NCBI RefSeq assembly: GCF_902141855.1
Contig: NZ_CABFVH010000020.1
Coordinates: 1 to 64,000 of the forward strand
Source of the DNA: Methylobacterium dankookense
Lineage (GTDB): Bacteria > Pseudomonadota > Alphaproteobacteria > Rhizobiales > Beijerinckiaceae
DNA: 64,000 bases
Direction: 5' to 3'
Positions 1 to 64,000 of this stretch are shown piece by piece. Made by a program: the position numbers and the translations under genes. The notes under the pieces were generated by a model that had not been told where the DNA came from, made no database searches, and saw only the letters and a program-made list of their open reading frames with translations. Position 1 is the stretch's first letter. Every line of letters starts with the position of its first letter.

Positions 1-122
1 CCGATCATGGTGAACTCGCCGTTGCGGAAGCGGAAGCCCGGGTCGCGCGTGGTGCGGAAGGAGAAGAGCGTGTCCGTCCAGTGGTGCACCGACAGCACCC
101 GCTCCTCAAAATACTTGCTCAT
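1..122 (-). CDS. fpr: Ferredoxin--NADP+ reductase, N-terminal fragment (cut by window edge)
   Basis: Only the first 40 codons are visible; the gene reads leftward off the window. The protein begins MSKYFEERVLSVHHWTD and continues with RDPGFRFRNGEFTMI, which matches the start of bacterial ferredoxin (flavodoxin)-NADP reductases, where this segment opens the FAD-binding barrel. The enzyme moves electrons between NADPH and ferredoxin or flavodoxin in the cytoplasm. The ATG at 122 is chosen because the family's usual N-terminus starts here; a GAGGA element lies about 13 bases upstream. The NADP-binding domain is outside the window, so integrity cannot be judged. Confidence 0.8.
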   Translation of the reverse strand, partial: MSKYFEERVLSVHHWTDTLFSFRTTRDPGFRFRNGEFTMI

Positions 123-272
123 GGCCGGTTCGGTCCTCGAATCCCTGCGAGCCCCAGATCGGCGGCTCTTCTCGCACGTGCGGCAGTCCCGTCAAGGCAT
201 GACGGGGCTGCAATCGAATCGCAGTTCTTCTGCTTGGAATCGCTCTGAAATCTTAAAAAGGCCGTCCCTGCC

Positions 273-1196
273 TCACAGCGGCTTCAGGCCGCCCTCGATT
301 TCGGCCCGGCGGGGCTCGAGGAAGGGCGGCAGGGCGAGACGCTCGCCGAGCGTCTCCAGCGGCTCGTCGGCGGTGAAGCCGGGCCCGTCCGTCGCGATCT
401 CGAACAGGATGCCGTTCGGCTCGCGGAAGTAGAGGCTGCGGAAGTAGTAGCGGTCGACCGGCCCGCTCGACGGCATGCGCCGGGCCTTCAGCCGGTCGGC
501 CCAGGCTGCGTAATCCGCATCGGGGATACGGAAGGCCACGTGGTGCACGGCGCCCGCGCCCTGCCGCGCCGGGGCCGAGACGTCCGGAAGGAGCTGGATC
601 TCGGCCGCCGCCCCGCCCTGCCCCATCGCGAAGACGTGAACCGGCCCCTCCGGCAGCTCGAAGTCCCGCACGTGCCGCATGCCGAGCACGTCGGTCAGCA
701 CGGCGGCCGTATGCTCGGGCGCCGGCACCGCGAGGCGGATCGGGCCGAGGCCGAGGGTCTGGTGCTCGGCCGGCACCGGGCTCTCCGCCCACGGGTTGCC
801 GGCCCCGTCATCGGCCACGAGGGCGAGGCGCTGGCCCTCGCCGTCCTCGAAATCGAGGGTGAGGCGGCCGTCGCGCGCGATCGCGCCGGCATGGTCCACG
901 CCCTGGCGTGCCAGATGCTCGCGCCACCAGTCGAGGGAGCCGACCGGCACGCGCAGATGCGTGCGCACGATGCTGTTGCTGCCGCGGCGCTCGGGCGCGG
1001 TCGGCCAGTCGAAGAAGGTGAGGTCGCTGCCCGGCGCGGCGATCCCGTCCGCGTAGAACAGGTGGTAGGCCGAGACGTCGTCCTGGTTCACCGTCTTCTT
1101 CACCAGCCGCATGCCGAGGATGCGGGTGTAGAAGGCGAAGTTGTCCGCCGCCCGCGCGGTGATCGCGGTGAGATGGTGGATGCCGGTGAGTTGCAT
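273..1196 (-). CDS. VOC-superfamily ring-cleaving dioxygenase-like protein
   Basis: A 307-residue protein made of two glyoxalase/bleomycin-resistance (VOC) halves. The first begins GIHHLTAIT with a candidate metal histidine at residue 8. The second carries AVHHVAFRI near residue 220 and a candidate metal glutamate in ILFEIAT near residue 267. This His/His/Glu arrangement and length are typical of the PcpA/LinE/MhqO group of Fe(II)-dependent dioxygenases that open hydroquinone-type rings. The true substrate cannot be told from sequence; many members act in quinone or thiol stress. It is monocistronic, 104 bases downstream of the M16 peptidase pair on the same strand. Confidence 0.8.
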
Positions 1197-1301
1197 GGGT
1201 CTCGCGCTTTCGGTGGCCGGGACGGAGGGCGCGTGCGCTCCGTTTCCCGGGTCACCGGGTCGCCCGCGCCACCCCGATATGGGCTGCGCGGGCGCGTTCC
1301 G

Positions 1302-2585
1302 TCAGAAGTCGGTCGGACGGCCCGCCGCGACGACGAGCATCTTGCCGTCCGCGTAGGTGCGGGCGGCGGCGCGGCGGATGTCGGCCTGGGTCACGCCTGC
1401 GACCATGTCGTTGCGGCGCGCGATGTAGTCCATGCCGAGATTCTCGAAGGCGATCTGCACGAGCTGGTGCGCGATCTTGGTCGAGGTGTCGAAGCCGAGC
1501 GCGTAGGAGCCGGTCAGGTAGTCCTTCGCCTTCTGCAGCTCCTCGTCCGAGGGACCGTCCGCCACGAGGCGGTTGATCTCGTCGCCGATCACCGACAGCG
1601 CCTCGCCGACGCGCTCGTTCTTGGTGGCGGTGTAGCCCCAGATCATCGCGGTGGCGCGGTGGCTCACCAGGGACGTGCCGACCGAGTAGGCAAGACCGCG
1701 CTTCTCGCGCACTTCCTGGAACAGGCGCGAGGTGAAGGCGCCGCCGCCGAGGATGTGGTTGAGCACGTAGGCCGGGATGAAGTCCGGGTCGCGCCAGGGA
1801 ATGCCCGCGAGGCCGAAGCGGATCACCGATTGCGGCACGTCGAGATCGACCAGCACGCGGCGGCCGAGATCCTTCACCGTGGTCTGCGGCACGGCACGGA
1901 GCGTGCCCGCCTCGGGCAAGGCGCCGAAGGCGCGGTTCAGCCCCTCGGAGAGCTGGTCGGCGCTGATGGCGCCGACCGCGGCGACCTTCACCTTGCTGCG
2001 GCCGACGATCAGCGCATGCATGGCGAGGAGGTCGTCGCGGGTGATCGCCGCGACGCTCTCGATCGTGCCCGAGGAGGGGCGGCCGTAGGGATGGCCCACG
2101 AAGCCCTCCCGGAAGAAGCGGCGGGAGGCGAGCACGCCCGGATCGTTCTGCTGGTAGCGCAGGCCGGCCATCATCTGGGCGCGCACGCGCTCGATCGCGT
2201 CCGGGTCGAAGCGGGGCTTGGCGAGGGCCAGGGCGAGGAGGTCGATCGCCTCGTCGGCATGCTTCACGAGCATCTTCAGCGAGCCGCCGATGGCGTCGGG
2301 GCCGGCATGGAAGGACAGCTCGATGGCACGCGCCGCCAGGCGCTCCTGGAAGGCGTCGGAGGTGAGGTCGGCCGCGCCCTCGTCGAGGAGGCGCGCGAGC
2401 ATCTGCGCGCAGCCCGCCTTGCCCTCGGGGTCCTGCGCCGCGCCGCCCTCGAAGGTGAAGGCGAGCGCGATCATCGGCACGACCGGCGACTCCACGTGCC
2501 AGGCCTCGACGCCCGCGGCGCTCGGGACGGGGAGCGCCTTGGTCGGCGAGGAGGCGGTGCGGGTGTCGGTCTCGGCCAAGTTCAT
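1302..2585 (-). CDS. M16 peptidase-like protein lacking the zinc motif
   Basis: A 427-residue M16 (pitrilysin/insulinase) family protein. The position where active members have HxxEH reads GCAQMLARLLDEGA, so the zinc ligands are absent and the subunit should be non-catalytic. It retains family features such as the GSYALGFDTS and FTSRLFQEVREKRGLAYSVG segments in the C-terminal half. Known two-chain M16 enzymes pair an active with an inactive chain, and the gene directly upstream (62 bases away, same strand) is the active partner. The ATG at 2585 has a CGAGG element upstream. No obvious signal peptide is present at this start. Confidence 0.85.
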   Translation of the reverse strand: MNLAETDTRTASSPTKALPVPSAAGVEAWHVESPVVPMIALAFTFEGGAAQDPEGKAGCAQMLARLLDEGAADLTSDAFQERLAARAIELSFHAGPDAIGGSLKMLVKHADEAIDLLALALAKPRFDPDAIERVRAQMMAGLRYQQNDPGVLASRRFFREGFVGHPYGRPSSGTIESVAAITRDDLLAMHALIVGRSKVKVAAVGAISADQLSEGLNRAFGALPEAGTLRAVPQTTVKDLGRRVLVDLDVPQSVIRFGLAGIPWRDPDFIPAYVLNHILGGGAFTSRLFQEVREKRGLAYSVGTSLVSHRATAMIWGYTATKNERVGEALSVIGDEINRLVADGPSDEELQKAKDYLTGSYALGFDTSTKIAHQLVQIAFENLGMDYIARRNDMVAGVTQADIRRAAARTYADGKMLVVAAGRPTDF

Positions 2586-2648
2586 GGGAACCTCGTTGTT
2601 CTCGTTCGGCCGTGCGGGCGGCCGGTGCGGGCGCGGATCGTCGGTCGC

Positions 2649-4046
2649 CTACTCGGCGGCGATCGCGACCGGCGCGTCGGCGTCCCTCGCCTTCGTCAGG
2701 TAGCCGGTGACGGAGCGGGCCGGGGCGAGCCAGCGCTCCGCGGCGGCGGAGAGGCGGCCGAGCGTCACCGCCTCGATGTCGGTCGGCCAGCGCCGGACCT
2801 CCTCGACGGTCTCGCCGATGGCGAGCGCCGAGCCATAGATGCGCGCGAGCGAGGACTGGCTGTCCGACGAATAGACCGTCTCGGCCACGAGGCGGGTCTT
2901 GGCCCGCTCGATCGCCTCGGCGTCCAGCGCCTCGGCGGGTGCGCGGCGCAGGACCTTGTCGACCGCGTCCTCGAGCTGCTCCAGCGAGACGCCCTCGGAG
3001 GGCACCGCGTAGACGGAGAAGCGGGTGTCGTCGATCGCCGAGCCCATGTACCAGGCGCCGGCATTGACCGCGATGCCCTGCTCCAGGACCAGCTTGCGGT
3101 AGAGGTAGGAGGTCGAGCCGCCGCCGAGCACCTCGGCCAGGAGCTCCAGGTCGTGGCAGCCGCCGTCGCGGGCGGTGATGCAGGAGGGCGTGAGGTAGAG
3201 GCGCTGCAGCGTCGGCTGCTCGACCTTCGGATCGGCGACCGAAACCCGGCGAAGCGCCCGCGGCTCGGGCTCGCGGGGACGCACGCGCACCGGCCGGGCA
3301 CCCTGCGGCGCGACGCGGCCATAGGTGGTCTCGGCGAGCCGGCGCACCTCGTCCGGGGCGACATCGCCCGCCACCACGAGGATGGCGTTCTCGGGGGTGT
3401 AGAAGCGCTTGTAGTAGGCGAGCGCGTGCTCGCGGCTCAGGGACTCGATCTCGTGCATCCAGCCGATGATCGGGATGCCGTAGGGATGGTGCACGAAGAG
3501 CGAAGCGGCCATCGCCTCGGAGAGCTGGGCGGAGGGGTCGGTCTCGACCCGCATGCGCCGCTCCTCCAGCACCACGTCGCGCTCGGGGCCGACCACAGCC
3601 TCTTCGAGGACGAGCCCGTTCATGCGGTCGGCCTCGAACGCCATCATCGTGCCGAGATGGTCGCGGGCGACGCGCTGGAAATAGGCGGTGTAGTCGTAGC
3701 TGGTGAAGGCGTTCTCCTGGCCGCCCAGGGCCGAGACCGTCTTCGAGAAGGCGCCGACCGGATGGTTCTCGGTGCCCTTGAACATCAGGTGCTCGAGGAA
3801 GTGGGCGATGCCGGACTGGCCGAGCGGATCGTCGGCCGAGCCGTTACGGTACCAGACCATGTGCGTGACCACCGGGGCGCGGTGGTCGGGGACGACGATC
3901 ACGTCGAGGCCGTTGTCCAGGCTGAAGGCCGTCACCTCCGGGCCGCCCGCCTCCGAGCGCCCGTGGGGCGCCGCATCGGCGCGGCCGGCGCTGGCCCGCG
4001 GGCCTTGCGGAAACAGGGTGGGCGTCCCGTGCCTGAACAGATGCAT
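2649..4046 (-). CDS. M16 zinc metallopeptidase (active subunit)
   Basis: A 465-residue M16 family peptidase. The HFLEH motif (His82, Glu85, His86) and a downstream acidic segment (VVLEERRMRVETD) supply the expected zinc ligands and base. The ATG at 4046 was preferred over an upstream in-frame codon at 4286 because a GAGGAAGAG ribosome-binding site sits just before it and the homologous region starts nearby. It is followed by the non-catalytic M16 gene, so the two products probably form a heterodimeric peptidase like the mitochondrial processing peptidase or the bacterial two-chain enzymes. Substrates are unknown. Confidence 0.9.
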   Translation of the reverse strand: MHLFRHGTPTLFPQGPRASAGRADAAPHGRSEAGGPEVTAFSLDNGLDVIVVPDHRAPVVTHMVWYRNGSADDPLGQSGIAHFLEHLMFKGTENHPVGAFSKTVSALGGQENAFTSYDYTAYFQRVARDHLGTMMAFEADRMNGLVLEEAVVGPERDVVLEERRMRVETDPSAQLSEAMAASLFVHHPYGIPIIGWMHEIESLSREHALAYYKRFYTPENAILVVAGDVAPDEVRRLAETTYGRVAPQGARPVRVRPREPEPRALRRVSVADPKVEQPTLQRLYLTPSCITARDGGCHDLELLAEVLGGGSTSYLYRKLVLEQGIAVNAGAWYMGSAIDDTRFSVYAVPSEGVSLEQLEDAVDKVLRRAPAEALDAEAIERAKTRLVAETVYSSDSQSSLARIYGSALAIGETVEEVRRWPTDIEAVTLGRLSAAAERWLAPARSVTGYLTKARDADAPVAIAAE

Positions 4047-4197
4047 ACGCTCTTCCTCATCGCGGTCGCAGGGCGGAGTCCCTAAACCCCACGGGCAACC
4101 GTACCGGGCATCCCGAGCCGGCAATTCCCGTACCGGAGCCCATGTCTCATGTCGCGACGCCCTGGCCCTGTCGCAACCGGGCCACAGCGGATGTCGG

Positions 4198-4857
4198 CTA
4201 CTGCCGGCGCTGCTGCTCGCGCAGATAGGTGCCGGGATCGGCCTCCTCGCGCTCGCGGCTGGGATTGTTGATCGGGTCGCTCGCATTGCGCACGACCTTG
4301 CGCGGCGGCTTGCGGTAGCCGGTCGGCGGCGCGGTCAGGCTGTCGCGGGTCGGCTCGACGTCGGAGGGCTCGGTCCGCTCGTCGGTGGCGCTCTTCATCA
4401 GGTCGAACGGATTGACCCAGAACGAATCGCGATTGCTGTCGCCCGGTTTGTACTCGTTGGTCCGCGGGATCTGCGCATCGGCGCGGCGGCCGCCGCGGAT
4501 CTCGTCCGGCGTCAGCGTGGCGTTGTTGTCGTCGTAGCGGCCCTGGACCTGGTTGCCGCGCGGGGTGCGCCGCTCGGCCAGCTCGCGCTCGCGGGCGACG
4601 ACCTCGGGCTCCTTCGGCCAGGACGGGTTGGCGACCTTCGCCCTGGGGGCGGGCAGCGCCTTGCCGTCGAGCTTCGGCGGCATCACCAGGGGCGCCCGCT
4701 CGCGGTAGTCGATCGGCGCCTGGTCCTTCTCGACGAGGCCGAGGGTGCTGAGCGTGTCCCGCATCACGGACCCGCTCTCCTGCGCGCCGGCCGCGGTCGC
4801 GGAGACGATCCCCGCAAGGGCGGCGGCGAGATGAACAGTCCAGCGATACCCGGTCAT
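4198..4857 (-). CDS. Secreted hypothetical protein
   Basis: A 219-residue protein with a likely signal peptide: positively charged start, hydrophobic stretch over residues 8-22, and a cleavage-like AAGAQ. The mature part is hydrophilic, rich in Pro, Arg, Asp and Glu, with no motif I recognise, and looks largely disordered. It lies between the M16 pair and lspA on the same strand with gaps of about 150 and 180 bases. The function is unknown; an envelope location is inferred only from the signal peptide. Confidence 0.65.
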   Translation of the reverse strand: MTGYRWTVHLAAALAGIVSATAAGAQESGSVMRDTLSTLGLVEKDQAPIDYRERAPLVMPPKLDGKALPAPRAKVANPSWPKEPEVVARERELAERRTPRGNQVQGRYDDNNATLTPDEIRGGRRADAQIPRTNEYKPGDSNRDSFWVNPFDLMKSATDERTEPSDVEPTRDSLTAPPTGYRKPPRKVVRNASDPINNPSREREEADPGTYLREQQRRQ

Positions 4858-5041
4858 GCTGCCCCACAGGTTGGCCGGGTTCCGCTCGGCCCCCGCGGGG
4901 CCTCACGCCGCCGCGACGACGCGGCCTGATCCGGCTGCTCCGGCCTGATCCCGGTTTTCGGCGATCGTATGGCGCCTTGACTGCGCTGCACCAGGGCTTG
5001 TGACCGAGCCCTGTGGGTTGCTGTGGGATGTGGTGTGCCCG

Positions 5042-5545
5042 TCACAGCGGCGGCGCGGGGTCTCCGGACGCGCTGGACCGACCCGCCGGCCGCAGGCTGT
5101 CGAGGATCAGCCCGGCGACGCCGGCCACGATCGCCGCATCCGCAACGTTGAACACGTACCAGGACCATTGGCCCGCATGCAGGTGCACGAAGTCGAACAC
5201 CGCGCCGTAGGCGGCCCGGTCGACCGCGTTGCCGAGGGCGCCGCCCGCGATGAGGCCGAGCGCGATGCCGAGGAGCCGTGAGCCGGCCCGGCGCATCCAC
5301 ACCGCCAGGGCCGCCGCCGCGACGAGGGACAGGGCCACGAGGAACCAGCGGCCGAGCCCGCTCTCCTGCTGGAACAGGCCGTAGGAGACGCCGCGATTCC
5401 AGACGACGACGAAGTCGACGAAGGGCCCGAGGCGCCAGGGCTGGCTCAGCACGAGGTCGGTGCCGAGATAGAGCCAGAGCTTCGAGGCCTGATCGAGCGC
5501 GAAGGTGGCGAGGAGCGCGGCGAGGCCGAGGCGGAACGGGGTCAC
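5042..5545 (-). CDS. lspA: Signal peptidase II (prolipoprotein)
   Basis: A 167-residue inner-membrane aspartic protease that cleaves lipoprotein signal peptides. It has four hydrophobic segments and the two conserved catalytic boxes: [10 protein letters not shown] with its Asp near residue 108, and FNVADAAI with its Asp near residue 136. The N-terminal DQASKLWL segment is also typical. It lies 31 bases downstream of ileS on the same strand; ileS-lspA is the common proteobacterial order, so co-transcription is likely. Confidence 0.95.
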
Positions 5546-5576
5546 CGCTCCGCCCCGCAGGTCGGGTCGGCCGGGA

Positions 5577-8558
5577 TCACGCGGCGCTCGCGGCCGGGTG
5601 CGCGGCGTCCCACTCGCGCAGGGCCCGGGCGTCGCGCGGGGTCACGTCCGGATAGTCCGGATCCTGCCCGACCTCGGGCGTGACGCGCCAGGAGCGGGCG
5701 CATTTGCGCCCCTCCGCCGGCTGCGGCTCCACGGCGACGCCGCGGACGTCGTCGAGGCGGAAGGCTTCGGACGCCCCCTCCCCCGCGCGCACGGTGATGT
5801 CCGAGGTGATGCAGATATCGGCGAACTCGACGCCGTCGAGGGCGGCAAGGAGGTCGGGATCGGCCACGTGCACGACTGGCGCCGCCTCCAGGCTCGCGCC
5901 GATGCGCTTGGCCGCGCGCTCGATCTCGAGGGCGCCCGTCACCACCCGGCGCACCCGCCGGATCTTCTGCCAGCGCTCGGCCAGGCCATCGTCGCGCCAT
6001 TCCGCCGGGGTGTGCGGCAGGGTCTGGAGATGGACCGAGCCGTCCTCGGACGGATAGCGGTCGAGCCAGGCTTCCTCGGCCGTGAAGGCGAGGACCGGCG
6101 CGAGCCAGATGGTGACGCGGCGGAAGGCCTCGTCGATCACCTGGAGGGCGGCGCGGCGGCGCACCGAGGAGGCCGGGTCGCAGTAGAGCGCGTCCTTGCG
6201 CACGTCGAAGTAGAAGGACGACAGGTCGCCGGTCATGAAGCCGTTGAGGTGCGCCACCACCCGCTTGGTATCGAAGGCGGCATAGGCCTCGCGGATCTCG
6301 GCATCGAGCTCGGCGAGCCGGTGCAGGATGAGCCGCTCCAGCTCCGGCATCTCGGAGAGCGCGATGTCGTCGCCCGCGACGCGGTGCGCCAGCGAGCCGA
6401 GCATCCAGCGCAGGGAGTTGCGCAGCTTCCGGTAGGTCTCGGCGAAGGTCTTGATGATCTCCGGGCCGATGCGCAGGTCGTCGGTATAGTCGGAGGCCGC
6501 GACCCACAGGCGCAGGATGTCGGCGCCCGAGTCCTTGATCACGCTCTGCGGCGCGACGACGTTGCCCTTCGACTTCGACATCTTCAGGCCCTTGCCGTCG
6601 AGCACGAAGCCGTGGGTCAGGACGATGTCGAAGGGGGCCCGCCCGCGCGTGCCGGCGGATTCGAGCAGCGAGGACTGGAACCAGCCGCGATGCTGGTCGG
6701 AGCCCTCCAGGTACATCACCCGGTCGTCGCCGCCGCCGCGGCGGCGCGTCACGCCCGAGAGGCCCGGGAACTGCTCGGGATCGTCCAGCACGAAGGCGTG
6801 CGTCGAGCCCGAATCGAACCAGACGTCGAGCACGTCCGTCACCTTCTCGTAGGCGGCCGGGTCGTGGTCGGGCTTCAGGAAGCGCGTGCCGTCGGCATCC
6901 GTGAACCAGGCATCCGCCCCCTCCTCACGGAAGGCGTCGAGGATGCGGGCGTTGACCGCCGCGTCGCGCAGGATCTCGCCGGTCTCGCGGTGGACGAAGA
7001 CGCTGATCGGCACGCCCCAGGCGCGCTGGCGCGAGACCACCCAGTCGGGGCGGTTGGCCACCATGCCGTTGATGCGGTTGCGCCCCTGCGGGGGCACCCA
7101 CTGGGTGTCCTCGATTCCCTGCAGCGCGACCTCGCGCAGGGTACGGTTGCCGAGGCTTTCCACCGGCCGGTCCATGCCGATGAACCATTGCGGCGTGTTG
7201 CGGAAGATCACCGGCTTCTTCGAGCGCCAGGAATGCGGGTACTGGTGGCGCAGCACGCCGCGGGCGATCAGCCCCCCGGCCTCGCTGAGCGCGGCGATGA
7301 CCGCCTTGTTGGCGTCGCCCTTCTCGCCCTTCGGCGTCAGCACGCGGGTGCCGGTGAAGCCCGGCGCGGCTTCCGTCAGCACGCCGTCGGCATCCACCGT
7401 GTAGGGGATCGTGGTGTCGATGCCGCGCTCCCGCAGGAGCCGGCCGTTCGCCATCCAGAGCTCGAAATCCTCACGGCCGTGGCTCGGCGCGGTGTGGACG
7501 AAGCCGGTTCCGGATTCCTCGGTGACGTGGTCGCCGTCGAGGAGCGGCACGTCGAAGCCGTAGCCGCTCGCGTGCAGCGGATGCGCGAGCGTGAGGCCGC
7601 CGAGCTTGGCGGCGTCCACGTCGGCGACGCGCTCGAAGCCCGCGACGCGGGCGGCCTTGAACACGGAGGCGGCGAGCGAATCGGCGAGGATGTAGGTCTC
7701 GCCGGGCTTCGCCCAGTTCTCCTCAGGCGCCTCCGTGACGCGGTAGAGGCCGTAGGCGACCTTGCGCGAATAGGCGACGGCGCGGTTGCCGGGGATCGTC
7801 CAGGGCGTCGTCGTCCAGATGACGATGCGCGCGCCGGAGAGGGCGCCCTCGGCGCCCGCGCGGATCGGGAACGGCACGAAGATCGTGTCGCTGACATGCT
7901 CCTCGTACTCGATCTCGGCCTCGGCGAGCGCGGTCTTCTCGACCACGGACCACATCACCGGCTTCGAGCCGCGATAGAGCTGGCCGCTCATGGCGAACTT
8001 CATCAGCTCGCCCGCGATGGTCGCCTCGGCGGGGAAGGCCATGGTCGAGTAGGGATGCGACCAGTCGCCGGTGACGCCGAGCCGCTTGAACTCGGCGCGC
8101 TGCACGTCGAGCCATTGCGCGGCGAAGGCGCGGCATTCCTGGCGGAACTCGACGACCGGCACCGCATCCTTGTTGCGGCCCTTGGCGCGGTACTGCTCCT
8201 CGACCTTCCACTCGATCGGCAGGCCGTGGCAGTCCCAGCCCGGGACGTAGTTGGCCTCGTAGCCGAGCGTGCCCATCGCGCGGACGACCACGTCCTTCAG
8301 GATCTTGTTGAGCGCCGTGCCGATGTGGATGTTGCCGTTGGCGTAGGGCGGGCCGTCGTGCAGCACGAATTTCGGCCGGCCGCGGCCCTTGGCGCGCAGC
8401 TTCCCGTAGAGGTCGATACGCTCCCAGCGCTCGATCAGCAGCGGCTCGCGGGTCGGCAGGCCGGCCCGCATCGGGAACTCGGTGCTCGGCAGGTAGAGGG
8501 TCTTCGAGTAGTCACGGCCGGCATTCTCGGCGGCGGTCTCGGGGGTCGGCTCGCTCAT
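5577..8558 (-). CDS. ileS: Isoleucine--tRNA ligase
   Basis: A 993-residue class I aminoacyl-tRNA synthetase charging tRNA-Ile. The HIGH-type motif appears as HIGT at residues 78-81 after PPYANGN, and KMSKS is at residues 659-663. The large editing insertion between them and the C-terminal anticodon-binding region are present at full length. It is followed by lspA. The start at 8558 gives the usual N-terminal extension before [10 protein letters not shown]. Confidence 0.97.
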
Positions 8559-8945
8559 CGGTTCGGGCGTCCTGGAAAGGGGCGGCCTGCATCAGGCCGT
8601 GCGGGCTTCTCGGCTGGCGGGCCGGCGGAGCTCTCGGCCGGCAGGGTGCGGGGAACCGCGTCCCGGCGTCCGCCGCACGGCGCCGCGGGGGCGCTCAGGC
8701 GGAGGCCGGGCCCGTAATTCGCGTCGCCGGACGGCCGCAGGAGAAGGCAGCGCTCAGATGCATCGGCCGGCTTCTAACAGCGGCCGGCCTGCCGCGCCAG
8801 ACCGCCGGCCCGGACCGCCGGCATTGCGCACTGTTCCACAGGAAAGCGGCCGGGACCCCTGCCACCTTTCGCGAGCTGGGCCGTTGGGAACGTAGCGCCA
8901 CGAGCCGGCAAACGGCCCTGCGCTGCCAGTCTTGAGGAACCCGCC
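8559..8945. other. Intergenic region upstream of ileS, no gene seen
   Basis: This 387-base gap separates the leftward ileS-lspA unit from a rightward small secreted-protein gene, so it must hold divergent promoters. No protein-like reading frame was found. An inverted repeat (7-base arms at 8765-8771 and 8783-8789, GGCCGGC/GCCGGCC) is the only structure noted. I see no T-box or clear sigma factor site. Confidence 0.5.
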
Positions 8946-9227
8946 ATGAAGCACATCCTGATCGCGGCCGCGCTCGCGGCCTCCACCCTCACGCTCGGAG
9001 CCGCCGCACAGGCGCAGGGCCTCGTCGGCGGCGTCGAGCGCGGCTCCTCCGAGGGCAACCGGGTCGGCGGCCCGATCGGCGGCGTCGTGGGCGGCGCGGT
9101 CGGCGGCGCGGTCGGCACGGTGAACGGGGCGCTCGGGGTCGATCCCGGCCGGCGCGCCTACCGCACGGGCCTGCGCTCGCGGCCGGGCTACCCCCACCGC
9201 CGCTACCGTCACCGCCGCCACCGCTGA
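8946..9227 (+). CDS. Small glycine-rich secreted protein
   Basis: A 93-residue protein with a clear signal peptide ending near AAAQAQ (residue 23). A Gly/Val-rich segment follows over residues 40-62 (repeated GGxxGG), then an Arg/His/Tyr-rich basic tail. A GAGGAA ribosome-binding site precedes the ATG. Such short glycine-zipper-like periplasmic proteins are common in Methylobacterium; no function is assigned. A strong hairpin follows the stop codon, so it is probably its own transcript. Confidence 0.65.
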   Translation: MKHILIAAALAASTLTLGAAAQAQGLVGGVERGSSEGNRVGGPIGGVVGGAVGGAVGTVNGALGVDPGRRAYRTGLRSRPGYPHRRYRHRRHR

Positions 9228-9235
9228 GGCGGCCT

Positions 9236-9278
9236 CCGGAGTGCTGCCCGATCGCGCCGCGACCGGGCAGCACTCCGG
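9236..9278 (+). terminator. Strong hairpin, probable terminator
   Basis: Two perfect 15-base complementary arms (9236-9250 and 9264-9278, starting CCGGAGTGCTGCCCG) enclose a 13-base loop, 8 bases after the stop of the small secreted-protein gene. There is no T-tract, so termination may be Rho-assisted, or the hairpin may stabilise the mRNA end. Confidence 0.6.
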
Positions 9279-9457
9279 CGGCTGGCACGTCGGCGGGGGG
9301 CGTGAAACGTCGACCGACAGGAGGGTCGGGTCGTCAACCTGTCCAAACCGTCATGTTCCGAAAACCTTCCCACAAGGCCGGACGGGCCTAGATCGAGCCA
9401 CGGTCAAGGTGCCGCCGTCGCGGCGCCGACCGGAAGGACAACAGGAGGAACCTGCCG

Positions 9458-9733
9458 ATGTCCAAACGGACGATTCTCGGCCTCGCCGCCGCCCTCACGC
9501 TCGGCGGTCTCGGCGCCGTCACCACGGCCCAGGCCGCTCCCCTCGGCGCCGGTTCTGCCGCGAGCCTCGCCGGCACGGCCCCGATCGAGACGGTGGCGCA
9601 GGGCTGCGGTCCCGGCTGGGCCCGCGGCCCCTACGGTCGCTGCCGCCCCTTCGCCGCGCCGCCGCGCGCCTATGGCCGCCGCTGCTTCTTCCGCCCGACC
9701 CCCTATGGGCCGCGCCGCGTCTGCCGCTGGTAA
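9458..9733 (+). CDS. GCG_CRPN-type small secreted protein
   Basis: A 91-residue protein with a signal peptide ending near AQAAP (residue 28). The mature part contains QGCGPGWARGPYGRCR at residues 48-63, which fits the GCG_CRPN domain described in Methylobacterium-type proteins. A Cys/Arg/Pro-rich tail ends in RRVCRW. An AGGAGGAA ribosome-binding site lies directly upstream. Four cysteines in the mature chain suggest disulfide bonds in the periplasm. The function is unknown. Confidence 0.7.
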   Translation: MSKRTILGLAAALTLGGLGAVTTAQAAPLGAGSAASLAGTAPIETVAQGCGPGWARGPYGRCRPFAAPPRAYGRRCFFRPTPYGPRRVCRW

Positions 9734-9739
9734 ACCGGC

Positions 9740-10756
9740 TCACGCCGAACGGTCGCCGAGGCCCCAGGCCTCGGCGATCAGCCCGTAGGAGCGGCGCCGG
9801 GCCGCCTGATCGTGGATCACCGACACGATCATGATCTCGTCGGCCTCGGTCTCCGCGGCCGCCGCGAGGAGCTTGGCCCGAAGCGTCACGGGCGAGCCGA
9901 CATGCAGGCGCGCGCGTCCCTGTTCGATCCGCACCTGCTCGGACGTGCTGTAGGGATAGTGCTCGGCCTCCTCCAGGCTCGGAACCGGCCCGTACGCGCC
10001 GCGCTCCCGGCGCAAAGTCGCGAGCCGGGCGCTCATGGCGAGCCGCTCGGCCTCCGCATCCGTCTCCGCGCAGATCGCCGCCAGCGCCAGGATGGCGTGG
10101 GGCCGCTCGCCCCAGCGCGAGGGCTGGAACTGCTGCCTGTAGCTCCGCAGCGCCTCGCCCGCGTCGTGGCTCGCGAAATGCTGCGCGAAGGCGAAGCCGG
10201 TGCCGATCTGGGCGGAGAGCGCCGCGCTGTAATCGGACGAGCCGAGCAGGAAGAGCGGCGGCAGGGGCACGCCCGCCGGCATCACCGAGATCCTGCGGAA
10301 GGGATGGCCCTCGGGGAAGGCGCCCGTCTCCCACAGCATCAACTCCTGCAGGCGCTCCAGGAAGTCGTCGCCGGCCCGCGGCGCCTCGCGCCGCCGCAGC
10401 GCCTGGGCGGTGATCCCGTCGGTGCCCGGCGCCCGTCCGAGGCCGAGATCGATCCGGCCCGGGAACAGGGCCTCCAGCAGCTTGAACCGTTCGGCCACCA
10501 TCAGGGGGGCGTGGTTCGGCAGCATGATGCCGCCCGAGCCGACCCGGAGCCGCGTCGTCTCCGCCGCGATCCGCCCGATCATGATCTCGGGCGCCGGGCT
10601 CGCGACCGAGGGCAGCGCGTGGTGCTCGGCCAGCCAGTAGCGGTGGTAGCCGAGCCCATCCACGTGGCGGGCCAGCGCGAGGCTGTCCTGGAGGGCGTCG
10701 GCCGGCGTCGCGCCGGCATTGACGAAGGAGAGGTCGAGGACGGAGAGCGGCAGCAT
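9740..10756 (-). CDS. LLM-class flavin-dependent oxidoreductase
   Basis: A 338-residue luciferase-like monooxygenase family protein. It starts MLPLSVLDLS and contains GYHRYWLAEHH, GSGGIMLPNHAPL and the RIDLGLGRAPGTD segment, all typical of the LLM-class subgroup (YwbL/MsnO8-like) that binds F420 or FMN. The ATG at 10756 was chosen over an upstream in-frame codon because family homology begins there and a GAGGG element precedes it. It is divergent from the aminotransferase gene across 185 bases. The substrate is unknown. Confidence 0.88.
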   Translation of the reverse strand: MLPLSVLDLSFVNAGATPADALQDSLALARHVDGLGYHRYWLAEHHALPSVASPAPEIMIGRIAAETTRLRVGSGGIMLPNHAPLMVAERFKLLEALFPGRIDLGLGRAPGTDGITAQALRRREAPRAGDDFLERLQELMLWETGAFPEGHPFRRISVMPAGVPLPPLFLLGSSDYSAALSAQIGTGFAFAQHFASHDAGEALRSYRQQFQPSRWGERPHAILALAAICAETDAEAERLAMSARLATLRRERGAYGPVPSLEEAEHYPYSTSEQVRIEQGRARLHVGSPVTLRAKLLAAAAETEADEIMIVSVIHDQAARRRSYGLIAEAWGLGDRSA

Positions 10757-10830
10757 CGCCCTCAGATGAGGATGCCCGAGCCCTTCCGTGAGGGCGCGGC
10801 TGGCGCGGGAGCCCTGCGCCACAGGCGTGA

Positions 10831-12144
<1,314 letters not shown>

Positions 12145-12153
12145 AGCACTCTT

Positions 12154-12247
12154 GAGCCGAAGCGCACGCCGGTTCGGCTCAGAGAGCGCGTCACACAATG
12201 GCTTAGAGCCGCTCCGCCTTGGCTGGACAGTTCTCGTCCGGCCAAGG
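12154..12247. repeat. Two hairpins between convergent genes (terminator-like, possible dispersed repeat)
   Basis: The gap between the aminotransferase and the convergent toxin gene holds two inverted repeats. The first pairs GAGCCGAA (12154-12161) with TTCGGCTC (12173-12180). The second pairs 12217-12228 with 12236-12247 (12 pairs, one G-T) around a 7-base loop. Neither has a T-tract. They fit a bidirectional terminator; the intervening sequence resembles dispersed intergenic repeats of this genus, from memory only. Confidence 0.45.
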
Positions 12248-12251
12248 TTGC

Positions 12252-12578
12252 TCAGTCGGCAAGGCCGAGCATGACCGACAGCATGTGATTCAGGGCAAGC
12301 AACTCGGTTCCGGCGAGCCGGCCGAAGACGGGACCGCATTTCGCTCGCGATAGTGCGGTGACCTTGTCCACCATCACCTGCGACGCGACGCGCAGCCCGG
12401 TGTCGGGATCGGCCGGAACGGTCAGCCGGTAGATCGGCGCCTCGCGAAGCGTGCTTGTCAGAAGGCAGACGAGCACGCTGTCCGTTTCGGACAGCCAGTC
12501 CGATTGCACGACGACGGCTGGTCTCGGCTTGCCGTAGTCACCAGGAGCCGAGACGGTGATCAGATCGCCGCGCCTCAC
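12252..12578 (-). CDS. mazF: MazF/PemK-type mRNA interferase toxin
   Basis: A 108-residue type II toxin of the MazF/PemK/CcdB fold, expected to cleave mRNA. It has the N-terminal RRGDLITVSAPGDYGKPRP segment followed by AVVVQSD, and the conserved ASQVMVDKVTAL region. The start is GTG at 12578, which overlaps the antitoxin stop codon as GTGA (12575-12578). An apparent longer frame upstream is the antitoxin gene read in another frame. The overlap ensures the toxin is translated after the antitoxin. Confidence 0.88.
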   Translation of the reverse strand: MRRGDLITVSAPGDYGKPRPAVVVQSDWLSETDSVLVCLLTSTLREAPIYRLTVPADPDTGLRVASQVMVDKVTALSRAKCGPVFGRLAGTELLALNHMLSVMLGLAD

Positions 12579-12796
12579 GCCTCTGGCCAGTCGGTCGCCG
12601 CCTCGATGAAGCGCAGCGCGTCCTCGTCCTCTGCGGCCCCGCGGAGCAGCGCCGCCTGACGCCGAGCCTCGGCCTGGAACTCCGAAGCTGACGGATCGGG
12701 CACCCAGACGCGCAGCAGCTTCATCCCGCGGCCGCCCTGGCTGCGCCGATCGCGATGGGACTTCGTCGGACCGTCGTCGGGCTTCGTCCGAGCCAT
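12575..12796 (-). CDS. mazE: MazE-family antitoxin (DUF3018)
   Basis: A 73-residue antitoxin. The segment GMKLLRVWVPDPSASEF and a C-terminal acidic part (AAEDEDALRFIEAATDWPEA) match the DUF3018 MazE-like family partnered with MazF toxins. The ATG at 12796 has GGAGTG upstream; an in-frame ATG at 12823 lacks a good site. It lies first in the pair and overlaps the toxin gene by 4 bases. It is expected to bind the toxin and autoregulate. Confidence 0.8.
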   Translation of the reverse strand: MARTKPDDGPTKSHRDRRSQGGRGMKLLRVWVPDPSASEFQAEARRQAALLRGAAEDEDALRFIEAATDWPEA

Positions 12797-12962
12797 GATC
12801 GCACTCCGATTCCGCGCCACCATGCCAGTCGGAGGGCGCCTTGCCTATCGGCAGCGGTCGCCCGCATCCCCAAGCATCGACCAGCGAGATTGCCGTCTCG
12901 CGCATCGGAACGTCGTGACGGCAACGCTAGTTCTTCCGGGGATTGGGACCAGGAGGAAAACC

Positions 12963-13241
12963 ATGCGGATCGTCGCCACAGTGTCGGCCATCGCGTTGAT
13001 GACGCTCGCGGGCGTCGGCGCGGCAGAGGCGAAGGGCTGCATCAAGGGCGCGATCATCGGCGGCGTCGCCGGCCATTACCTGGCCGAGCGCGGCATCGTC
13101 GGCGCCGTCGCGGGCTGCCTGGCCGGCCGCGCGCTCGCCAACCGGCGCGCCCGGCGTGAGGTCGATTACGGTTCCCGGGTCCGGGCACCCGATCCCGGCT
13201 ACGCGTCGCGCGGCTATCCGCGCCGCGACTACAGCTACTGA
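12963..13241 (+). CDS. Small secreted glycine-zipper-like protein
   Basis: A 92-residue protein with a signal peptide ending near AEAKG (residue 22). A hydrophobic Gly/Ala-rich segment (IIGGVAGHYLAERGIVGAVA) resembles a glycine zipper, and the tail is rich in Arg and Tyr. The strong AGGAGGAAAA site just before the ATG at 12963 fixes the start. The two Cys (residues 25 and 45) flank the zipper. The function is unknown. It ends 7 bases before a convergent small ORF. Confidence 0.6.
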   Translation: MRIVATVSAIALMTLAGVGAAEAKGCIKGAIIGGVAGHYLAERGIVGAVAGCLAGRALANRRARREVDYGSRVRAPDPGYASRGYPRRDYSY

Positions 13242-13248
13242 CGGGACC

Positions 13249-13425
13249 CTATCGGCTGGAGGGTGAGGCGACGGAGCCCGTCATCACGGGCTCCGGCGCG
13301 GCTTGCGCGCGGCGGGCGACCTCGCGGCGGTCGTGATCGAGCTTGTCCGCGGAGATGAGCGCCGCGGCGATCATCGCCCCGAGCGCCAGGGTCACCTTGG
13401 CCGCCTGCCAGATCCGTCCGAGCAT
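13249..13425 (-). CDS. Small single-span membrane protein (58 residues)
   Basis: A short open frame reads MLGRIWQAAKVTLALGAM and continues through a hydrophobic helix to about residue 25, then a basic stretch (DHDRREVARRAQ) and a Pro/Ser tail. This looks like a real small inner-membrane protein: codon choice is GC3-rich like its neighbours and the topology is sensible. The ribosome-binding site is weak (GAAGAG). No homolog is recognised. It sits between the convergent zipper protein and the deacetylase-like gene. Confidence 0.45.
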   Translation of the reverse strand: MLGRIWQAAKVTLALGAMIAAALISADKLDHDRREVARRAQAAPEPVMTGSVASPSSR

Positions 13426-13527
13426 CGCCGCAACTCTTCAGCCGAACCGGGACGCCCTCCGGCGCCACGGGCGAATTGTGCGCTGCACCCCTTCTCAAAG
13501 GTTTACGCGGGGGCGGCCATCCACGAT

Positions 13528-14433
13528 TCAGTCGGCGGCTGTTGCAGCGAGAGCCTGGAACACGAGGGCGTGGCGCCGGGCCAGCGCGTCGATGTCGTGG
13601 GTGTAGCCGCCGCCGATCACCGCCACGAGCGGGATGCCGCGCGCCCGCGCCTGCGCGACGACGAAGCGGTCGCGCGCCTGGAGGCCCGCATCGCTGAGGC
13701 AGAGGCGGCCGAGCCGGTCGTCCCGGTGCGGATCAACGCCCGCATTGTAGAAGACGATGTCCGGCCGCAGCCCGTCGAGGAGGGGCGGCAGGCGCGCGGC
13801 GAGCAGATCGAGATAATCCGCATCCTCCAGCCCGTCCGCGAGGCCGATATCGAGGTCGCCCGCGATCTTGCGCGTCGGATAGTTCCGCTCGCAGTGGATC
13901 GACAGGGTGAACAGGTCCGGGTCGTAGGCGAGGCAGTCGGCAGTGCCGTCGCCCTGGTGCACGTCGAGATCGACCACGAGGGCGCGGCCGATGGCGCCCT
14001 CCGCCTGGAGCGCGCGGGCCGCCACCGCCACGTCGTTGAAGACGCAGAAACCCGCCCCCTGCTCGTGCCGCGCATGGTGGCTGCCGCCGGCCGTACTGCC
14101 GGCGAGCCCTTCGGCGAGCGCCAGGCGCGCGGCGAGCAGCGTGCCGCCGACCGAGGCGCGGGAGCGGCGCACGACGGTCTCCGTCACCGGCAGGCCGATG
14201 GCGCGCTCGATCTCGCGGGGCACGGCATGGGCGAGCACCGCATCGACGTAGGCGCGGCTATGGGCCATGGCGAGAAGGTCGGCGGAGGCCGGCTCCGGCG
14301 CGACGAAGCCGAGGGGCGCGAGGCCGTCCTCGGCGACGATCTCGGCGAGCCGCCCGTACTTCCGCATGGGAAAGCGGTGCCCGTCCGGCAGGCTGGCCTC
14401 GTAGGCCGGATGGAACACGATGGGCGGGATCAT
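13528..14433 (-). CDS. Histone deacetylase-family (acetylpolyamine/acetoin-type) amidohydrolase
   Basis: A 301-residue arginase/deacetylase-fold zinc hydrolase. It has GGSHHARHEQGAGFCVFND with the paired catalytic histidines, DLDVHQGDGT with zinc ligands, and the GGGYTHDIDALARRH end. Bacterial members remove acetyl groups from small amines such as acetylpolyamines or from proteins. The ATG at 14433 is where homology begins (MIPPIVFHPAYEASLP); longer in-frame extensions look non-coding. It is divergent from the glucosyltransferase gene. Confidence 0.9.
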   Translation of the reverse strand: MIPPIVFHPAYEASLPDGHRFPMRKYGRLAEIVAEDGLAPLGFVAPEPASADLLAMAHSRAYVDAVLAHAVPREIERAIGLPVTETVVRRSRASVGGTLLAARLALAEGLAGSTAGGSHHARHEQGAGFCVFNDVAVAARALQAEGAIGRALVVDLDVHQGDGTADCLAYDPDLFTLSIHCERNYPTRKIAGDLDIGLADGLEDADYLDLLAARLPPLLDGLRPDIVFYNAGVDPHRDDRLGRLCLSDAGLQARDRFVVAQARARGIPLVAVIGGGYTHDIDALARRHALVFQALAATAAD

Positions 14434-14557
14434 GCGGGCTCGGTTCGGCGCGGTGCCTGCGTGAACGTCATACGACTGATACAGCGCCACTGTTAGGGGG
14501 CTGCGGAACGGCGCGGCGGCAGGTCGCGCCCGGGACCGAGCCGGGGACGATGGCCGC

Positions 14558-15712
14558 ATGATCGAGGCGAACGCGACCGTGCTGGCCTTGGGCGTCTGCG
14601 GCCTGCTCACCGTCGTGAATCTCGTGAGCTTCGGGCTCACGGCCCGGCGCATCGGGCGCGTGCGCGGCCCCTCCGCCTTCCCGGTGGATGCGCCCGTCTC
14701 GCTGGTGCGCCCGGTCTGCGGCCTGGAGCCCTTCAGCGAGGAGACGCTCGGCCGCAGCTTCCGCCTCGCCTATCCCGATTACGAGATCCTCTTCTGCGTA
14801 GCGAGCGCGCAGGATCCCGTCCTGCCGCTGGTGCGGCGGCTGATCGCGACGCATCCGCAGGTGCCGGCGCGGGTCATCGTCGGCGACGAGCGGGTGAGCG
14901 ACAACCCGAAGCTCAACAATTGCGTGCGTGGCTGGGAGGCGGCGCGGCACGACTGGATCGTGCTCGCCGATTCGAACGTGCTGATGCCGCCCGACTACCT
15001 GCAGCAGATGCAGGCGGCCTGGCGGCCCGAGACCGGCCTCGTCTGCTCGACGCCGGTCGGCGCGCGGCCGGGCAGCTTCTGGGCCGAGGTGGAATGCGCC
15101 TTCCTCAACACGCTCCAGGCCCGCTGGCAGTACACGGGCGAGACGCTGGGCCTCGGCTTCGCCCAGGGCAAGAGCATGCTCTGGCACCGGCCCTTCCTCG
15201 AGGCGCGGGGCGGCATCCGGGCGCTCGCCGCCGAGATCGCCGAGGATGCGGCGGCGACGAAGCTGGTCCGCGCGGCCGGCCGGCGCGTCCACCTCGTTCC
15301 GGCCCCCTTCGAGCAGCCGCTGGGCCCCCGCCGCCGGCGCGAGGTCTGGGCCCGCCAGCTGCGCTGGGCGCGCCTGCGGCGGGTCACCTTCCCGCTCTTC
15401 TTCGCCCCCGAGATCGCGAGCGGCCTCCTCCTGCCCGCCATCGTCGCCGGATGGTTCGCGGGAACCGCGGAGGCCGCGATGGGTCTCGCCGCGATGGTCG
15501 TGACGTTCTATGCGGCCGAATACGCGCTCGCCTCGCGTCTCGGCTGGCACCGCTCGCCGACTATCCTGCTCGCCTTCCTCGTGCGCGACGCGATGATCCC
15601 GCTGCTCTGGGCCCGAGCCTGGATGCGCGACGCGGTTGTGTGGCGCGGCAACGCCATGGACATCCGTCCGAAGACCGCGCGGCGCTTGCCTGCGGAGGCC
15701 GGCGCGGCCTAA
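14558..15712 (+). CDS. Ceramide glucosyltransferase-like GT21 family protein
   Basis: A 384-residue membrane glycosyltransferase of family GT21. It has an N-terminal helix, the GT2-fold PVSLVRPVCGLE start, an acidic DSNV site near residue 130, EDAA near residue 228 and the RQLRWARL (QxxRW-type) motif near 264. Two or three C-terminal helices follow. Relatives include ceramide glucosyltransferase and the hopanoid-associated HpnI. Here it stands alone, so the lipid acceptor is undecided. It ends just before the IS remnant. Confidence 0.85.
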   Translation: MIEANATVLALGVCGLLTVVNLVSFGLTARRIGRVRGPSAFPVDAPVSLVRPVCGLEPFSEETLGRSFRLAYPDYEILFCVASAQDPVLPLVRRLIATHPQVPARVIVGDERVSDNPKLNNCVRGWEAARHDWIVLADSNVLMPPDYLQQMQAAWRPETGLVCSTPVGARPGSFWAEVECAFLNTLQARWQYTGETLGLGFAQGKSMLWHRPFLEARGGIRALAAEIAEDAAATKLVRAAGRRVHLVPAPFEQPLGPRRRREVWARQLRWARLRRVTFPLFFAPEIASGLLLPAIVAGWFAGTAEAAMGLAAMVVTFYAAEYALASRLGWHRSPTILLAFLVRDAMIPLLWARAWMRDAVVWRGNAMDIRPKTARRLPAEAGAA

Positions 15713-15729
15713 CCCGGGCCGCGGGGCTT

Positions 15730-16424
15730 CAGGGCAGGCGTGCAGGGTGAAGATCGGCGGGCAGGCAGTGGGTGACGGGCTTTGCCGGCTGGCTTTCCGC
15801 CTTGGCGCACGGTCTACGGCTGGTTCCGGGGCTGGATCGAGAAAGGGCTGTTTGAGAGCTTGATGCGGGTTTTAGCGCGCCATCAGCGGCGGCGTTGCGG
15901 ACGTCGGCCCGATCCACGGCTGGTGATCATCGACACACGGAGCGTCCCGTGCATCGGGGTGCGCGGGCCACGCGGCTACGACGGAGCCAAGAAGCTGGTC
16001 GGGCGCAAACGCGTGGCGCTGGTCGATGCCGAAGGCCACGTCCTCGCTCTCGCCGTCGTGCCGGCCAACGTGCAGGATCGCGACACGCTGCCCGCCCTCG
16101 ATGACGGCAAGGAGCCGTGGCCCAGCCTGCGCCTGGCCATCCGCGATGGCGCCTTCACGGCTGGGCGCTGCCAAGAGTGGTGCAACCTTCACGGCATGCG
16201 CCACCGCGTCGTCGAGAAGGGCCCGGACCAGAGGGGGTTCGTCGCTCTGGAGCGACGCTGGCTCGTCGAGCGGACCTTGGGTTGGCTCAGCCACGGGGGC
16301 GGCCTGCTGCGCGAGCGCGCCGGCCGCCTCGATGTCGCCACCGGCCGTCTCGCCTGCGTTGCCAGCCTCATGGCCGCAAACGCCCTCAACAATCCGGCCT
16401 GAGATCACGCGCTCAAACAGGCTT
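15730..16424 (+). mobile_element. Remnant IS5-family insertion sequence
   Basis: The truncated transposase is followed by CTCAAACAGGCTT at about 16411-16424, which resembles the terminal repeats of IS5 (IS1031-group) elements. No matching left terminal repeat or target duplication was found between the glucosyltransferase stop at 15712 and the transposase, so the left end is deleted. The left coordinate is approximate. The remnant marks the left boundary of the accessory region. Confidence 0.55.
15776..16402 (+). pseudogene. IS5-family transposase, 5'-truncated
   Basis: The frame carries the C-terminal two thirds of an IS5-family DDE transposase, starting within the conserved ALPxxFPPW...VYGWF region at about 15776. 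It retains VIIDTRSV with the first Asp, GPRGYDGAKKLVGRKR, an IRDGAF segment for the second Asp, and LVERTLGWLSHGG with the Glu. The N-terminal DUF4096-type domain (about 45-60 residues) is gone, and a TGA lies in frame immediately upstream, so the element should be inactive unless supplied in trans. A candidate right end lies at 16411-16424. Confidence 0.8.
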
Positions 16425-16913
16425 TGAGCTGCATCGTGCCCCTCCGCACGCCGTGCCTCTTCCACGGGCTGTAGACCGATTTCGCTTCCGACGGAGGCGC
16501 GGGATGGAACCGATCTGGCACCCTGACCAAGCCGGAGACGACGATCCGGAGCCCTGGCAGATGGAGTAGGGCTGCGGCGCTCATACTGCGCTCGCGGTAT
16601 CGATCGGACCGGCGGATTGCTGGCATTGGTCTCCGAGCCATGATGCAGCGTCAGTGTCATGGCTGTCCCCTTCCTCAAAGCGTGCGTAGCCGCTGGCCGA
16701 AGCATCGAAGGCGCTGTCACCGACCATCTCCATAGGTGACGAGATCCGGACACTCGCGGGCTGAGCGGCACGTTGCCCAGCCCGCATTTTCATCTCTGCG
16801 ATACCCGACGCATCGAACTGCTTGGCGAATGCATAGGCTGGCACCGCTGACCTCATGCAAATTTAATAATCGCCTGACAGAATGAGGGCGAATCAAAGTG
16901 CGAGAGCAGCACT
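16403..16913. other. Intergenic stretch after the IS remnant, mostly featureless
   Basis: Apart from the weak leftward frame listed separately at 16581-16856, nothing convincing is seen. A 21-codon frame with start at 16504 (MEPIWHPDQAGDD...) is too short to judge. The sequence is more AT-rich just before the PilZ gene (16856-16900), consistent with a promoter, but no defined boxes were identified. Confidence 0.4.
16581..16856 (-). CDS. Hypothetical small protein (weak call)
   Basis: A 91-residue frame containing SPMEMVGDSAFDASASGYARFEEGD. Composition is protein-like and less arginine-rich than antisense shadows in this DNA. There is no ribosome-binding site before the ATG at 16856; an internal ATG is possible. 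No family is recognised. The reading is plausible but unproven. Confidence 0.3.
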   Translation of the reverse strand: MRSAVPAYAFAKQFDASGIAEMKMRAGQRAAQPASVRISSPMEMVGDSAFDASASGYARFEEGDSHDTDAASWLGDQCQQSAGPIDTASAV

Positions 16914-17162
16914 ATGCAGGAAGAGCGTCGTATCGAGCCGCGGACGGATACCCTCAAGACAGGTCGTTTGCTCATCCCAGGCAAGCGCGAAATGTTCTTT
17001 TGCCTGACGCACAACCTGTCTGCGCGTGGAGCGAAGATCGAAGTCGAGGATCCGATGCGGGTCCCGGACGAGTTCGATCTCGTCGCGACTGAAGGAGCCG
17101 CCATGCTGCGTTGCCGGGTCCTCTGGCGCATCGGCACGAAGATCGGCGTGGTCTTCATTTGA
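16914..17162 (+). CDS. PilZ-domain protein
   Basis: An 82-residue single-domain protein. The N-terminal RxxxR (Arg6 to Arg10 in RRIEPR) and the NLSARGAKIEV strand (residues 34-44, D/NxSxxG type) are the two c-di-GMP-binding signatures of PilZ. The C-terminal RVLWRIGTKIGVVF strand completes the barrel. It probably acts as a small c-di-GMP receptor, although many short alphaproteobacterial PilZ proteins have no proven ligand. It stands alone between low-homology genes in the accessory region. Confidence 0.82.
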   Translation: MQEERRIEPRTDTLKTGRLLIPGKREMFFCLTHNLSARGAKIEVEDPMRVPDEFDLVATEGAAMLRCRVLWRIGTKIGVVFI

Positions 17163-17313
17163 TCGTCCGAAGTCTTCCTCGATCGAGGCTCTGGGCCTGC
17201 CGTAGTGCTCGGCGCGGATCTGGAGGTGACCTGTGGCTGAATCTAATCCGTGTTGATGTGCAGGACGCCAGCATTCCCTAGGCTTCGGCAGTTGCCCGAG
17301 CCGAGAGGATCGT

Positions 17314-17559
17314 GTGAAAGAGCTGCCACCGCCCCCGGATTGCCCGTTCATCCGAAGGCTTCTCGATCTTCTGTTCATGTGCTCGCTCGGCATAAGTCCG
17401 GCGCGGGGCCAAATGCTTTTCAGTGAGCTCCTTACCCTAGAGATGGACGCGGAGCGTGGACAGGCTCCTGACGAGAGCCTGCGCGTCATCGCCACCGTCC
17501 GGCAGATTGCTGGCCGCGCGCTGGCAGCGCCACCTCCGCCAGGGTTGAATGGGTCCTGA
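17314..17559 (+). CDS. Hypothetical protein (81 residues)
   Basis: A GTG-start frame preceded by GAGAGGATC. The protein begins MKELPPPPDCPFIRRLLDLL, has a moderately hydrophobic helix around residues 15-28, then an acidic/basic helical segment and a Pro-rich end. No family is recognised. The ribosome-binding site and sensible composition support a real gene in an otherwise degraded region. Confidence 0.45.
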   Translation: MKELPPPPDCPFIRRLLDLLFMCSLGISPARGQMLFSELLTLEMDAERGQAPDESLRVIATVRQIAGRALAAPPPPGLNGS

Positions 17560-17587
17560 GGGCCGCTCCCCGTACAAGCGTGGTCCT

Positions 17588-17660
17588 AGGGTCTGTCGTC
17601 ACCTGATCCAATCGAGGGCTGCGGCGAGGCAGAGGACGCCTGTGAAGCTTGCAGCTTCTG
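17588..17660 (-). pseudogene. C-terminal scrap of an IS5-type transposase
   Basis: On the minus strand the DNA reads SFTGVLCLAAALDWIR followed by TGA (stop at 17599-17601). This is how many IS5-family transposases end. The outer sequence AGGGTCTGTCGTCACCTGA beside it resembles the terminal repeat of such an element. Homology stops after about 16-20 codons and frames change upstream, so only the extreme end survives. This is a different element from the remnant at 15.8 kb. Confidence 0.5.
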
Positions 17661-17761
17661 CCGAGCAAGTTTCGAACCTTCCCAACCCGAGAGTCGGCTC
17701 TCGGCAGATGATTGATCTGGGTTAATGGTGTAGATTGGGGTGCTCACTGAGGTAGAGCGCC

Positions 17762-18244
17762 ATGACGAAGTCGCAGCCAGACCATAAGCTCGGCAGCTCA
17801 GAATTTCATGGCTCTGCTCAATCGCAAGAAGCCAGGGAAGTAGAGGTGGAGAAATCATATAAATTGATCCAGCAAAGTCGCTTGCTTCTGGAGTGCGCTG
17901 CTCCGGATGCACTGTCGATCACATCTCCCTCTCTAGGCCTCAAAACATCCATGGATGAAAGAGGCGTCCTAGATCTGGATTGGATCCGTTCCACCAATCT
18001 CGCCCTGCACAAGGAGCGTGATGATCTCGTCCTGGCAGACAGGCATATCTGCGAGGGCGAGGAGCGTGTCGCTCAGCAGGTCGCACGGATCGCGCAGATG
18101 AGCGAGCAGGGCCAAGACACGACCCGTGCAAAGGACCTGCTGAAGACACTAGAAGCAGCGCTGGTGCAATGGCATGTGCACCGCCAAATCATCCTGGAGA
18201 CGATTGCGCGGCACAGTGCGAGTTTGCCGGGTCAAGCTATATGA
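17762..18244 (+). CDS. Hypothetical protein, conserved helical C-terminus
   Basis: A 160-residue soluble protein. The C-terminal half (residues 85-150) is predicted helical with the pattern ADRHICEGEERVAQQVARI, then a Gly-Gln-Asp-Thr turn, then LLKTLEAALVQWHVHR. I recall this pattern from uncharacterised Rhizobiales proteins of similar size. Base composition is lower in GC than the flanking core genes. No catalytic motif or membrane segment is visible. Confidence 0.6.
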   Translation: MTKSQPDHKLGSSEFHGSAQSQEAREVEVEKSYKLIQQSRLLLECAAPDALSITSPSLGLKTSMDERGVLDLDWIRSTNLALHKERDDLVLADRHICEGEERVAQQVARIAQMSEQGQDTTRAKDLLKTLEAALVQWHVHRQIILETIARHSASLPGQAI

Positions 18245-18272
18245 GCAACGGGCTGTGAACAGCTCAAAGCCT

Positions 18273-18680
18273 TTATCGCGGAGAACCTGCCTGTCGCGCC
18301 AGAGCGAGAAGCCGCTTCGTCTCGGCAAGCGTGGCTCGCAATGCCGTGCGCTCCTCTCGGATCGAGATGATCAACTCCGCCGTCCGCTGCATCGTAGTCA
18401 CAGCTCTTCGAAAGCTTGCTGTCAAGGCGGGCGCAGTGGGCCCACGACCTCGATCCAGAACCTCTGAGAAGGGCACCTCCATCAGAAGGTTGCCGCTCTG
18501 ATCCACGATCTCGAAGGTGTGCCGGTGCGGAATCGCTCCCGCGAGAGCCATCTCTGCGCTGAGGGCCGGGACTGTACGGTAGGCCTCAAGGTAGGCCGAT
18601 TCGATCCCATCGAGCTCTACCCCGATCTCATCCTCATCGCATCCTGCCGGGCTGCGCAGGTGAAAGAAGAACAAGGGCAT
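18273..18680 (-). CDS. DUF6894-like hypothetical protein
   Basis: A 135-residue protein starting MPLFFFHLRSPAGCDEDEIG, with GVELDGIESAYLEAYRTV and a later FEIVDQSGNLLMEVPFSEV. The start (M-P-x-F-F-F-H-x-R), the Asp-Glu pair and the strand before the centre match the DUF6894 family, short proteins abundant in Rhizobiales. A GAGGGA site precedes the ATG at 18680. A helical tail (IREERTALRATLAETKRLL) extends beyond the usual domain. The function is unknown. Confidence 0.65.
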   Translation of the reverse strand: MPLFFFHLRSPAGCDEDEIGVELDGIESAYLEAYRTVPALSAEMALAGAIPHRHTFEIVDQSGNLLMEVPFSEVLDRGRGPTAPALTASFRRAVTTMQRTAELIISIREERTALRATLAETKRLLALARQAGSPR

Positions 18681-19106
18681 GGGTCCCTCGCTTCGAAAGC
18701 CTCTAAGCCCAGACAACCCGACCACACCGGTTTTGGATCACTGCCGTCGGAGCACGAGGAGGCATCCGGACTTTGCTGCCCTTCAGGCGGTGGCTCTGTT
18801 CAATGCCAGGTACCTGCCCTGGAACGTGACGGGTCCCACCTCGACGCCAACGACTGAGATCGTCACCCACAAACGATGCGTGGCAGTGCTCCATGTGCCC
18901 GATCCACGAACGGCTGCTCCGTATGCACTGCAGTCCGTTACGATCGTTTGGCTGTATGCCTGGTCGCTATCCAAGAGCCTGTTAGTCGGTTCCTGCCGGT
19001 AAAGTGCAGTCGACGGGCGGGCAAGGAAAAATATGCCATAACTTCTACTTGCAGTTGTATCTGGTTACGGATATCCCGACGCAGAGTGCAACGCGCACAT
19101 GCAGGG
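18681..19106. other. Intergenic region between divergent genes
   Basis: This 426-base gap separates the leftward DUF6894-like gene from the rightward PAS gene. Reading frames present are short and lack protein-like composition. An AT-rich patch at 19020-19080 contains a weak -35/-10 pair (TTGCAG at 19049 and TATCCC at 19072, 17-base spacer) that could serve the PAS gene. Confidence 0.35.
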
Positions 19107-19724
19107 ATGTCCATGTCTGGCGCCGGTTTGGCAAGCGGTGGGGTTACGCGGAGCAGTCTTCAGGACGCGGTCGATGCGGCGGATGTGGCGGGTTCTTGGT
19201 CCTGGGATATTCCCGCCGATCGCGTCCGGGCCGACGCGCTGGTCGCGCTCCTCTTCAACGTCGATCCTGCTGAGGCCGAGAAGGGGGCTCCGCTTGAGAC
19301 GTTCGTGTCTGGCATCCACCCCGAGGATCGTGAGCGTGTCGCCGGCATGATCAGCGATGGCGTCAGGACAAGCGGCAGCTTTCTGTCAGAATTCAGGGTG
19401 TGCTCGGCAGATGGCCGCATACGGTGGATCATCTCGCGCGGTCGGTTCGAGAAGGCAACGGCAGGCGTTGCGCCGAGAGGCCGTGGCATCATCATCGATA
19501 TCACTCGGACACGCCTCGATGAGGAGGCGAGTGACCCAGCTATGCATGTACCGGTAGAAACGCCGCTACAACGAGCCGCGGGCAGCTTACTGGCAGGGCA
19601 CAAGGCGATTGCTGAGATCGAGGATCAGCCATTGCTGCGCCAGGTCGCCGACCTGCTCTTATTGGAGGTAGGGCGAGTCCTCGGCGCACAGATCGAAAAC
19701 GCTCGGCGCAAACGCATGAACTGA
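19107..19724 (+). CDS. PAS-domain protein
   Basis: A 205-residue protein with one PAS_3-type fold. After a short N-terminus it reads DVAGSWSWDIPADRVRAD, then FVSGIHPEDRERV and SEFRVCSADGRIRWIISRGR, and closes with RGRGIIIDITRTR. The tail (residues 150-205) is helical but has no HisKA, GGDEF or HTH domain, so it may be a stand-alone sensor or a truncated kinase. The start at 19107 follows GCAGGG and begins where homology starts; an in-frame ATG at 19113 is an alternative. Confidence 0.72.
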   Translation: MSMSGAGLASGGVTRSSLQDAVDAADVAGSWSWDIPADRVRADALVALLFNVDPAEAEKGAPLETFVSGIHPEDRERVAGMISDGVRTSGSFLSEFRVCSADGRIRWIISRGRFEKATAGVAPRGRGIIIDITRTRLDEEASDPAMHVPVETPLQRAAGSLLAGHKAIAEIEDQPLLRQVADLLLLEVGRVLGAQIENARRKRMN

Positions 19725-19759
19725 GAGCAGGCCAAGGCAGCGTCGAACCGATCTTTCGC

Positions 19760-20077
19760 TTACCACTCAGATTTGGCGGTATTCTGAACAAAATCCAGGC
19801 AGTGCTGGCGCAGCTGCGGACTCTTAATCCCGATGAAAGACTGAAGCAGCGTTGATGCCTCTGCTAGGCTAGCTGCCGCATCGTCCAGCTTTGCACTGGC
19901 GCTATTTCTGCCCTGCAGTACGGCCCTCGTCACTCCTAGGGCATCCGTTAGCAGATCGAGCGTGTGCCATGCAGAATCAGGCAGCTGCTCCAATGCCCCG
20001 CCATCTGCATGCTCTTTGAAGGCATTGTGATCGTCGGTCTTTTCGGCATGACCAGGGCCAACATGGACCATCTGCAT
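19760..20077 (-). CDS. Hypothetical protein
   Basis: A 105-residue hydrophilic protein from the ATG at 20077; in-frame GTG (20146) and TTG (20164) codons could extend it to 134 residues, and the upstream residues (SSVIIGASLDRSVAIHL) look protein-like. The C-terminal half is helical (LTDALGVTRAVLQGRN, AAASLAEASTLLQSF). No family is recognised. It is flanked by the PAS gene (convergent) and a frameshifted gene. Confidence 0.45.
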   Translation of the reverse strand: MQMVHVGPGHAEKTDDHNAFKEHADGGALEQLPDSAWHTLDLLTDALGVTRAVLQGRNSASAKLDDAAASLAEASTLLQSFIGIKSPQLRQHCLDFVQNTAKSEW

Positions 20078-20227
20078 CTCTGCTTTGGCAGGCTTCGGTG
20101 ATAGGTGGATCGCCACGGAACGATCGAGCGACGCACCTATGATCACGCTCGACCTGTAGGCCAAAAGCGCTTTGCATGCAATTTAAAGTAGAGTGAACGC
20201 GCGGTTAATCGATTGCCGGCGTCGGCC

Positions 20228-20262
20228 GGCGGGACCGCCGCAATCCTGCGGTCAGTCCCGCC
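20228..20262 (-). terminator. Hairpin downstream of the frameshifted gene
   Basis: Arms GGCGGGAC (20228-20235) and GTCCCGCC (20255-20262) pair perfectly, with an inner CCGC/GCGG pairing. It lies about 58 bases past the stop of the leftward broken gene. No T-tract follows in that direction, so the terminator role is a guess. Confidence 0.35.
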
Positions 20263-20319
20263 TTGGTCAGAACGTTGGCGTTAGGGCCTGATAGCATCTG
20301 CCGCAACTGACGAAGGCAT

Positions 20320-20819
20320 TCAGCCGATCAGCGCGTCGCTTCCGCCGAGCAGGTGGAGATTGGCCTGAATATCCAGCAGTCCGTGCTCCGGCGTGAGCAA
20401 GCCGATGTTGCCGTGCAGATCCAGGATACCAGGCAAGTGCGCGTCGACATCAAGATTGAGGCCGTGATGCTCTAATCCAGTGAAGAGGTCACGAGCGCTC
20501 GAAGCTGCGACATCGAGGGAGTGGTCGGCTGTCGAAGCCACGTCTGCGATGATGTCAGATGCGGTCGAAGTTGCGCCGGTAAGCAAGTGGCCGACTTCAG
20601 CGGCAGCACCAATAAAAATCTGTCCGACGCTTGCGTTCAGATTAACATCGCTGTTCAGGTGGAGAAGGTTGGCGGCCTTGCATCAATGTGAATATTTGAA
20701 ACGATGTTGCTGGCGATGCCTGAAATCGAATGGGCGGTTGACGATGTTATCTCCGTGACGGCGTGGCCGGTTTGCGTGATGACATCGCCGAGAAAATTGC
20801 CGAGGTTCAGCAAAGACAT
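20320..20819 (-). pseudogene. Frameshifted hypothetical gene (single-base loss)
   Basis: Two frames join into one protein. The first starts at ATG 20819 (MSLLNLGNFLGDVITQTGH) and stops near 20655. The second ends at 20320 (...HLLGGSDALIG). At 20676-20681 the minus strand reads GCAAGG; adding one A gives D-A-K-A-A-N-L-L-H-L-N-S-D and restores a continuous frame. The span of 500 bases is one short of 501, which fits a single-base deletion (or a sequencing error). The restored 166-residue protein is rich in Ile/Val/Ala/His with repeated DLHGN/DIQANLH phrases. The family is unknown. Confidence 0.6.
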
Positions 20820-21155
20820 GGGATGCGATCCTTTCCCTGGAGCCGTCGCGTTCCCGAAAGACGCGACGATCCAAAAACAAGGAAGCAGATCCAGGGTTCT
20901 CGCACTTTCGGGATCACTGTTTTCAGTGTCTGGTAAAATCCTGAGCGGGCAATGTCGCGCGGGGGTAGGCCCATGGCGCATCGATTGCCACGAGAGCCGC
21001 GGAGCCTCCGTGGCAGCGCCCGACGCCTCGACCTCCTGTCCGCCCCCGAACGAAAACCTCAGGATCATTCCGGTAGGGCAAGCATGATCCCGAAGCCGCA
21101 TCAGCGAGACCGCGACGCGCGACTGCGGCAGGTCGAGGAACGCCAGCCGGTCGTC

Positions 21156-21497
21156 CTACCGAGGCAGTGGCTCGTCCTTCTCATCGGAACGCGATGGCGG
21201 ATCGCCCACGTCGTTGCGCCTTTTCAGGCTCTCGACGGCTTCGGCCACTCCACCGAACGTGTCGGCGATCGCCTCCGCATACGTCTGGACGATGAACTCA
21301 ACTCGCTCAGGATCCGCCTGGCTGCCCGCAGCGTCGGTCTCTGAGGCGACGACAGCCACGTGATCTCGCGCCACTGCGCGGATGTGCTCGGGCGAGACAT
21401 CGTGATCGGCGTAGAAGCGTGCAGCCACATCCATCACCAGTAGCTTCAGCGCCATCATGTCGGCACGGGCTTTCAGCGTCTCGTCCGGCATGCTCAT
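21156..21497 (-). CDS. Hypothetical protein
   Basis: A 113-residue acidic, mostly helical protein (MALKLLVMDVAARFYADHD, VEFIVQTYAEAIADTFGGVAE patterns) with a charged tail ending KDEPLPR. AGGGAT precedes the ATG at 21497. No family or catalytic residues are recognised. Composition and codon use support a true gene within the accessory stretch. Confidence 0.55.
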   Translation of the reverse strand: MSMPDETLKARADMMALKLLVMDVAARFYADHDVSPEHIRAVARDHVAVVASETDAAGSQADPERVEFIVQTYAEAIADTFGGVAEAVESLKRRNDVGDPPSRSDEKDEPLPR

Positions 21498-21682
21498 GCT
21501 CAGATCCCTGGATCTTCTCGCGCCACTGCCAGCGCAGTCGCGCCTTCTAGCGCCAGCGAGATACCGTGTCTCGCTCGCCCGACTCGCCGGGCATTCTCAG
21601 AATGGTGCCGTGCCGCGGCCGAGCGTTTCCGCGCTGACCACGAGCCAGTTATCACGACCGAGACTGAGCGTCTGGGAAGCTT

Positions 21683-21952
21683 TCACTGCGCACGTGGGCT
21701 GAATTTTGGTCCTGGACAGCGTGTCCCGGTCTCCGCGTTCAGGTGCACCTGTGTCTTCCACAGCACCGTACAAGGATCGCATCCACCTGCGCGCGCCAGC
21801 AGCAGCATATCAGTCATAAGATCGACAATATCGCATTCGGCGACGTCGTTGCTTTCAGTCGGGTGGCGCCAACGGTGTTGGCAATCATCTTCTTGCAGGT
21901 AGAAGCCGAGCGTCTTACGGGCGAGTCCCACCCTCGCTGATACCGTAGGCAT
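21683..21952 (-). CDS. Hypothetical protein with strong ribosome-binding site
   Basis: An 89-residue protein preceded by a near-perfect AAGGAGGA site, which makes this frame credible despite no recognised family. It contains NDVAECDIVDLMTDMLLLAR followed by AGGCDPCTVLW, with CxxC in the latter, and a His/Trp-rich N-terminal third. The CxxC plus His residues could bind a metal, but that is speculative. An inverted AACGTACGTT palindrome lies about 60 bases upstream (22012-22021). Confidence 0.55.
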   Translation of the reverse strand: MPTVSARVGLARKTLGFYLQEDDCQHRWRHPTESNDVAECDIVDLMTDMLLLARAGGCDPCTVLWKTQVHLNAETGTRCPGPKFSPRAQ

Positions 21953-22373
21953 GGACGTCCTCCTTGACCGTCCGAGCTCGCAAATTGCTCAGCTAGGTTC
22001 GGTCTAGCGCAACGTACGTTCACGCTAACAGTCGGTTGCATTCAATGGTTCGCGGCATTGCGCCGTCCCCATCCCGAACGACGGACAAGTCGGTCGTTTC
22101 GTCAGCGAAATTCTGACCGCTGTCCGTTCGGCGAGGGTTTGATGTTCACAGGTGGCGAGAAGCTTTCCGGAACAGTCCAGAATGGAGACGGGTTGCACCG
22201 CTTCTCTGCTTTGAAGGCTAGTCCTCCGAATCGTCCTGCGAGAGAGGACAATTCGATCGTATCTTGGGAAGTACAGCTTCCTACTTGGACAGCGGCCCAT
22301 CCTGCTCGATATGGAGCGATGGCAGGTCACCGGGCGGCTGGGGCTAGGAGGCGCCAATGCCGTACGGTGCCGA
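21953..22373. other. Intergenic region, no clear gene
   Basis: The 421 bases upstream of the CxxC hypothetical gene hold a 10-base perfect palindrome AACGTACGTT at about 22012-22021, which may be an operator. Frames on both strands exist but have shadow-like composition (high Arg/Ser/Pro) and no ribosome-binding sites. I see nothing else. Confidence 0.4.
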
Positions 22374-22652
22374 TCAGCCGGCCGAGAACATCGCCTGGAA
22401 AACAGCCTGATTTCCAGCGATCAGGGTCGGCGCCTTGGGTAGATCCCGCCTCAGGCAGGATGCGAAGCCATAGTAGCAAGATAGCAGCTCGGGGTCGGGC
22501 GCACCGACGTACAGGCGCCGGCGGCCAACCTCATTACGGACCTCGATCAGCATCATGTCCTTCGGGCGACCGGAGGCGGCATACTGGTCGGCGAACAGCT
22601 CCTCGATATCGCTGCCTTGGCAGAGATCGAACAGGCGGGTGGCCCACAGCAT
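22374..22652 (-). CDS. Hypothetical protein
   Basis: A 92-residue protein with balanced composition: MLWATRLFDLCQGSDIEELF, then MMLIEVRNEVGRRRLYVG and CYYGFASCLRRDLP. It looks like a small folded domain, but no family is recognised. The start site is weak (GAGACG). Neighbours are degraded, so it may also be a surviving piece of a larger mobile segment. Confidence 0.45.
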   Translation of the reverse strand: MLWATRLFDLCQGSDIEELFADQYAASGRPKDMMLIEVRNEVGRRRLYVGAPDPELLSCYYGFASCLRRDLPKAPTLIAGNQAVFQAMFSAG

Positions 22653-22880
22653 CGAACGTCTCGTCGGTCCTACGCAGATCCCGAACCGCTAGGCCGCCCC
22701 ATCTGGCCACGCCGTGCCGTTTGGCACTTGCCAGTGTAAGGGCTTGGCGGGGCCGACCGATCCCCCTCCCCCTCTGCCGGGGCCCCTGGGATCGGCGAGC
22801 GTATACGGGTGGTCGGGGCCACGACGTTTTCTGGTGCCAGGGTCCGAAACCCTGTGCCGGGGTAACAGGTGACAGCGCTT

Positions 22881-23283
22881 ATGGCTGAGAATGGCGGGCC
22901 GAAATTCCTCTCCCGGGCTGAGTTCGCCCGGCGGCACGGCTTAGGCCGCAAGACCGTAACGGACTAGAAGCAAAAGGATTTGCCGGTTCTCGACGAGGCT
23001 GGCCGTGTTGATGTCGAGGCTATCGAATGGAACCTCGACCAGTGGCCAGATCGATGCCGAGCACGAGCAACGCGATCGGGAACCACCGTCGGAACCCCAC
23101 CGGATCCATCCGCTGACGGACTACTTGGCCCCGAACATGCCAGTGAAGGCTGTTCCCATGACGACACGCCAGAGCAGGACGGTCGAGGTGTTGAGACGGC
23201 CCACGCTCGTGAGAACGAGGGCCTCACTTGGAGCCACTCGCGATCGCGTTGCGATCGGGAACGGCTCTAAGCTCTTGTTTTGA
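22881..23283 (+). pseudogene. Broken HTH gene with in-frame TAG and a frameshift
   Basis: From ATG 22881 the frame reads FLSRAEFARRHGLGRKTVTD and is then cut by TAG at 22965-22967 (codon 29). The same frame continues with KQKDLPVLDEAGRVDVEAIE and WNLDQWPD. The helix-turn-helix followed by a basic linker resembles phage terminase small subunits or MerR-like DNA-binding starts, where a Trp is expected at the stop. After about 23050 the plausible continuation (IDAEHEQRDREPPSEP) is in the next frame and ends at 23283. The gene is therefore doubly broken, probably a prophage relic. Confidence 0.55.
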
Positions 23284-25005
23284 CGCCCTCTCTTCCGCCG
23301 AGCCGGTGTCCACTTCGGCGGAGAGCGCTCTGGGCGTCGATCGTGAACTGAGCATGGTGACCTGCCGGAGCAGGCTCCCGAGCTGTTCGGCCGAGTAGGG
23401 CTTGTGCAGCAACTCGAAGCCGTGGCTGCCCTCCTTGGCGAGCACGTGGCTATACCCCGAAGCCAGCACCACCGGCAGATCAGGTAGGCGGCATCGTAGC
23501 TCCTCAGCCAACGCGAGGCCGCCCATGCCCGGCATCACCACGTCCGAGAACACCACGTCGAACCCGTCGCCGTCCGAGCCGAGCCGCTCCAGTGCTGCCT
23601 CGGCGTTTGATGCCTATTCCGGCGCATAGCCAAGGTCTTGCAGGATCTGGGTCGTGAAGTGGCCGACCTCGGCGTTGTCCTCGACCACGAGAACCTTCCG
23701 GCCAGCGCCATCAATTGTACTCGTCTCTCCAGACTGCTCGATGGCAGCAGTATCCGCCGCTTCGACCTCCGGCAGGTACAGCGTGAAGGTGGTGCCCTTG
23801 CCGACCTCACTCACGACGTCGATGTCGCCGCCCGACTGCTTGGCAAAGCCGAAGACCTGGGAAAGGCCGAGTCCAGTGCCTTTGCCCACTTCCTTGGTCG
23901 TGAAGAACGGCTCGAAGATGCGGGCGAGATCGCCCGGCGCGATGCCCGTACCGGTATCGGTCAGCGCTATCGCGACGAAGGTGGAGCGCGAGCTGGCGTG
24001 GCCTCGGATCGCCGGAAGTGGATGGTTGCGGGCCAACCTCAAGGTCAGCCTGCCCTCGCCGTCCATCGCATCACGGGCGTTGACCGCCATGTTCACCAGA
24101 GCGGTCTCAAATTGGCTGCGGTCGCAGTAGACGTGGCAGGGGGCGTCCGACGCCTCCAGCACAACCCGGATGCGAGCACCAGTGACCGTGTCGAGCATCT
24201 CGGCAATGCCGCGCAGGCAGGCGCCGACCTCGAAGGTCTCGGGCTTGAGCGCCTGCCGCCGGGCGAAGGCGAGAAGCTGGCCGGTGAGCTTGGCAGCGCG
24301 GTCGACCGTGTCCGACACCGCGTCCATGTAGCGCCGCCTCCGCTCCTCCGGCAGGTTCGGCCGGCGCAGGAAATCGACCGATGAGCGGATGATGGTCAGC
24401 AGATTGTTGAAGTCGTGCGCCACGCCGCCGGTGAGCTGGCCCACCGCCTCCATCTTCTGCGACTGCCGCAGCGCCTCCTCGGCGATCGCGCGCTCGCCGA
24501 TGGCCTCGGCGGCACGCGTCTCCAGCATGACGTTCAACTCGCGCAGCTCCGCCTCGCGGGCGCGCAACTCTTCCAGGCGCGCCCTGGCCTCGTACTGGCG
24601 CCGACGCCCACGTAGAGCGGCGGTGACCACGCTGATCAGGGTCGTGGGGTGAAAGGGGCGTTCCAAGAAGCTGACGTTGCCGAGGATGCGCGTCAGGCGC
24701 GCTGCCGTCGGGCTACGATCCGCCCCGCCCTGGCGGGTGAGCACGATGAACGGCATGTCCGACCACGCCGGCTGTTCGCCGATCCAGCCGCTGAGCGGGG
24801 TTAGGTCGGCGGTGCGCACCGTCTCCTCGGTCACGAGCGCCGCCCCGGCGATCTCAGCGAGGCCCTGCACCAGTTCCGAAAGGCTCGGAACCACCAGCGC
24901 CGCGAGGCCGGATTCGGTGAGCAACTGCCGAGCCAGTGCGGCATCGCGCCCGTGCGGGGCGAGGACCAGCACGCGCTCGGACAGCGGGTTGTTCGGCACC
25001 GTCAC
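23224..25005 (-). pseudogene. Hybrid histidine kinase interrupted by an in-frame TAG
   Basis: From the GTG at 25005, an N-terminal degenerate receiver-like domain (residues 8-130) is followed by a helical linker, HisKA with the phospho-acceptor His197 in GGVAHDFNNLL, and HATPase_c with the N, G1 (DTGTGIAP), F (FEPFFTTK) and G2 (GTGLGL) boxes. A C-terminal receiver begins KVLVVEDN but is cut by TAG at 23614-23616 (codon 464). The same frame resumes and carries FSDVVMPGM with the phospho-acceptor Asp487, ending at 23224. As read, the 463-residue product keeps the kinase but loses the phospho-Asp. The GTGA overlap with the KaiC-like gene shows a co-translated pair. Confidence 0.8.
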
Positions 25006-26522
25006 GGTTGGTCGCTGTCCAGCAACGCTTGGTCCTTCACCAGAGTGGGTACACCGCGCAGCACGCCCTGGAAGTTGCGCAGCGGTTCGCCGACCCGCAG
25101 CCCCGTGCCTGTGATGCGATACTCGCGGATCGTGTCCTCGTGCGCACCGGTGCGCTTCTTCACGGCCGAAATCGCCCGACGTACCTGCCCGCGCGCCTCG
25201 AAGTAGCGCAACAGGATCACTGTGTCGGCGAGGTAGGTGACGTCAACAGGACTCCTCATGTCACCGACCAGACCATGCTGGGCCACGGTCAGGAAGGTCG
25301 TGGCACCTTGGCGGTTGAGATACTGCAGCAATTCGTGAACGTGCAGAATGAGCGCGTTCTCCTGCGGCATCGCCGCCTGGTAGCCGTTGAGGCTGTCGAT
25401 CACGACGGTCTTTGCCCGCGCCTCGTCGACCTGACACCGCACGAGGTGGGCGAACTCGCCCGGCGACAGCTCGGCCGCGTCGACCTGCTCGATGGTCAGC
25501 TGACCCTGGTCGCGCAGGCCCGCGAGGTCGAACCCCATCGCCCGGGTGCGCTCCAGCAACACGCCGAGTTCCTCATCGAAGATGAACATTGCCGCCTTCT
25601 CGCCACGCGCGACGGCGGCGAGTACGTACTGGATCGCGAACAGCGACTTGCCGGTGCCGGCCGGCCCGAGGATCAAGGTGCTCGATCCTGCCTCGACACC
25701 GCCGCCGAGAAGGGCATCGAGTTCGATCACGCCGCTCCCGAGCTGATTGCGGACAAACGCCGTCTTATGCTCCAGAGCGATGAGGCGCGGAAACACACGC
25801 ACGCCGCCGGTGGAGATGCAGAAGTCGTGGTAGCCGCCGCGGAAGCGCTGGCTGCGGTACTTGAGCACCCGCAGGCGTCGCCGCTCGGCGCCGTAGTCAG
25901 GCGCCAGCTCATCAAGGCGGACCACCGCGTGGGTGACGCTGTGCACGGTCTTGTCGAGGGCGTCGGCGGTGAGGTCGTCGAGCAACAGCACGGTCGTGCC
26001 CTGGCGCGCGAAGTAGTGCTTGAGTGCCAGGATCTGGCGCCGATAGCGCAGCGAGCCGCCGGCGAGCAGGCGGATCTCGGACAAGCTGTCGAGCACGACA
26101 CGGGCCGGTTTGGTCGCTTCGACCTGCTCGAAGATCGCCTTCGTCGCCTCGCCGAGTTCGAGGTCGGAAGTGTAGAGCAGGCTTTGCTGCTGCTCGGCGT
26201 CGAGCAAGCTTTCGGGAGGGATCAACTCGTAGACGGTGATCAAGTCGCCGATCGTCCAGTCGTGCGAGCGGGCGGTCTCAAGCAACTCCTCGCGCGTCTC
26301 GGACAGACTGATATAGAGGCCGCGCTCGCCCCGGCGGGCACCTTCCAGCAGGAACTGCAAGGCAATTGTGGTCTTGCCGGTGCCGGGGTTGCCCTCCAAG
26401 AGGTAGAGGCGGTCGCGGACGAAGCCGCCGCTGAGCACGTCGTCGAGACCGAGGACGCCCAGCATCGCCTTGCCAGAGTAGTCGGGCGCGGGTTCGGTTT
26501 CAGTCTCGATGTCAGCAGCCAT
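25002..26522 (-). CDS. KaiC-like double-domain RecA ATPase
   Basis: A 506-residue protein with two KaiC/RecA domains. Walker A motifs are GNPGTGKTT (residues 44-52) and GPAGTGKS (286-293, Lys292). Walker B-like strands are VVLDSLSE and TVVIDSLNGY. KaiC homologs outside cyanobacteria act in stress or signalling rather than a full clock, and no kaiA or kaiB is in the window. The AAGGAG site fits either ATG 26522 or an in-frame TTG at 26528. It overlaps the downstream kinase gene by GTGA, implying that the ATPase and kinase work together. Confidence 0.88.
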   Translation of the reverse strand: MAADIETETEPAPDYSGKAMLGVLGLDDVLSGGFVRDRLYLLEGNPGTGKTTIALQFLLEGARRGERGLYISLSETREELLETARSHDWTIGDLITVYELIPPESLLDAEQQQSLLYTSDLELGEATKAIFEQVEATKPARVVLDSLSEIRLLAGGSLRYRRQILALKHYFARQGTTVLLLDDLTADALDKTVHSVTHAVVRLDELAPDYGAERRRLRVLKYRSQRFRGGYHDFCISTGGVRVFPRLIALEHKTAFVRNQLGSGVIELDALLGGGVEAGSSTLILGPAGTGKSLFAIQYVLAAVARGEKAAMFIFDEELGVLLERTRAMGFDLAGLRDQGQLTIEQVDAAELSPGEFAHLVRCQVDEARAKTVVIDSLNGYQAAMPQENALILHVHELLQYLNRQGATTFLTVAQHGLVGDMRSPVDVTYLADTVILLRYFEARGQVRRAISAVKKRTGAHEDTIREYRITGTGLRVGEPLRNFQGVLRGVPTLVKDQALLDSDQP

Positions 26523-26751
26523 AGGCAATCGACTCCTTAGCCATCACAGCTGGCAGCGTGTGAGCGGGGATGGTTGGCGGCATCTTGGCGAGGTCTGCCT
26601 CGGCGCGAGGCGGGATCATGCATTTGCTGAAGATCAAGCCAGAGGTGGCCTGGCAATCCTGAAAGTCAGCGAGGCTGGGCAATATGCGCTCGCGCTGCAC
26701 GGTGACCGGATGCAGCAGTCTAAGCTCAGGGCCGAACACAAAGGCAGCCAT
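26512..26751 (-). CDS. Hypothetical small protein upstream of the KaiC-like gene (weak)
   Basis: A 79-residue frame starting MAAFVFGPELRLLHPVTVQR, with GGAAGCGGAG just upstream of the ATG. It would overlap the KaiC-like start by 11 bases, suggesting translational coupling if real. No family is recognised and the C-terminal part (PPTIPAHTLPAVMAKE) is unremarkable. The alternative is a non-coding leader for the KaiC-kinase operon. Confidence 0.3.
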   Translation of the reverse strand: MAAFVFGPELRLLHPVTVQRERILPSLADFQDCQATSGLIFSKCMIPPRAEADLAKMPPTIPAHTLPAVMAKESIAYGC

Positions 26752-26971
26752 CTCTCCGCTTCCGTAACGTTCGACGCGACAGATGCCAAGCAGTGTATAC
26801 ACTACGCGCCAACTCATGCGCCGGGCGCAGGGCGTGCATATTCGTTTAGGGTTGGGGCCCGCGTCATCACCTCGTCCGCCTACCGCAAGATCTAACCGCA
26901 CCCATGAGACACGAACAGCAGAAAGGGCGCCGCAGGGCACCCTTTCCACGCGATCGGCCCGGAGGATGGTC

Positions 26972-27517
26972 TCAAGCGCTCCTGCGCGCGCGCTTGGCCT
27001 TGGTAACGTCCTCGTCGACGTCACCCTCGGAGCCCTCGACGTTGATGCGCTGAGCGATCTCGGAAAGGAGCTGATCAGTCTTCTTCTCTTCCTCTAGCGT
27101 GGCATCGAGCAGCTTGGCCGCGTCCTCGTAGCCAAGCTGGCAAGCCCAGGTCTTGAGCGTGCCATAGCGGGCTATTTCGTAATGCTCGACCGCCTGCGCG
27201 CAGGCCGCGAGCACCGCATCGGCGGCCGGGCTGTCGCCGAAGTCTTCAAGGTCCTCCTCCATCTCGGCCGTCAGGCCCTGCATCGCCTCGCAGGTCTTGC
27301 CCCGGGCCGGCTTTCCGATAATCTCGAACACCTGCTGCAGACGCTCGACTTGATTGGCGCTCTCCTCGGCATGCGTCTCAAACGCTTGGCGCAGCTCCTC
27401 GTGCTCGGCAGCTTTGGCTGATTTCTTCAGGGCCCGTACCGACTGCCGCTCAGCGTAGTAGACATCCTTCAGAGTCTCGTAGAACGCATCCTGAAGTGTT
27501 TTCTGCTTGGTTGCCAT
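26972..27517 (-). CDS. DUF892 (YciE/YciF-type) ferritin-like protein
   Basis: A 181-residue four-helix protein of the DUF892 family. It starts QDAFYETLKDVYYAERQ, has EELRQAFETHAEES, AAYE-type EHYEIARYGTLKTWA, and a late ATLEEEKKTDQLL helix; these Glu/His positions correspond to the ferritin-like di-iron site. A basic C-terminal tail (KAKRARRSA) is added. Relatives (YciF, YciE) are induced by osmotic or general stress. It is one of two DUF892 genes in the window. The ATG at 27517 is the homology start. Confidence 0.85.
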   Translation of the reverse strand: MATKQKTLQDAFYETLKDVYYAERQSVRALKKSAKAAEHEELRQAFETHAEESANQVERLQQVFEIIGKPARGKTCEAMQGLTAEMEEDLEDFGDSPAADAVLAACAQAVEHYEIARYGTLKTWACQLGYEDAAKLLDATLEEEKKTDQLLSEIAQRINVEGSEGDVDEDVTKAKRARRSA

Positions 27518-27784
27518 GGAGCTCAGCTTCCGATTGTTGAATGGTCGAGGCCGTGGGAGTGGTCTCACTGACGGCCAGCATGGTAGAAACGTAGCTCCGG
27601 GCGCGTGGGTCCGAACATTATTCTGGGGGAAGCTGCAAATTTCGGGGAACCGGGTGGCCCGAAGCGGACGTGCGTCGGCAGGCGGGTGTGGAAAGCCGTC
27701 AGGTCTCGGGGTCTGCCAGCGGATGCCGGAAATCGGCGTACATCTGTCCCAGCGCTTCCTTAGTGAAGCCTTCAACGTGCGTGT

Positions 27785-28708
27785 TCATGGGGCCTGGCGT
27801 GCGTGTGATGCTGCCACAGCGCACGCCGCACGGACGACCGCGTCGACCTCGATATGATGGAGCATGTGCCCGATACCGGGAAGCTGCTCAAAGTGGGCAG
27901 TCGGGATCATCTGCGCGGCCATGCGACCATGCGCGAACGTGTTGACGACCTTATCGCTGCCGCCGCAGAGGATTCGGACCGGCACGCGACAGGCGCCGTA
28001 GCTTGCCAAGCTCCGGCTCAGACCGAGCCAGAGGGCGTTTGCGTCCTCACCCTCCGCGATCAACTGCGTCGCACGTCCCGCCATCGCGAAGGGGTAGCGG
28101 GCGGCGAAGTCCGTCGGCATCGGCTGCGGTGCATAGATTCCGGCCCAGAGAAGGCTCAGCAATGCCGGGTCGACCGTGACGCCGAGCAATTCGGTCAAGC
28201 GCTCGCCGAGGAGCGGCACGGCGCGGGGCCCGAACAGGATCTGCTCGAGGCGCGGTTCCGGGAAGCAGATCGGCGCCAGCGCGACGACGCCGGTAATCTC
28301 ATTCGGATAGAGCATCCCGTAAGCGAGCGCGACGGCACCGCCGAAGGAATGGCCGAGGATGACCGGGCGGCGAAGACCCAGACGTCGGACCGCCTCGCGA
28401 ATGAGTTCGGCCTGCCGCCAGGGCGAGGCGTCCGCGAGGCGCTGACGCACGCTGAAACCGTGGCCCGGCCGGTCGACGGCCACGACACGGAAATGCTGCG
28501 CAAGCGCCAGCGCTGGACCGAGCCACATGTCCTCCAGCGTCATCAGCGCGCCATGGATCGCGACGAGGTCCGGCCCCGAGCCGATCTCCGCCCAGGCCAT
28601 CGTGCGATTCCCGGTCAAAGCCGTGATCGTGCGCGGAACGATGCGGCTGTCCGCGCTGGTCGAGGGCATTGGACCGGGCAGGTCCGCCTGAAGCAGGAGA
28701 GCGCCCAT
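27785..28708 (-). CDS. Alpha/beta hydrolase
   Basis: A 307-residue alpha/beta hydrolase. The nucleophile elbow is GHSFGG (Ser121). An oxyanion/HG-type segment AIHGALMTLEDMW precedes it; VDRPGHG follows strand 4; the acid is expected in RILCGGSDKVV and the catalytic His in PGIGHMLHH. The ATG at 28708 directly follows the SDR stop (TGAGATG), so the two are translationally coupled. The substrate is unknown; relatives include haloalkane/epoxide-type and lactone hydrolases. Confidence 0.85.
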   Translation of the reverse strand: MGALLLQADLPGPMPSTSADSRIVPRTITALTGNRTMAWAEIGSGPDLVAIHGALMTLEDMWLGPALALAQHFRVVAVDRPGHGFSVRQRLADASPWRQAELIREAVRRLGLRRPVILGHSFGGAVALAYGMLYPNEITGVVALAPICFPEPRLEQILFGPRAVPLLGERLTELLGVTVDPALLSLLWAGIYAPQPMPTDFAARYPFAMAGRATQLIAEGEDANALWLGLSRSLASYGACRVPVRILCGGSDKVVNTFAHGRMAAQMIPTAHFEQLPGIGHMLHHIEVDAVVRAACAVAASHARQAP

Positions 28709-28709
28709 C

Positions 28710-29735
28710 TCAGTGCAGGCCTCTGTCGCGGCGCGCTCGGTCCAGCCCGAGCAGGACGGCGATTGCGGCAGCGAGGCCGACGCCGCCCGCTGCCGTAGCC
28801 AGCGGATGCAGGCTCGCCCGCGTATAGGCGCTCGTACGCATGACATAGCCAGGCTGATCGCCACGCGTCCGGCCCGTATCGTCCTGCTCCGGGCCGTGCA
28901 GCGCCCCCTCGGGCCGGCGCGGCTCGCCCCTGCGCTTCTGAAGTGCGATGATGGCGGGTGCGAGCAGATCGTAGGCGCCCGGCGCGAACTCCTTGGCCGC
29001 TGTGAACAGCTTGCCGGCGCCGCCGACCACGATGTCGCGCTGCGGGTGCTCCGCCGCGTGCAGGATCGCTTCCGCGACCGTCTCCGGCCGGTAGATCGGC
29101 GGCGGCAGCATCGGCTCGCGGTCCATGTAATTGCGCGCCCGCCGCGGCAGAGGGGTGTCGATCGAGGTCGGCTTGACGAGCGTGACCGCGATAGGGGCGC
29201 CCTCATGGCGCAGCTCCATGCGCAGGGCGTCTGTGAAGCCCTTCACCGCGTGCTTGGAGGCCGAATACATGCCCTGGAGCGGGAAGGCGAGATCGGAGGC
29301 CACGCTGCCGAGGTTGATCAGCGTGCCGCCGCGTCGCCGGAGATGCTCGACCGCCACGAGCGAACCGTAGACCGTGCCCCAGAAATTCGTCTGGATGAGG
29401 CGCCGATGATCCGTATCCGATACCTCGCGCAGGGCCCCGTAGATCGTCAGGCCCGCGACGTTCACCCAGGTGTCGAAGCCGCCGAACGCGGCGAACGCCC
29501 GGTCCGCGATGGCCTGAACCTCGGTAGGTTCGCCGACATCGGCGACCATATAGGCGCATCGCCCGCCCTCCGCCTCGATCTCCCTCTGAAGCTCGGCAAG
29601 GGCCTCACCGCTGCGGGCCGCGAGCACCACCGCCGCGCCGCGTCGCGCCGCCGCGCGGGCCGTGGCAAGTCCGATACCGGATGAGGCGCCAGTGATGACG
29701 ATGACCTGCTCGGCGAGCGGCTTGCAGCGCCTCAC
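28710..29735 (-). CDS. SDR-family oxidoreductase with C-terminal membrane anchor
   Basis: A 341-residue short-chain dehydrogenase. The NAD(P) motif is TGASSGIG (residues 15-22), and the catalytic Ser144, Tyr157 and Lys161 are present in LGSVAS and YSASK. After the SDR domain there is an unusual extension with a C-terminal hydrophobic segment (ATAAGGVGLAAAIAVLLGL) likely to anchor it in the membrane. The GTG start overlaps the upstream DUF892 stop as GTGA, and its own stop couples to the hydrolase, so three genes form one operon. Confidence 0.87.
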   Translation of the reverse strand: MRRCKPLAEQVIVITGASSGIGLATARAAARRGAAVVLAARSGEALAELQREIEAEGGRCAYMVADVGEPTEVQAIADRAFAAFGGFDTWVNVAGLTIYGALREVSDTDHRRLIQTNFWGTVYGSLVAVEHLRRRGGTLINLGSVASDLAFPLQGMYSASKHAVKGFTDALRMELRHEGAPIAVTLVKPTSIDTPLPRRARNYMDREPMLPPPIYRPETVAEAILHAAEHPQRDIVVGGAGKLFTAAKEFAPGAYDLLAPAIIALQKRRGEPRRPEGALHGPEQDDTGRTRGDQPGYVMRTSAYTRASLHPLATAAGGVGLAAAIAVLLGLDRARRDRGLH

Positions 29736-30241
29736 CGGTCCGCCTTCTCGCCGGCGGTGGTCAACTCGATGTAGCGCAGCGTTGTTGGCCTGATCAGCTC
29801 GTGGATCCTCTGCGCCATGGCCTGCTCCTCCCGCAGCGACTGCTGGAAGGCGGCGTGATGGGTCTGCTGACCGGCGGCCTCGCCGATCACCAGAAGCGAC
29901 TCATAGGCGGCGATCTCGAAGTTCTCGAAGGCGTGGTTGGCGAAGGTGTTCTTCAGGATCTCATCTTGAGCCGGCGTATGGCCGAGCGCCATCATGTTGC
30001 CGACGAAGCCGAGGAAGCCCTCCTTCAGAGCCGATGGTCGTTCGGCAAGGCCCTGCAGCGCCTCCTCCAGACGGTCGCGCTGGTCGTGCGTCTCCGCGAT
30101 GTGGCGGCGCAGCGCCTGCTCCATCTCGGGATAGCGTTCGAGCCGCTCGACTTGCCGCTCCATGATCTGGAGCGCCTGCATCTCGACAGCATGGGTGTTC
30201 TTCAGGGCGGTGACATAGATGTCGCGTGCGTCCGTGGTCAT
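29732..30241 (-). CDS. DUF892 (YciE-type) ferritin-like protein
   Basis: A 169-residue DUF892 protein, first gene of the DUF892-SDR-hydrolase operon. It has YVTALKNTHAVEMQALQIME, LRRHIAETHDQRDRLE, AFENFEIAAYESLL and a final REEQAMAQRIHELI helix, giving the Glu/His set of a ferritin-like bundle. It is a distant paralogue of the protein encoded at 27.0-27.5 kb. A role in stress is inferred from the family only. Confidence 0.85.
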   Translation of the reverse strand: MTTDARDIYVTALKNTHAVEMQALQIMERQVERLERYPEMEQALRRHIAETHDQRDRLEEALQGLAERPSALKEGFLGFVGNMMALGHTPAQDEILKNTFANHAFENFEIAAYESLLVIGEAAGQQTHHAAFQQSLREEQAMAQRIHELIRPTTLRYIELTTAGEKADR

Positions 30242-30325
30242 GACGTGCGCCTTATTGGGATTGGCGGGGGGCTGTGACGGCCCGATACGCCATCAAGGTT
30301 GGCGGCAAGCGGCCAAGTTCCCCGC

Positions 30326-30547
30326 CTACGGCAATCGCTGGCTGGCCTGCTTTGGGCGATGCTCTTCGATGAGCGCGGCTGCCGCCTCACGACGGCGTAG
30401 GTACGGTCGCAAGATCCGGCATGCATCCGCGTCGCGGAACCCAAGGGGACGCTGGGCGATTGCTGCATCCCGGCGACGTTGGATCTTGTTGCGTATGTCC
30501 CTCTCGAAGAAGGTGAAGGTCGGTCTCGATGGGACCCGGATCCTCAT
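30326..30547 (-). CDS. Hypothetical basic small protein (weak)
   Basis: A 73-residue frame starting MRIRVPSRPTFTFFERDI. It is rich in Arg and Ala with two basic helices (NKIQRRRDAAIAQ, RPYLRRREAAAALIEEH). It overlaps, on the opposite strand, the start of the DUF6328-like remnant, so one of the two is probably a shadow. No ribosome-binding site with good spacing is seen. Confidence 0.25.
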   Translation of the reverse strand: MRIRVPSRPTFTFFERDIRNKIQRRRDAAIAQRPLGFRDADACRILRPYLRRREAAAALIEEHRPKQASQRLP

Positions 30548-30742
30548 CCTCGGGTCGCCCTGACGCTGGGGGCCGACCTGTTCCTGGCCGCGGAGCCGGT
30601 AGGGCGATTTCGGTCGGCCGTCGCCACCGGGGTCGTCACGTGCGGAAGCGCCCTCCTGTTCTGGTACGGGCTGGAGGCCTTGCAGGCCCGTCGTGTCAGG
30701 GAGCGGGAGCCCACCATGACCAGTCACCTGAACTCGAAGTAG
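30495..30742 (+). pseudogene. DUF6328-like membrane protein gene, internally deleted
   Basis: From ATG 30495 the frame reads MSLSKKVKVGLDGTRILILG, which matches the start of DUF6328-family membrane proteins, but stops at 30563. In another frame a hydrophobic C-terminal part follows (GADLFLAAEPVG, then TGVVTCGSALLFWYGLEALQ) to a stop at 30742. The two parts fit the two ends of that family with the middle helices missing. The gene appears to be an internal-deletion and frameshift relic. Confidence 0.45.
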
Positions 30743-30865
30743 ATCGGTCTCGCGGCGGGTCTGGTGTCGTTCGGAGTGCTGACGGGGCTCTGGCACGTCC
30801 AACCGTTGCTGTTGAGGCAGCTGATAAAGACCTCAATGAATCAGTAATCTCGCCCAGAGGATCGA

Positions 30866-31450
30866 ATGTCAGCGTTGACCGTATTGCTCCTTCGTCATGC
30901 CGAGAAGCCGGGCGGTGATTATCCCGGAGTCGGCAGAACATTCGAAGGCAAAAGGGACGACAAATCGCTCATCGTTCGCGGCTGGCAGCGCGCTGGCGCA
31001 TGGGCAGCCCTCCTGGGATCGGGACTGAGCGCGGACTACCCGCTTCCGACAATCATCTATGCCGCGCGGCCCGAGCCAGTCACGGCGGAGGCGAGCTTCA
31101 GCCACCGGCCATGGGAGACTGCGCTACCGCTCGCGCGTCGTTTGTATCTCGATGTCAACACGCGATGGGGTGTCGGGCAGGAGCAGGCTCTGGTCGAGGA
31201 ACTGACGAAGCTGACGGGGACCGTCGCGATCTTCTGGGAGCACAAGGCGATCCCAACCCAGATCATCCCCGCCCTACTTGGGAGCCAGTCGATCCCCGGT
31301 GTCCCGGCAAAGTGGGACAGCGACCGCTTCGACGTGGTCCTCCGTTTCGATCGCGCGACGCCGGACGCTCCGTGGTCATACCGACAGCTGTCCCCGCGTC
31401 TGCTGGATGGGGATAGCGATAAGCCATTCGCCGAATTGCGGACGCTCTGA
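30866..31450 (+). CDS. Histidine phosphatase superfamily protein
   Basis: A 194-residue protein with the RHG-type motif LLLRHAEKPG (catalytic His11). The distal part has a conserved acidic segment and a second His in FWEHKAIP. Family members are phosphoglycerate-mutase-like or SixA-like phosphatases acting on phospho-sugars or phospho-His. AGAGGATCGA precedes the ATG. The gene stands alone in the accessory region; the substrate is unknown. Confidence 0.78.
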   Translation: MSALTVLLLRHAEKPGGDYPGVGRTFEGKRDDKSLIVRGWQRAGAWAALLGSGLSADYPLPTIIYAARPEPVTAEASFSHRPWETALPLARRLYLDVNTRWGVGQEQALVEELTKLTGTVAIFWEHKAIPTQIIPALLGSQSIPGVPAKWDSDRFDVVLRFDRATPDAPWSYRQLSPRLLDGDSDKPFAELRTL

Positions 31451-31757
31451 TCCGATCAGCCCCTGTCACGGACATCGACACGGGGGAAGACACAGCCGTT
31501 CGGGTTGGACTGCTACCGAGCATGTCGATGTCCTGCCGATTGCGCCGCTCGACCACCCTGGCCGCACCGGCGTCGATCTGGAAGAAGCCGCCGGCTTCGG
31601 GGTTGAGCAGGCTGTCGAACAGCGGAGGCGAGGCCATCTCCGGCACGCACCACCACGCCACGGCCCCGGCTGGCGTGACGAGGACGTCACGCACGCAAGA
31701 GCCATTGTCTTGACGCCCTCTCCGCCGAAGCGAGGCGGCCTTTGCCGGGCTACGGGC
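31451..31757. other. Intergenic region with a possible coding relic
   Basis: No gene is called in these 307 bases. On the minus strand a frame reads RDVLVTPAGAVAWWCVPEM and continues with GFFQIDAGAARVVER; it looks protein-like for about 70 codons but then runs antisense through the phosphatase gene and has no good start. It may be a fragment of a lost gene. Confidence 0.3.
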
Positions 31758-32822
31758 TCACGGGATGACGCGCGAGGCCCTGAGGCGCTCGAACAGGTCG
31801 AGAAAGGAATCGTCGGTCGGCTGGTAGTCGAGGAAGCCAAGGCGGCGGCTCTTGCTCATGTCGGTCACGACCTCGATGGGCCGGCCAAGGTCCGCATCCG
31901 TGTGCCAAGCGGAGGCGAGGCGGTTCAGGTCGGGCTCGACCAGCCCGTGCCGGGTCGCGAGCTCGGCCCAGAGCGGTGCGTCGCCGGCCATCTGACCCTC
32001 CAGCGGCCGGACCGTGCCGTCGAAGGGCGCCGCCTCCAGGCCGAACCAGTCCGCCAGGCGGCCCCACATCCAGCTCCAGCGGAAGACGTCGCCGTTCACG
32101 ACGTTGAAGGCCTCATTGCGGGCGGCCGGCGTCGTGGCCGCCCAGGCGAGGTGCCGGGCGAGCAGCCGCGCGTCGGTCATGTCGGTCAGTCCGTTCCACT
32201 GCGCCGCCGAGCCCGGGAAGCGGAAGGGCCGGCCAGTCTCCCGGCAGAGCGTAGCGTAGGCGGCGAGCGTCACGCCCATGTTCATGGCGTTGCCCAGCGC
32301 GTAGCCGATGATGGTGTGGGGCCGGTGCACGCTCCATCCGAAGCCATCTCGACCCGCGGCGGCGAAGACCTCGTCCTCCTGGGCGTAGTAGAAGTTTTCG
32401 ATGTCGAGCCGGCGCTGGTCCTCTCGGAACGGGGTCGCGGGCAAAGTGCCCTTCCCATAGGCCTCGAACGGGCCAAGATAGTGCTTCAGGCCGGTGACCA
32501 GCGCGACGTGACGCACGCTGCCCGCCGGCCGGAGCGCGTCGAGGAGGTTGCGGACCATCGCGGCGTTGACCCGGATGTTCTCGGCCTCGCTCTCCTGGCG
32601 CAGCCAGGTGGTGATGAAGACGTGGCTGGGCCGCACCTCGGCAAGCGCCTGCCGGAGGCTCCCGGTATCGAGGAGATCGGCCGCGAGCGGCTCGACGCCG
32701 GCAAGATCGCCGGGCGGCCGGCGCGCGAGACCGTGCACCGTCCAGCCTCCTTCGACGAGGTGCCGGGCGAGGTTGTTGCCGACGATGCCGCTGACGCCGG
32801 CGATCAGTGCCGTTCCGTTCAT
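31758..32822 (-). CDS. SDR-family oxidoreductase (PRISE/5-beta-reductase-like)
   Basis: A 354-residue extended/atypical SDR. The N-terminal LIAGVSGIVGNNLARHL is a Rossmann motif. LVTGLKHYLGPFEAYG and YYAQEDEVF match the progesterone-5-beta-reductase/iridoid-synthase-like (PRISE) group that reduces enones with NADPH. The C-terminal part has NVVNGDVFRWSWMW. The ATG at 32822 has GGAG upstream. It is divergent from an HxlR regulator across 96 bases, the classic target arrangement. Confidence 0.87.
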   Translation of the reverse strand: MNGTALIAGVSGIVGNNLARHLVEGGWTVHGLARRPPGDLAGVEPLAADLLDTGSLRQALAEVRPSHVFITTWLRQESEAENIRVNAAMVRNLLDALRPAGSVRHVALVTGLKHYLGPFEAYGKGTLPATPFREDQRRLDIENFYYAQEDEVFAAAGRDGFGWSVHRPHTIIGYALGNAMNMGVTLAAYATLCRETGRPFRFPGSAAQWNGLTDMTDARLLARHLAWAATTPAARNEAFNVVNGDVFRWSWMWGRLADWFGLEAAPFDGTVRPLEGQMAGDAPLWAELATRHGLVEPDLNRLASAWHTDADLGRPIEVVTDMSKSRRLGFLDYQPTDDSFLDLFERLRASRVIP

Positions 32823-32918
32823 GGTGATCTCCGAACCGTTCGGCACCGAGCTAGCCCCTGTCCCGGCCCACCGCTAGACGGCACCGTTTGGGGTCATAGG
32901 CACCATGAGGTAACCACC
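32823..32918. promoter_or_regulatory. Divergent promoter/operator region for the SDR and HxlR genes
   Basis: This 96-base gap between divergent genes should hold both promoters and the HxlR operator. An imperfect dyad around 32892-32908 (TCAT and ATGA arms seven bases apart) lies just before the regulator's start and is the best operator candidate. No experimentally known consensus was matched. Confidence 0.3.
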
Positions 32919-33302
32919 ATGAAGCCCGGCAGCGCGGACGAGGACTGGCGTGAGGATTGCGCGCCGCGGCGCGTGTTGGAGCTGTTCGCGACCAAGTGGA
33001 CGAGCATGGTCCTGCACACGCTGCATGCGCGCCACGGTGGCCGGGCACGGACGGGCGTGCTCCACCGCAGCCTGCCGGGCATCTCCAAGAAGATGCTGAC
33101 CCAGACGCTGCGCGAGATGGAAGGCAGCGGTCTCCTGACCCGGCACGTGGCCGGCACGGTGCCACCGGCGGTCGAGTACCGGCTTACGTCCCTTGGGACC
33201 CGCTTCGTCGAACCGGTCGAGCTCCTTTACGCCTGGGGCCGCGCGAATGCCGACGCGCTCGACGGCCTCGAAGCCCGGCCCACCTCCCGTCGCCAAGGTT
33301 GA
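32919..33302 (+). CDS. HxlR-family transcriptional regulator
   Basis: A 127-residue winged-helix regulator. It has WREDCAPRRVLELFATKWTS at the start with the Cys typical of HxlR sensors. The HTH follows (LHRSLPGISKKMLTQTLREM), then the wing (LLTRHVAGTVPPAVEYRLTSLG). HxlR/HypR-type proteins respond to electrophiles or aldehydes through this cysteine. It is divergent from the enone-reductase-like SDR, which is the likely target. The ATG at 32919 begins the family's usual N-terminus. Confidence 0.9.
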   Translation: MKPGSADEDWREDCAPRRVLELFATKWTSMVLHTLHARHGGRARTGVLHRSLPGISKKMLTQTLREMEGSGLLTRHVAGTVPPAVEYRLTSLGTRFVEPVELLYAWGRANADALDGLEARPTSRRQG

Positions 33303-33382
33303 CCTCGCCCTCAGGGGACGGACGTCAACGAGTCTGGCCTCATTCGCCATGATACGATCTGCCCAGCCATTCGGGAGACAGC

Positions 33383-33766
33383 ATGGCCGATCTCGCAGGG
33401 AACAAGGCGAACGTGATCGCCTTCTACGAGCTGATGTTCAACGCGTGCCAGCCGCGTGAGGCCATCGAGCGCTACGTTGGCAAGGAGTACATCCAGCACA
33501 ACCCGCATGTGGCGACCGGCAAGGCCGGCTTCATCGCCTATTTCGAGCGCATGGCGCGTGAGTGGCCGGGCAAGCGGGTCGAGGTGAAACGGGCGATTGC
33601 CGAGGGAAATCTGGTCGTTCTGCATTGCTTCCAGCACTGGCCGGGCAGCCACGACTACGCGGCCATGGACATCTTCCGGCTCGACGAGAATGGGAAGATC
33701 GTCGAGCATTGGGACGTGCTGCAGGTCCTGCCAGAGATGTCCGCCAACCCGAACGGGATGTTCTGA
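33383..33766 (+). CDS. SnoaL-like/NTF2-fold protein
   Basis: A 127-residue protein of the SnoaL-like polyketide-cyclase family. It has [40 protein letters not shown] and [20 protein letters not shown], the family's signature ending. Members act as isomerases or cyclases or have no known activity. It lies 80 bases after the HxlR gene on the same strand and may belong to its regulon. Confidence 0.85.
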
Positions 33767-33799
33767 GCGGCGAGCGGCTCGTTCACGCGCCTCGCTGCG

Positions 33800-34009
33800 T
33801 CACCGGGGCGAGAGCCATGCGGCGAAGAACTCGGCAAGCGCCTCCACCTTGGCGGGACGTGCCTGCGCACTGGGCGTGACGAAGGACAGCGATCCACCGG
33901 GCAGGCTCCAGCCGGGCAGCAGTATTAGCAAGCGTCCGTCGGCGAGGTACTCGGCCGCGATGAAATCCGGCAGCGCCGCCACGCCGATGCCTGCAAGAAG
34001 CGACGGCAG
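33800..34009 (-). pseudogene. C-terminal fragment of a LysR-family regulator
   Basis: The minus strand encodes about 70 residues: LPSLLAGIGVAALPDFIAAE followed by YLADGRLLILLPGWSLPGG and KVEALAEFFAAWLSPR. This is the end of a LysR substrate-binding domain. The HTH and most of the effector domain are missing; homology stops abruptly at about 34010, where a recombinase tail begins on the other strand. It is a clean truncation at a recombination junction. Confidence 0.7.
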
Positions 34010-34011
34010 TC

Positions 34012-34170
34012 GTCGCGCGCAGGGCCTACATCGCCTCAATCGTGGACGCAGTGATCGTCACCTGCGACACCCTGCGCATCGTCGGCTTCAACGACAATCT
34101 CGCCGACGCCGTCGCGGGCCAGCCCAAACCGAAAGGAGTTCGCAATTCAGTTCAGGAGTGGTGCGGGTAG
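34012..34170 (+). pseudogene. C-terminal remnant of a site-specific (serine-type) recombinase
   Basis: The plus frame reads ARRAYIASIVDAVIVTCDTL, then RIVGFNDNLADAVAG, and ends VRNSVQEWCG at a TAG (34168-34170). The strand-rich segment and the final VRxxVxEW phrase resemble the tails of large serine recombinases in Rhizobiales. Only about 50 codons remain. It abuts the LysR fragment and runs into the 3' end of the tRNA-Leu gene, suggesting the scar of an excised or deleted island. Confidence 0.45.
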
Positions 34171-34243
34171 AGGGAATCGAACCCCCACGCCTTGCGGCTG
34201 GCGATTTTGAGTCGCCCGCGTCTACCAGTTCCGCCATACCCGC
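34159..34243 (-). tRNA. tRNA-Leu (anticodon CAA)
   Basis: An 85-base cloverleaf is seen on the minus strand. The acceptor arms GCGGGTA (5') and TACCCGC (3') pair; discriminator A and an encoded CCA end follow. The anticodon stem GGCGA/TCGCC closes the loop CTCAAAA, giving anticodon CAA, which reads UUG. A long variable arm with GCCGCAAGGC and a T-arm GGGGGTTCGATTCCCTC confirm a class II tRNA. Its 3' end points to the accessory region, as expected of an integration target. Confidence 0.95.
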
Positions 34244-34384
34244 GCGGCGAGCCTCATCGCACAGGTTAGGCGTTGCGACCAGCCCCTCCCGAGACGCTCG
34301 CCCTCCCGTGTCGCGACCAAGCTGGTCAGCGGCCCGGACCTGTGCTCAAAGGGCGCGCCCTCCCAACGCACGCGACTGTGGTTC

Positions 34385-34966
34385 ATGATCCGCCGCCTCT
34401 ACGAGTGGATTCTCGCGCTTAGCGGCAAGCCCTCGGCGCCCTGGGCGCTCGGTGCCGTCGCCTTCGCGGAGAGCTCGTTCTTCCCCGTACCGCCCGACGT
34501 GATGCTGGTGCCGATGGCGGTGAGCCGCCCGGACCGGGTCTGGTTCTACGCCACCATCACCACCATCGCCTCGGTGCTCGGCGGCCTCGTCGGCTACGCG
34601 ATCGGCGCACTGCTGTTCGACTCCCTCGGTCAATGGCTGATCAAGCTCTACGGGCTGCAGAACTCGGCGACGACCTTCCAGGACTCCTACGCCACCTACG
34701 GCCACTGGGTGATCCTGCTCAAGGGGCTCACGCCGATCCCCTACAAGCTCGTCACCATAACCTCGGGCTTCGCCCATTACAGCCTGTTCTGGTTCACCGT
34801 GCTCTCGGTGATCACCCGCGGCGCGCGCTTCTTCCTGCTGGCGGCCCTGCTCGGCCGCTACGGCGTGCAGATCCGCGGCGTGCTCGACAGGCATCTCAAC
34901 GCCGTCGCCGCGATCTCGCTGGCGGTGATCGTCCTCGGCTTCGTCCTGTTCAAGGTGATCCTGTGA
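34385..34966 (+). CDS. DedA/YqaA-family membrane protein (VTT domain)
   Basis: A 193-residue inner-membrane protein with 4-5 hydrophobic helices. VAFAESSFFPVPPDVMLVPM carries the conserved Glu and PxPP of the VTT/DedA family, and GLTPIPYKLVTITSG and RGARFFLLAALLGRYG complete the domain. DedA-fold proteins are linked to lipid-carrier or phospholipid transport. Its stop overlaps the dsbB GTG start as GTGA, so both are one operon. Confidence 0.87.
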   Translation: MIRRLYEWILALSGKPSAPWALGAVAFAESSFFPVPPDVMLVPMAVSRPDRVWFYATITTIASVLGGLVGYAIGALLFDSLGQWLIKLYGLQNSATTFQDSYATYGHWVILLKGLTPIPYKLVTITSGFAHYSLFWFTVLSVITRGARFFLLAALLGRYGVQIRGVLDRHLNAVAAISLAVIVLGFVLFKVIL

Positions 34967-35454
34967 TCAACGAGACCGCACTCCTGCGCCTCAAGCGGGC
35001 GGCTCTGGTCGTCCTGATCGGCTCCGTGCTGACGGTCGGCGGCGCGCTGGTGCTGGAGCATGTCTACGGCTACGCGCCGTGCAAGCTCTGCCTCACCGAG
35101 CGTCTGCCTTACTACGCCGCGATTCCCCTGGCGCTGGGCGGGCTTTTCCTCCCCGAGCGCCTGGCGCGCCTGGCGCTCGGCCTCGCGGCCGTGGGGCTGC
35201 TCTACGGGGCCGGGCTCGGGGTCTACCATGCCGGCGCGGAGTGGGGCTTCTGGCCGGGCCCGACCGATTGCGGCGGCGGCACCGGCCCGAACCCGAAGGA
35301 GGTCGGTGCCTTCCTCGACGCGCTGCAAAGCGTGAAGGTGGTCGATTGCTCGACCGCGGCGCTTCGGGTGCTGGGGATCTCGCTCGCGGGCTGGAACGCA
35401 GTGATCGCCTTCGTGCTCGCCTCGGTCGCCGGGACGAGCGCGGTCAAGCGGTAG
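34963..35454 (+). CDS. dsbB: Disulfide bond formation protein B
   Basis: A 163-residue four-helix membrane protein. The first redox pair is Cys40-Cys43 in APCKLCL, next to the Arg46-x-Pro quinone-site region (TERLPYY). The second pair is Cys103 and Cys129 on the second periplasmic loop. DsbB reoxidises DsbA and passes electrons to quinone. The GTG start overlaps the DedA-like stop codon. Confidence 0.9.
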   Translation: MINETALLRLKRAALVVLIGSVLTVGGALVLEHVYGYAPCKLCLTERLPYYAAIPLALGGLFLPERLARLALGLAAVGLLYGAGLGVYHAGAEWGFWPGPTDCGGGTGPNPKEVGAFLDALQSVKVVDCSTAALRVLGISLAGWNAVIAFVLASVAGTSAVKR

Positions 35455-35496
35455 GGCTTCCCTCCGCCGGACCGACATCCGGCGGCGGTCAATGCC

Positions 35497-35940
35497 TCAG
35501 TTCCGGTCGTCTGGCAGGACCGGCAGGGGGGCCACCTCGATGCCCTCCTCGACCAGGGCGCGCGCCTCGTCCGGGCTCGCCTGCCCGTAGATCGAGCGCT
35601 CCTCGCTCTCCCCGTAATGGATCTTGCGCGCCTCCTCGGGGAAGCGCTCGCCCACATGCTCGGAATTCGCCATCACGTGCTCGCGCACGGCGCGCAGCAG
35701 GGCGCGCATCTGGCGGGCGGGCTCGGCGATCATCGGCACCGGTTGCGCGGTCGCAGGGGCCGGTTCCGCCTTGTCGGTGCGCGCGAGGCGCGGCGCCATC
35801 ACCGTCTTCGACACCTTCGCCGACTCGCAGACCGGGCAGGTCACGAGACCGCGGGCGACCTGCTCGTCATACGAGTCGGAGGACGGAAACCAACTCTCGA
35901 AGGTGTGGCCGGCCTCACAGGCGAGCGCGTAGCGGATCAT
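35497..35940 (-). CDS. DUF1178-family protein
   Basis: A 147-residue protein starting MIRYALACEAGHTFESWFPS and containing VTCPVCESAKVSKTVMAP, the signature of DUF1178. The Cys8 and the CxxC pair may bind zinc. The C-terminal REHVMANSEHVGERFPEEA and YGQASPDEARALVEEGI are also family-typical. In many alphaproteobacteria this gene lies beside a nitrilase-family gene and grxC, as here. The function is unknown. Three alternative starts upstream look non-coding. Confidence 0.88.
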   Translation of the reverse strand: MIRYALACEAGHTFESWFPSSDSYDEQVARGLVTCPVCESAKVSKTVMAPRLARTDKAEPAPATAQPVPMIAEPARQMRALLRAVREHVMANSEHVGERFPEEARKIHYGESEERSIYGQASPDEARALVEEGIEVAPLPVLPDDRN

Positions 35941-36009
35941 GATCGGGGTTTCGGGTGCATACGCGGCGGTCAGGATCCGCCTCAAACGGAATATGGTGGC
36001 GGCGGGACC

Positions 36010-36864
36010 TCAGTGCGACCGGGCGCCGACGTGCTCGACGCGGAACGGCCGGGCATGGGCCAGGGCCGGGATGCGCTGGCGGGCATCGGCCACCCGCGTG
36101 AGGTCGATCTCGGCGAGGATGATGCCCGGCTCATTGCCGCCCGCATCGGCCAGCACCCGGCCCCAGGGATCGACGATGATCGAGTGGCCGAACGTGTCGC
36201 GCCCATCCTCGTGCCGGCCGCCCTGCGCGGCGGAGATCATGAACGAGCCGGTCTCGATGGCCCGCGCGCGTTGCAGCACGTGCCAGTGCGCCTCGCCCGT
36301 CTGCTGGGTGAAGCAGGCGGGCGCGGTCAGGATCGCGGCGCCGGCTTCCGCGAGCGCCCGGAACAGGGCCGGGAAGCGCAGATCGTAGCAGATGCCGAGG
36401 CCGATCGGGGCGAGCGCCGTCTCGGCCACTACGGCGCAGGCGCCGCCGGTATAGGTCGCGGATTCGCGCCAGGTCTCGCCGTTCGGGAGGTCGACGTCGT
36501 AGAGGTGGAGCTTGTCGTAGGCCGCGACGATCTCGCCCTCGGCATCGATCAGGAAGGCGCGGTTGGCGACCTTGTCGCCGTTCCTCACGGCGAGCGAGCC
36601 GATCTGAACCACCGTCTTCGTCTCCCGCGCCGCCTCGCGCAGGGCCGCCAGAACGGGATCATCCTCCTGCACCGTCACCACCTCGAACAGGCGGGAGCGG
36701 CTGCGCTCGACCAGCGAGGTCATCTCCGGCGTCTGCACGTATTGCGCGCCCGCCTTTGCCGCCTCGCGCAGGCCGGCCACCGCCGCGTCGCGGTTCGCCA
36801 GCAGGTCGCGGCCCGAGCGCATCTGCACGCATGCGGCGATGAAGGTCGAGGCCGTCTCAGGCAT
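36010..36864 (-). CDS. Carbon-nitrogen hydrolase (nitrilase/omega-amidase family)
   Basis: A 284-residue enzyme with the catalytic triad Glu47 (TPEMTS), Lys118 (YDKLHLYDV) and Cys159 (GICYDLRFP). The sequence fits the Nit1/Nit2 omega-amidase branch, which hydrolyses deaminated glutathione or alpha-keto acid amides. The ATG at 36864 has AAGGAT upstream and overlaps the grxC stop by 8 bases. The grxC linkage fits a role in glutathione-related repair. Confidence 0.92.
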   Translation of the reverse strand: MPETASTFIAACVQMRSGRDLLANRDAAVAGLREAAKAGAQYVQTPEMTSLVERSRSRLFEVVTVQEDDPVLAALREAARETKTVVQIGSLAVRNGDKVANRAFLIDAEGEIVAAYDKLHLYDVDLPNGETWRESATYTGGACAVVAETALAPIGLGICYDLRFPALFRALAEAGAAILTAPACFTQQTGEAHWHVLQRARAIETGSFMISAAQGGRHEDGRDTFGHSIIVDPWGRVLADAGGNEPGIILAEIDLTRVADARQRIPALAHARPFRVEHVGARSH

Positions 36865-37126
36865 CGGCTGCATCCTTCAGGAGGGGATCGAGCTTGCCGC
36901 TGCGATCGAGGGCGTAGAGGTCGTCGCAGCCGCCGACATGGGTGTCGCCGACGAAGATCTGCGGCACGCTGGTCCGCCCGCCGGCCCGCTGGACCATGGT
37001 CGCGCGCGCACCGGCCGTCTTCTCGACGTCGATTTCCTGGAAGGCGATGCCCTTCTCCTTCAGCAGGCTCTTGGCCGCCGAGCAATAGGGGCACCAGGCA
37101 GTGGTGTAGATCGTGACAGGCGGCAT
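36857..37126 (-). CDS. grxC: Glutaredoxin 3
   Basis: An 89-residue thioredoxin-fold protein with the active site CPYC in YTTAWCPYCSAAKSLL. TSVPQIFVGDTHVGGCDDLY carries the cis-Pro and the glutathione-binding GG. It reduces disulfides or glutathionylated proteins with glutathione. The ATG at 37126 begins MPPVTIYTT, where homology starts. It is followed by the nitrilase-family gene with an 8-base overlap. Confidence 0.95.
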   Translation of the reverse strand: MPPVTIYTTAWCPYCSAAKSLLKEKGIAFQEIDVEKTAGARATMVQRAGGRTSVPQIFVGDTHVGGCDDLYALDRSGKLDPLLKDAADA

Positions 37127-37207
37127 GGACGCGTCCCGCGGATGGAACACGTCATATAGGGCGAGGGCGACCGCGCCGCCTATGGCGCCGGTGCCACGCG
37201 GCCCCGC

Positions 37208-37564
37208 TCAGGCCGCGAGCAGCTTCTCGACCTCGTTCACGAGATCGCGCAGGTGGAACGGCTTCGAGAGGACCTTGGCGTCCTTCGGAGCCTTCGAATC
37301 CGGATTGAGGGCCACCGCGGCGAAGCCCGTGATGAACATGACCTTGATGTCGGGATCGAGTTCGGTGGCGCGGCGCGCCAGCTCGATGCCGTCCATCTCG
37401 GGCATCACGATGTCGGTGAGCAGGAGCTCGAACGGCTCCTCGCGCAGGCGGTTGTAGGCCGAGAGCCCGTTGTCGAACGAGAGCACGTCGTAGCCGGCAT
37501 TCTGCAGCGCCTTGGCGAGGAAGCGCCGCATGTCGTTGTCGTCTTCCGCCAACAGGATCTTCAT
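37208..37564 (-). CDS. cpdR: Single-domain response regulator CpdR
   Basis: A 118-residue stand-alone receiver: LLAEDDNDMRRFLAKALQNA, phospho-Asp in LLTDIVMPEMDG, Thr/Lys in FITGFAAVALN and VLSKPFHLRDLV. The PDSKAPKDAKVLSKPF phrase is diagnostic for CpdR. Unphosphorylated CpdR directs ClpXP to the pole for CtrA and other substrate turnover in the cell cycle. It is divergent from the N-formylglutamate amidohydrolase gene across about 208 bases. Confidence 0.95.
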   Translation of the reverse strand: MKILLAEDDNDMRRFLAKALQNAGYDVLSFDNGLSAYNRLREEPFELLLTDIVMPEMDGIELARRATELDPDIKVMFITGFAAVALNPDSKAPKDAKVLSKPFHLRDLVNEVEKLLAA

Positions 37565-37772
37565 CGGACGGTTCCGAACCCTCGATTCGACGTGTTCATT
37601 CCATAAAGGGAGCCGGTGGTAAACAAGAGGTTATGACGCCGGGCGCGTGCTGGGTGACGGAGCGCACGCGGTGTCGGCACCCGCCGCCGCGCAGGCCAGT
37701 GGACAGGTGCCGATCGGCATACCAGACTGGGGGGATGCGCAGAGCCGATCCAGGCGGGGTTCCTCGGACGCG

Positions 37773-38675
37773 ATGACTGTCACAGACCAGGACCAGCCGG
37801 ACGTCCTCGGCTTCTCGTCTCCCTTCGCCATCGACGAGCCGGCCGACCACACCCTGCCCTTCGTCTTCAACACCGGCCATTCCGGCTCGGTCTACCCGGC
37901 AGCCTTCCTCGCCGCCTCGCGCCTGCAGCCCCTGGCGCTGCGCCGCTCCGAGGACGCCTATGTGGAGCGCCTGTTCGCGCCGGTCGTCGCGATGGGCGCG
38001 CCGCTGCTGAAGGCGAACTTTCCCCGCGCCTATCTCGACGTGAACCGCGAGCCCTACGAGCTCGACCCGCGCATGTTCGACGGGCGCCTGCCGCCCTTCG
38101 CCAACACCCGCTCCATGCGGGTCGCGGGCGGCCTCGGGACGGTGCCGCGGGTCGTCGCCGATGGGCAGGAGATCTATGGCGGCCGCCTTGACGTGGAGGA
38201 GGCGGTGCAGCGCATCGAGCACCTCTACAAGCCCTATCACCGCGCCCTGCGCGCCCTGATCCAGCGCACGTCCCGCAGTTTCGGCCAGTGCTTCCTGATC
38301 GACTGCCACTCAATGCCTTCGTCGAGCCTCGGCCGCGAGGCGGACCCGAAGGCCGACATCGTGCTCGGCGACCGCTTCGGCACCGCCTGCGCGCCGGACC
38401 TGATCGAGCGGTTCGAGGCGGCGTTCCGGACCCGCGGCTTCGCGGTGGTGCGCAACAAGCCCTATGCCGGCGGCTTCATCACCGAGCATTACGGCGAGCC
38501 GAATCTCGGCCGCCACGCGCTCCAGATCGAGATCAACCGCGCCCTCTACATGAACGAGGCGAGCCTCGCCGTGACGAGCGGGTTCGACGCGCTGGTCGAG
38601 GCGCTGAGCTGGGTGGTCGCCACGGTGGCGGAGAGCTACGCCGATCCGATCCCGCGCAGCATCGCGGCGGAGTAG
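37773..38675 (+). CDS. N-formylglutamate amidohydrolase
   Basis: A 300-residue zinc hydrolase of the N-formylglutamate amidohydrolase family (histidine-degradation-type HutG). It has FVFNTGHSGSVYP, FPRAYLDVNREPYELDP, LIDCHSMPS and GGFITEHYG, all family signatures. The ATG at 37773 is the start of homology (MTVTDQDQ). No other hut genes are in the window. A convergent MmgR-like RNA ends 30 bases downstream, a conserved neighbour pair in this class. Confidence 0.9.
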   Translation: MTVTDQDQPDVLGFSSPFAIDEPADHTLPFVFNTGHSGSVYPAAFLAASRLQPLALRRSEDAYVERLFAPVVAMGAPLLKANFPRAYLDVNREPYELDPRMFDGRLPPFANTRSMRVAGGLGTVPRVVADGQEIYGGRLDVEEAVQRIEHLYKPYHRALRALIQRTSRSFGQCFLIDCHSMPSSSLGREADPKADIVLGDRFGTACAPDLIERFEAAFRTRGFAVVRNKPYAGGFITEHYGEPNLGRHALQIEINRALYMNEASLAVTSGFDALVEALSWVVATVAESYADPIPRSIAAE

Positions 38676-38707
38676 CAGCGGTTCGGAGCGGAAGCCGTTG
38701 GCCCAAG

Positions 38708-38790
38708 AAAAAAGGCCACTCCCGAAGGAGCGGCCCGAAGTCTAGGGAGGAAACGCCCAAGAAGGGCTGCGTGACCGCGACGCCATCGCG
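38708..38790 (-). ncRNA. mmgR: MmgR-like (alpha-r8) small RNA
   Basis: The minus strand holds TTTCCTCCCT at 38753-38744, 8 bases before a strong intrinsic terminator (stem 38735-38727 / 38722-38714, TTCG loop, then six T). The 10-mer UUUCCUCCCU in a single-stranded region beside a terminator hairpin is the hallmark of the alphaproteobacterial MmgR family, and MmgR genes commonly neighbour an N-formylglutamate amidohydrolase gene, as here. In Sinorhizobium meliloti MmgR limits polyhydroxybutyrate storage. A second hairpin (CGCGA/TCGCG) lies upstream. The 5' end near 38790 is inferred from the usual ~80-base length. Confidence 0.7.
38714..38735 (-). terminator. Rho-independent terminator of the MmgR-like RNA
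   Basis: On the minus strand GGCCGCTCC pairs with GGAGTGGCC (one G-T) around TTCG and is followed by TTTTTTCTT. This is the best intrinsic terminator in the window and lies about 180 bases beyond the galU stop. Confidence 0.85.
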
Positions 38791-38917
38791 ATCCCGCAAT
38801 GCACAAAGTAAAGTGCGCCGCACAAAATGCAAGGGCGGATCGTCGAGCTTGCATGCATTCGCTGCATGAGACGACGGCGCCGCTTGCAGGAGCCTGCTCA
38901 GCGGCGGCGCCGGGCCA

Positions 38918-39787
38918 TCACGCACCGTTCAGCAAACGCGCGATCTCGGCCTTCAGCGGCTCGGCGAGGTCCGGGCGCTCGAGCGCGTAGGCGAGGTTGG
39001 CGGTGAGGAAGCCGATCTTCGAGCCGGTATCGTAGGTCCGCCCCTCGTAGTGCATGCCGAAGAACTTCTGCTCGGCCATGAGCTTGATCATCGCGTCGGT
39101 CAGCTGGATCTCGCCGCCGGCGCCGGTCTCGCCCTTCTCGAGGATGGTGAAGATCTCGGGCTGGAGGATGTAGCGGCCGGAGATGATGTAATTCGACGGC
39201 GCGGTGCCCTGCTTCGGCTTCTCGACCATGCCGGTGATCTCGAAGGTCTGGCCGAAGGTCTTGCCGACGCTGACGATGCCGTACTGGTGCGTCTCCTCCG
39301 GCTTGACCTCCTCGGTGGCAATGACGTTGCCGCCGTGCCGCTCGTAGGCCGCGAGCATCTGCTGCATGCAGCCCCGGCTCAGCATGTCCGGCAGGAGGAC
39401 GGCGAAGGGCTCGTCGCCGACGATCTCGCGCGCGCACCAGACGGCGTGGCCGAGGCCGAGGGGCGCCTGCTGACGGGTGAAGCTGGTCTGTCCGGCCTTC
39501 GGCAGGTCCTTCTTCAGCTCCTCGTAGGCGGCCTGCTTGCCGCGCTCCTGAAGGGTGCGGTCGAGTTCGTAGGCGATGTCGAAATGATCCTCGATCACCG
39601 CCTTCCCGCGGCCGGTGACGAAGATGAAGTGCTCGATCCCCGCCTCGCGCGCCTCGTCGACCACGTGCTGGACCACGGGGCGGTCCACGACCGTCAGCAT
39701 CTCCTTCGGCACGGCCTTCGTGGCCGGCAGGAAGCGGGTACCGAGACCCGCCACGGGGAGGACGGCCTTGCGGATGGGTTTCATCAT
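38918..39787 (-). CDS. galU: UTP--glucose-1-phosphate uridylyltransferase
   Basis: A 289-residue nucleotidyltransferase making UDP-glucose. It has [60 protein letters not shown] and [10 protein letters not shown], covering the nucleotide-binding and sugar-binding sites. Two adjacent ATG codons (39787, 39784) are both possible. It is divergent from galE across about 185 bases; both serve exopolysaccharide and LPS precursors. Confidence 0.96.
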
Positions 39788-39972
39788 GCGAACCTAGTCG
39801 AGGAGGGATGTGGCCCGGTGACGGACTGTTCAGCGGTTGAGAGATAGCACGGCTTGGTGAACAGCAAGGATGCGGAACAACCCTGACGGGCTTCTTCCGT
39901 GAAAAAACCGTAGCCATAATCGGTCGGGCATCGCCGTCGCATCGATGCCGCAGGCAAGTGGGGGGCTTGAGG

Positions 39973-40962
39973 ATGTCGGTTCTGGTGACGGGAGGCGCCG
40001 GCTATATCGGCAGCCATATGGTCCTGGCCCTGCAGGATGCCGGGCAACAGGCGGTCGTGCTCGACGATCTCTCGACCGGCTTCGACTGGCTGCTGCCTCC
40101 GGAGATGAAGCTCGTCCTCGGCGACGTCGCGGACGAGGCGCTGGTCGCGAAGACCATCCGCGAGAACGGCTGTGACGCCCTGGCCCATTTCGCTGCCCGC
40201 ATCGTCGTGCCGGATTCCGTGGCCGATCCGCTCGGCTACTACCTCGCCAACACCGTGAAGACGCGCGCCCTCATCGAGGCGGCGGTGAAGGCCGGCGTGA
40301 AGCACGTGATCTTCTCCTCGACCGCGGCCGTCTACGGCGAGCCCGCGACCGTGCCGGTGCCGGAGGATCTGGAGACCAACCCAATCAACCCCTACGGCCG
40401 CTCGAAGCTGATGAGCGAGTGGATGATCCAGGACGCGGCGCGCGCCCACGGCTTCACCTACGTCATCCTGCGGTACTTCAACGTGGCCGGCGCCGACCCG
40501 CGCGGCCGCTCCGGCCAGTCGACGCCGAACGCCACGCACCTGATCAAGGTCGCGACCCAGGCGGCGCTCGGCCAGCGCAGTCATCTCGACGTCTACGGCA
40601 CCGATTACCCGACGCCGGACGGCTCCTGCCTGCGCGACTACATCCAGGTCAGCGACCTCGCCGAGGCGCACCGCGTCGCCCTCGACCATCTCCGCTCCGG
40701 CGGCGAGAGCCTGACCCTGAACTGCGGCTACGGCCGCGGCTACTCGGTGCTGGAGGTGGTCGACGTGGTGAAGCGCGTCTCGGGCCGCGACTTCGAGGTG
40801 CGCCTGAGCCCGCGCCGCGCGGGCGATCCGGCCCGGATCGTGGCCGGCGCCGACCGCATCCGCGAGCGTCTTGGCTGGACCCCGCGCTACGACGACCTGG
40901 AGGGAATCGTGCGCCAAGCCCTGGACTGGGAGGCGGCGCTCGCCCGGCGCAACCGGCACTGA
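39973..40962 (+). CDS. galE: UDP-glucose 4-epimerase
   Basis: A 329-residue extended SDR. The Rossmann motif GGAGYIGS is at residues 7-14; the catalytic Tyr141/Lys145 in NPYGRSKLMSE and the Ser in IFSSTAAVYGE are present. RYFNVAGADPRGRSG and GSCLRDYIQVSDLAEAH are GalE-specific. It interconverts UDP-glucose and UDP-galactose. The ATG at 39973 follows TTGAGG; a GTG at 39958 is possible. Its TGA couples to the next gene (TGAGATG). Confidence 0.94.
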   Translation: MSVLVTGGAGYIGSHMVLALQDAGQQAVVLDDLSTGFDWLLPPEMKLVLGDVADEALVAKTIRENGCDALAHFAARIVVPDSVADPLGYYLANTVKTRALIEAAVKAGVKHVIFSSTAAVYGEPATVPVPEDLETNPINPYGRSKLMSEWMIQDAARAHGFTYVILRYFNVAGADPRGRSGQSTPNATHLIKVATQAALGQRSHLDVYGTDYPTPDGSCLRDYIQVSDLAEAHRVALDHLRSGGESLTLNCGYGRGYSVLEVVDVVKRVSGRDFEVRLSPRRAGDPARIVAGADRIRERLGWTPRYDDLEGIVRQALDWEAALARRNRH

Positions 40963-40963
40963 G

Positions 40964-42172
40964 ATGCGCCCGCTCGTCGCGCTGGCCGTCGTCTTAGCCG
41001 CCCTCGCCGGGCCGGTCGGCCCCGCCGCCGCCCAGTCGGCGCCGAAAGCCGCGCCCTCGTCCGAGTTCGCCCGCTTCGTCGCCGCGCTCCGTCCCGAGGC
41101 GGAGGCGCGCGGCGTGTCGCGCGCGACTTTTGACGCGGCCTTCGCCGGTGTGACCGGACCGGACCCGGACATCCTCGCCAGGACGAAGCGGCAGGGCGAG
41201 TTCGGCCGGCCGGTCTGGGAATACCTCGTCGGCGCTGTCTCGGCGGGCCGGATCGCGCGCGGCCAGGCCCGCGGCAAGGCGCTCGCGGCGACGCTCTCCG
41301 CGATCGAGGCGCGTTATCGGGTGCCCGCACCGGTCCTGCTCGCCTTCTGGGGCGTCGAATCCGATTTCGGCGCGAGCGGGGGCAGCGTCCCGACGATCCG
41401 CGCTCTCGCGACCCTGGCCCAGGCCCGGCACCGCGGCGACCTCTTCCGCGGGGAACTGCTCGCCGCGCTCCAGATCCTCCAGCGCGGCGACATCACGCCG
41501 GATCGGATGAAGGGGAGCTGGGCCGGTGCCATGGGCCAGGTCCAGTTCCTCCCCTCGACCTTCCTGAAACACGCCGTCGATTTCGACGGAGACGGGCATC
41601 GCGACATCTGGCGCAGCGACGCCGACGCGCTCGCCTCGATCGCCGCTTACCTGGCGGATCTCGGCTGGAAGCCGGAGCTGTCCTGGGGCTACGCGGTGAC
41701 GCTTCCCGACGGCTTCGACCTGACGCGCTACGCGGGCGATCTGTCCGACTTCGCGCGCCGCGGCGTGCGGCGCCTCGATGGCGGTGCCCTCCCCGCCTCG
41801 GGCGCGGCGAGCCTGTTCCTGCCCGGCGGGCTCGGCGCTCCGGCCTTCCTCATCACCGAGAATTTCGAGGTGATCCGCGCCTACAACACCTCCGATTCCT
41901 ACGCTCTCGCGGTTGGACACCTCGCCGACCGCCTCGCCGGTGGACCGGCGCTCGCCGCACCCTGGCCGAGCGCCGCGGCGCGCCTCGATTCTGCGGGCCT
42001 GCGCGCGCTCCAGGAGGGGCTGAAGGCGGAGGGTCTCTATGCCGGCGATGTCGACGGCCGCGCCGGGCCGAAGCTGCGCGAATCGGTGCGGCGCTACCAG
42101 ATCCGCGAGAATCTCCCCGCCGACGGCTACGCCACGCCCGCCCTCCTCGCGCGGCTCACCGGTCGGCCGTGA
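40964..42172 (+). CDS. Lytic murein transglycosylase (MltB-type) with peptidoglycan-binding domain
   Basis: A 402-residue exported protein. The signal peptide ends near AAAQS (residue 25). The SLT_2/MltB catalytic domain has the acid Glu132 in WGVESDFG, with SWAGAMGQVQFLPSTF and the FDGDGHRDIW loop. A C-terminal PG_binding_1 domain (LQEGLKAEGLYAGDVDGRAG) follows. It cleaves glycan strands making anhydro-muropeptides in the periplasm. It is translationally coupled to galE. Confidence 0.92.
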   Translation: MRPLVALAVVLAALAGPVGPAAAQSAPKAAPSSEFARFVAALRPEAEARGVSRATFDAAFAGVTGPDPDILARTKRQGEFGRPVWEYLVGAVSAGRIARGQARGKALAATLSAIEARYRVPAPVLLAFWGVESDFGASGGSVPTIRALATLAQARHRGDLFRGELLAALQILQRGDITPDRMKGSWAGAMGQVQFLPSTFLKHAVDFDGDGHRDIWRSDADALASIAAYLADLGWKPELSWGYAVTLPDGFDLTRYAGDLSDFARRGVRRLDGGALPASGAASLFLPGGLGAPAFLITENFEVIRAYNTSDSYALAVGHLADRLAGGPALAAPWPSAAARLDSAGLRALQEGLKAEGLYAGDVDGRAGPKLRESVRRYQIRENLPADGYATPALLARLTGRP

Positions 42173-42249
42173 CCCTTCGGTCGTCCGGGACCTTTAGCCG
42201 CCCTAGTTTCCTTCCTATGATCGCCGCGGCTCGCGCGAAGGATGGTTCG

Positions 42250-43644
42250 ATGACGCTGGCGAAGCTTGCCTCGGTCCGTAGGTCCCTGCCTGCCCTCGCC
42301 TGCGCCGTGCTCGCCCTGTTCGCCGTCCCTGAGCCGGCCCGCGCCCAATGGGGCGACAGCTACGACCAGCCGCAGGATTACGGCTATCGGCGCCGGTCGC
42401 GCGACGCCTATTACCGCGACGACGGCTATCGCCAGCCGCAGCCGCGCCGCTACGCGCCGCCCCAGGAGGCGCCGCGGCAATTCTACTGGCCGTGGGAGGA
42501 CCGGCCGCAGCAGGCCGCACCGCAGCCCCAGCAGAACTATCGGCGGCCCCGGCCCAAGCCGCCCGTCGGCACCGCGGACGGCGCGCGAGAGAGCCATCGC
42601 CCCGCCGTGAAGCGGCGGGTGCAGCCGCCGCCCGCGACCGAGGCTCCGAAGCCCGCGATCGCCAAGACCGAGCCGAGCGTGCGCATCGCGATCTTCGGCG
42701 ACTCGCTGGCCGACCACCTGAGCCGCGGCCTCGACGATGTGTTCGAGGACAATGCGGATGTGGCCGTGATCGACCGCGCCAAGGGCGATAGCGGCCTCGT
42801 CCGCCGGGACGTGGTGGACTGGGCCAAGGCCGCCGAGGACTATCTCAAGGGGAACAAGGTCTCCTACGCCGTGGTGCTGCTCGGCGTGAACGACCGCCAG
42901 CCGATCCGCGAGGGCGACCAGAGCTACGAGGCGCTGAGCGACCGCTGGCGTGAGATCTACCGGGCTCGCGTCGAGGCGCTGGCGAAGGTCTTCCAGGACC
43001 AGAAGGTGCCGCTGATCTGGGTCGGAACGCCGCCGGTGCGCAGCGAGAGCCTGACCAAGGACCTCGCCGCCATCAACGACATCGTGCGCGAGGCCGTGCA
43101 GAAGGCCGGGGGCACCTTCGTCGATGCGTGGCCCGGCTTCGTGGACGACCGCAACCGCTTCGCGATGACAGGACCCGATCTGGAGGGGCAGGCGGCGAAG
43201 CTGCGGACGGCGGACGGGGTGCACTTCACCCGGGCGGGCGCGCGCAAGCTCGCCCATTTCGCCGATGTCGAGCTGAAGCGGATGATGGGGAGCGCGGCCC
43301 CCGCCACGCCTGAGGCGCCTGCCACCGCCGTCGCGCCGACCCAGGCGCCCGGCCTCGACGGCAGCCCGCCGAAGCTCGACGACGTCGCCGCGATCGACCG
43401 GCAGATCACCGCGATGCTGCCGAGCCTGCCCGAGCCGCCCGGCATCCCGGCGCTTCCAGTCAAGCCGGCAGCCGGGCCGGTGGTCCCGCTCGGCCGGGCC
43501 GAGATCTCGCCCGGCGGCACCCTTACGAGCGGACGTCAGCCGGACGGTGACACCTCGGGCAATGTCGAGCGCACCCTGCAACGTGGCGGCGCGCCCCTGC
43601 CGCAGCCCGGGCGCGCCGACGATTTCCGCTGGCCGCCGGGCTGA
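42250..43644 (+). CDS. SGNH-hydrolase-type exported protein (DUF459)
   Basis: A 464-residue protein. The signal peptide (residues 10-30, ending ARAQ) follows the ATG at 42250, which has AAGGATGG upstream; an in-frame GTG at 42169 would overlap the previous stop. After a Tyr/Pro/Arg-rich linker the DUF459 SGNH fold has IFGDSLADHLSRGLDD with the Ser, VVLLGVNDRQ, and DGVHFTRAGARKLA with Asp-His. A long Pro/Ala-rich tail follows. Relatives are periplasmic esterase-like proteins, some linked to acetylation of envelope polymers; the substrate is unknown. Confidence 0.85.
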   Translation: MTLAKLASVRRSLPALACAVLALFAVPEPARAQWGDSYDQPQDYGYRRRSRDAYYRDDGYRQPQPRRYAPPQEAPRQFYWPWEDRPQQAAPQPQQNYRRPRPKPPVGTADGARESHRPAVKRRVQPPPATEAPKPAIAKTEPSVRIAIFGDSLADHLSRGLDDVFEDNADVAVIDRAKGDSGLVRRDVVDWAKAAEDYLKGNKVSYAVVLLGVNDRQPIREGDQSYEALSDRWREIYRARVEALAKVFQDQKVPLIWVGTPPVRSESLTKDLAAINDIVREAVQKAGGTFVDAWPGFVDDRNRFAMTGPDLEGQAAKLRTADGVHFTRAGARKLAHFADVELKRMMGSAAPATPEAPATAVAPTQAPGLDGSPPKLDDVAAIDRQITAMLPSLPEPPGIPALPVKPAAGPVVPLGRAEISPGGTLTSGRQPDGDTSGNVERTLQRGGAPLPQPGRADDFRWPPG

Positions 43645-43653
43645 GCCGTCGCC

Positions 43654-45087
<1,434 letters not shown>

Positions 45088-45156
45088 CGATCAGCCCCTG
45101 GGCTGGCGCGTCCCGTGACGGCGCTGCCCGCGTCTTCCGTTATCGTGAGAGCGTGA

Positions 45157-45176
45157 CCGGGCGGCGAACCGCCCGG
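45157..45176 (-). other. Intercistronic hairpin between gltB and gltD
   Basis: CCGGGCGG (45157-45164) and CCGCCCGG (45169-45176) pair perfectly around a CGAA tetraloop, 14 bases after the gltB stop codon and about 70 bases before gltD. No T-tract follows. It could stabilise the gltB message or tune gltD expression by partial termination. Confidence 0.55.
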
Positions 45177-45190
45177 CCTGACGGCGGCTT

Positions 45191-49891
<4,701 letters not shown>

Positions 49892-50496
49892 GCCCGACTC
49901 TTTCCTCACGTTCACCACGACCACCTGCGCCGCCACGCCCGGCATCCGAGCATGTTTCGTGCCCGTTCATCCATGGATGCCGGGCTGTCAATTCATCTCG
50001 TCGGGTGAGGCCGGGTCTTCCCCAAGGGGAAGCGCCCGCCGCCCGCGGGCTCGCCGCCGGCCCTTGAAGTCAGCCGGCGCGGGCCTGGACCGCCGCTCCG
50101 GCGATCGACGTCCGCCGTTTCTTCGACGCCGCCGCGCGCATCGGGCGAGATCCCTGCCTTGAGAACGGGCTGCCGGTCCGGCCGCCCCGCTGACGTAAAT
50201 GGGACAGGCGTACTGTCCTAATGCTGGAAAGTGACAGATTTCAGGGGTTCCAGCAAGAGGTGTTCCGCGTCCGCTTGCGCCGCGGGCCGGTCACCGCCAT
50301 GGCGGCGCATCCGCGCCCCCGCCAAGTCCCCGCAATCTCGCCCGAATCGTGCCGTCTAACCGCTCACGCCGAGCACAAGCGGCATGCGGGCAATGAACCT
50401 GCCGGCGCGGTTCCGGACCAGCGTATCGGGCTCCGGGGCCGCGCCTCCGCCAGCCGGCAGCGCGAGCATCAGCGGACGGGACACCTCGGGACACGC
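49892..50496. other. Intergenic region upstream of gltB, no gene seen
   Basis: These 605 bases separate gltB (leftward) from a PepSY-like gene (rightward). A clear inverted repeat GGACAG-GCGTA-CTGTCC lies at 50202-50218 and could be an operator. An upstream extension of the PepSY-like frame to 50221 is open, but its residues are shadow-like (Arg/His/Gln-rich). No RNA gene was recognised. Confidence 0.45.
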
Positions 50497-51525
50497 ATGA
50501 ACCTCGGGACACGCTTGGATACCGGCCTGCAGGCGAGCGGGCGAATCGCGCGCGGGACCGCGACCGGGGCGCAGCCGCGCCCGCGGCGCCTCCGGATGAT
50601 GGCGGCCGTCGCCCTCCTGGCGGGCCTCGCCCAGATCGGCCTCGCGCAGCAGGGCGCCCTGGCCCAGGCCGTCTTCGAGGACGACATCCTGCCGCCCCGT
50701 GCCGTGGCCTGGCGGCTCGCCGACCGCGGCTTCACCGGAATCGGCCGGCCGCGCTTCGACGGGCGCGCCTACGTGGTCGAGGCATTCGGCCCCAATGGCG
50801 CGCGCCTGCGCCTCTTCGTCGACCCCGAGGACGGCGAGATCCTGTCGCGCCAGCGGCTCGACGCGCCGGTCGAGGTGGTCCGCCCGCGCCCGGCCGCGCC
50901 GGGCTACGGCTGGACCGAGGAGGACGAGATGCGCGGCCCCGGCCGCGTCGCCGAGCGCCTCGTGCCCCCCGCCGACATCCCGGGCGCCGGGCGCAGCGGC
51001 GTCTATCCGCCGCGCGGCATCGCCCCGGCCCCCGCGCCGGTCCCGGCTGTCCCGGAGCCCGGCCGCCGCGAGCCTGCGCCCGCCGCCGCCAACCCCGCGG
51101 GCAATCCCTACGGGGTGAACCCCGATTCCGGCCGGACCGCGCCCGCGCCGCGCAAGGTCGCCCGCGTGGCGCCCGCCCCCGACCTGCGACCGGTCGAGGC
51201 CAAGCCCGCCCTCCGCAACGCCCCGGAGGCGCCGAAGCCCGCCGCGGCGCGGAAAGCCCCGGTGGATGCCAAGGCCGATGCGCCCAAGGCCGACGCGCCC
51301 AAGGCCGACGCGCCGAAGGCGCCTGAGGCGGTCAAGCCCGCCGAGGCGAAGCTCCCGGAGGCGAAGCAGACCGAGGCGAAGCCCGTGGAAACGAAGGCCG
51401 CCGAAGCGAAGCCGGCCGCGCAGGAATGGAAGGACCCGCCCGAGGGAAGGCGCAACGTCCGCGTCATCGGCGGCGCCACCGTCGTGCCCGGCACCGTCGA
51501 GAAGGACGGGGCCGCGGCGCAGTAG
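50497..51525 (+). CDS. Exported PepSY-like protein with Ala/Lys-rich tail
   Basis: A 342-residue protein. A signal-anchor or signal peptide (MMAAVALLAGLAQIGLAQ near residues 34-52) follows a basic N-terminus. A short PepSY-like domain has AVAWRLADRGFTGIGRPRF, YVVEAFGPNGARLRLFV and DPEDGEILSRQRL. A long Pro-rich region and then a repetitive KADAP/EAK tail follow. An alternative start at 50596 would put the signal peptide first. PepSY domains can inhibit peptidases or bind ligands in the envelope; the role here is unknown. Confidence 0.68.
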   Translation: MNLGTRLDTGLQASGRIARGTATGAQPRPRRLRMMAAVALLAGLAQIGLAQQGALAQAVFEDDILPPRAVAWRLADRGFTGIGRPRFDGRAYVVEAFGPNGARLRLFVDPEDGEILSRQRLDAPVEVVRPRPAAPGYGWTEEDEMRGPGRVAERLVPPADIPGAGRSGVYPPRGIAPAPAPVPAVPEPGRREPAPAAANPAGNPYGVNPDSGRTAPAPRKVARVAPAPDLRPVEAKPALRNAPEAPKPAAARKAPVDAKADAPKADAPKADAPKAPEAVKPAEAKLPEAKQTEAKPVETKAAEAKPAAQEWKDPPEGRRNVRVIGGATVVPGTVEKDGAAAQ

Positions 51526-51558
51526 TTCGGCGAGGCCTGTTCAGGTGCGAGCGGGCCT

Positions 51559-51740
51559 CTCCTCCCCACAGATCTCGGGCTTGCCCGAGATCTATCCTTG
51601 CCCATCCAGATCGGGCAGGCCCGATCTGGATGGGGAGGAGCCGGAGGTGGGGGTGGCGCAGGATCGGGCGTCACGGTGCCTCCTGAGCCACCCCCACCCC
51701 TGACCCCTCCCCGCAAGGGGGAGGGGAAGCCCGATCCTGA
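51559..51740. repeat. Cluster of nested inverted repeats (REP-like)
   Basis: Several perfect hairpins stand in line: 51570-51580 with 51583-51593 (11 bp, TT loop); 51601-51616 with 51619-51634 (16 bp, AG loop); and CCCCTCCCC 51704-51712 with GGGGAGGGG 51718-51726. Longer-range pairs also exist: CTCCTCCCCA at 51559-51568 with TGGGGAGGAG at 51631-51640, and GATCGGGC near 51662 with GCCCGATC near 51730. The block lies between convergent genes and matches the style of dispersed intergenic repeats in this genus. Confidence 0.7.
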
Positions 51741-51764
51741 AAGGTCGGGTGCCGAAATACGGCC

Positions 51765-52607
51765 TCAGGCGCTCAGGCGCTCCCCGCCGCAGAAGCTCGT
51801 CAGCGTGTCGGAGCGGGCGATGGCGCAGAGCGTCATGCCGTGCATGCGCGCCCGGGCCAGGGCGAGGGAGGTCGGCGCCGAGATCGCGACGATCACCGCC
51901 GCGCCGAGGCGGGCCGTCTTCTCCACCATCTCGAACGAGCAGCGGCTGGTGATCACCGCGAAGCCGGAGGCCGGGTCGCGGCCCTCGCGGATCAGAGCGC
52001 CGATCAGCTTGTCGAGGGCGTTGTGGCGGCCGACATCCTCGCGCGCCGCAAGGAGGGTGCCGTCGAGATCCGCCCAGGCGGCGGCGTGCACCGCCCGGGT
52101 CTCGCGGTTGAGCGCCTGGGCGTCCGATAGGGCCGCGAGCGCGCGCTCGATGGCGCGGAGCGAGACGCGCAGGTCCGGCGCGCCGCGGGTCTCGGCGGTG
52201 GGCAGGGCGGCGAGGTCGTCGATGCCGCAGACCCCGCAGCCGGTGCGGCCGCTGATCGCGCGCTTGCGGGCGAGGTGCTCGCGCAGGCGGCCCGGCACGA
52301 GGTCGATCAGCACCCGCAGGCCCTCCTCCGCCTCCTCGACGGCGACGCCGCGGATCTCGTCGGCGGATTCGACGATGCCCTCGGTGAGGCTGAAGCCGTA
52401 GGCGAAGTCGGCGAGGTCGGCGGGCGTCGTCATCATCACGGCGTAGGGCACGCTGCCGTAGACGAGGTTCACCGGCATCTCGACGGCGAGTGCACGGGTC
52501 TCCTCTACCGGCGGCGCCTCGCTGTAGGCGAGGATCCGCGTCGGCACGCGGACGGAGGTCGGCGGAGCGTTCGAGAGGTCGGCGCTGTCGGGGTCGGTCG
52601 CGGGCAT
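51765..52607 (-). CDS. fdhD: Formate dehydrogenase accessory sulfurtransferase FdhD
   Basis: A 280-residue protein that transfers sulfur to the molybdenum (or tungsten) cofactor of formate dehydrogenase. The conserved RTGCGVCGID carries the CxxC used for sulfur transfer. PVNLVYGSVPYAVMMTTPAD, REDVGRHNALDKLIG and TSRCSFEMVEKTARLG are family signatures. The ATG at 52607 is the homology start. No fdh structural genes are in the window; formate oxidation is central to methylotrophs, which fits the inferred host. Confidence 0.94.
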   Translation of the reverse strand: MPATDPDSADLSNAPPTSVRVPTRILAYSEAPPVEETRALAVEMPVNLVYGSVPYAVMMTTPADLADFAYGFSLTEGIVESADEIRGVAVEEAEEGLRVLIDLVPGRLREHLARKRAISGRTGCGVCGIDDLAALPTAETRGAPDLRVSLRAIERALAALSDAQALNRETRAVHAAAWADLDGTLLAAREDVGRHNALDKLIGALIREGRDPASGFAVITSRCSFEMVEKTARLGAAVIVAISAPTSLALARARMHGMTLCAIARSDTLTSFCGGERLSA

Positions 52608-52907
52608 CGGCTGCTGACGGGTTACCGGTCGGAACCCCGATATAGCAGCGGCGCGGCGATCATGCTCGCAGGGCCGCGGCGATGCGCCGCCGGGCCGTCG
52701 CTTTCCTGCCGCTTGCCGGCCCAGAAAGCGCATCATGCGACGCTTGTACGGTTGCGCCTTGCACGTCCATGTGATCTGACACCGCGATCGGAAAGCCCAG
52801 GCCTGACGGCCGGCCTTCCGCGGGGTCGATCGCGTCCGCAAAGCCCACGTCGATGGGTCGCGGGACGATCAGAATAACAGTCTCCAAGGGGAGCAGGCGA
52901 GAGACAC
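52608..52907. promoter_or_regulatory. Intergenic region between fdhD and coxB
   Basis: This 300-base gap between divergent genes must hold the cox operon promoter. Frames here are shadows of no recognised family. I could not pick out a confident -35/-10 pair. AAGGGGAGCAGG at about 52886-52897 lies 10-20 bases before the coxB ATG and is the likely ribosome-binding region. Confidence 0.4.
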
Positions 52908-53747
52908 ATGCGGACGGCGCGGACGAAAACACCATTCTTGTCAGGGGTGGCCGCGTTCGGCGCCCTCCTCGTCACGTCGGCACAGACGTTCGCCGCTGGC
53001 ATCGGCCAGCCGGTGCCGTGGCAGATGGACCGCCAGGTCGCGGTCACCGAGAACGCCCGGGACATCCATACCTTCGAGATCGGCCTGCACTGGCTCTCGC
53101 TCGCCATCTCGCTCTTCGTGCTGGGGCTGATCCTGTGGTGCGTGTTCCGCTTCAGCGAGAAGCGGAACCCGACGCCTTCGAAGACCACCCACAACACCGC
53201 CATCGAGGTGGCCTGGACCATCGTCCCGGTCCTCATCCTGGTCGCCGTGGCGATCCCCTCCTTCCGCCTGCTGCGCACGCAGCTCTCCGATCCGAAGGCC
53301 GACGTGACGGTCAAGGTGATCGGCCACGCCTGGTACTGGTCCTACGAGTACCCGCAGACGGAGGCCGGCGGCGGCTTCACCTTCGACGCCAACCTCGACG
53401 AGGACAAGCAGCCGAAGCTTCTGGCCACCGACAACGACATGGTCGTGCCGGTGAACAACATCGTGAAGATCCAGGTCACCTCCACCGACGTGCTGCATTC
53501 CTGGGCGCTGCCGTCCTTCGGCTTCAAGATCGACGCCGTGTCGGGCCGCCTGAACCAGTTCTGGTTCAAGGCCGAGCGCGAGGGCACCTATCACGGCCAG
53601 TGCTCCGAGCTCTGCGGCCAGCGCCACGCCTACATGCCGATCACGGTCCGCGTGGTCAGCGACGAGGCCTACGCGCAGTGGCTCACCGAGGCCAAGACGA
53701 AGTACGCCCGCCTCGACGACGGCGCCAAGTTCGCCGACGCGCGCTGA
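52908..53747 (+). CDS. coxB: Cytochrome c oxidase subunit II
   Basis: A 279-residue subunit. The signal peptide ends near TFAAG (residue 30); two transmembrane helices follow (residues 60-80 and 103-122). The periplasmic cupredoxin domain carries the CuA ligands His197, Cys232, Cys236 and His240 in HSWALPSFG and CSELCGQRHAYM, plus the aromatic electron-entry patch GHAWYWSYEYP. It takes electrons from cytochrome c. It is the first gene of the cox cluster. Confidence 0.97.
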   Translation: MRTARTKTPFLSGVAAFGALLVTSAQTFAAGIGQPVPWQMDRQVAVTENARDIHTFEIGLHWLSLAISLFVLGLILWCVFRFSEKRNPTPSKTTHNTAIEVAWTIVPVLILVAVAIPSFRLLRTQLSDPKADVTVKVIGHAWYWSYEYPQTEAGGGFTFDANLDEDKQPKLLATDNDMVVPVNNIVKIQVTSTDVLHSWALPSFGFKIDAVSGRLNQFWFKAEREGTYHGQCSELCGQRHAYMPITVRVVSDEAYAQWLTEAKTKYARLDDGAKFADAR

Positions 53748-53824
53748 CGGACAAGCCTTGCGCGGGGCCGCCGGCCCCGCCCTTTCGCGAGATCAGACAG
53801 ACCTAACGCCTAAGGTTCTCATCC

Positions 53825-55453
53825 ATGGCCACAGCCGCAGCACATGCGGGGCATGACGCCCACCACGACCACAAGCCAAGCTTCTTCGCACGCTGGTTCC
53901 TCTCCACGAACCACAAGGACATCGGCACCCTCTACCTGCTCTTCGCCTTCTGCGCGGGCATGGTGGGCGCGTTCCTGTCCTTCGGCATCCGGATGGAGAT
54001 GGAGGAGCCGGGGCTCCAGTACTTCTCCAACCCGCAGACCTACAACGTGTTCGTCACCGGCCACGGCCTCATCATGGTGTTCTTCATGGTGATGCCGGCC
54101 CTCATCGGCGGCTTCGGCAACTGGTTCGTGCCGCTGATGATCGGCGCGCCGGACATGGCGTTCCCGCGCATGAACAACATCTCGTTCTGGCTGACGGTGG
54201 CGGGCTTCATGAGCCTCGTCTGCTCCCTCTTCGTGGAGGGCGCGCCGGGCGCATCGGGCGCCGGCACGGGCTGGACCGTCTATCCGCCGCTCTCGGCCGC
54301 CGGCCATCCCGGCCCCGCCGTCGACTTCGCGATCTTCGCCCTGCACCTCTCGGGCGCGGGCTCGATCCTCGGCGCGATCAACTTCATCACCACGATCCTG
54401 AACATGCGCGCCCCGGGCATGACGCTGCACAAGATGCCGCTCTTCGCCTGGGCCGAGCTCGTCACCGCCTTCCTGCTGCTCCTGTCGCTCCCGGTCCTCG
54501 CCGGCGCGATCACGATGCTGCTGACCGACCGCAACTTCGGGACGACCTTCTTCGACCCGGCCGGCGGCGGCGACCCGATCCTGTGGCAGCACCTGTTCTG
54601 GTTCTTCGGTCACCCCGAAGTGTACATCATGATCCTGCCGGCCTTCGGCATCGTCTCGCACATCATCGCCACGTTCTCGCGCAAGCCCGTGTTCGGCTAC
54701 CTCGCGATGGCCTACGCGATGGTCGCGATCGGCGTCGTCGGCTTCGTCGTGTGGGCGCACCACATGTACACGGTCGGCCTCTCGCTCCAGACGCAGTCCT
54801 ACTTCGTCTTCGCGACCATGGTGATCGCGGTCCCCACGGGCGTGAAGATCTTCTCCTGGATCGCGACCATGTGGGGCGGCTCGATCCGCTTCACCGCCGC
54901 GATGCACTGGGCCGTCGGCTTCATCTTCCTCTTCACCGTCGGCGGCGTGACCGGCGTGGTGCTGGCGAACTCGGCCGTCGACAAGTACCTGCACGACACC
55001 TACTACGTCGTCGCGCACTTCCACTACGTGCTCTCGCTCGGCGCCGTGTTCATCATCTTCGCCGGTGTCTACTACTGGTTCCCGAAGATGACCGGCCACA
55101 TGATCCCCGAATGGGCCGGCAAGCTGCACTTCTGGCTGGCCTTCATCGGCGCGAACGTCCTGTTCTTCCCGATGCACTTCCTGGGGCTCGCCGGCATGCC
55201 GCGCCGCTACGCCGACTACCCGGAGGCCTTCGCCGGCTGGCACAAGGTCTCGACCTATGGCGGCCACATCTTCGGCCTCGGCATGTTCGTCTTCGTGATC
55301 GGCGTGATCCTGGCCTTCCGCTCGAAGGAGCGGGCCGCGGACAACCCGTGGGGCGAGGGTGCGACGACGCTGGAATGGACCCTGTCCTCCCCGCCGCCCT
55401 TCCACCAGTTCGAGACGCTGCCCCGCATCGTCGACGAGCCGGGCCACCACTGA
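53825..55453 (+). CDS. coxA: Cytochrome c oxidase subunit I
   Basis: A 542-residue, 12-helix haem-copper oxidase subunit. Haem a His lies in [16 protein letters not shown] (262-267) supplies the CuB His and the cross-linked Tyr; HHMYTVGL gives the CuB pair; [15 protein letters not shown] gives the haem ligands. The K- and D-channel regions are present, so it is an A-type (aa3) oxidase. It follows coxB by 77 bases. Confidence 0.98.
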
Positions 55454-55652
55454 GGACGACCGGCCCGGGGATCTCCCCGGGCCCCTTGCGAGGACCGCCG
55501 ACGCGGTCCTCGCCCTTCCCCGGAGGCCGCAAGCATCGGCCTCCCGGAAAGGGCGAACCATCCGGGCACAGCGGCAGGGAATAGCCGCACGCTTGGAATC
55601 ATTCCGATTCGCCTCTCGCGCCGCCTGGAAGGGCGGGCTGCCAGAGCCAGTG

Positions 55653-56606
55653 ATGTCGATGACGAGTCTGACCAACGCGATTCCCGCCGAGCCCGCCCCC
55701 CTCGCCCCCGCCGTGGGCGGCGACGTGCCGGACTACTTCGCCCTGCTGAAGCCGCGGGTGATGGCGCTCGTCATCTTCACGGCGCTCGTCGGCATGGTGG
55801 TGTCGCACGGCCACGTCTCGCCCGTGATCGCCACGATCTCGCTCCTGATGATCGCGGTGGGCGCCGGCGCCTCGGGCTGCCTCAACATGTGGTGGGACGC
55901 CGACATCGACGCGGTGATGACCCGCACGGCCAAGCGCCCGATCCCGGACGGTCGCATCCGGCCCGACGAGGCGCTCGCCTTCGGCCTCGTCCTCTCGGTC
56001 GGCTCGGTGCTGATCCTCGGGCTCGCGGCGAACTGGCTCGCGGCCGGGCTCCTCGCCTTCACCATCGTGTTCTACGCGGTGATCTACTCGATGTGGCTGA
56101 AGCGGGCGACCGCGCAGAACATCGTGATCGGCGGCGCCGCGGGCGCCCTCCCCCCGGTGATCGGCCAGGCGGTGGTCTCGGGCAGCGTCGGCATCGAATC
56201 GCTGGTGCTGTTCGCGATCATCTTCATCTGGACGCCGCCGCATTTCTGGGCGCTGGCGCTGGTCAAGGCCGGCGAATACGCCAAGGCCGGCATCCCGATG
56301 ATGCCGAACGTCGCCGGCCCCACCTCCACACGCCGTCAGATCGTCTACTACACCCTGCTCCTCGCGCCGCTCGGCCTCGCGCCCGTGGCGCTGGGCTTCG
56401 GCGGCCTGATCTACGCGGTGGTCGGCGTGCTCGGCGGCCTCGGCATGCTGGCCTTCAGCGTCCAGGTCCTGCGCAACCGCGAGGGCGAGGCCGAGAAGCG
56501 CGCGGCCATGGGCATGTTCGCCTTCTCGATCCTCTACCTGTTCCTGCTCTTCGCCGCCCTGCTCGCCGAGCAGGGCCTGGGCTTGTTCCGGCCGCTGGTG
56601 GCCTGA
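55653..56606 (+). CDS. ctaB: Protohaem IX farnesyltransferase
   Basis: A 317-residue, multi-helix UbiA-family prenyltransferase that makes haem O from haem B. It has the [19 protein letters not shown] allylic-diphosphate site, [10 protein letters not shown] and the [12 protein letters not shown] loop. The ATG at 55653 was chosen; an ATG two codons later is equally possible. It lies 200 bases after coxA and supplies the haem precursor for the oxidase encoded beside it. Confidence 0.95.
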
Positions 56607-56615
56607 TTGATCGTG

Positions 56616-56780
56616 ATGCAAGATCCCAAGATCGAGTACCGTCCTCTCACGCCGGAGGAAGAGGCGCGCCGCCGCAAGCGCTCGGTGGCGATCGCGCTCG
56701 CGCTCGGCGCGATGGTGCTCCTGTTCTTCGTGCTGACCATCGCCAAGCTCGGGCCTCAGGTCCTGAGCCGTCCGCTCTGA
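56616..56780 (+). CDS. coxF: CoxF-like small oxidase assembly protein
   Basis: A 54-residue protein read from the ATG at 56616. It has EYRPLTPEEEARRRKRSVA, one hydrophobic helix (LALGAMVLLFFVLTIAKLG) and a short polar end. The basic cluster followed by a single helix ending IAKLGP is the CoxF pattern in alphaproteobacterial cox clusters, and the position between ctaB and ctaG is exactly where it is found. It ends 4 bases before ctaG. In-frame GTG/TTG starts at 56613/56607 are alternatives. Confidence 0.82.
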   Translation: MQDPKIEYRPLTPEEEARRRKRSVAIALALGAMVLLFFVLTIAKLGPQVLSRPL

Positions 56781-56784
56781 TCCG

Positions 56785-57396
56785 ATGACGCAGACGCCGC
56801 CCGCTCCCGCCCGGAACGCCGGCCGCACGGCCCTCGCCTGCGCCGGCTTCGCCCTCGGCATGCTCGGCCTCGCCTTCGCCTCGGCGCCGCTCTACGACGC
56901 CTTCTGCAAGGCGACCGGCTATGACGGCACGCCGCGCCAGGGCGCCGCGCCGGCGACGGCGGCGGCGCAGCCGGGCGACGCGATGCTCGTCCATTTCGAC
57001 ACGAACGTCGCGCCGGGCCTGCCCTGGAAGTTCCGCGCGGAGGCGCGCAGCGTCGAGGCCAAGCTCGGCGAGACGCAGACCGTGTTCTTCAAGGTGCGCA
57101 ACGCGGCCTCGGTGCCCACCACCGGCATCGCCACCTTCAACGTGCAGCCCGGCCTGATGGGCGGCTATTTCGTGAAGGTCGAATGCTTCTGCTTCAAGGA
57201 GCAGACGCTGCAGCCGGGCGAGACCATCGACGTGCCGGTCGTCTTCTATGTCGACCCGGCGCTGCGGACCGATTCGAACACCGCTCATCTCTCGGAGATG
57301 ACGCTGTCCTACACCTATTTCGCCTCCAAGAACGGCCAGCCGGTGACCGCCGCGCTGACCTCGCAGGGCGAAGCGGCGGGACGGCGGGATTTCTGA
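56785..57396 (+). CDS. ctaG: Cytochrome c oxidase assembly protein CtaG (Cox11)
   Basis: A 203-residue copper chaperone anchored by one N-terminal helix (residues 12-32), with the periplasmic domain carrying the copper-binding Cys134-x-Cys136 in ECFCF and the KATGYDGTPRQG segment. LSYTYFAS is family-typical. It delivers copper to CuB of subunit I. It is tightly packed after coxF in the operon. Confidence 0.95.
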   Translation: MTQTPPAPARNAGRTALACAGFALGMLGLAFASAPLYDAFCKATGYDGTPRQGAAPATAAAQPGDAMLVHFDTNVAPGLPWKFRAEARSVEAKLGETQTVFFKVRNAASVPTTGIATFNVQPGLMGGYFVKVECFCFKEQTLQPGETIDVPVVFYVDPALRTDSNTAHLSEMTLSYTYFASKNGQPVTAALTSQGEAAGRRDF

Positions 57397-57542
57397 GGGC
57401 CTAAGCGTGACAACAGCCGCGCCCGTCCAGTATGGGTGCGCGAGACGGGCTCGACGGGGCGGATAGGCCCCGCGACGGATGGGGATAGGGCTCGGCCGGC
57501 GGCGACGACGGCGGGCCGGAAGGGGTCAGGAGAAACGTTCAG

Positions 57543-58400
57543 ATGGCCGAGGCGCACGCCAAGAATCACGACTACCACATCCTGAGCCCGAGTCCGTGGC
57601 CGCTGATCGGCGCCATGTCGGGCTTCGTGATGACCACGGGCGCCGTCTTCTGGATGAAGAGCCTGCAGTTCGGCACCCTGACGCCCGGCCCCTACGTCTT
57701 CGGCGCGGGCCTGCTCGGCGTGCTCTACACCATGTTCTCCTGGTGGCGGGACGTGGTGCACGAGGCCAATTCCGGCGACCATACCCGCGTGGTGCAGCTC
57801 CACCACCGCTACGGCATGATGATGTTCATCGCCTCCGAGGTGATGTTCTTCGTGGCGTGGTTCTGGGCCTATTTCGAGGCGGCGCTCTACACCGCCGACC
57901 CGATCCAGGTCTCGCGCGTCGAGTTCACCGGCGGCGTCTGGCCGCCCAAGGGCATCGAGGCCTTCGATCCCTGGCACCTGCCGCTGCTCAACACGCTGAT
58001 CCTGCTCACCTCCGGCACGACCATCACCTGGGCGCACCACGCCCTGCTGCATGGTGACCGGAAGGGCCTGAAGTACGGCCTCTGGCTCACCGTGATCCTC
58101 GGCGTCCTGTTCACCGCCTGCCAGGCCTACGAGTACCACCACGCCGCCTTCGGCTTCTCGGGCAGCATCTACTCGTCGACCTTCTTCATGGCGACGGGCT
58201 TCCACGGCGCCCACGTCATCATCGGCACGATCTTCCTCGCGATCTGCCTGTACCGGGCCTATCTCGGCCAGTTCACCATCCAGCAGCATCTCGGCTTCGA
58301 GTTCGCCGCCTGGTACTGGCACTTCGTCGACGTGGTGTGGCTGTTCCTGTTCGCCGCGATCTACGTCTGGGGCTCGGGCGCCGGCCACGGCGCCCACTGA
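57543..58400 (+). CDS. coxC: Cytochrome c oxidase subunit III
   Basis: A 285-residue, seven-helix subunit. It has [36 protein letters not shown] with the conserved Glu near the proton entry, and [20 protein letters not shown] and [13 protein letters not shown]. It stabilises subunit I. A 146-base gap follows ctaG, and an intrinsic terminator follows the stop codon. Confidence 0.97.
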
Positions 58401-58437
58401 CGGGGCGCCCGCCGCCTTTTGCATGGCGGCAATGCCA

Positions 58438-58461
58438 AGGGCGGCTTCGGCCGCCCTTTTT
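58438..58461 (+). terminator. Intrinsic terminator after coxC
   Basis: AGGGCGGC (58438-58445) pairs with GCCGCCCT (58450-58457) around a TTCG tetraloop and is followed by TTTT, 38 bases after the coxC stop. It should end or reduce transcription before the DUF983 gene. Confidence 0.85.
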
Positions 58462-58509
58462 CGTGCGCGCAGGGTCCCTCCATATGGCAGGGCCGGGGAC
58501 AGCCGAAGG

Positions 58510-58890
58510 ATGGATGCGTTGGACAACCGTTATCAGACGCCGGAGCCGATCCCGACGGGCGTGCGCGGGCGCTGCCCGCGCTGCGGCGAGGGCCACCTGT
58601 TCAAGGGCTTCCTGTCCCTGCGCCCCTCCTGCGAGGCCTGCGGCCTCGACTATTCGCGCTTCGATTCGGCGGACGGGCCGGCCTTCTTCGTGATGTCGAT
58701 CGTCGGCCTCGTCGTGGTCGGCCTCGCCCTCTGGATGGAGATCACCTACGAGCCGCCGATCTGGGTCCACGCGCTGGTCGCGGTCACCCTGTCGGTCGGT
58801 CTCAGCCTGATCCTCGTCCGGCCGTTGAAGGGCATGCTGATCGCCCTGCAATACGCCAACAAGGCCGAGCAGGGACGTTTCGAGCGGTGA
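58510..58890 (+). CDS. DUF983-family membrane protein
   Basis: A 126-residue protein with two zinc-ribbon pairs (GRCPRCGEGHLF and CEACGLDYS) and two transmembrane helices (residues 57-78 and 84-105). DUF983 genes lie next to coxC and surf1 in many alphaproteobacteria, which suggests a role in oxidase assembly, but none is proven. The ATG at 58510 follows CGAAGG. Its TGA overlaps the surf1 GTG start. Confidence 0.88.
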   Translation: MDALDNRYQTPEPIPTGVRGRCPRCGEGHLFKGFLSLRPSCEACGLDYSRFDSADGPAFFVMSIVGLVVVGLALWMEITYEPPIWVHALVAVTLSVGLSLILVRPLKGMLIALQYANKAEQGRFER

Positions 58891-59645
58891 GCGCGGACGC
58901 TGCCGATGCGGCCCGGGCCGGCTCCTGGCGCGGCCTCCTCGCGCCCGGCCTGTCGGCGCTCGTGGCGCTCGCCATCCTCCTCACCCTCGGCACCTGGCAG
59001 ATCGCGCGCAAGACCGAGAAGGAGGCGCTGATCGGCCGTATCGTCGAGCGCTCGCGGGCGGAGCCGGTGGCGCCCCCCGAGCCAGCCGCCTGGGACGCGG
59101 CCCGCGACGAGTTCCGGCACGTGCGCGCCGCCGGCCGCTTCGTCAACGAGGACGAGACGCTGGTCCACGGCCTTGCCCCGGGCGACACGCCCGGCCGGGC
59201 GCTGCAGGGCTACTACGTCCTCACGCCGTTCCGGCGCGACGCGGGCGGTATCGTCCTGGTCAACCGCGGCTTCGTGCCGACCGAGTTGAAGGCGCAAGCC
59301 GACCGCCGCGACGGCGTGATCGAAGGCGACACCACGGTCACCGGCATCCTGCGCGCCAGCGAGGCGCGCGGGATGTTCGTGCCGGCGCCCGATCCGAAGC
59401 GCGGCGAGTGGTTCAACCGGGACATCGCCGGGATCGCGCAGGCGCGCGGGCTCGGCGCGGTCGCGCCCTACCTGATCGAGGCAGATGCGGTGCCGGGCGC
59501 GAAGACCTGGCCGAAGGGCGGCCAGCTCCGCGTCGACCTGCCGAACAACCACCTGCAATACGCCTTCACCTGGTTCGGCATCGCGGCCTGCCTCGTCGGC
59601 GTCTTCACGGTCTTCGCCTGGCGGCGCCTGCGCGGCCTGACCTGA
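58887..59645 (+). CDS. surf1: SURF1-family oxidase assembly protein
   Basis: A 252-residue protein with two membrane helices (about residues 18-38 and 228-246) around a periplasmic domain. TLGTWQIARKTEKEALI, PVAPPEP, GYYVLTPFRRDAGGIVLVNR with GFVP, and NNHLQYAFTWFGIA are SURF1 signatures. SURF1 helps haem a insertion into subunit I. The GTG start at 58887 overlaps the DUF983 stop as GTGA. Confidence 0.92.
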   Translation: MSADAADAARAGSWRGLLAPGLSALVALAILLTLGTWQIARKTEKEALIGRIVERSRAEPVAPPEPAAWDAARDEFRHVRAAGRFVNEDETLVHGLAPGDTPGRALQGYYVLTPFRRDAGGIVLVNRGFVPTELKAQADRRDGVIEGDTTVTGILRASEARGMFVPAPDPKRGEWFNRDIAGIAQARGLGAVAPYLIEADAVPGAKTWPKGGQLRVDLPNNHLQYAFTWFGIAACLVGVFTVFAWRRLRGLT

Positions 59646-59713
59646 GCCGCTTGCCGGAGCGGGACGCCGCCATAGTCTTCATCGGATCATCGCCCCGTGG
59701 CGGAGTGGTCCCG

Positions 59714-60142
59714 ATGCGCGCGCGGCTCGCCCTTCTCGCCGGTCTCATGGCCGCCTGCCTCTTCGCCTCTCCCACCCTCGCGGCGGATGACGGCGCCCGC
59801 GACGCGGCCCGCGCCGCGATCAGCCGTCAGGCCGAGGCGCTCGCCCGGGACGATGCGGAGACCGCCTACGCTCAGGCCTCGCCCGCCATCCGCGACCTGT
59901 TCCCGACGCCGGAGGTCTTCATCGGCATGGTCCGGACGAATTACCGTCCGGTCTACCGCCACCGCAGCTTCGTCTTCGGGCAGGCGCAGGACCGGGGCGA
60001 GACCGGCCTGTCGCAGGAGGTCGCGATCCAGGACGAGTACGGTGTCGACTGGACCGCCGACTACACGGTCGAGCGCCAGCCGGACGGGAGCTGGCGCATC
60101 ACCGGCTGCCGCCTGACCAAGGCGCCGGGCACGAATACCTGA
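59714..60142 (+). CDS. DUF4864 exported protein
   Basis: A 142-residue protein with a signal peptide (residues 5-20, ending TLAAD) and a DUF4864-like fold: AISRQAEALARDDAETAYAQ, ASPAIRDLFPTPEVFIGMV, then a beta-rich end (DYTVERQPDGSWRITGCRL). This cystatin-like/SnoaL-like fold has no known function. It sits between surf1 and thrC as in related genomes. Confidence 0.8.
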   Translation: MRARLALLAGLMAACLFASPTLAADDGARDAARAAISRQAEALARDDAETAYAQASPAIRDLFPTPEVFIGMVRTNYRPVYRHRSFVFGQAQDRGETGLSQEVAIQDEYGVDWTADYTVERQPDGSWRITGCRLTKAPGTNT

Positions 60143-60213
60143 GGGGTGAGCTCGCAGGTTTCGACACGGCCCCAGGCTTCGTGTAGAGGGGGCGCCTTCC
60201 CCCGGAGGCCCTC

Positions 60214-61626
60214 GTGCTGCATGTCTCGACCCGCGGCGACGCCGCGCCGCTCTCGTTTTCGGATGCCCTCCTCGCGGGCCTCGCCCGCGACGGCGGCCTC
60301 TACCTGCCCGAGAGCTGGCCGGGCATTCCGCACGGGGAGATCGCGGCGCTGGCGGGCGCCCGCTACGCCGACGCGGCCAAGCGCGTGCTGCGCCCCCTGG
60401 TCGACGGCGAGATCGCCGATGCCGACCTCGATGCGATGATCGAGGCCGCCTATGCCGGCTTCCGCCACGACGCCGTCTGCCCGCTGACCCAGCTCGGCGA
60501 CAACCTGTTCCTGCTCGAACTCTTCCACGGCCCGACGCTCGCCTTCAAGGACGTGGCGATGCAGCTCCTCGGGCGGCTGATGGACCATGTGCTGAGGAAG
60601 CGCGGCGCGCGCGCCACCATCGTCGGCGCCACCTCGGGCGATACCGGCTCGGCCGCGGTCGAGGCCTTCCGCGGGCTCGATCAGGTCGACATCTTCATCC
60701 TCTACCCGCACGGCCGGGTCTCCGAGGTCCAGCGCCGCCAGATGACCTCGGTGGAGGCGGCCAACGTCCACGCGCTCGCCGTCGACGGCACCTTCGACGA
60801 TTGTCAGAACATCGTCAAAGCGCTGTTCCAGCACGCGGATTTCGCCGACGAGGTCCGGCTGTCGGGCGTCAACTCGATCAACTGGGCCCGCGTCGCCGCT
60901 CAGGTGGTCTATTACTTCACCAGCGCCGTGGCGCTCGGCGCGCCCCACCGGCCGGTCTCCTTTGCCGTGCCGACCGGCAATTTCGGCGACATCCTCGCCG
61001 GCTGGGTCGCCAAGCGCATGGGCCTGCCGGTCGAGCGCCTGATGATCGGCACCAACGCCAACGACATCCTCGTGCGCACCCTGGAGCACGGCGCCTACGA
61101 GTTGCAGGGCGTCGTGCCGACGACCTCGCCCTCGATGGACATCCAGATCTCCTCGAATTTCGAGCGCCTGCTGTTCGAGGCGCTCGGGCGCGACGCCGCC
61201 TCGATCCGCCGGCTGATGGCCGGGCTGAAGCAGTCGGGCGGCTTCCGCCTGGACGATTCGGTGCTCGCCACCGTCCGCTCCGAGTTCGACGCCGTCGCCG
61301 TCCCCGAGCCCGACGTGATGGATGAGATCCGCGCGACCTATGCCGGAACCGGGATCGTGCTCGATCCGCACAGCGCCATCGGCGTCCGCGCCGGCCGCCG
61401 CCTGCTGGAGAAGGACCCGCGCACGCCCGTCGTCGCGCTCGCCACCGCCCATCCGGCGAAGTTCCCGGATGCGGTTGCTGAGGCGACCGGCGGCCTGCGG
61501 CCCGCCCTGCCGCCGCATCTCGCCGACCTGATGGAGCGCCCCGAGCGCGTCACCCGCGTGGCGAACGACCAGGCCGCGATCGAGACGCTGATCCGCTCGC
61601 GCGCCCGCATCACGAGGGGCGCATGA
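60214..61626 (+). CDS. thrC: Threonine synthase
   Basis: A 470-residue PLP enzyme converting O-phosphohomoserine to threonine. The cofactor lysine is Lys112 in GPTLAFKDVAMQLL; GATSGDTGSAAVEAF is the phosphate-binding loop. SINWARVAAQVVYYF and TGNFGDILAGWVAKRMG are typical of the long (fungal/proteobacterial) thrC form. The GTG at 60214 has CCGGAGG upstream. It overlaps the M16 gene by ATGA. Confidence 0.96.
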   Translation: MLHVSTRGDAAPLSFSDALLAGLARDGGLYLPESWPGIPHGEIAALAGARYADAAKRVLRPLVDGEIADADLDAMIEAAYAGFRHDAVCPLTQLGDNLFLLELFHGPTLAFKDVAMQLLGRLMDHVLRKRGARATIVGATSGDTGSAAVEAFRGLDQVDIFILYPHGRVSEVQRRQMTSVEAANVHALAVDGTFDDCQNIVKALFQHADFADEVRLSGVNSINWARVAAQVVYYFTSAVALGAPHRPVSFAVPTGNFGDILAGWVAKRMGLPVERLMIGTNANDILVRTLEHGAYELQGVVPTTSPSMDIQISSNFERLLFEALGRDAASIRRLMAGLKQSGGFRLDDSVLATVRSEFDAVAVPEPDVMDEIRATYAGTGIVLDPHSAIGVRAGRRLLEKDPRTPVVALATAHPAKFPDAVAEATGGLRPALPPHLADLMERPERVTRVANDQAAIETLIRSRARITRGA

Positions 61627-62918
61627 ACCAGCATTTCGCCACGCACGGGGCCTCGCCCTCGCTGCGCGTCACCCGGCTCGACAACGGCCTCACCGTGGCG
61701 ACCGAGGCGATGCCCGGCGTCGCCACCGCGACGCTCGGCGTCTGGGTCGGCGCGGGCTCGCGCCACGAGCGGGCGGAGGAGAGCGGCCTCAGCCACCTCA
61801 TCGAGCACATGGCCTTCAAGGGCACGCGCACCCGCTCGGCCCGGGCCATCGCCGAGGACATCGAGAATGTCGGCGGCGAGATCAACGCGGCGACCTCGGC
61901 CGAGGGCACCAGCTACACGGCACGGGTGCTCGGCGAGGATGTCGGCGTCGCCCTCGACGTGATCGGCGACATCCTCTCCGATTCCGTCTTCGATGCGGGC
62001 GAGCTCGCCCGCGAGAAGGGCGTGATCCTCCAGGAATACGCCGCCGTCGAGGATACGCCCGACGACGTGGTCTACGACGCCTTCATCGAATCCGCCTTCC
62101 CGGGCCAGCCGATCGGCCGGCCGATCCTGGGGCGCCCGGAGACGATCAAGAGCTTCGACGAGCCGGCGATCCGCGCCTATCTCGCCCGCGAATACACCGC
62201 CGACCGCTTCGTGGTGGCCGCGGCCGGCGCCGTCGAGCACGAGGCGATCGTCGCCGCGGCCGGGCGGCATTTCGGCGCGATGCCGGCCGCCACCGCCCCC
62301 GAGGCGGTGCCGGGCGTCTATGGCGGCGGCGAGCGGCGCATGCCGCGCAAGCTCGAACAGGCGAACCTCGTCCTCGGCCTGCCGGGTCTCTCCTTCCGCG
62401 ACGACGGCTACTACGCCCTGCACATGTTCGCGCAGGTGCTCGGCGGCGGCCTGACCTCGCGGCTCTGGCAGGAGGTCCGCGAGACCCGCGGCCTCGCCTA
62501 CGAGATCCAGGCCTTCCACTGGCCCTTCTCCGATTGCGGCCTGTTCGGCATCGGCGCCGGCACTTCGGGCGGCGACCTCGCCGAGCTCACCGACGTGACC
62601 CTCGACGCCCTGGTCCGCGCGACGCGGGACATCGCGCCCGAGGAGATCGCCCGGGCCAAGGCGCAGCTCAAGCTCTCGCTGCTGGGCGCCCTGGAGACGC
62701 CGGGCGGGCGCATCGAGCGCAACGCCCGCCAGATCCTGGCCTGGGGCCGCGTCATCCCCGCCGCCGACGTGATCGCGAAGGTCGACGCCGTCACGGTCGA
62801 GGCGGTGCGCGCGGCGGGCGCGCGCCTGCTCGCCGGGGCGCCGACGCTCGCCGCCATCGGCCCGATCGGCAAGCTCCAGCCCCTCGACCGGATCGCCGGG
62901 CGGCTGCGCGCGGCCTGA
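61623..62918 (+). CDS. M16 zinc metallopeptidase (processing-peptidase-like)
   Basis: A 431-residue M16 enzyme with the zinc motif HLIEH (His58, Glu61, His62) and the distal EKGVILQEYAAVEDTPDD acid. YTADRFVVAAAG and ETRGLAYEIQAF are family segments. It closely resembles the mitochondrial processing peptidase beta subunit; the thrC-M16 pairing is conserved in alphaproteobacteria. It overlaps thrC by 4 bases. It is more MPP-like than the peptidase pair at 1.3-4.0 kb. Confidence 0.94.
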   Translation: MNQHFATHGASPSLRVTRLDNGLTVATEAMPGVATATLGVWVGAGSRHERAEESGLSHLIEHMAFKGTRTRSARAIAEDIENVGGEINAATSAEGTSYTARVLGEDVGVALDVIGDILSDSVFDAGELAREKGVILQEYAAVEDTPDDVVYDAFIESAFPGQPIGRPILGRPETIKSFDEPAIRAYLAREYTADRFVVAAAGAVEHEAIVAAAGRHFGAMPAATAPEAVPGVYGGGERRMPRKLEQANLVLGLPGLSFRDDGYYALHMFAQVLGGGLTSRLWQEVRETRGLAYEIQAFHWPFSDCGLFGIGAGTSGGDLAELTDVTLDALVRATRDIAPEEIARAKAQLKLSLLGALETPGGRIERNARQILAWGRVIPAADVIAKVDAVTVEAVRAAGARLLAGAPTLAAIGPIGKLQPLDRIAGRLRAA

Positions 62919-63102
62919 TCCGCGCCCGCAACTTGATTTGGCCGCAAACGGGGCCGATGCCCCGGCAAGCGGCCGGCAGGAAGCGGTGGGCGCCCGCGCG
63001 CCCGCCGGACCCGCCGGGTTGCTCCCTGTGGGTGGCGCCATTACCACTGCCCTGCACCTGAGCCGTTCACGCGCTCCAACGCCCGGCCGGAACCCTCCTC
63101 CG

Positions 63103-64000
63103 TTGCGCATCCTCGCCTTCTTCCTCGCCTGTCTCGTCTGCGGCCTGGTGGCGAGCCGGCCCGCGGACGCGGTCGAGGCGGTGCGGGTCACCCTGGACAG
63201 CCCGGTCATCGATCTGACGCCCGCGATCGAGCGCTACCGCTCGGACGGCGACCTCATCCAGATCTCGACCGCGCCGGGCAAGGACGGCATCGTCCGCCGC
63301 ATCGTGGTCAAGGCGCGCGACGCCGGGGCGCGGCCGGACTGGATGGTCTTCGCGCTCACCAACGACACCGACGAGCAGATCGACCGCATCCTGGTGGCGC
63401 CGCATTTCCGGCTGGTCGATTCCGGCGTGGTCTGGCCGGATCTCGGCGGCTCGCGCATCGCCGCGATCACCGCGAGCCAGGGCATCCGCCCGGAGCGCGA
63501 CGAGAACCCGGAAGCCGACCAGTTCGTCATCACGCTCGATCCCGGCACCACCGTCACCTACGTGGCGGAGCTGCGCGGCCCCAATATCCCGCAGGTCCAT
63601 CTCTGGGACCAGGACGCCTACCGCAAGAAGGCCGCGGGCCTGACCCTCTACAAGGGCATCATCATCGGCATCGCGGGGCTGCTCGCCCTGTTCCTCACCA
63701 TCGTCTTCGTGGTGAAGGGCGCGATCATCTTCCCCGCCGCGGCCGCGCTCGCCTGGGCGGTGCTCGCCTATGCCTGCATCGATTTCGGCTTCCTGCAGCG
63801 GGTCTTCACCGTCACGGAGCTGGCCGAGCGGGTCTACCGCGCCTCGGCCGAGGCGGTGCTCGGGGCGACGCTCCTCGTCTTCCTGTTCGCCTATCTGAAC
63901 CTCTCGCGCTGGCACGTGCGCTACAGCCACGTCGCCTTCTTCTGGCTGGCCTTCCTCGCCGGCCTCGTCGGGCTCGCGGTGTTCGATCCGCCCGTGGCGG
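63103..64000 (+). CDS. Seven-helix sensor protein, probably EAL/GGDEF-type (cut by window edge)
   Basis: The frame is open from TTG 63103 to the window end. The signal peptide ends near RPADAVEA (residue 20). An extracytoplasmic domain has DSPVIDLTPAIERYRSDGD and FALTNDTDEQIDRILVAPHF; membrane helices start about residue 185 (GIIIGIAGLLALFLTIVFVV). I recall this architecture at the front of Rhizobiales c-di-GMP-turnover proteins (EAL or GGDEF-EAL), but the catalytic part is beyond the window. The TTG start is supported by the signal peptide. Confidence 0.65.
   Translation, partial: MRILAFFLACLVCGLVASRPADAVEAVRVTLDSPVIDLTPAIERYRSDGDLIQISTAPGKDGIVRRIVVKARDAGARPDWMVFALTNDTDEQIDRILVAPHFRLVDSGVVWPDLGGSRIAAITASQGIRPERDENPEADQFVITLDPGTTVTYVAELRGPNIPQVHLWDQDAYRKKAAGLTLYKGIIIGIAGLLALFLTIVFVVKGAIIFPAAAALAWAVLAYACIDFGFLQRVFTVTELAERVYRASAEAVLGATLLVFLFAYLNLSRWHVRYSHVAFFWLAFLAGLVGLAVFDPPVA

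Follow-up and report, generated by a model that had tools for sequence, protein, structure and literature searches.

A member of the alpha-r8/MmgR family of small RNAs beside the N-formylglutamate amidohydrolase gene of Methylobacterium dankookense, and its sibling copies in the genus

Two described systems are closest to the locus analyzed here, MmgR of Sinorhizobium meliloti and SisA of Caulobacter crescentus. MmgR limits PHB and phasins in S. meliloti according to the passages available of PMC8401924; its effect on phasins is worded differently in those of PMC7143759, where the RNA is reported with three stem-loops within 77 nt. Excerpts of a Caulobacter study (PMC12559287) state that no direct base-pairing target of MmgR is known, that SisA pairs via the same core, and that CrfA acts as a sponge for SisA and its siblings. 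The same excerpts describe a single copy beside the N-formylglutamate amidohydrolase (FGase) gene in most species, and several copies in many genera. For the regulator PhaR, the published box reads NGCN3GC[GA]N3 in Bradyrhizobium (PMC10888616, excerpt) and WNWD2NYGCRNYGCRNH2WNW in S. meliloti (PMC12542648, excerpt). As excerpted from the latter paper, purified S. meliloti PhaR shifted the phaP1, phaP2, phaZ, SMa1961 and mmgR promoters in EMSA, removing or changing the palindromes abolished these shifts, and loss of phaR raised MmgR levels.

Family membership and anatomy of the RNA

We analyzed a window of 64,000 nucleotides from M. dankookense (positions 1 to 64,000 of contig NZ_CABFVH010000020.1), and the features discussed below are collected in Table 1. 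Using Rfam 15, we obtained a match to RF00519 (suhB, described as mmgR) at 38774-38699 on the minus strand, which covered the full model (positions 1-77 of 77); its score was 70.2 bits, the gathering score being 41, and its E value over both strands of the window was 1.8e-12. The other Rfam families gave just four matches between 38400 and 39000 at E up to 1, all far under their cut-offs. The fold of 38800-38706 had a z of -4.49, and none of 200 shuffles was as stable. Because of this E value and this fold z, the element as a whole is far above chance, and it is a genuine member of the alpha-r8/MmgR family. The terminator alone is at chance level (one found in 38500-39000, compared with a mean of 0.6 in shuffles).

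An earlier note on this DNA had read the element as an MmgR-type RNA and had proposed a covariance-model check, which the RF00519 score now supplies in favor of that identity. The sequence also bears out the core that it had pointed to (TTTCCTCCCT at 38753-38744, minus strand), the intrinsic terminator with six T (a 10-pair stem at 38736-38713 and a T run at 38713-38708) and the convergence on an FGase gene (PF05013, 257.7 bits; frame end 38675). Thus, the FGase-linked element combines a score above the alpha-r8 threshold of 41 bits with a UUUCCUCCCU core, predicted to be single-stranded, 3' of a weak hairpin, a Rho-independent terminator and the frequent FGase linkage of the family.

Table 1. 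Predicted features of the alpha-r8 locus and its neighbors (window coordinates)
Feature	Position	Strand	Basis or remark
Convergent N-formylglutamate amidohydrolase gene	37773..38675	+	PF05013, 257.7 bits
Predicted full alpha-r8/MmgR transcript	38708..38798	-	5' end +/- ~3 nt, inferred from promoter and SL1
Intrinsic terminator, 10-pair stem and six T	38708..38736	-	Terminator scan, sequence
10-nt UUUCCUCCCU core, anti-Shine-Dalgarno-like	38744..38753	-	Sequence, RF00519 match
SL2, short GCCC-GGGC hairpin	38755..38767	-	Rfam structure line, fold, conservation
5' stem-loop SL1, 12 pair positions, loop TGGCG	38769..38797	-	Covariation; outside Rfam model
PhaR/AniA-like box 2, TTGTGCATTGCG, overlapping predicted transcription start	38795..38806	-	Box pattern
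Putative -10 element TACTTT, 16-nt spacer	38805..38810	-	Tentative, class B conservation
PhaR/AniA-like box 1, TTGTGCGGCGCA, between -35 and -10	38814..38825	-	Published consensus (excerpts of PMC10888616, PMC12542648)
Putative -35 element CTTGCA	38828..38833	-	Class B conservation
Upstream nucleotidyltransferase gene (GalU-like by eye)	38918..39787	-	PF00483; same strand as RNA

The core was unpaired in both the MFE and the centroid structure of the predicted RNA. In an alignment of 32 copies, neither the core nor the two arms of SL2 varied, although eight of the ten core letters had been used to select those copies. For SL1, we started from 105 copies gathered in the genus, excluded L005-L007, dropped 8 of the remaining 102 that were off-register, and retained 94/102 in a fixed register, of which 65 were unique. 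In these 65 sequences, 91.2% of the pairs over the 12 pair positions were standard, whereas sliding the partner by 1-3 columns left 29-54% paired. Changes on both sides of a pair numbered 44, compared with a mean of 9.8 and a maximum of 18 in 500 column shuffles, which ignore the relatedness of the sequences. Outside the genus, the matching 32 nt formed a hairpin in 18/18 family relatives, with z values from -2.0 to -7.1 against mononucleotide shuffles. Because MmgR has been reported with three stem-loops in 77 nt (PMC7143759, excerpt), a 5' stem-loop is not itself new to the family; what stands out here is the length of SL1 and its absence from the Rfam model. As judged from sequence comparison, the FGase-linked RNA is probably about 90 nt long, with three stem-loops, and transcribed from its own promoter. 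This departs from the transcript of about 80 bases expected in the earlier note, whose span of 38708-38790 cuts into the conserved SL1.

An AUG in the SL1 loop opens a frame of 14 residues that ends at a UAG after the core (38786-38742, minus strand), and this frame is open in 92/102 genus copies. That the RNA also encodes this peptide is nevertheless very improbable. The copies specify 32 distinct peptides, the mean variation at codon positions 1, 2 and 3 is 0.092, 0.035 and 0.056, so that the third position is not the freest, the frame is shifted in two copies of this genome (L003 and L004), and no clear Shine-Dalgarno stretch precedes the AUG. We rejected the peptide, since the open frame shows no sign of protein-level constraint.

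Sibling copies and the FGase linkage

We searched the whole genome with RF00519 and found five matches over the cut-off and two under it (E <= 0.001); the earlier wording of "the" methylobacterial member therefore does not hold. Of the five copies over the cut-off, four have identical cores and terminator stems. An additional alpha-r8-like element, which is degenerate (L079 1479-1564, contig C17), scored 28.7 bits, under the cut-off. Over-cut-off matches were present in all 59 genomes of the genus, this one included, and each genome held 4 to 16 matches at E <= 0.001 when those under the cut-off were counted. We also sampled 60 genomes across the family, of which three belong to this genus, and found a match in 58; 50 genomes had one to four matches and 8 had five or more, among them two genomes of one other genus with 14 and 12. 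Clusters of alpha-r8 copies were also seen in other genera, with five copies in ~1.5 kb (G102), three in ~0.6 kb (G061) and three in ~0.8 kb (L383).

We grouped the 105 genus copies, drawn from the best-scoring matches rather than from all copies, by the similarity of their flanks. Thirty-two formed class B, the FGase/GalU site that includes this locus, 35 belonged to a second conserved site, and the remainder fell into smaller groups or singletons. Eighty regions were retrieved, of which 12 (L191-L202) stayed outside the analysis. Of the class B stretches, 27/32 contained an FGase relative and the other 5/32 a GalU relative alone, and a relative of the nucleotidyltransferase was present at 30/32. 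The FGase-linked RNA is a new member of a known family, and what we find most interesting is that the genus carries the family in multiple copies. Our literature search returned nothing on an FGase-linked alpha-r8 RNA in Methylobacterium; Lagares 2016, reportedly a phylogenetic paper on the alpha-r8 family, and Lagares 2017, said to be a paper on MmgR function, lay outside its coverage, and the multi-copy state may for this reason already be in print. In the passages available of it, a Methylorubrum paper cites mmgR as an S. meliloti example (PMC6520949); suhB, Methylobacterium and sRNA co-occur in one text (PMC3091675).

At the locus itself, 32 bases separate the end of the FGase frame from the T run of the RNA. 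Among the best 80 of 587 relatives of the FGase protein, a list that may omit records very near the source genome, the closest in named genomes were from Methylobacterium, with up to 78% identity, which bears out the genus implied in the earlier note. RF00519 was found at 17 of the 20 FGase loci scanned from these best 80, and a stricter custom pattern detected an alpha-r8 RNA at 53/80. By these counts, the linkage between the RNA and the FGase gene is old.

Promoter elements and PhaR-type boxes

At the position of the putative -35 element, CTTG was found in 32/32 class B copies and CTTGC in 30. The -10 position read TANNNT in 24/32, the others showing CGATTT, CGAATT, TCATTT or TAATTA; because these eight deviate from TANNNT, the -10 call is tentative. 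A generic E. coli-type sigma-70 scan found no promoter at the locus, and the promoter call rests on conservation across species. We further searched for PhaR-type boxes in a relaxed form (YGC-N3-GC type) and a strict form (TTGTGC-N3-GC[AG]). Two relaxed boxes at fixed distances were present in 32/32 class B copies, and at least one strict box in 32/32. In control segments of equal length taken 300 bp further upstream, some of which are coding DNA, any relaxed box was found in 14/105, two in 0/105 and a strict box in 0/105. A similar picture was obtained for 53 FGase-linked copies from named genomes, of which 20 belong to Methylobacterium/Methylorubrum and 33 to genera such as Microvirga and Chelatococcus, with a strict box in 48/53 and at least two relaxed boxes in 49/53, compared with 0/53 and 0/53 in controls.

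These elements bear on two other readings of the locus, in which it would be no more than the 3' end or terminator of the upstream galU-like transcript, or would regulate the FGase mRNA as an antisense RNA. The RNA does share its strand with the galU-like gene and converge on FGase; however, sibling copies occur in loci without relatives of either gene, conserved promoter-like elements and boxes immediately precede the RNA, and the covariance model matches, which makes either alternative hardly credible.

The distribution of the strict box differed among classes (counts exclude L005-L007). It was found in 31/35 copies of the second class, 5/6 of class D, 2/2 of class G and 4/8 singletons, and in 0/12, 0/4 and 0/3 copies of classes C, E and F, respectively; one relaxed box was present in 12/12 class C copies. 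Overall, PhaR-type boxes near the RNA start are present in most copies examined and absent in some. Two strict boxes were observed in 30/32 class B and 2/2 class G copies; no copy examined from the remaining groups had two. Among the over-cut-off copies of this genome, the FGase-linked copy has two strict boxes, the copy on contig C19 and one of the two on C4 have one each, and the copy on C47 and the other C4 copy (C4b) have none.

With four siblings over the cut-off, the FGase-linked copy could be dispensable, and one may ask whether it is simply a redundant member of a dose-dependent group whose single deletion would have no phenotype. The number of copies here and in the genus, the shared core and terminator stem, and the existence of several promoter classes are all in keeping with such redundancy. 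However, the promoter differences suggest copy-specific timing, with the double strict box confined to classes B and G among the copies examined, and we are inclined to doubt it.

We then compared the boxes with the rest of the genome, where the pattern TTGTGCNNNGCA occurs at 43 sites, compared with 8 for the reversed pattern. A strict box lies within 400 bp upstream of 4/6 phasin genes (at -224, -57, -70 and -48) and of none of the other two, the chance expectation at 43 sites in 6.15 Mb being about 0.003 per 400 bp. These phasin tests covered six of eight PF09361 matches and excluded L097, an open frame of 819 aa with no gene called, and L100, a match under the cut-off that shares its contig with L098. 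A single PhaR gene is present in the genome, and no strict box was found within 400 bp before it. We opened 30 of the 43 strict-box sites, and most adjoin genes without an evident storage role, as judged by eye. The published consensus, the phasin promoters and the binding in S. meliloti support the reading of the boxes as PhaR-type sites.

Three strict boxes at other sites are recorded here, the gene names being given by eye. One precedes a PTS-IIA-like gene; manX of S. meliloti, a PTS IIA gene, has a listed PhaR site (PMC12542648, excerpt). Another lies in the 5' part of a frame resembling glycogen synthase, a carbon-storage gene (L123, C20:73947). The third precedes a PQQ-dehydrogenase-like gene and lies ~1.6 kb from a cytochrome-like gene whose ribosome-binding site matches the core perfectly over 10 nt (C1:355895, C1:357467; L104, L064).

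Candidate targets, proposed mechanism and comparison with known systems

Pairing of the core is possible with ribosome-binding sites rich in purines. We calculated the pairing energy of the core with the mRNAs of the six phasins and phaR, and compared it with that of 40 background genes bearing a Shine-Dalgarno sequence; 5/7 ranked in the lowest 8%. This background is small, and gene starts were called by script. The same five mRNAs were in the lowest 10% of a looser background of 120 genes. The remaining 2/7, both phasins with a strict box, were near the background median. Pairing between the core and the phasin and phaR mRNAs is thus suggestive only.

Genome-wide, GGGAGGAAA occurred 32 times, compared with 3 for the reversed pattern, and GGGAGGAN{1,9}ATG occurred 118 times, compared with 22. 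Such enrichment is expected anyway from Shine-Dalgarno sites. Seven of the 32 GGGAGGAAA sites lie in alpha-r8 RNAs or the degenerate L079 copy and three form an apparent repeated element; 29/32 were inspected, L085 and two sites without a locus being excluded. Perfect core matches of 10-13 nt were observed at ribosome-binding sites before transporter-, cytochrome- and hydroxylase-like genes (named by eye). Runs of at least 8 nt were kept in 10/20 cytochrome-like, 2/12 hydroxylase-like and 4/30 transporter-like homologues, this genome included; these counts exclude three weaker second hits obtained with the cytochrome query (L262-L264) and two transporter hits that lacked a locus, and take L275, which was read in a wrong frame, as a miss. 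The conservation of the three candidates is therefore weak, and because the phasin pairing is suggestive only and the candidate matches are poorly kept, we name no target. Separately, two GGGAGGAA motifs spaced by 30 bases in L087 (C29:11925) might act as a decoy for the core; Rfam families gave no match there up to an E of 0.1.

These matches are relevant to the possibility that the RNA acts mainly as SisA does, repressing transporters and carbon-uptake genes under plentiful carbon, with any effect on PHB being indirect. SisA has a proven direct target, a TonB-dependent receptor mRNA, whereas none is known for MmgR, and both the perfect matches and the weak phasin pairing are in line with such a role. 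However, the FGase-linked copy has PhaR-type boxes in common with phasin genes, and the matches are kept in only a fraction of the homologues. We consider a mainly SisA-like role somewhat less likely than not.

The reading that we consider likely is that of a trans-acting alpha-r8 RNA, repressed by PhaR and aided by Hfq, that restrains carbon storage via pairing of its core. It builds on the family membership, the predicted structure with its covariation, the copy number, the conservation of the boxes, and the PhaR and phasin genes together with the single Hfq gene of this genome. Free PhaR (AniA), off the PHB granules, would sit on the two palindrome-like promoter boxes and repress the RNA; PHB accumulation would titrate PhaR, and the RNA would then be made together with the phasins. 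With Hfq, the unpaired core would pair with purine-rich ribosome-binding sites and lower translation, so that mRNAs for carbon storage and carbon use, perhaps including those of phasins, would be dampened in a feedback restraining storage. For the operator step, support comes from sequence comparison and from the binding experiments in S. meliloti, whereas the target step draws on genetic work in S. meliloti (PMC8401924, excerpt) and Caulobacter base-pairing work; transcription, PhaR binding at this locus, Hfq dependence, targets and phenotype are what we infer. The carbon-storage role suggested in the earlier note gains indirect support from the conserved PhaR-type boxes, found also before four of the six phasin genes tested, and an effect on PHB in this organism would be expected on this reading.

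An extension of this reading, which we offer tentatively and would not yet back over its negation, is that in Methylobacterium the MmgR gene was multiplied into a set of siblings, with 4 to 16 matches per genome, and that the PHB granule, by titrating PhaR, sets how much of this anti-Shine-Dalgarno RNA is made in total from its several genes to restrain phasins and carbon-use mRNAs. If true, a feedback so far known from one S. meliloti copy would exist here in a gene-dosage form. Methylobacterium serves as a model in studies of methylotrophy, of leaf colonisation and of the production of bioplastic (PHB), and the FGase-linked RNA and its siblings are candidates for a link between PHB granules, PhaR and translation, in which the number of siblings makes dose and redundancy directly testable. 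The covarying SL1 and the two PhaR-type boxes of the FGase-linked copies add anatomy that is absent from the current Rfam model.

Compared with the known systems, the locus shares with MmgR (SmelC689) of S. meliloti, as described in the available excerpts, the Rfam family, the core, the terminator, the three stem-loops and a PhaR-type promoter site. The predicted RNA is longer, however, at about 90 nt compared with 77, with an SL1 of 29 nt; its promoter has two boxes; and its genome holds several copies, whereas S. meliloti has one (PMC12559287, excerpt). Two boxes of the GC-N3-GC type near the core promoter are likewise found, according to the published excerpts, at phaP1 of Bradyrhizobium diazoefficiens and at phaP1 and phaP2 of S. 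meliloti. In contrast to those PhaR-repressed phasin promoters, the boxes here precede an RNA gene and not a protein gene, as they do at S. meliloti mmgR. With SisA of C. crescentus, the locus has in common the FGase neighbor, the core motif and a set of siblings with differing promoters (PMC12559287, excerpt).
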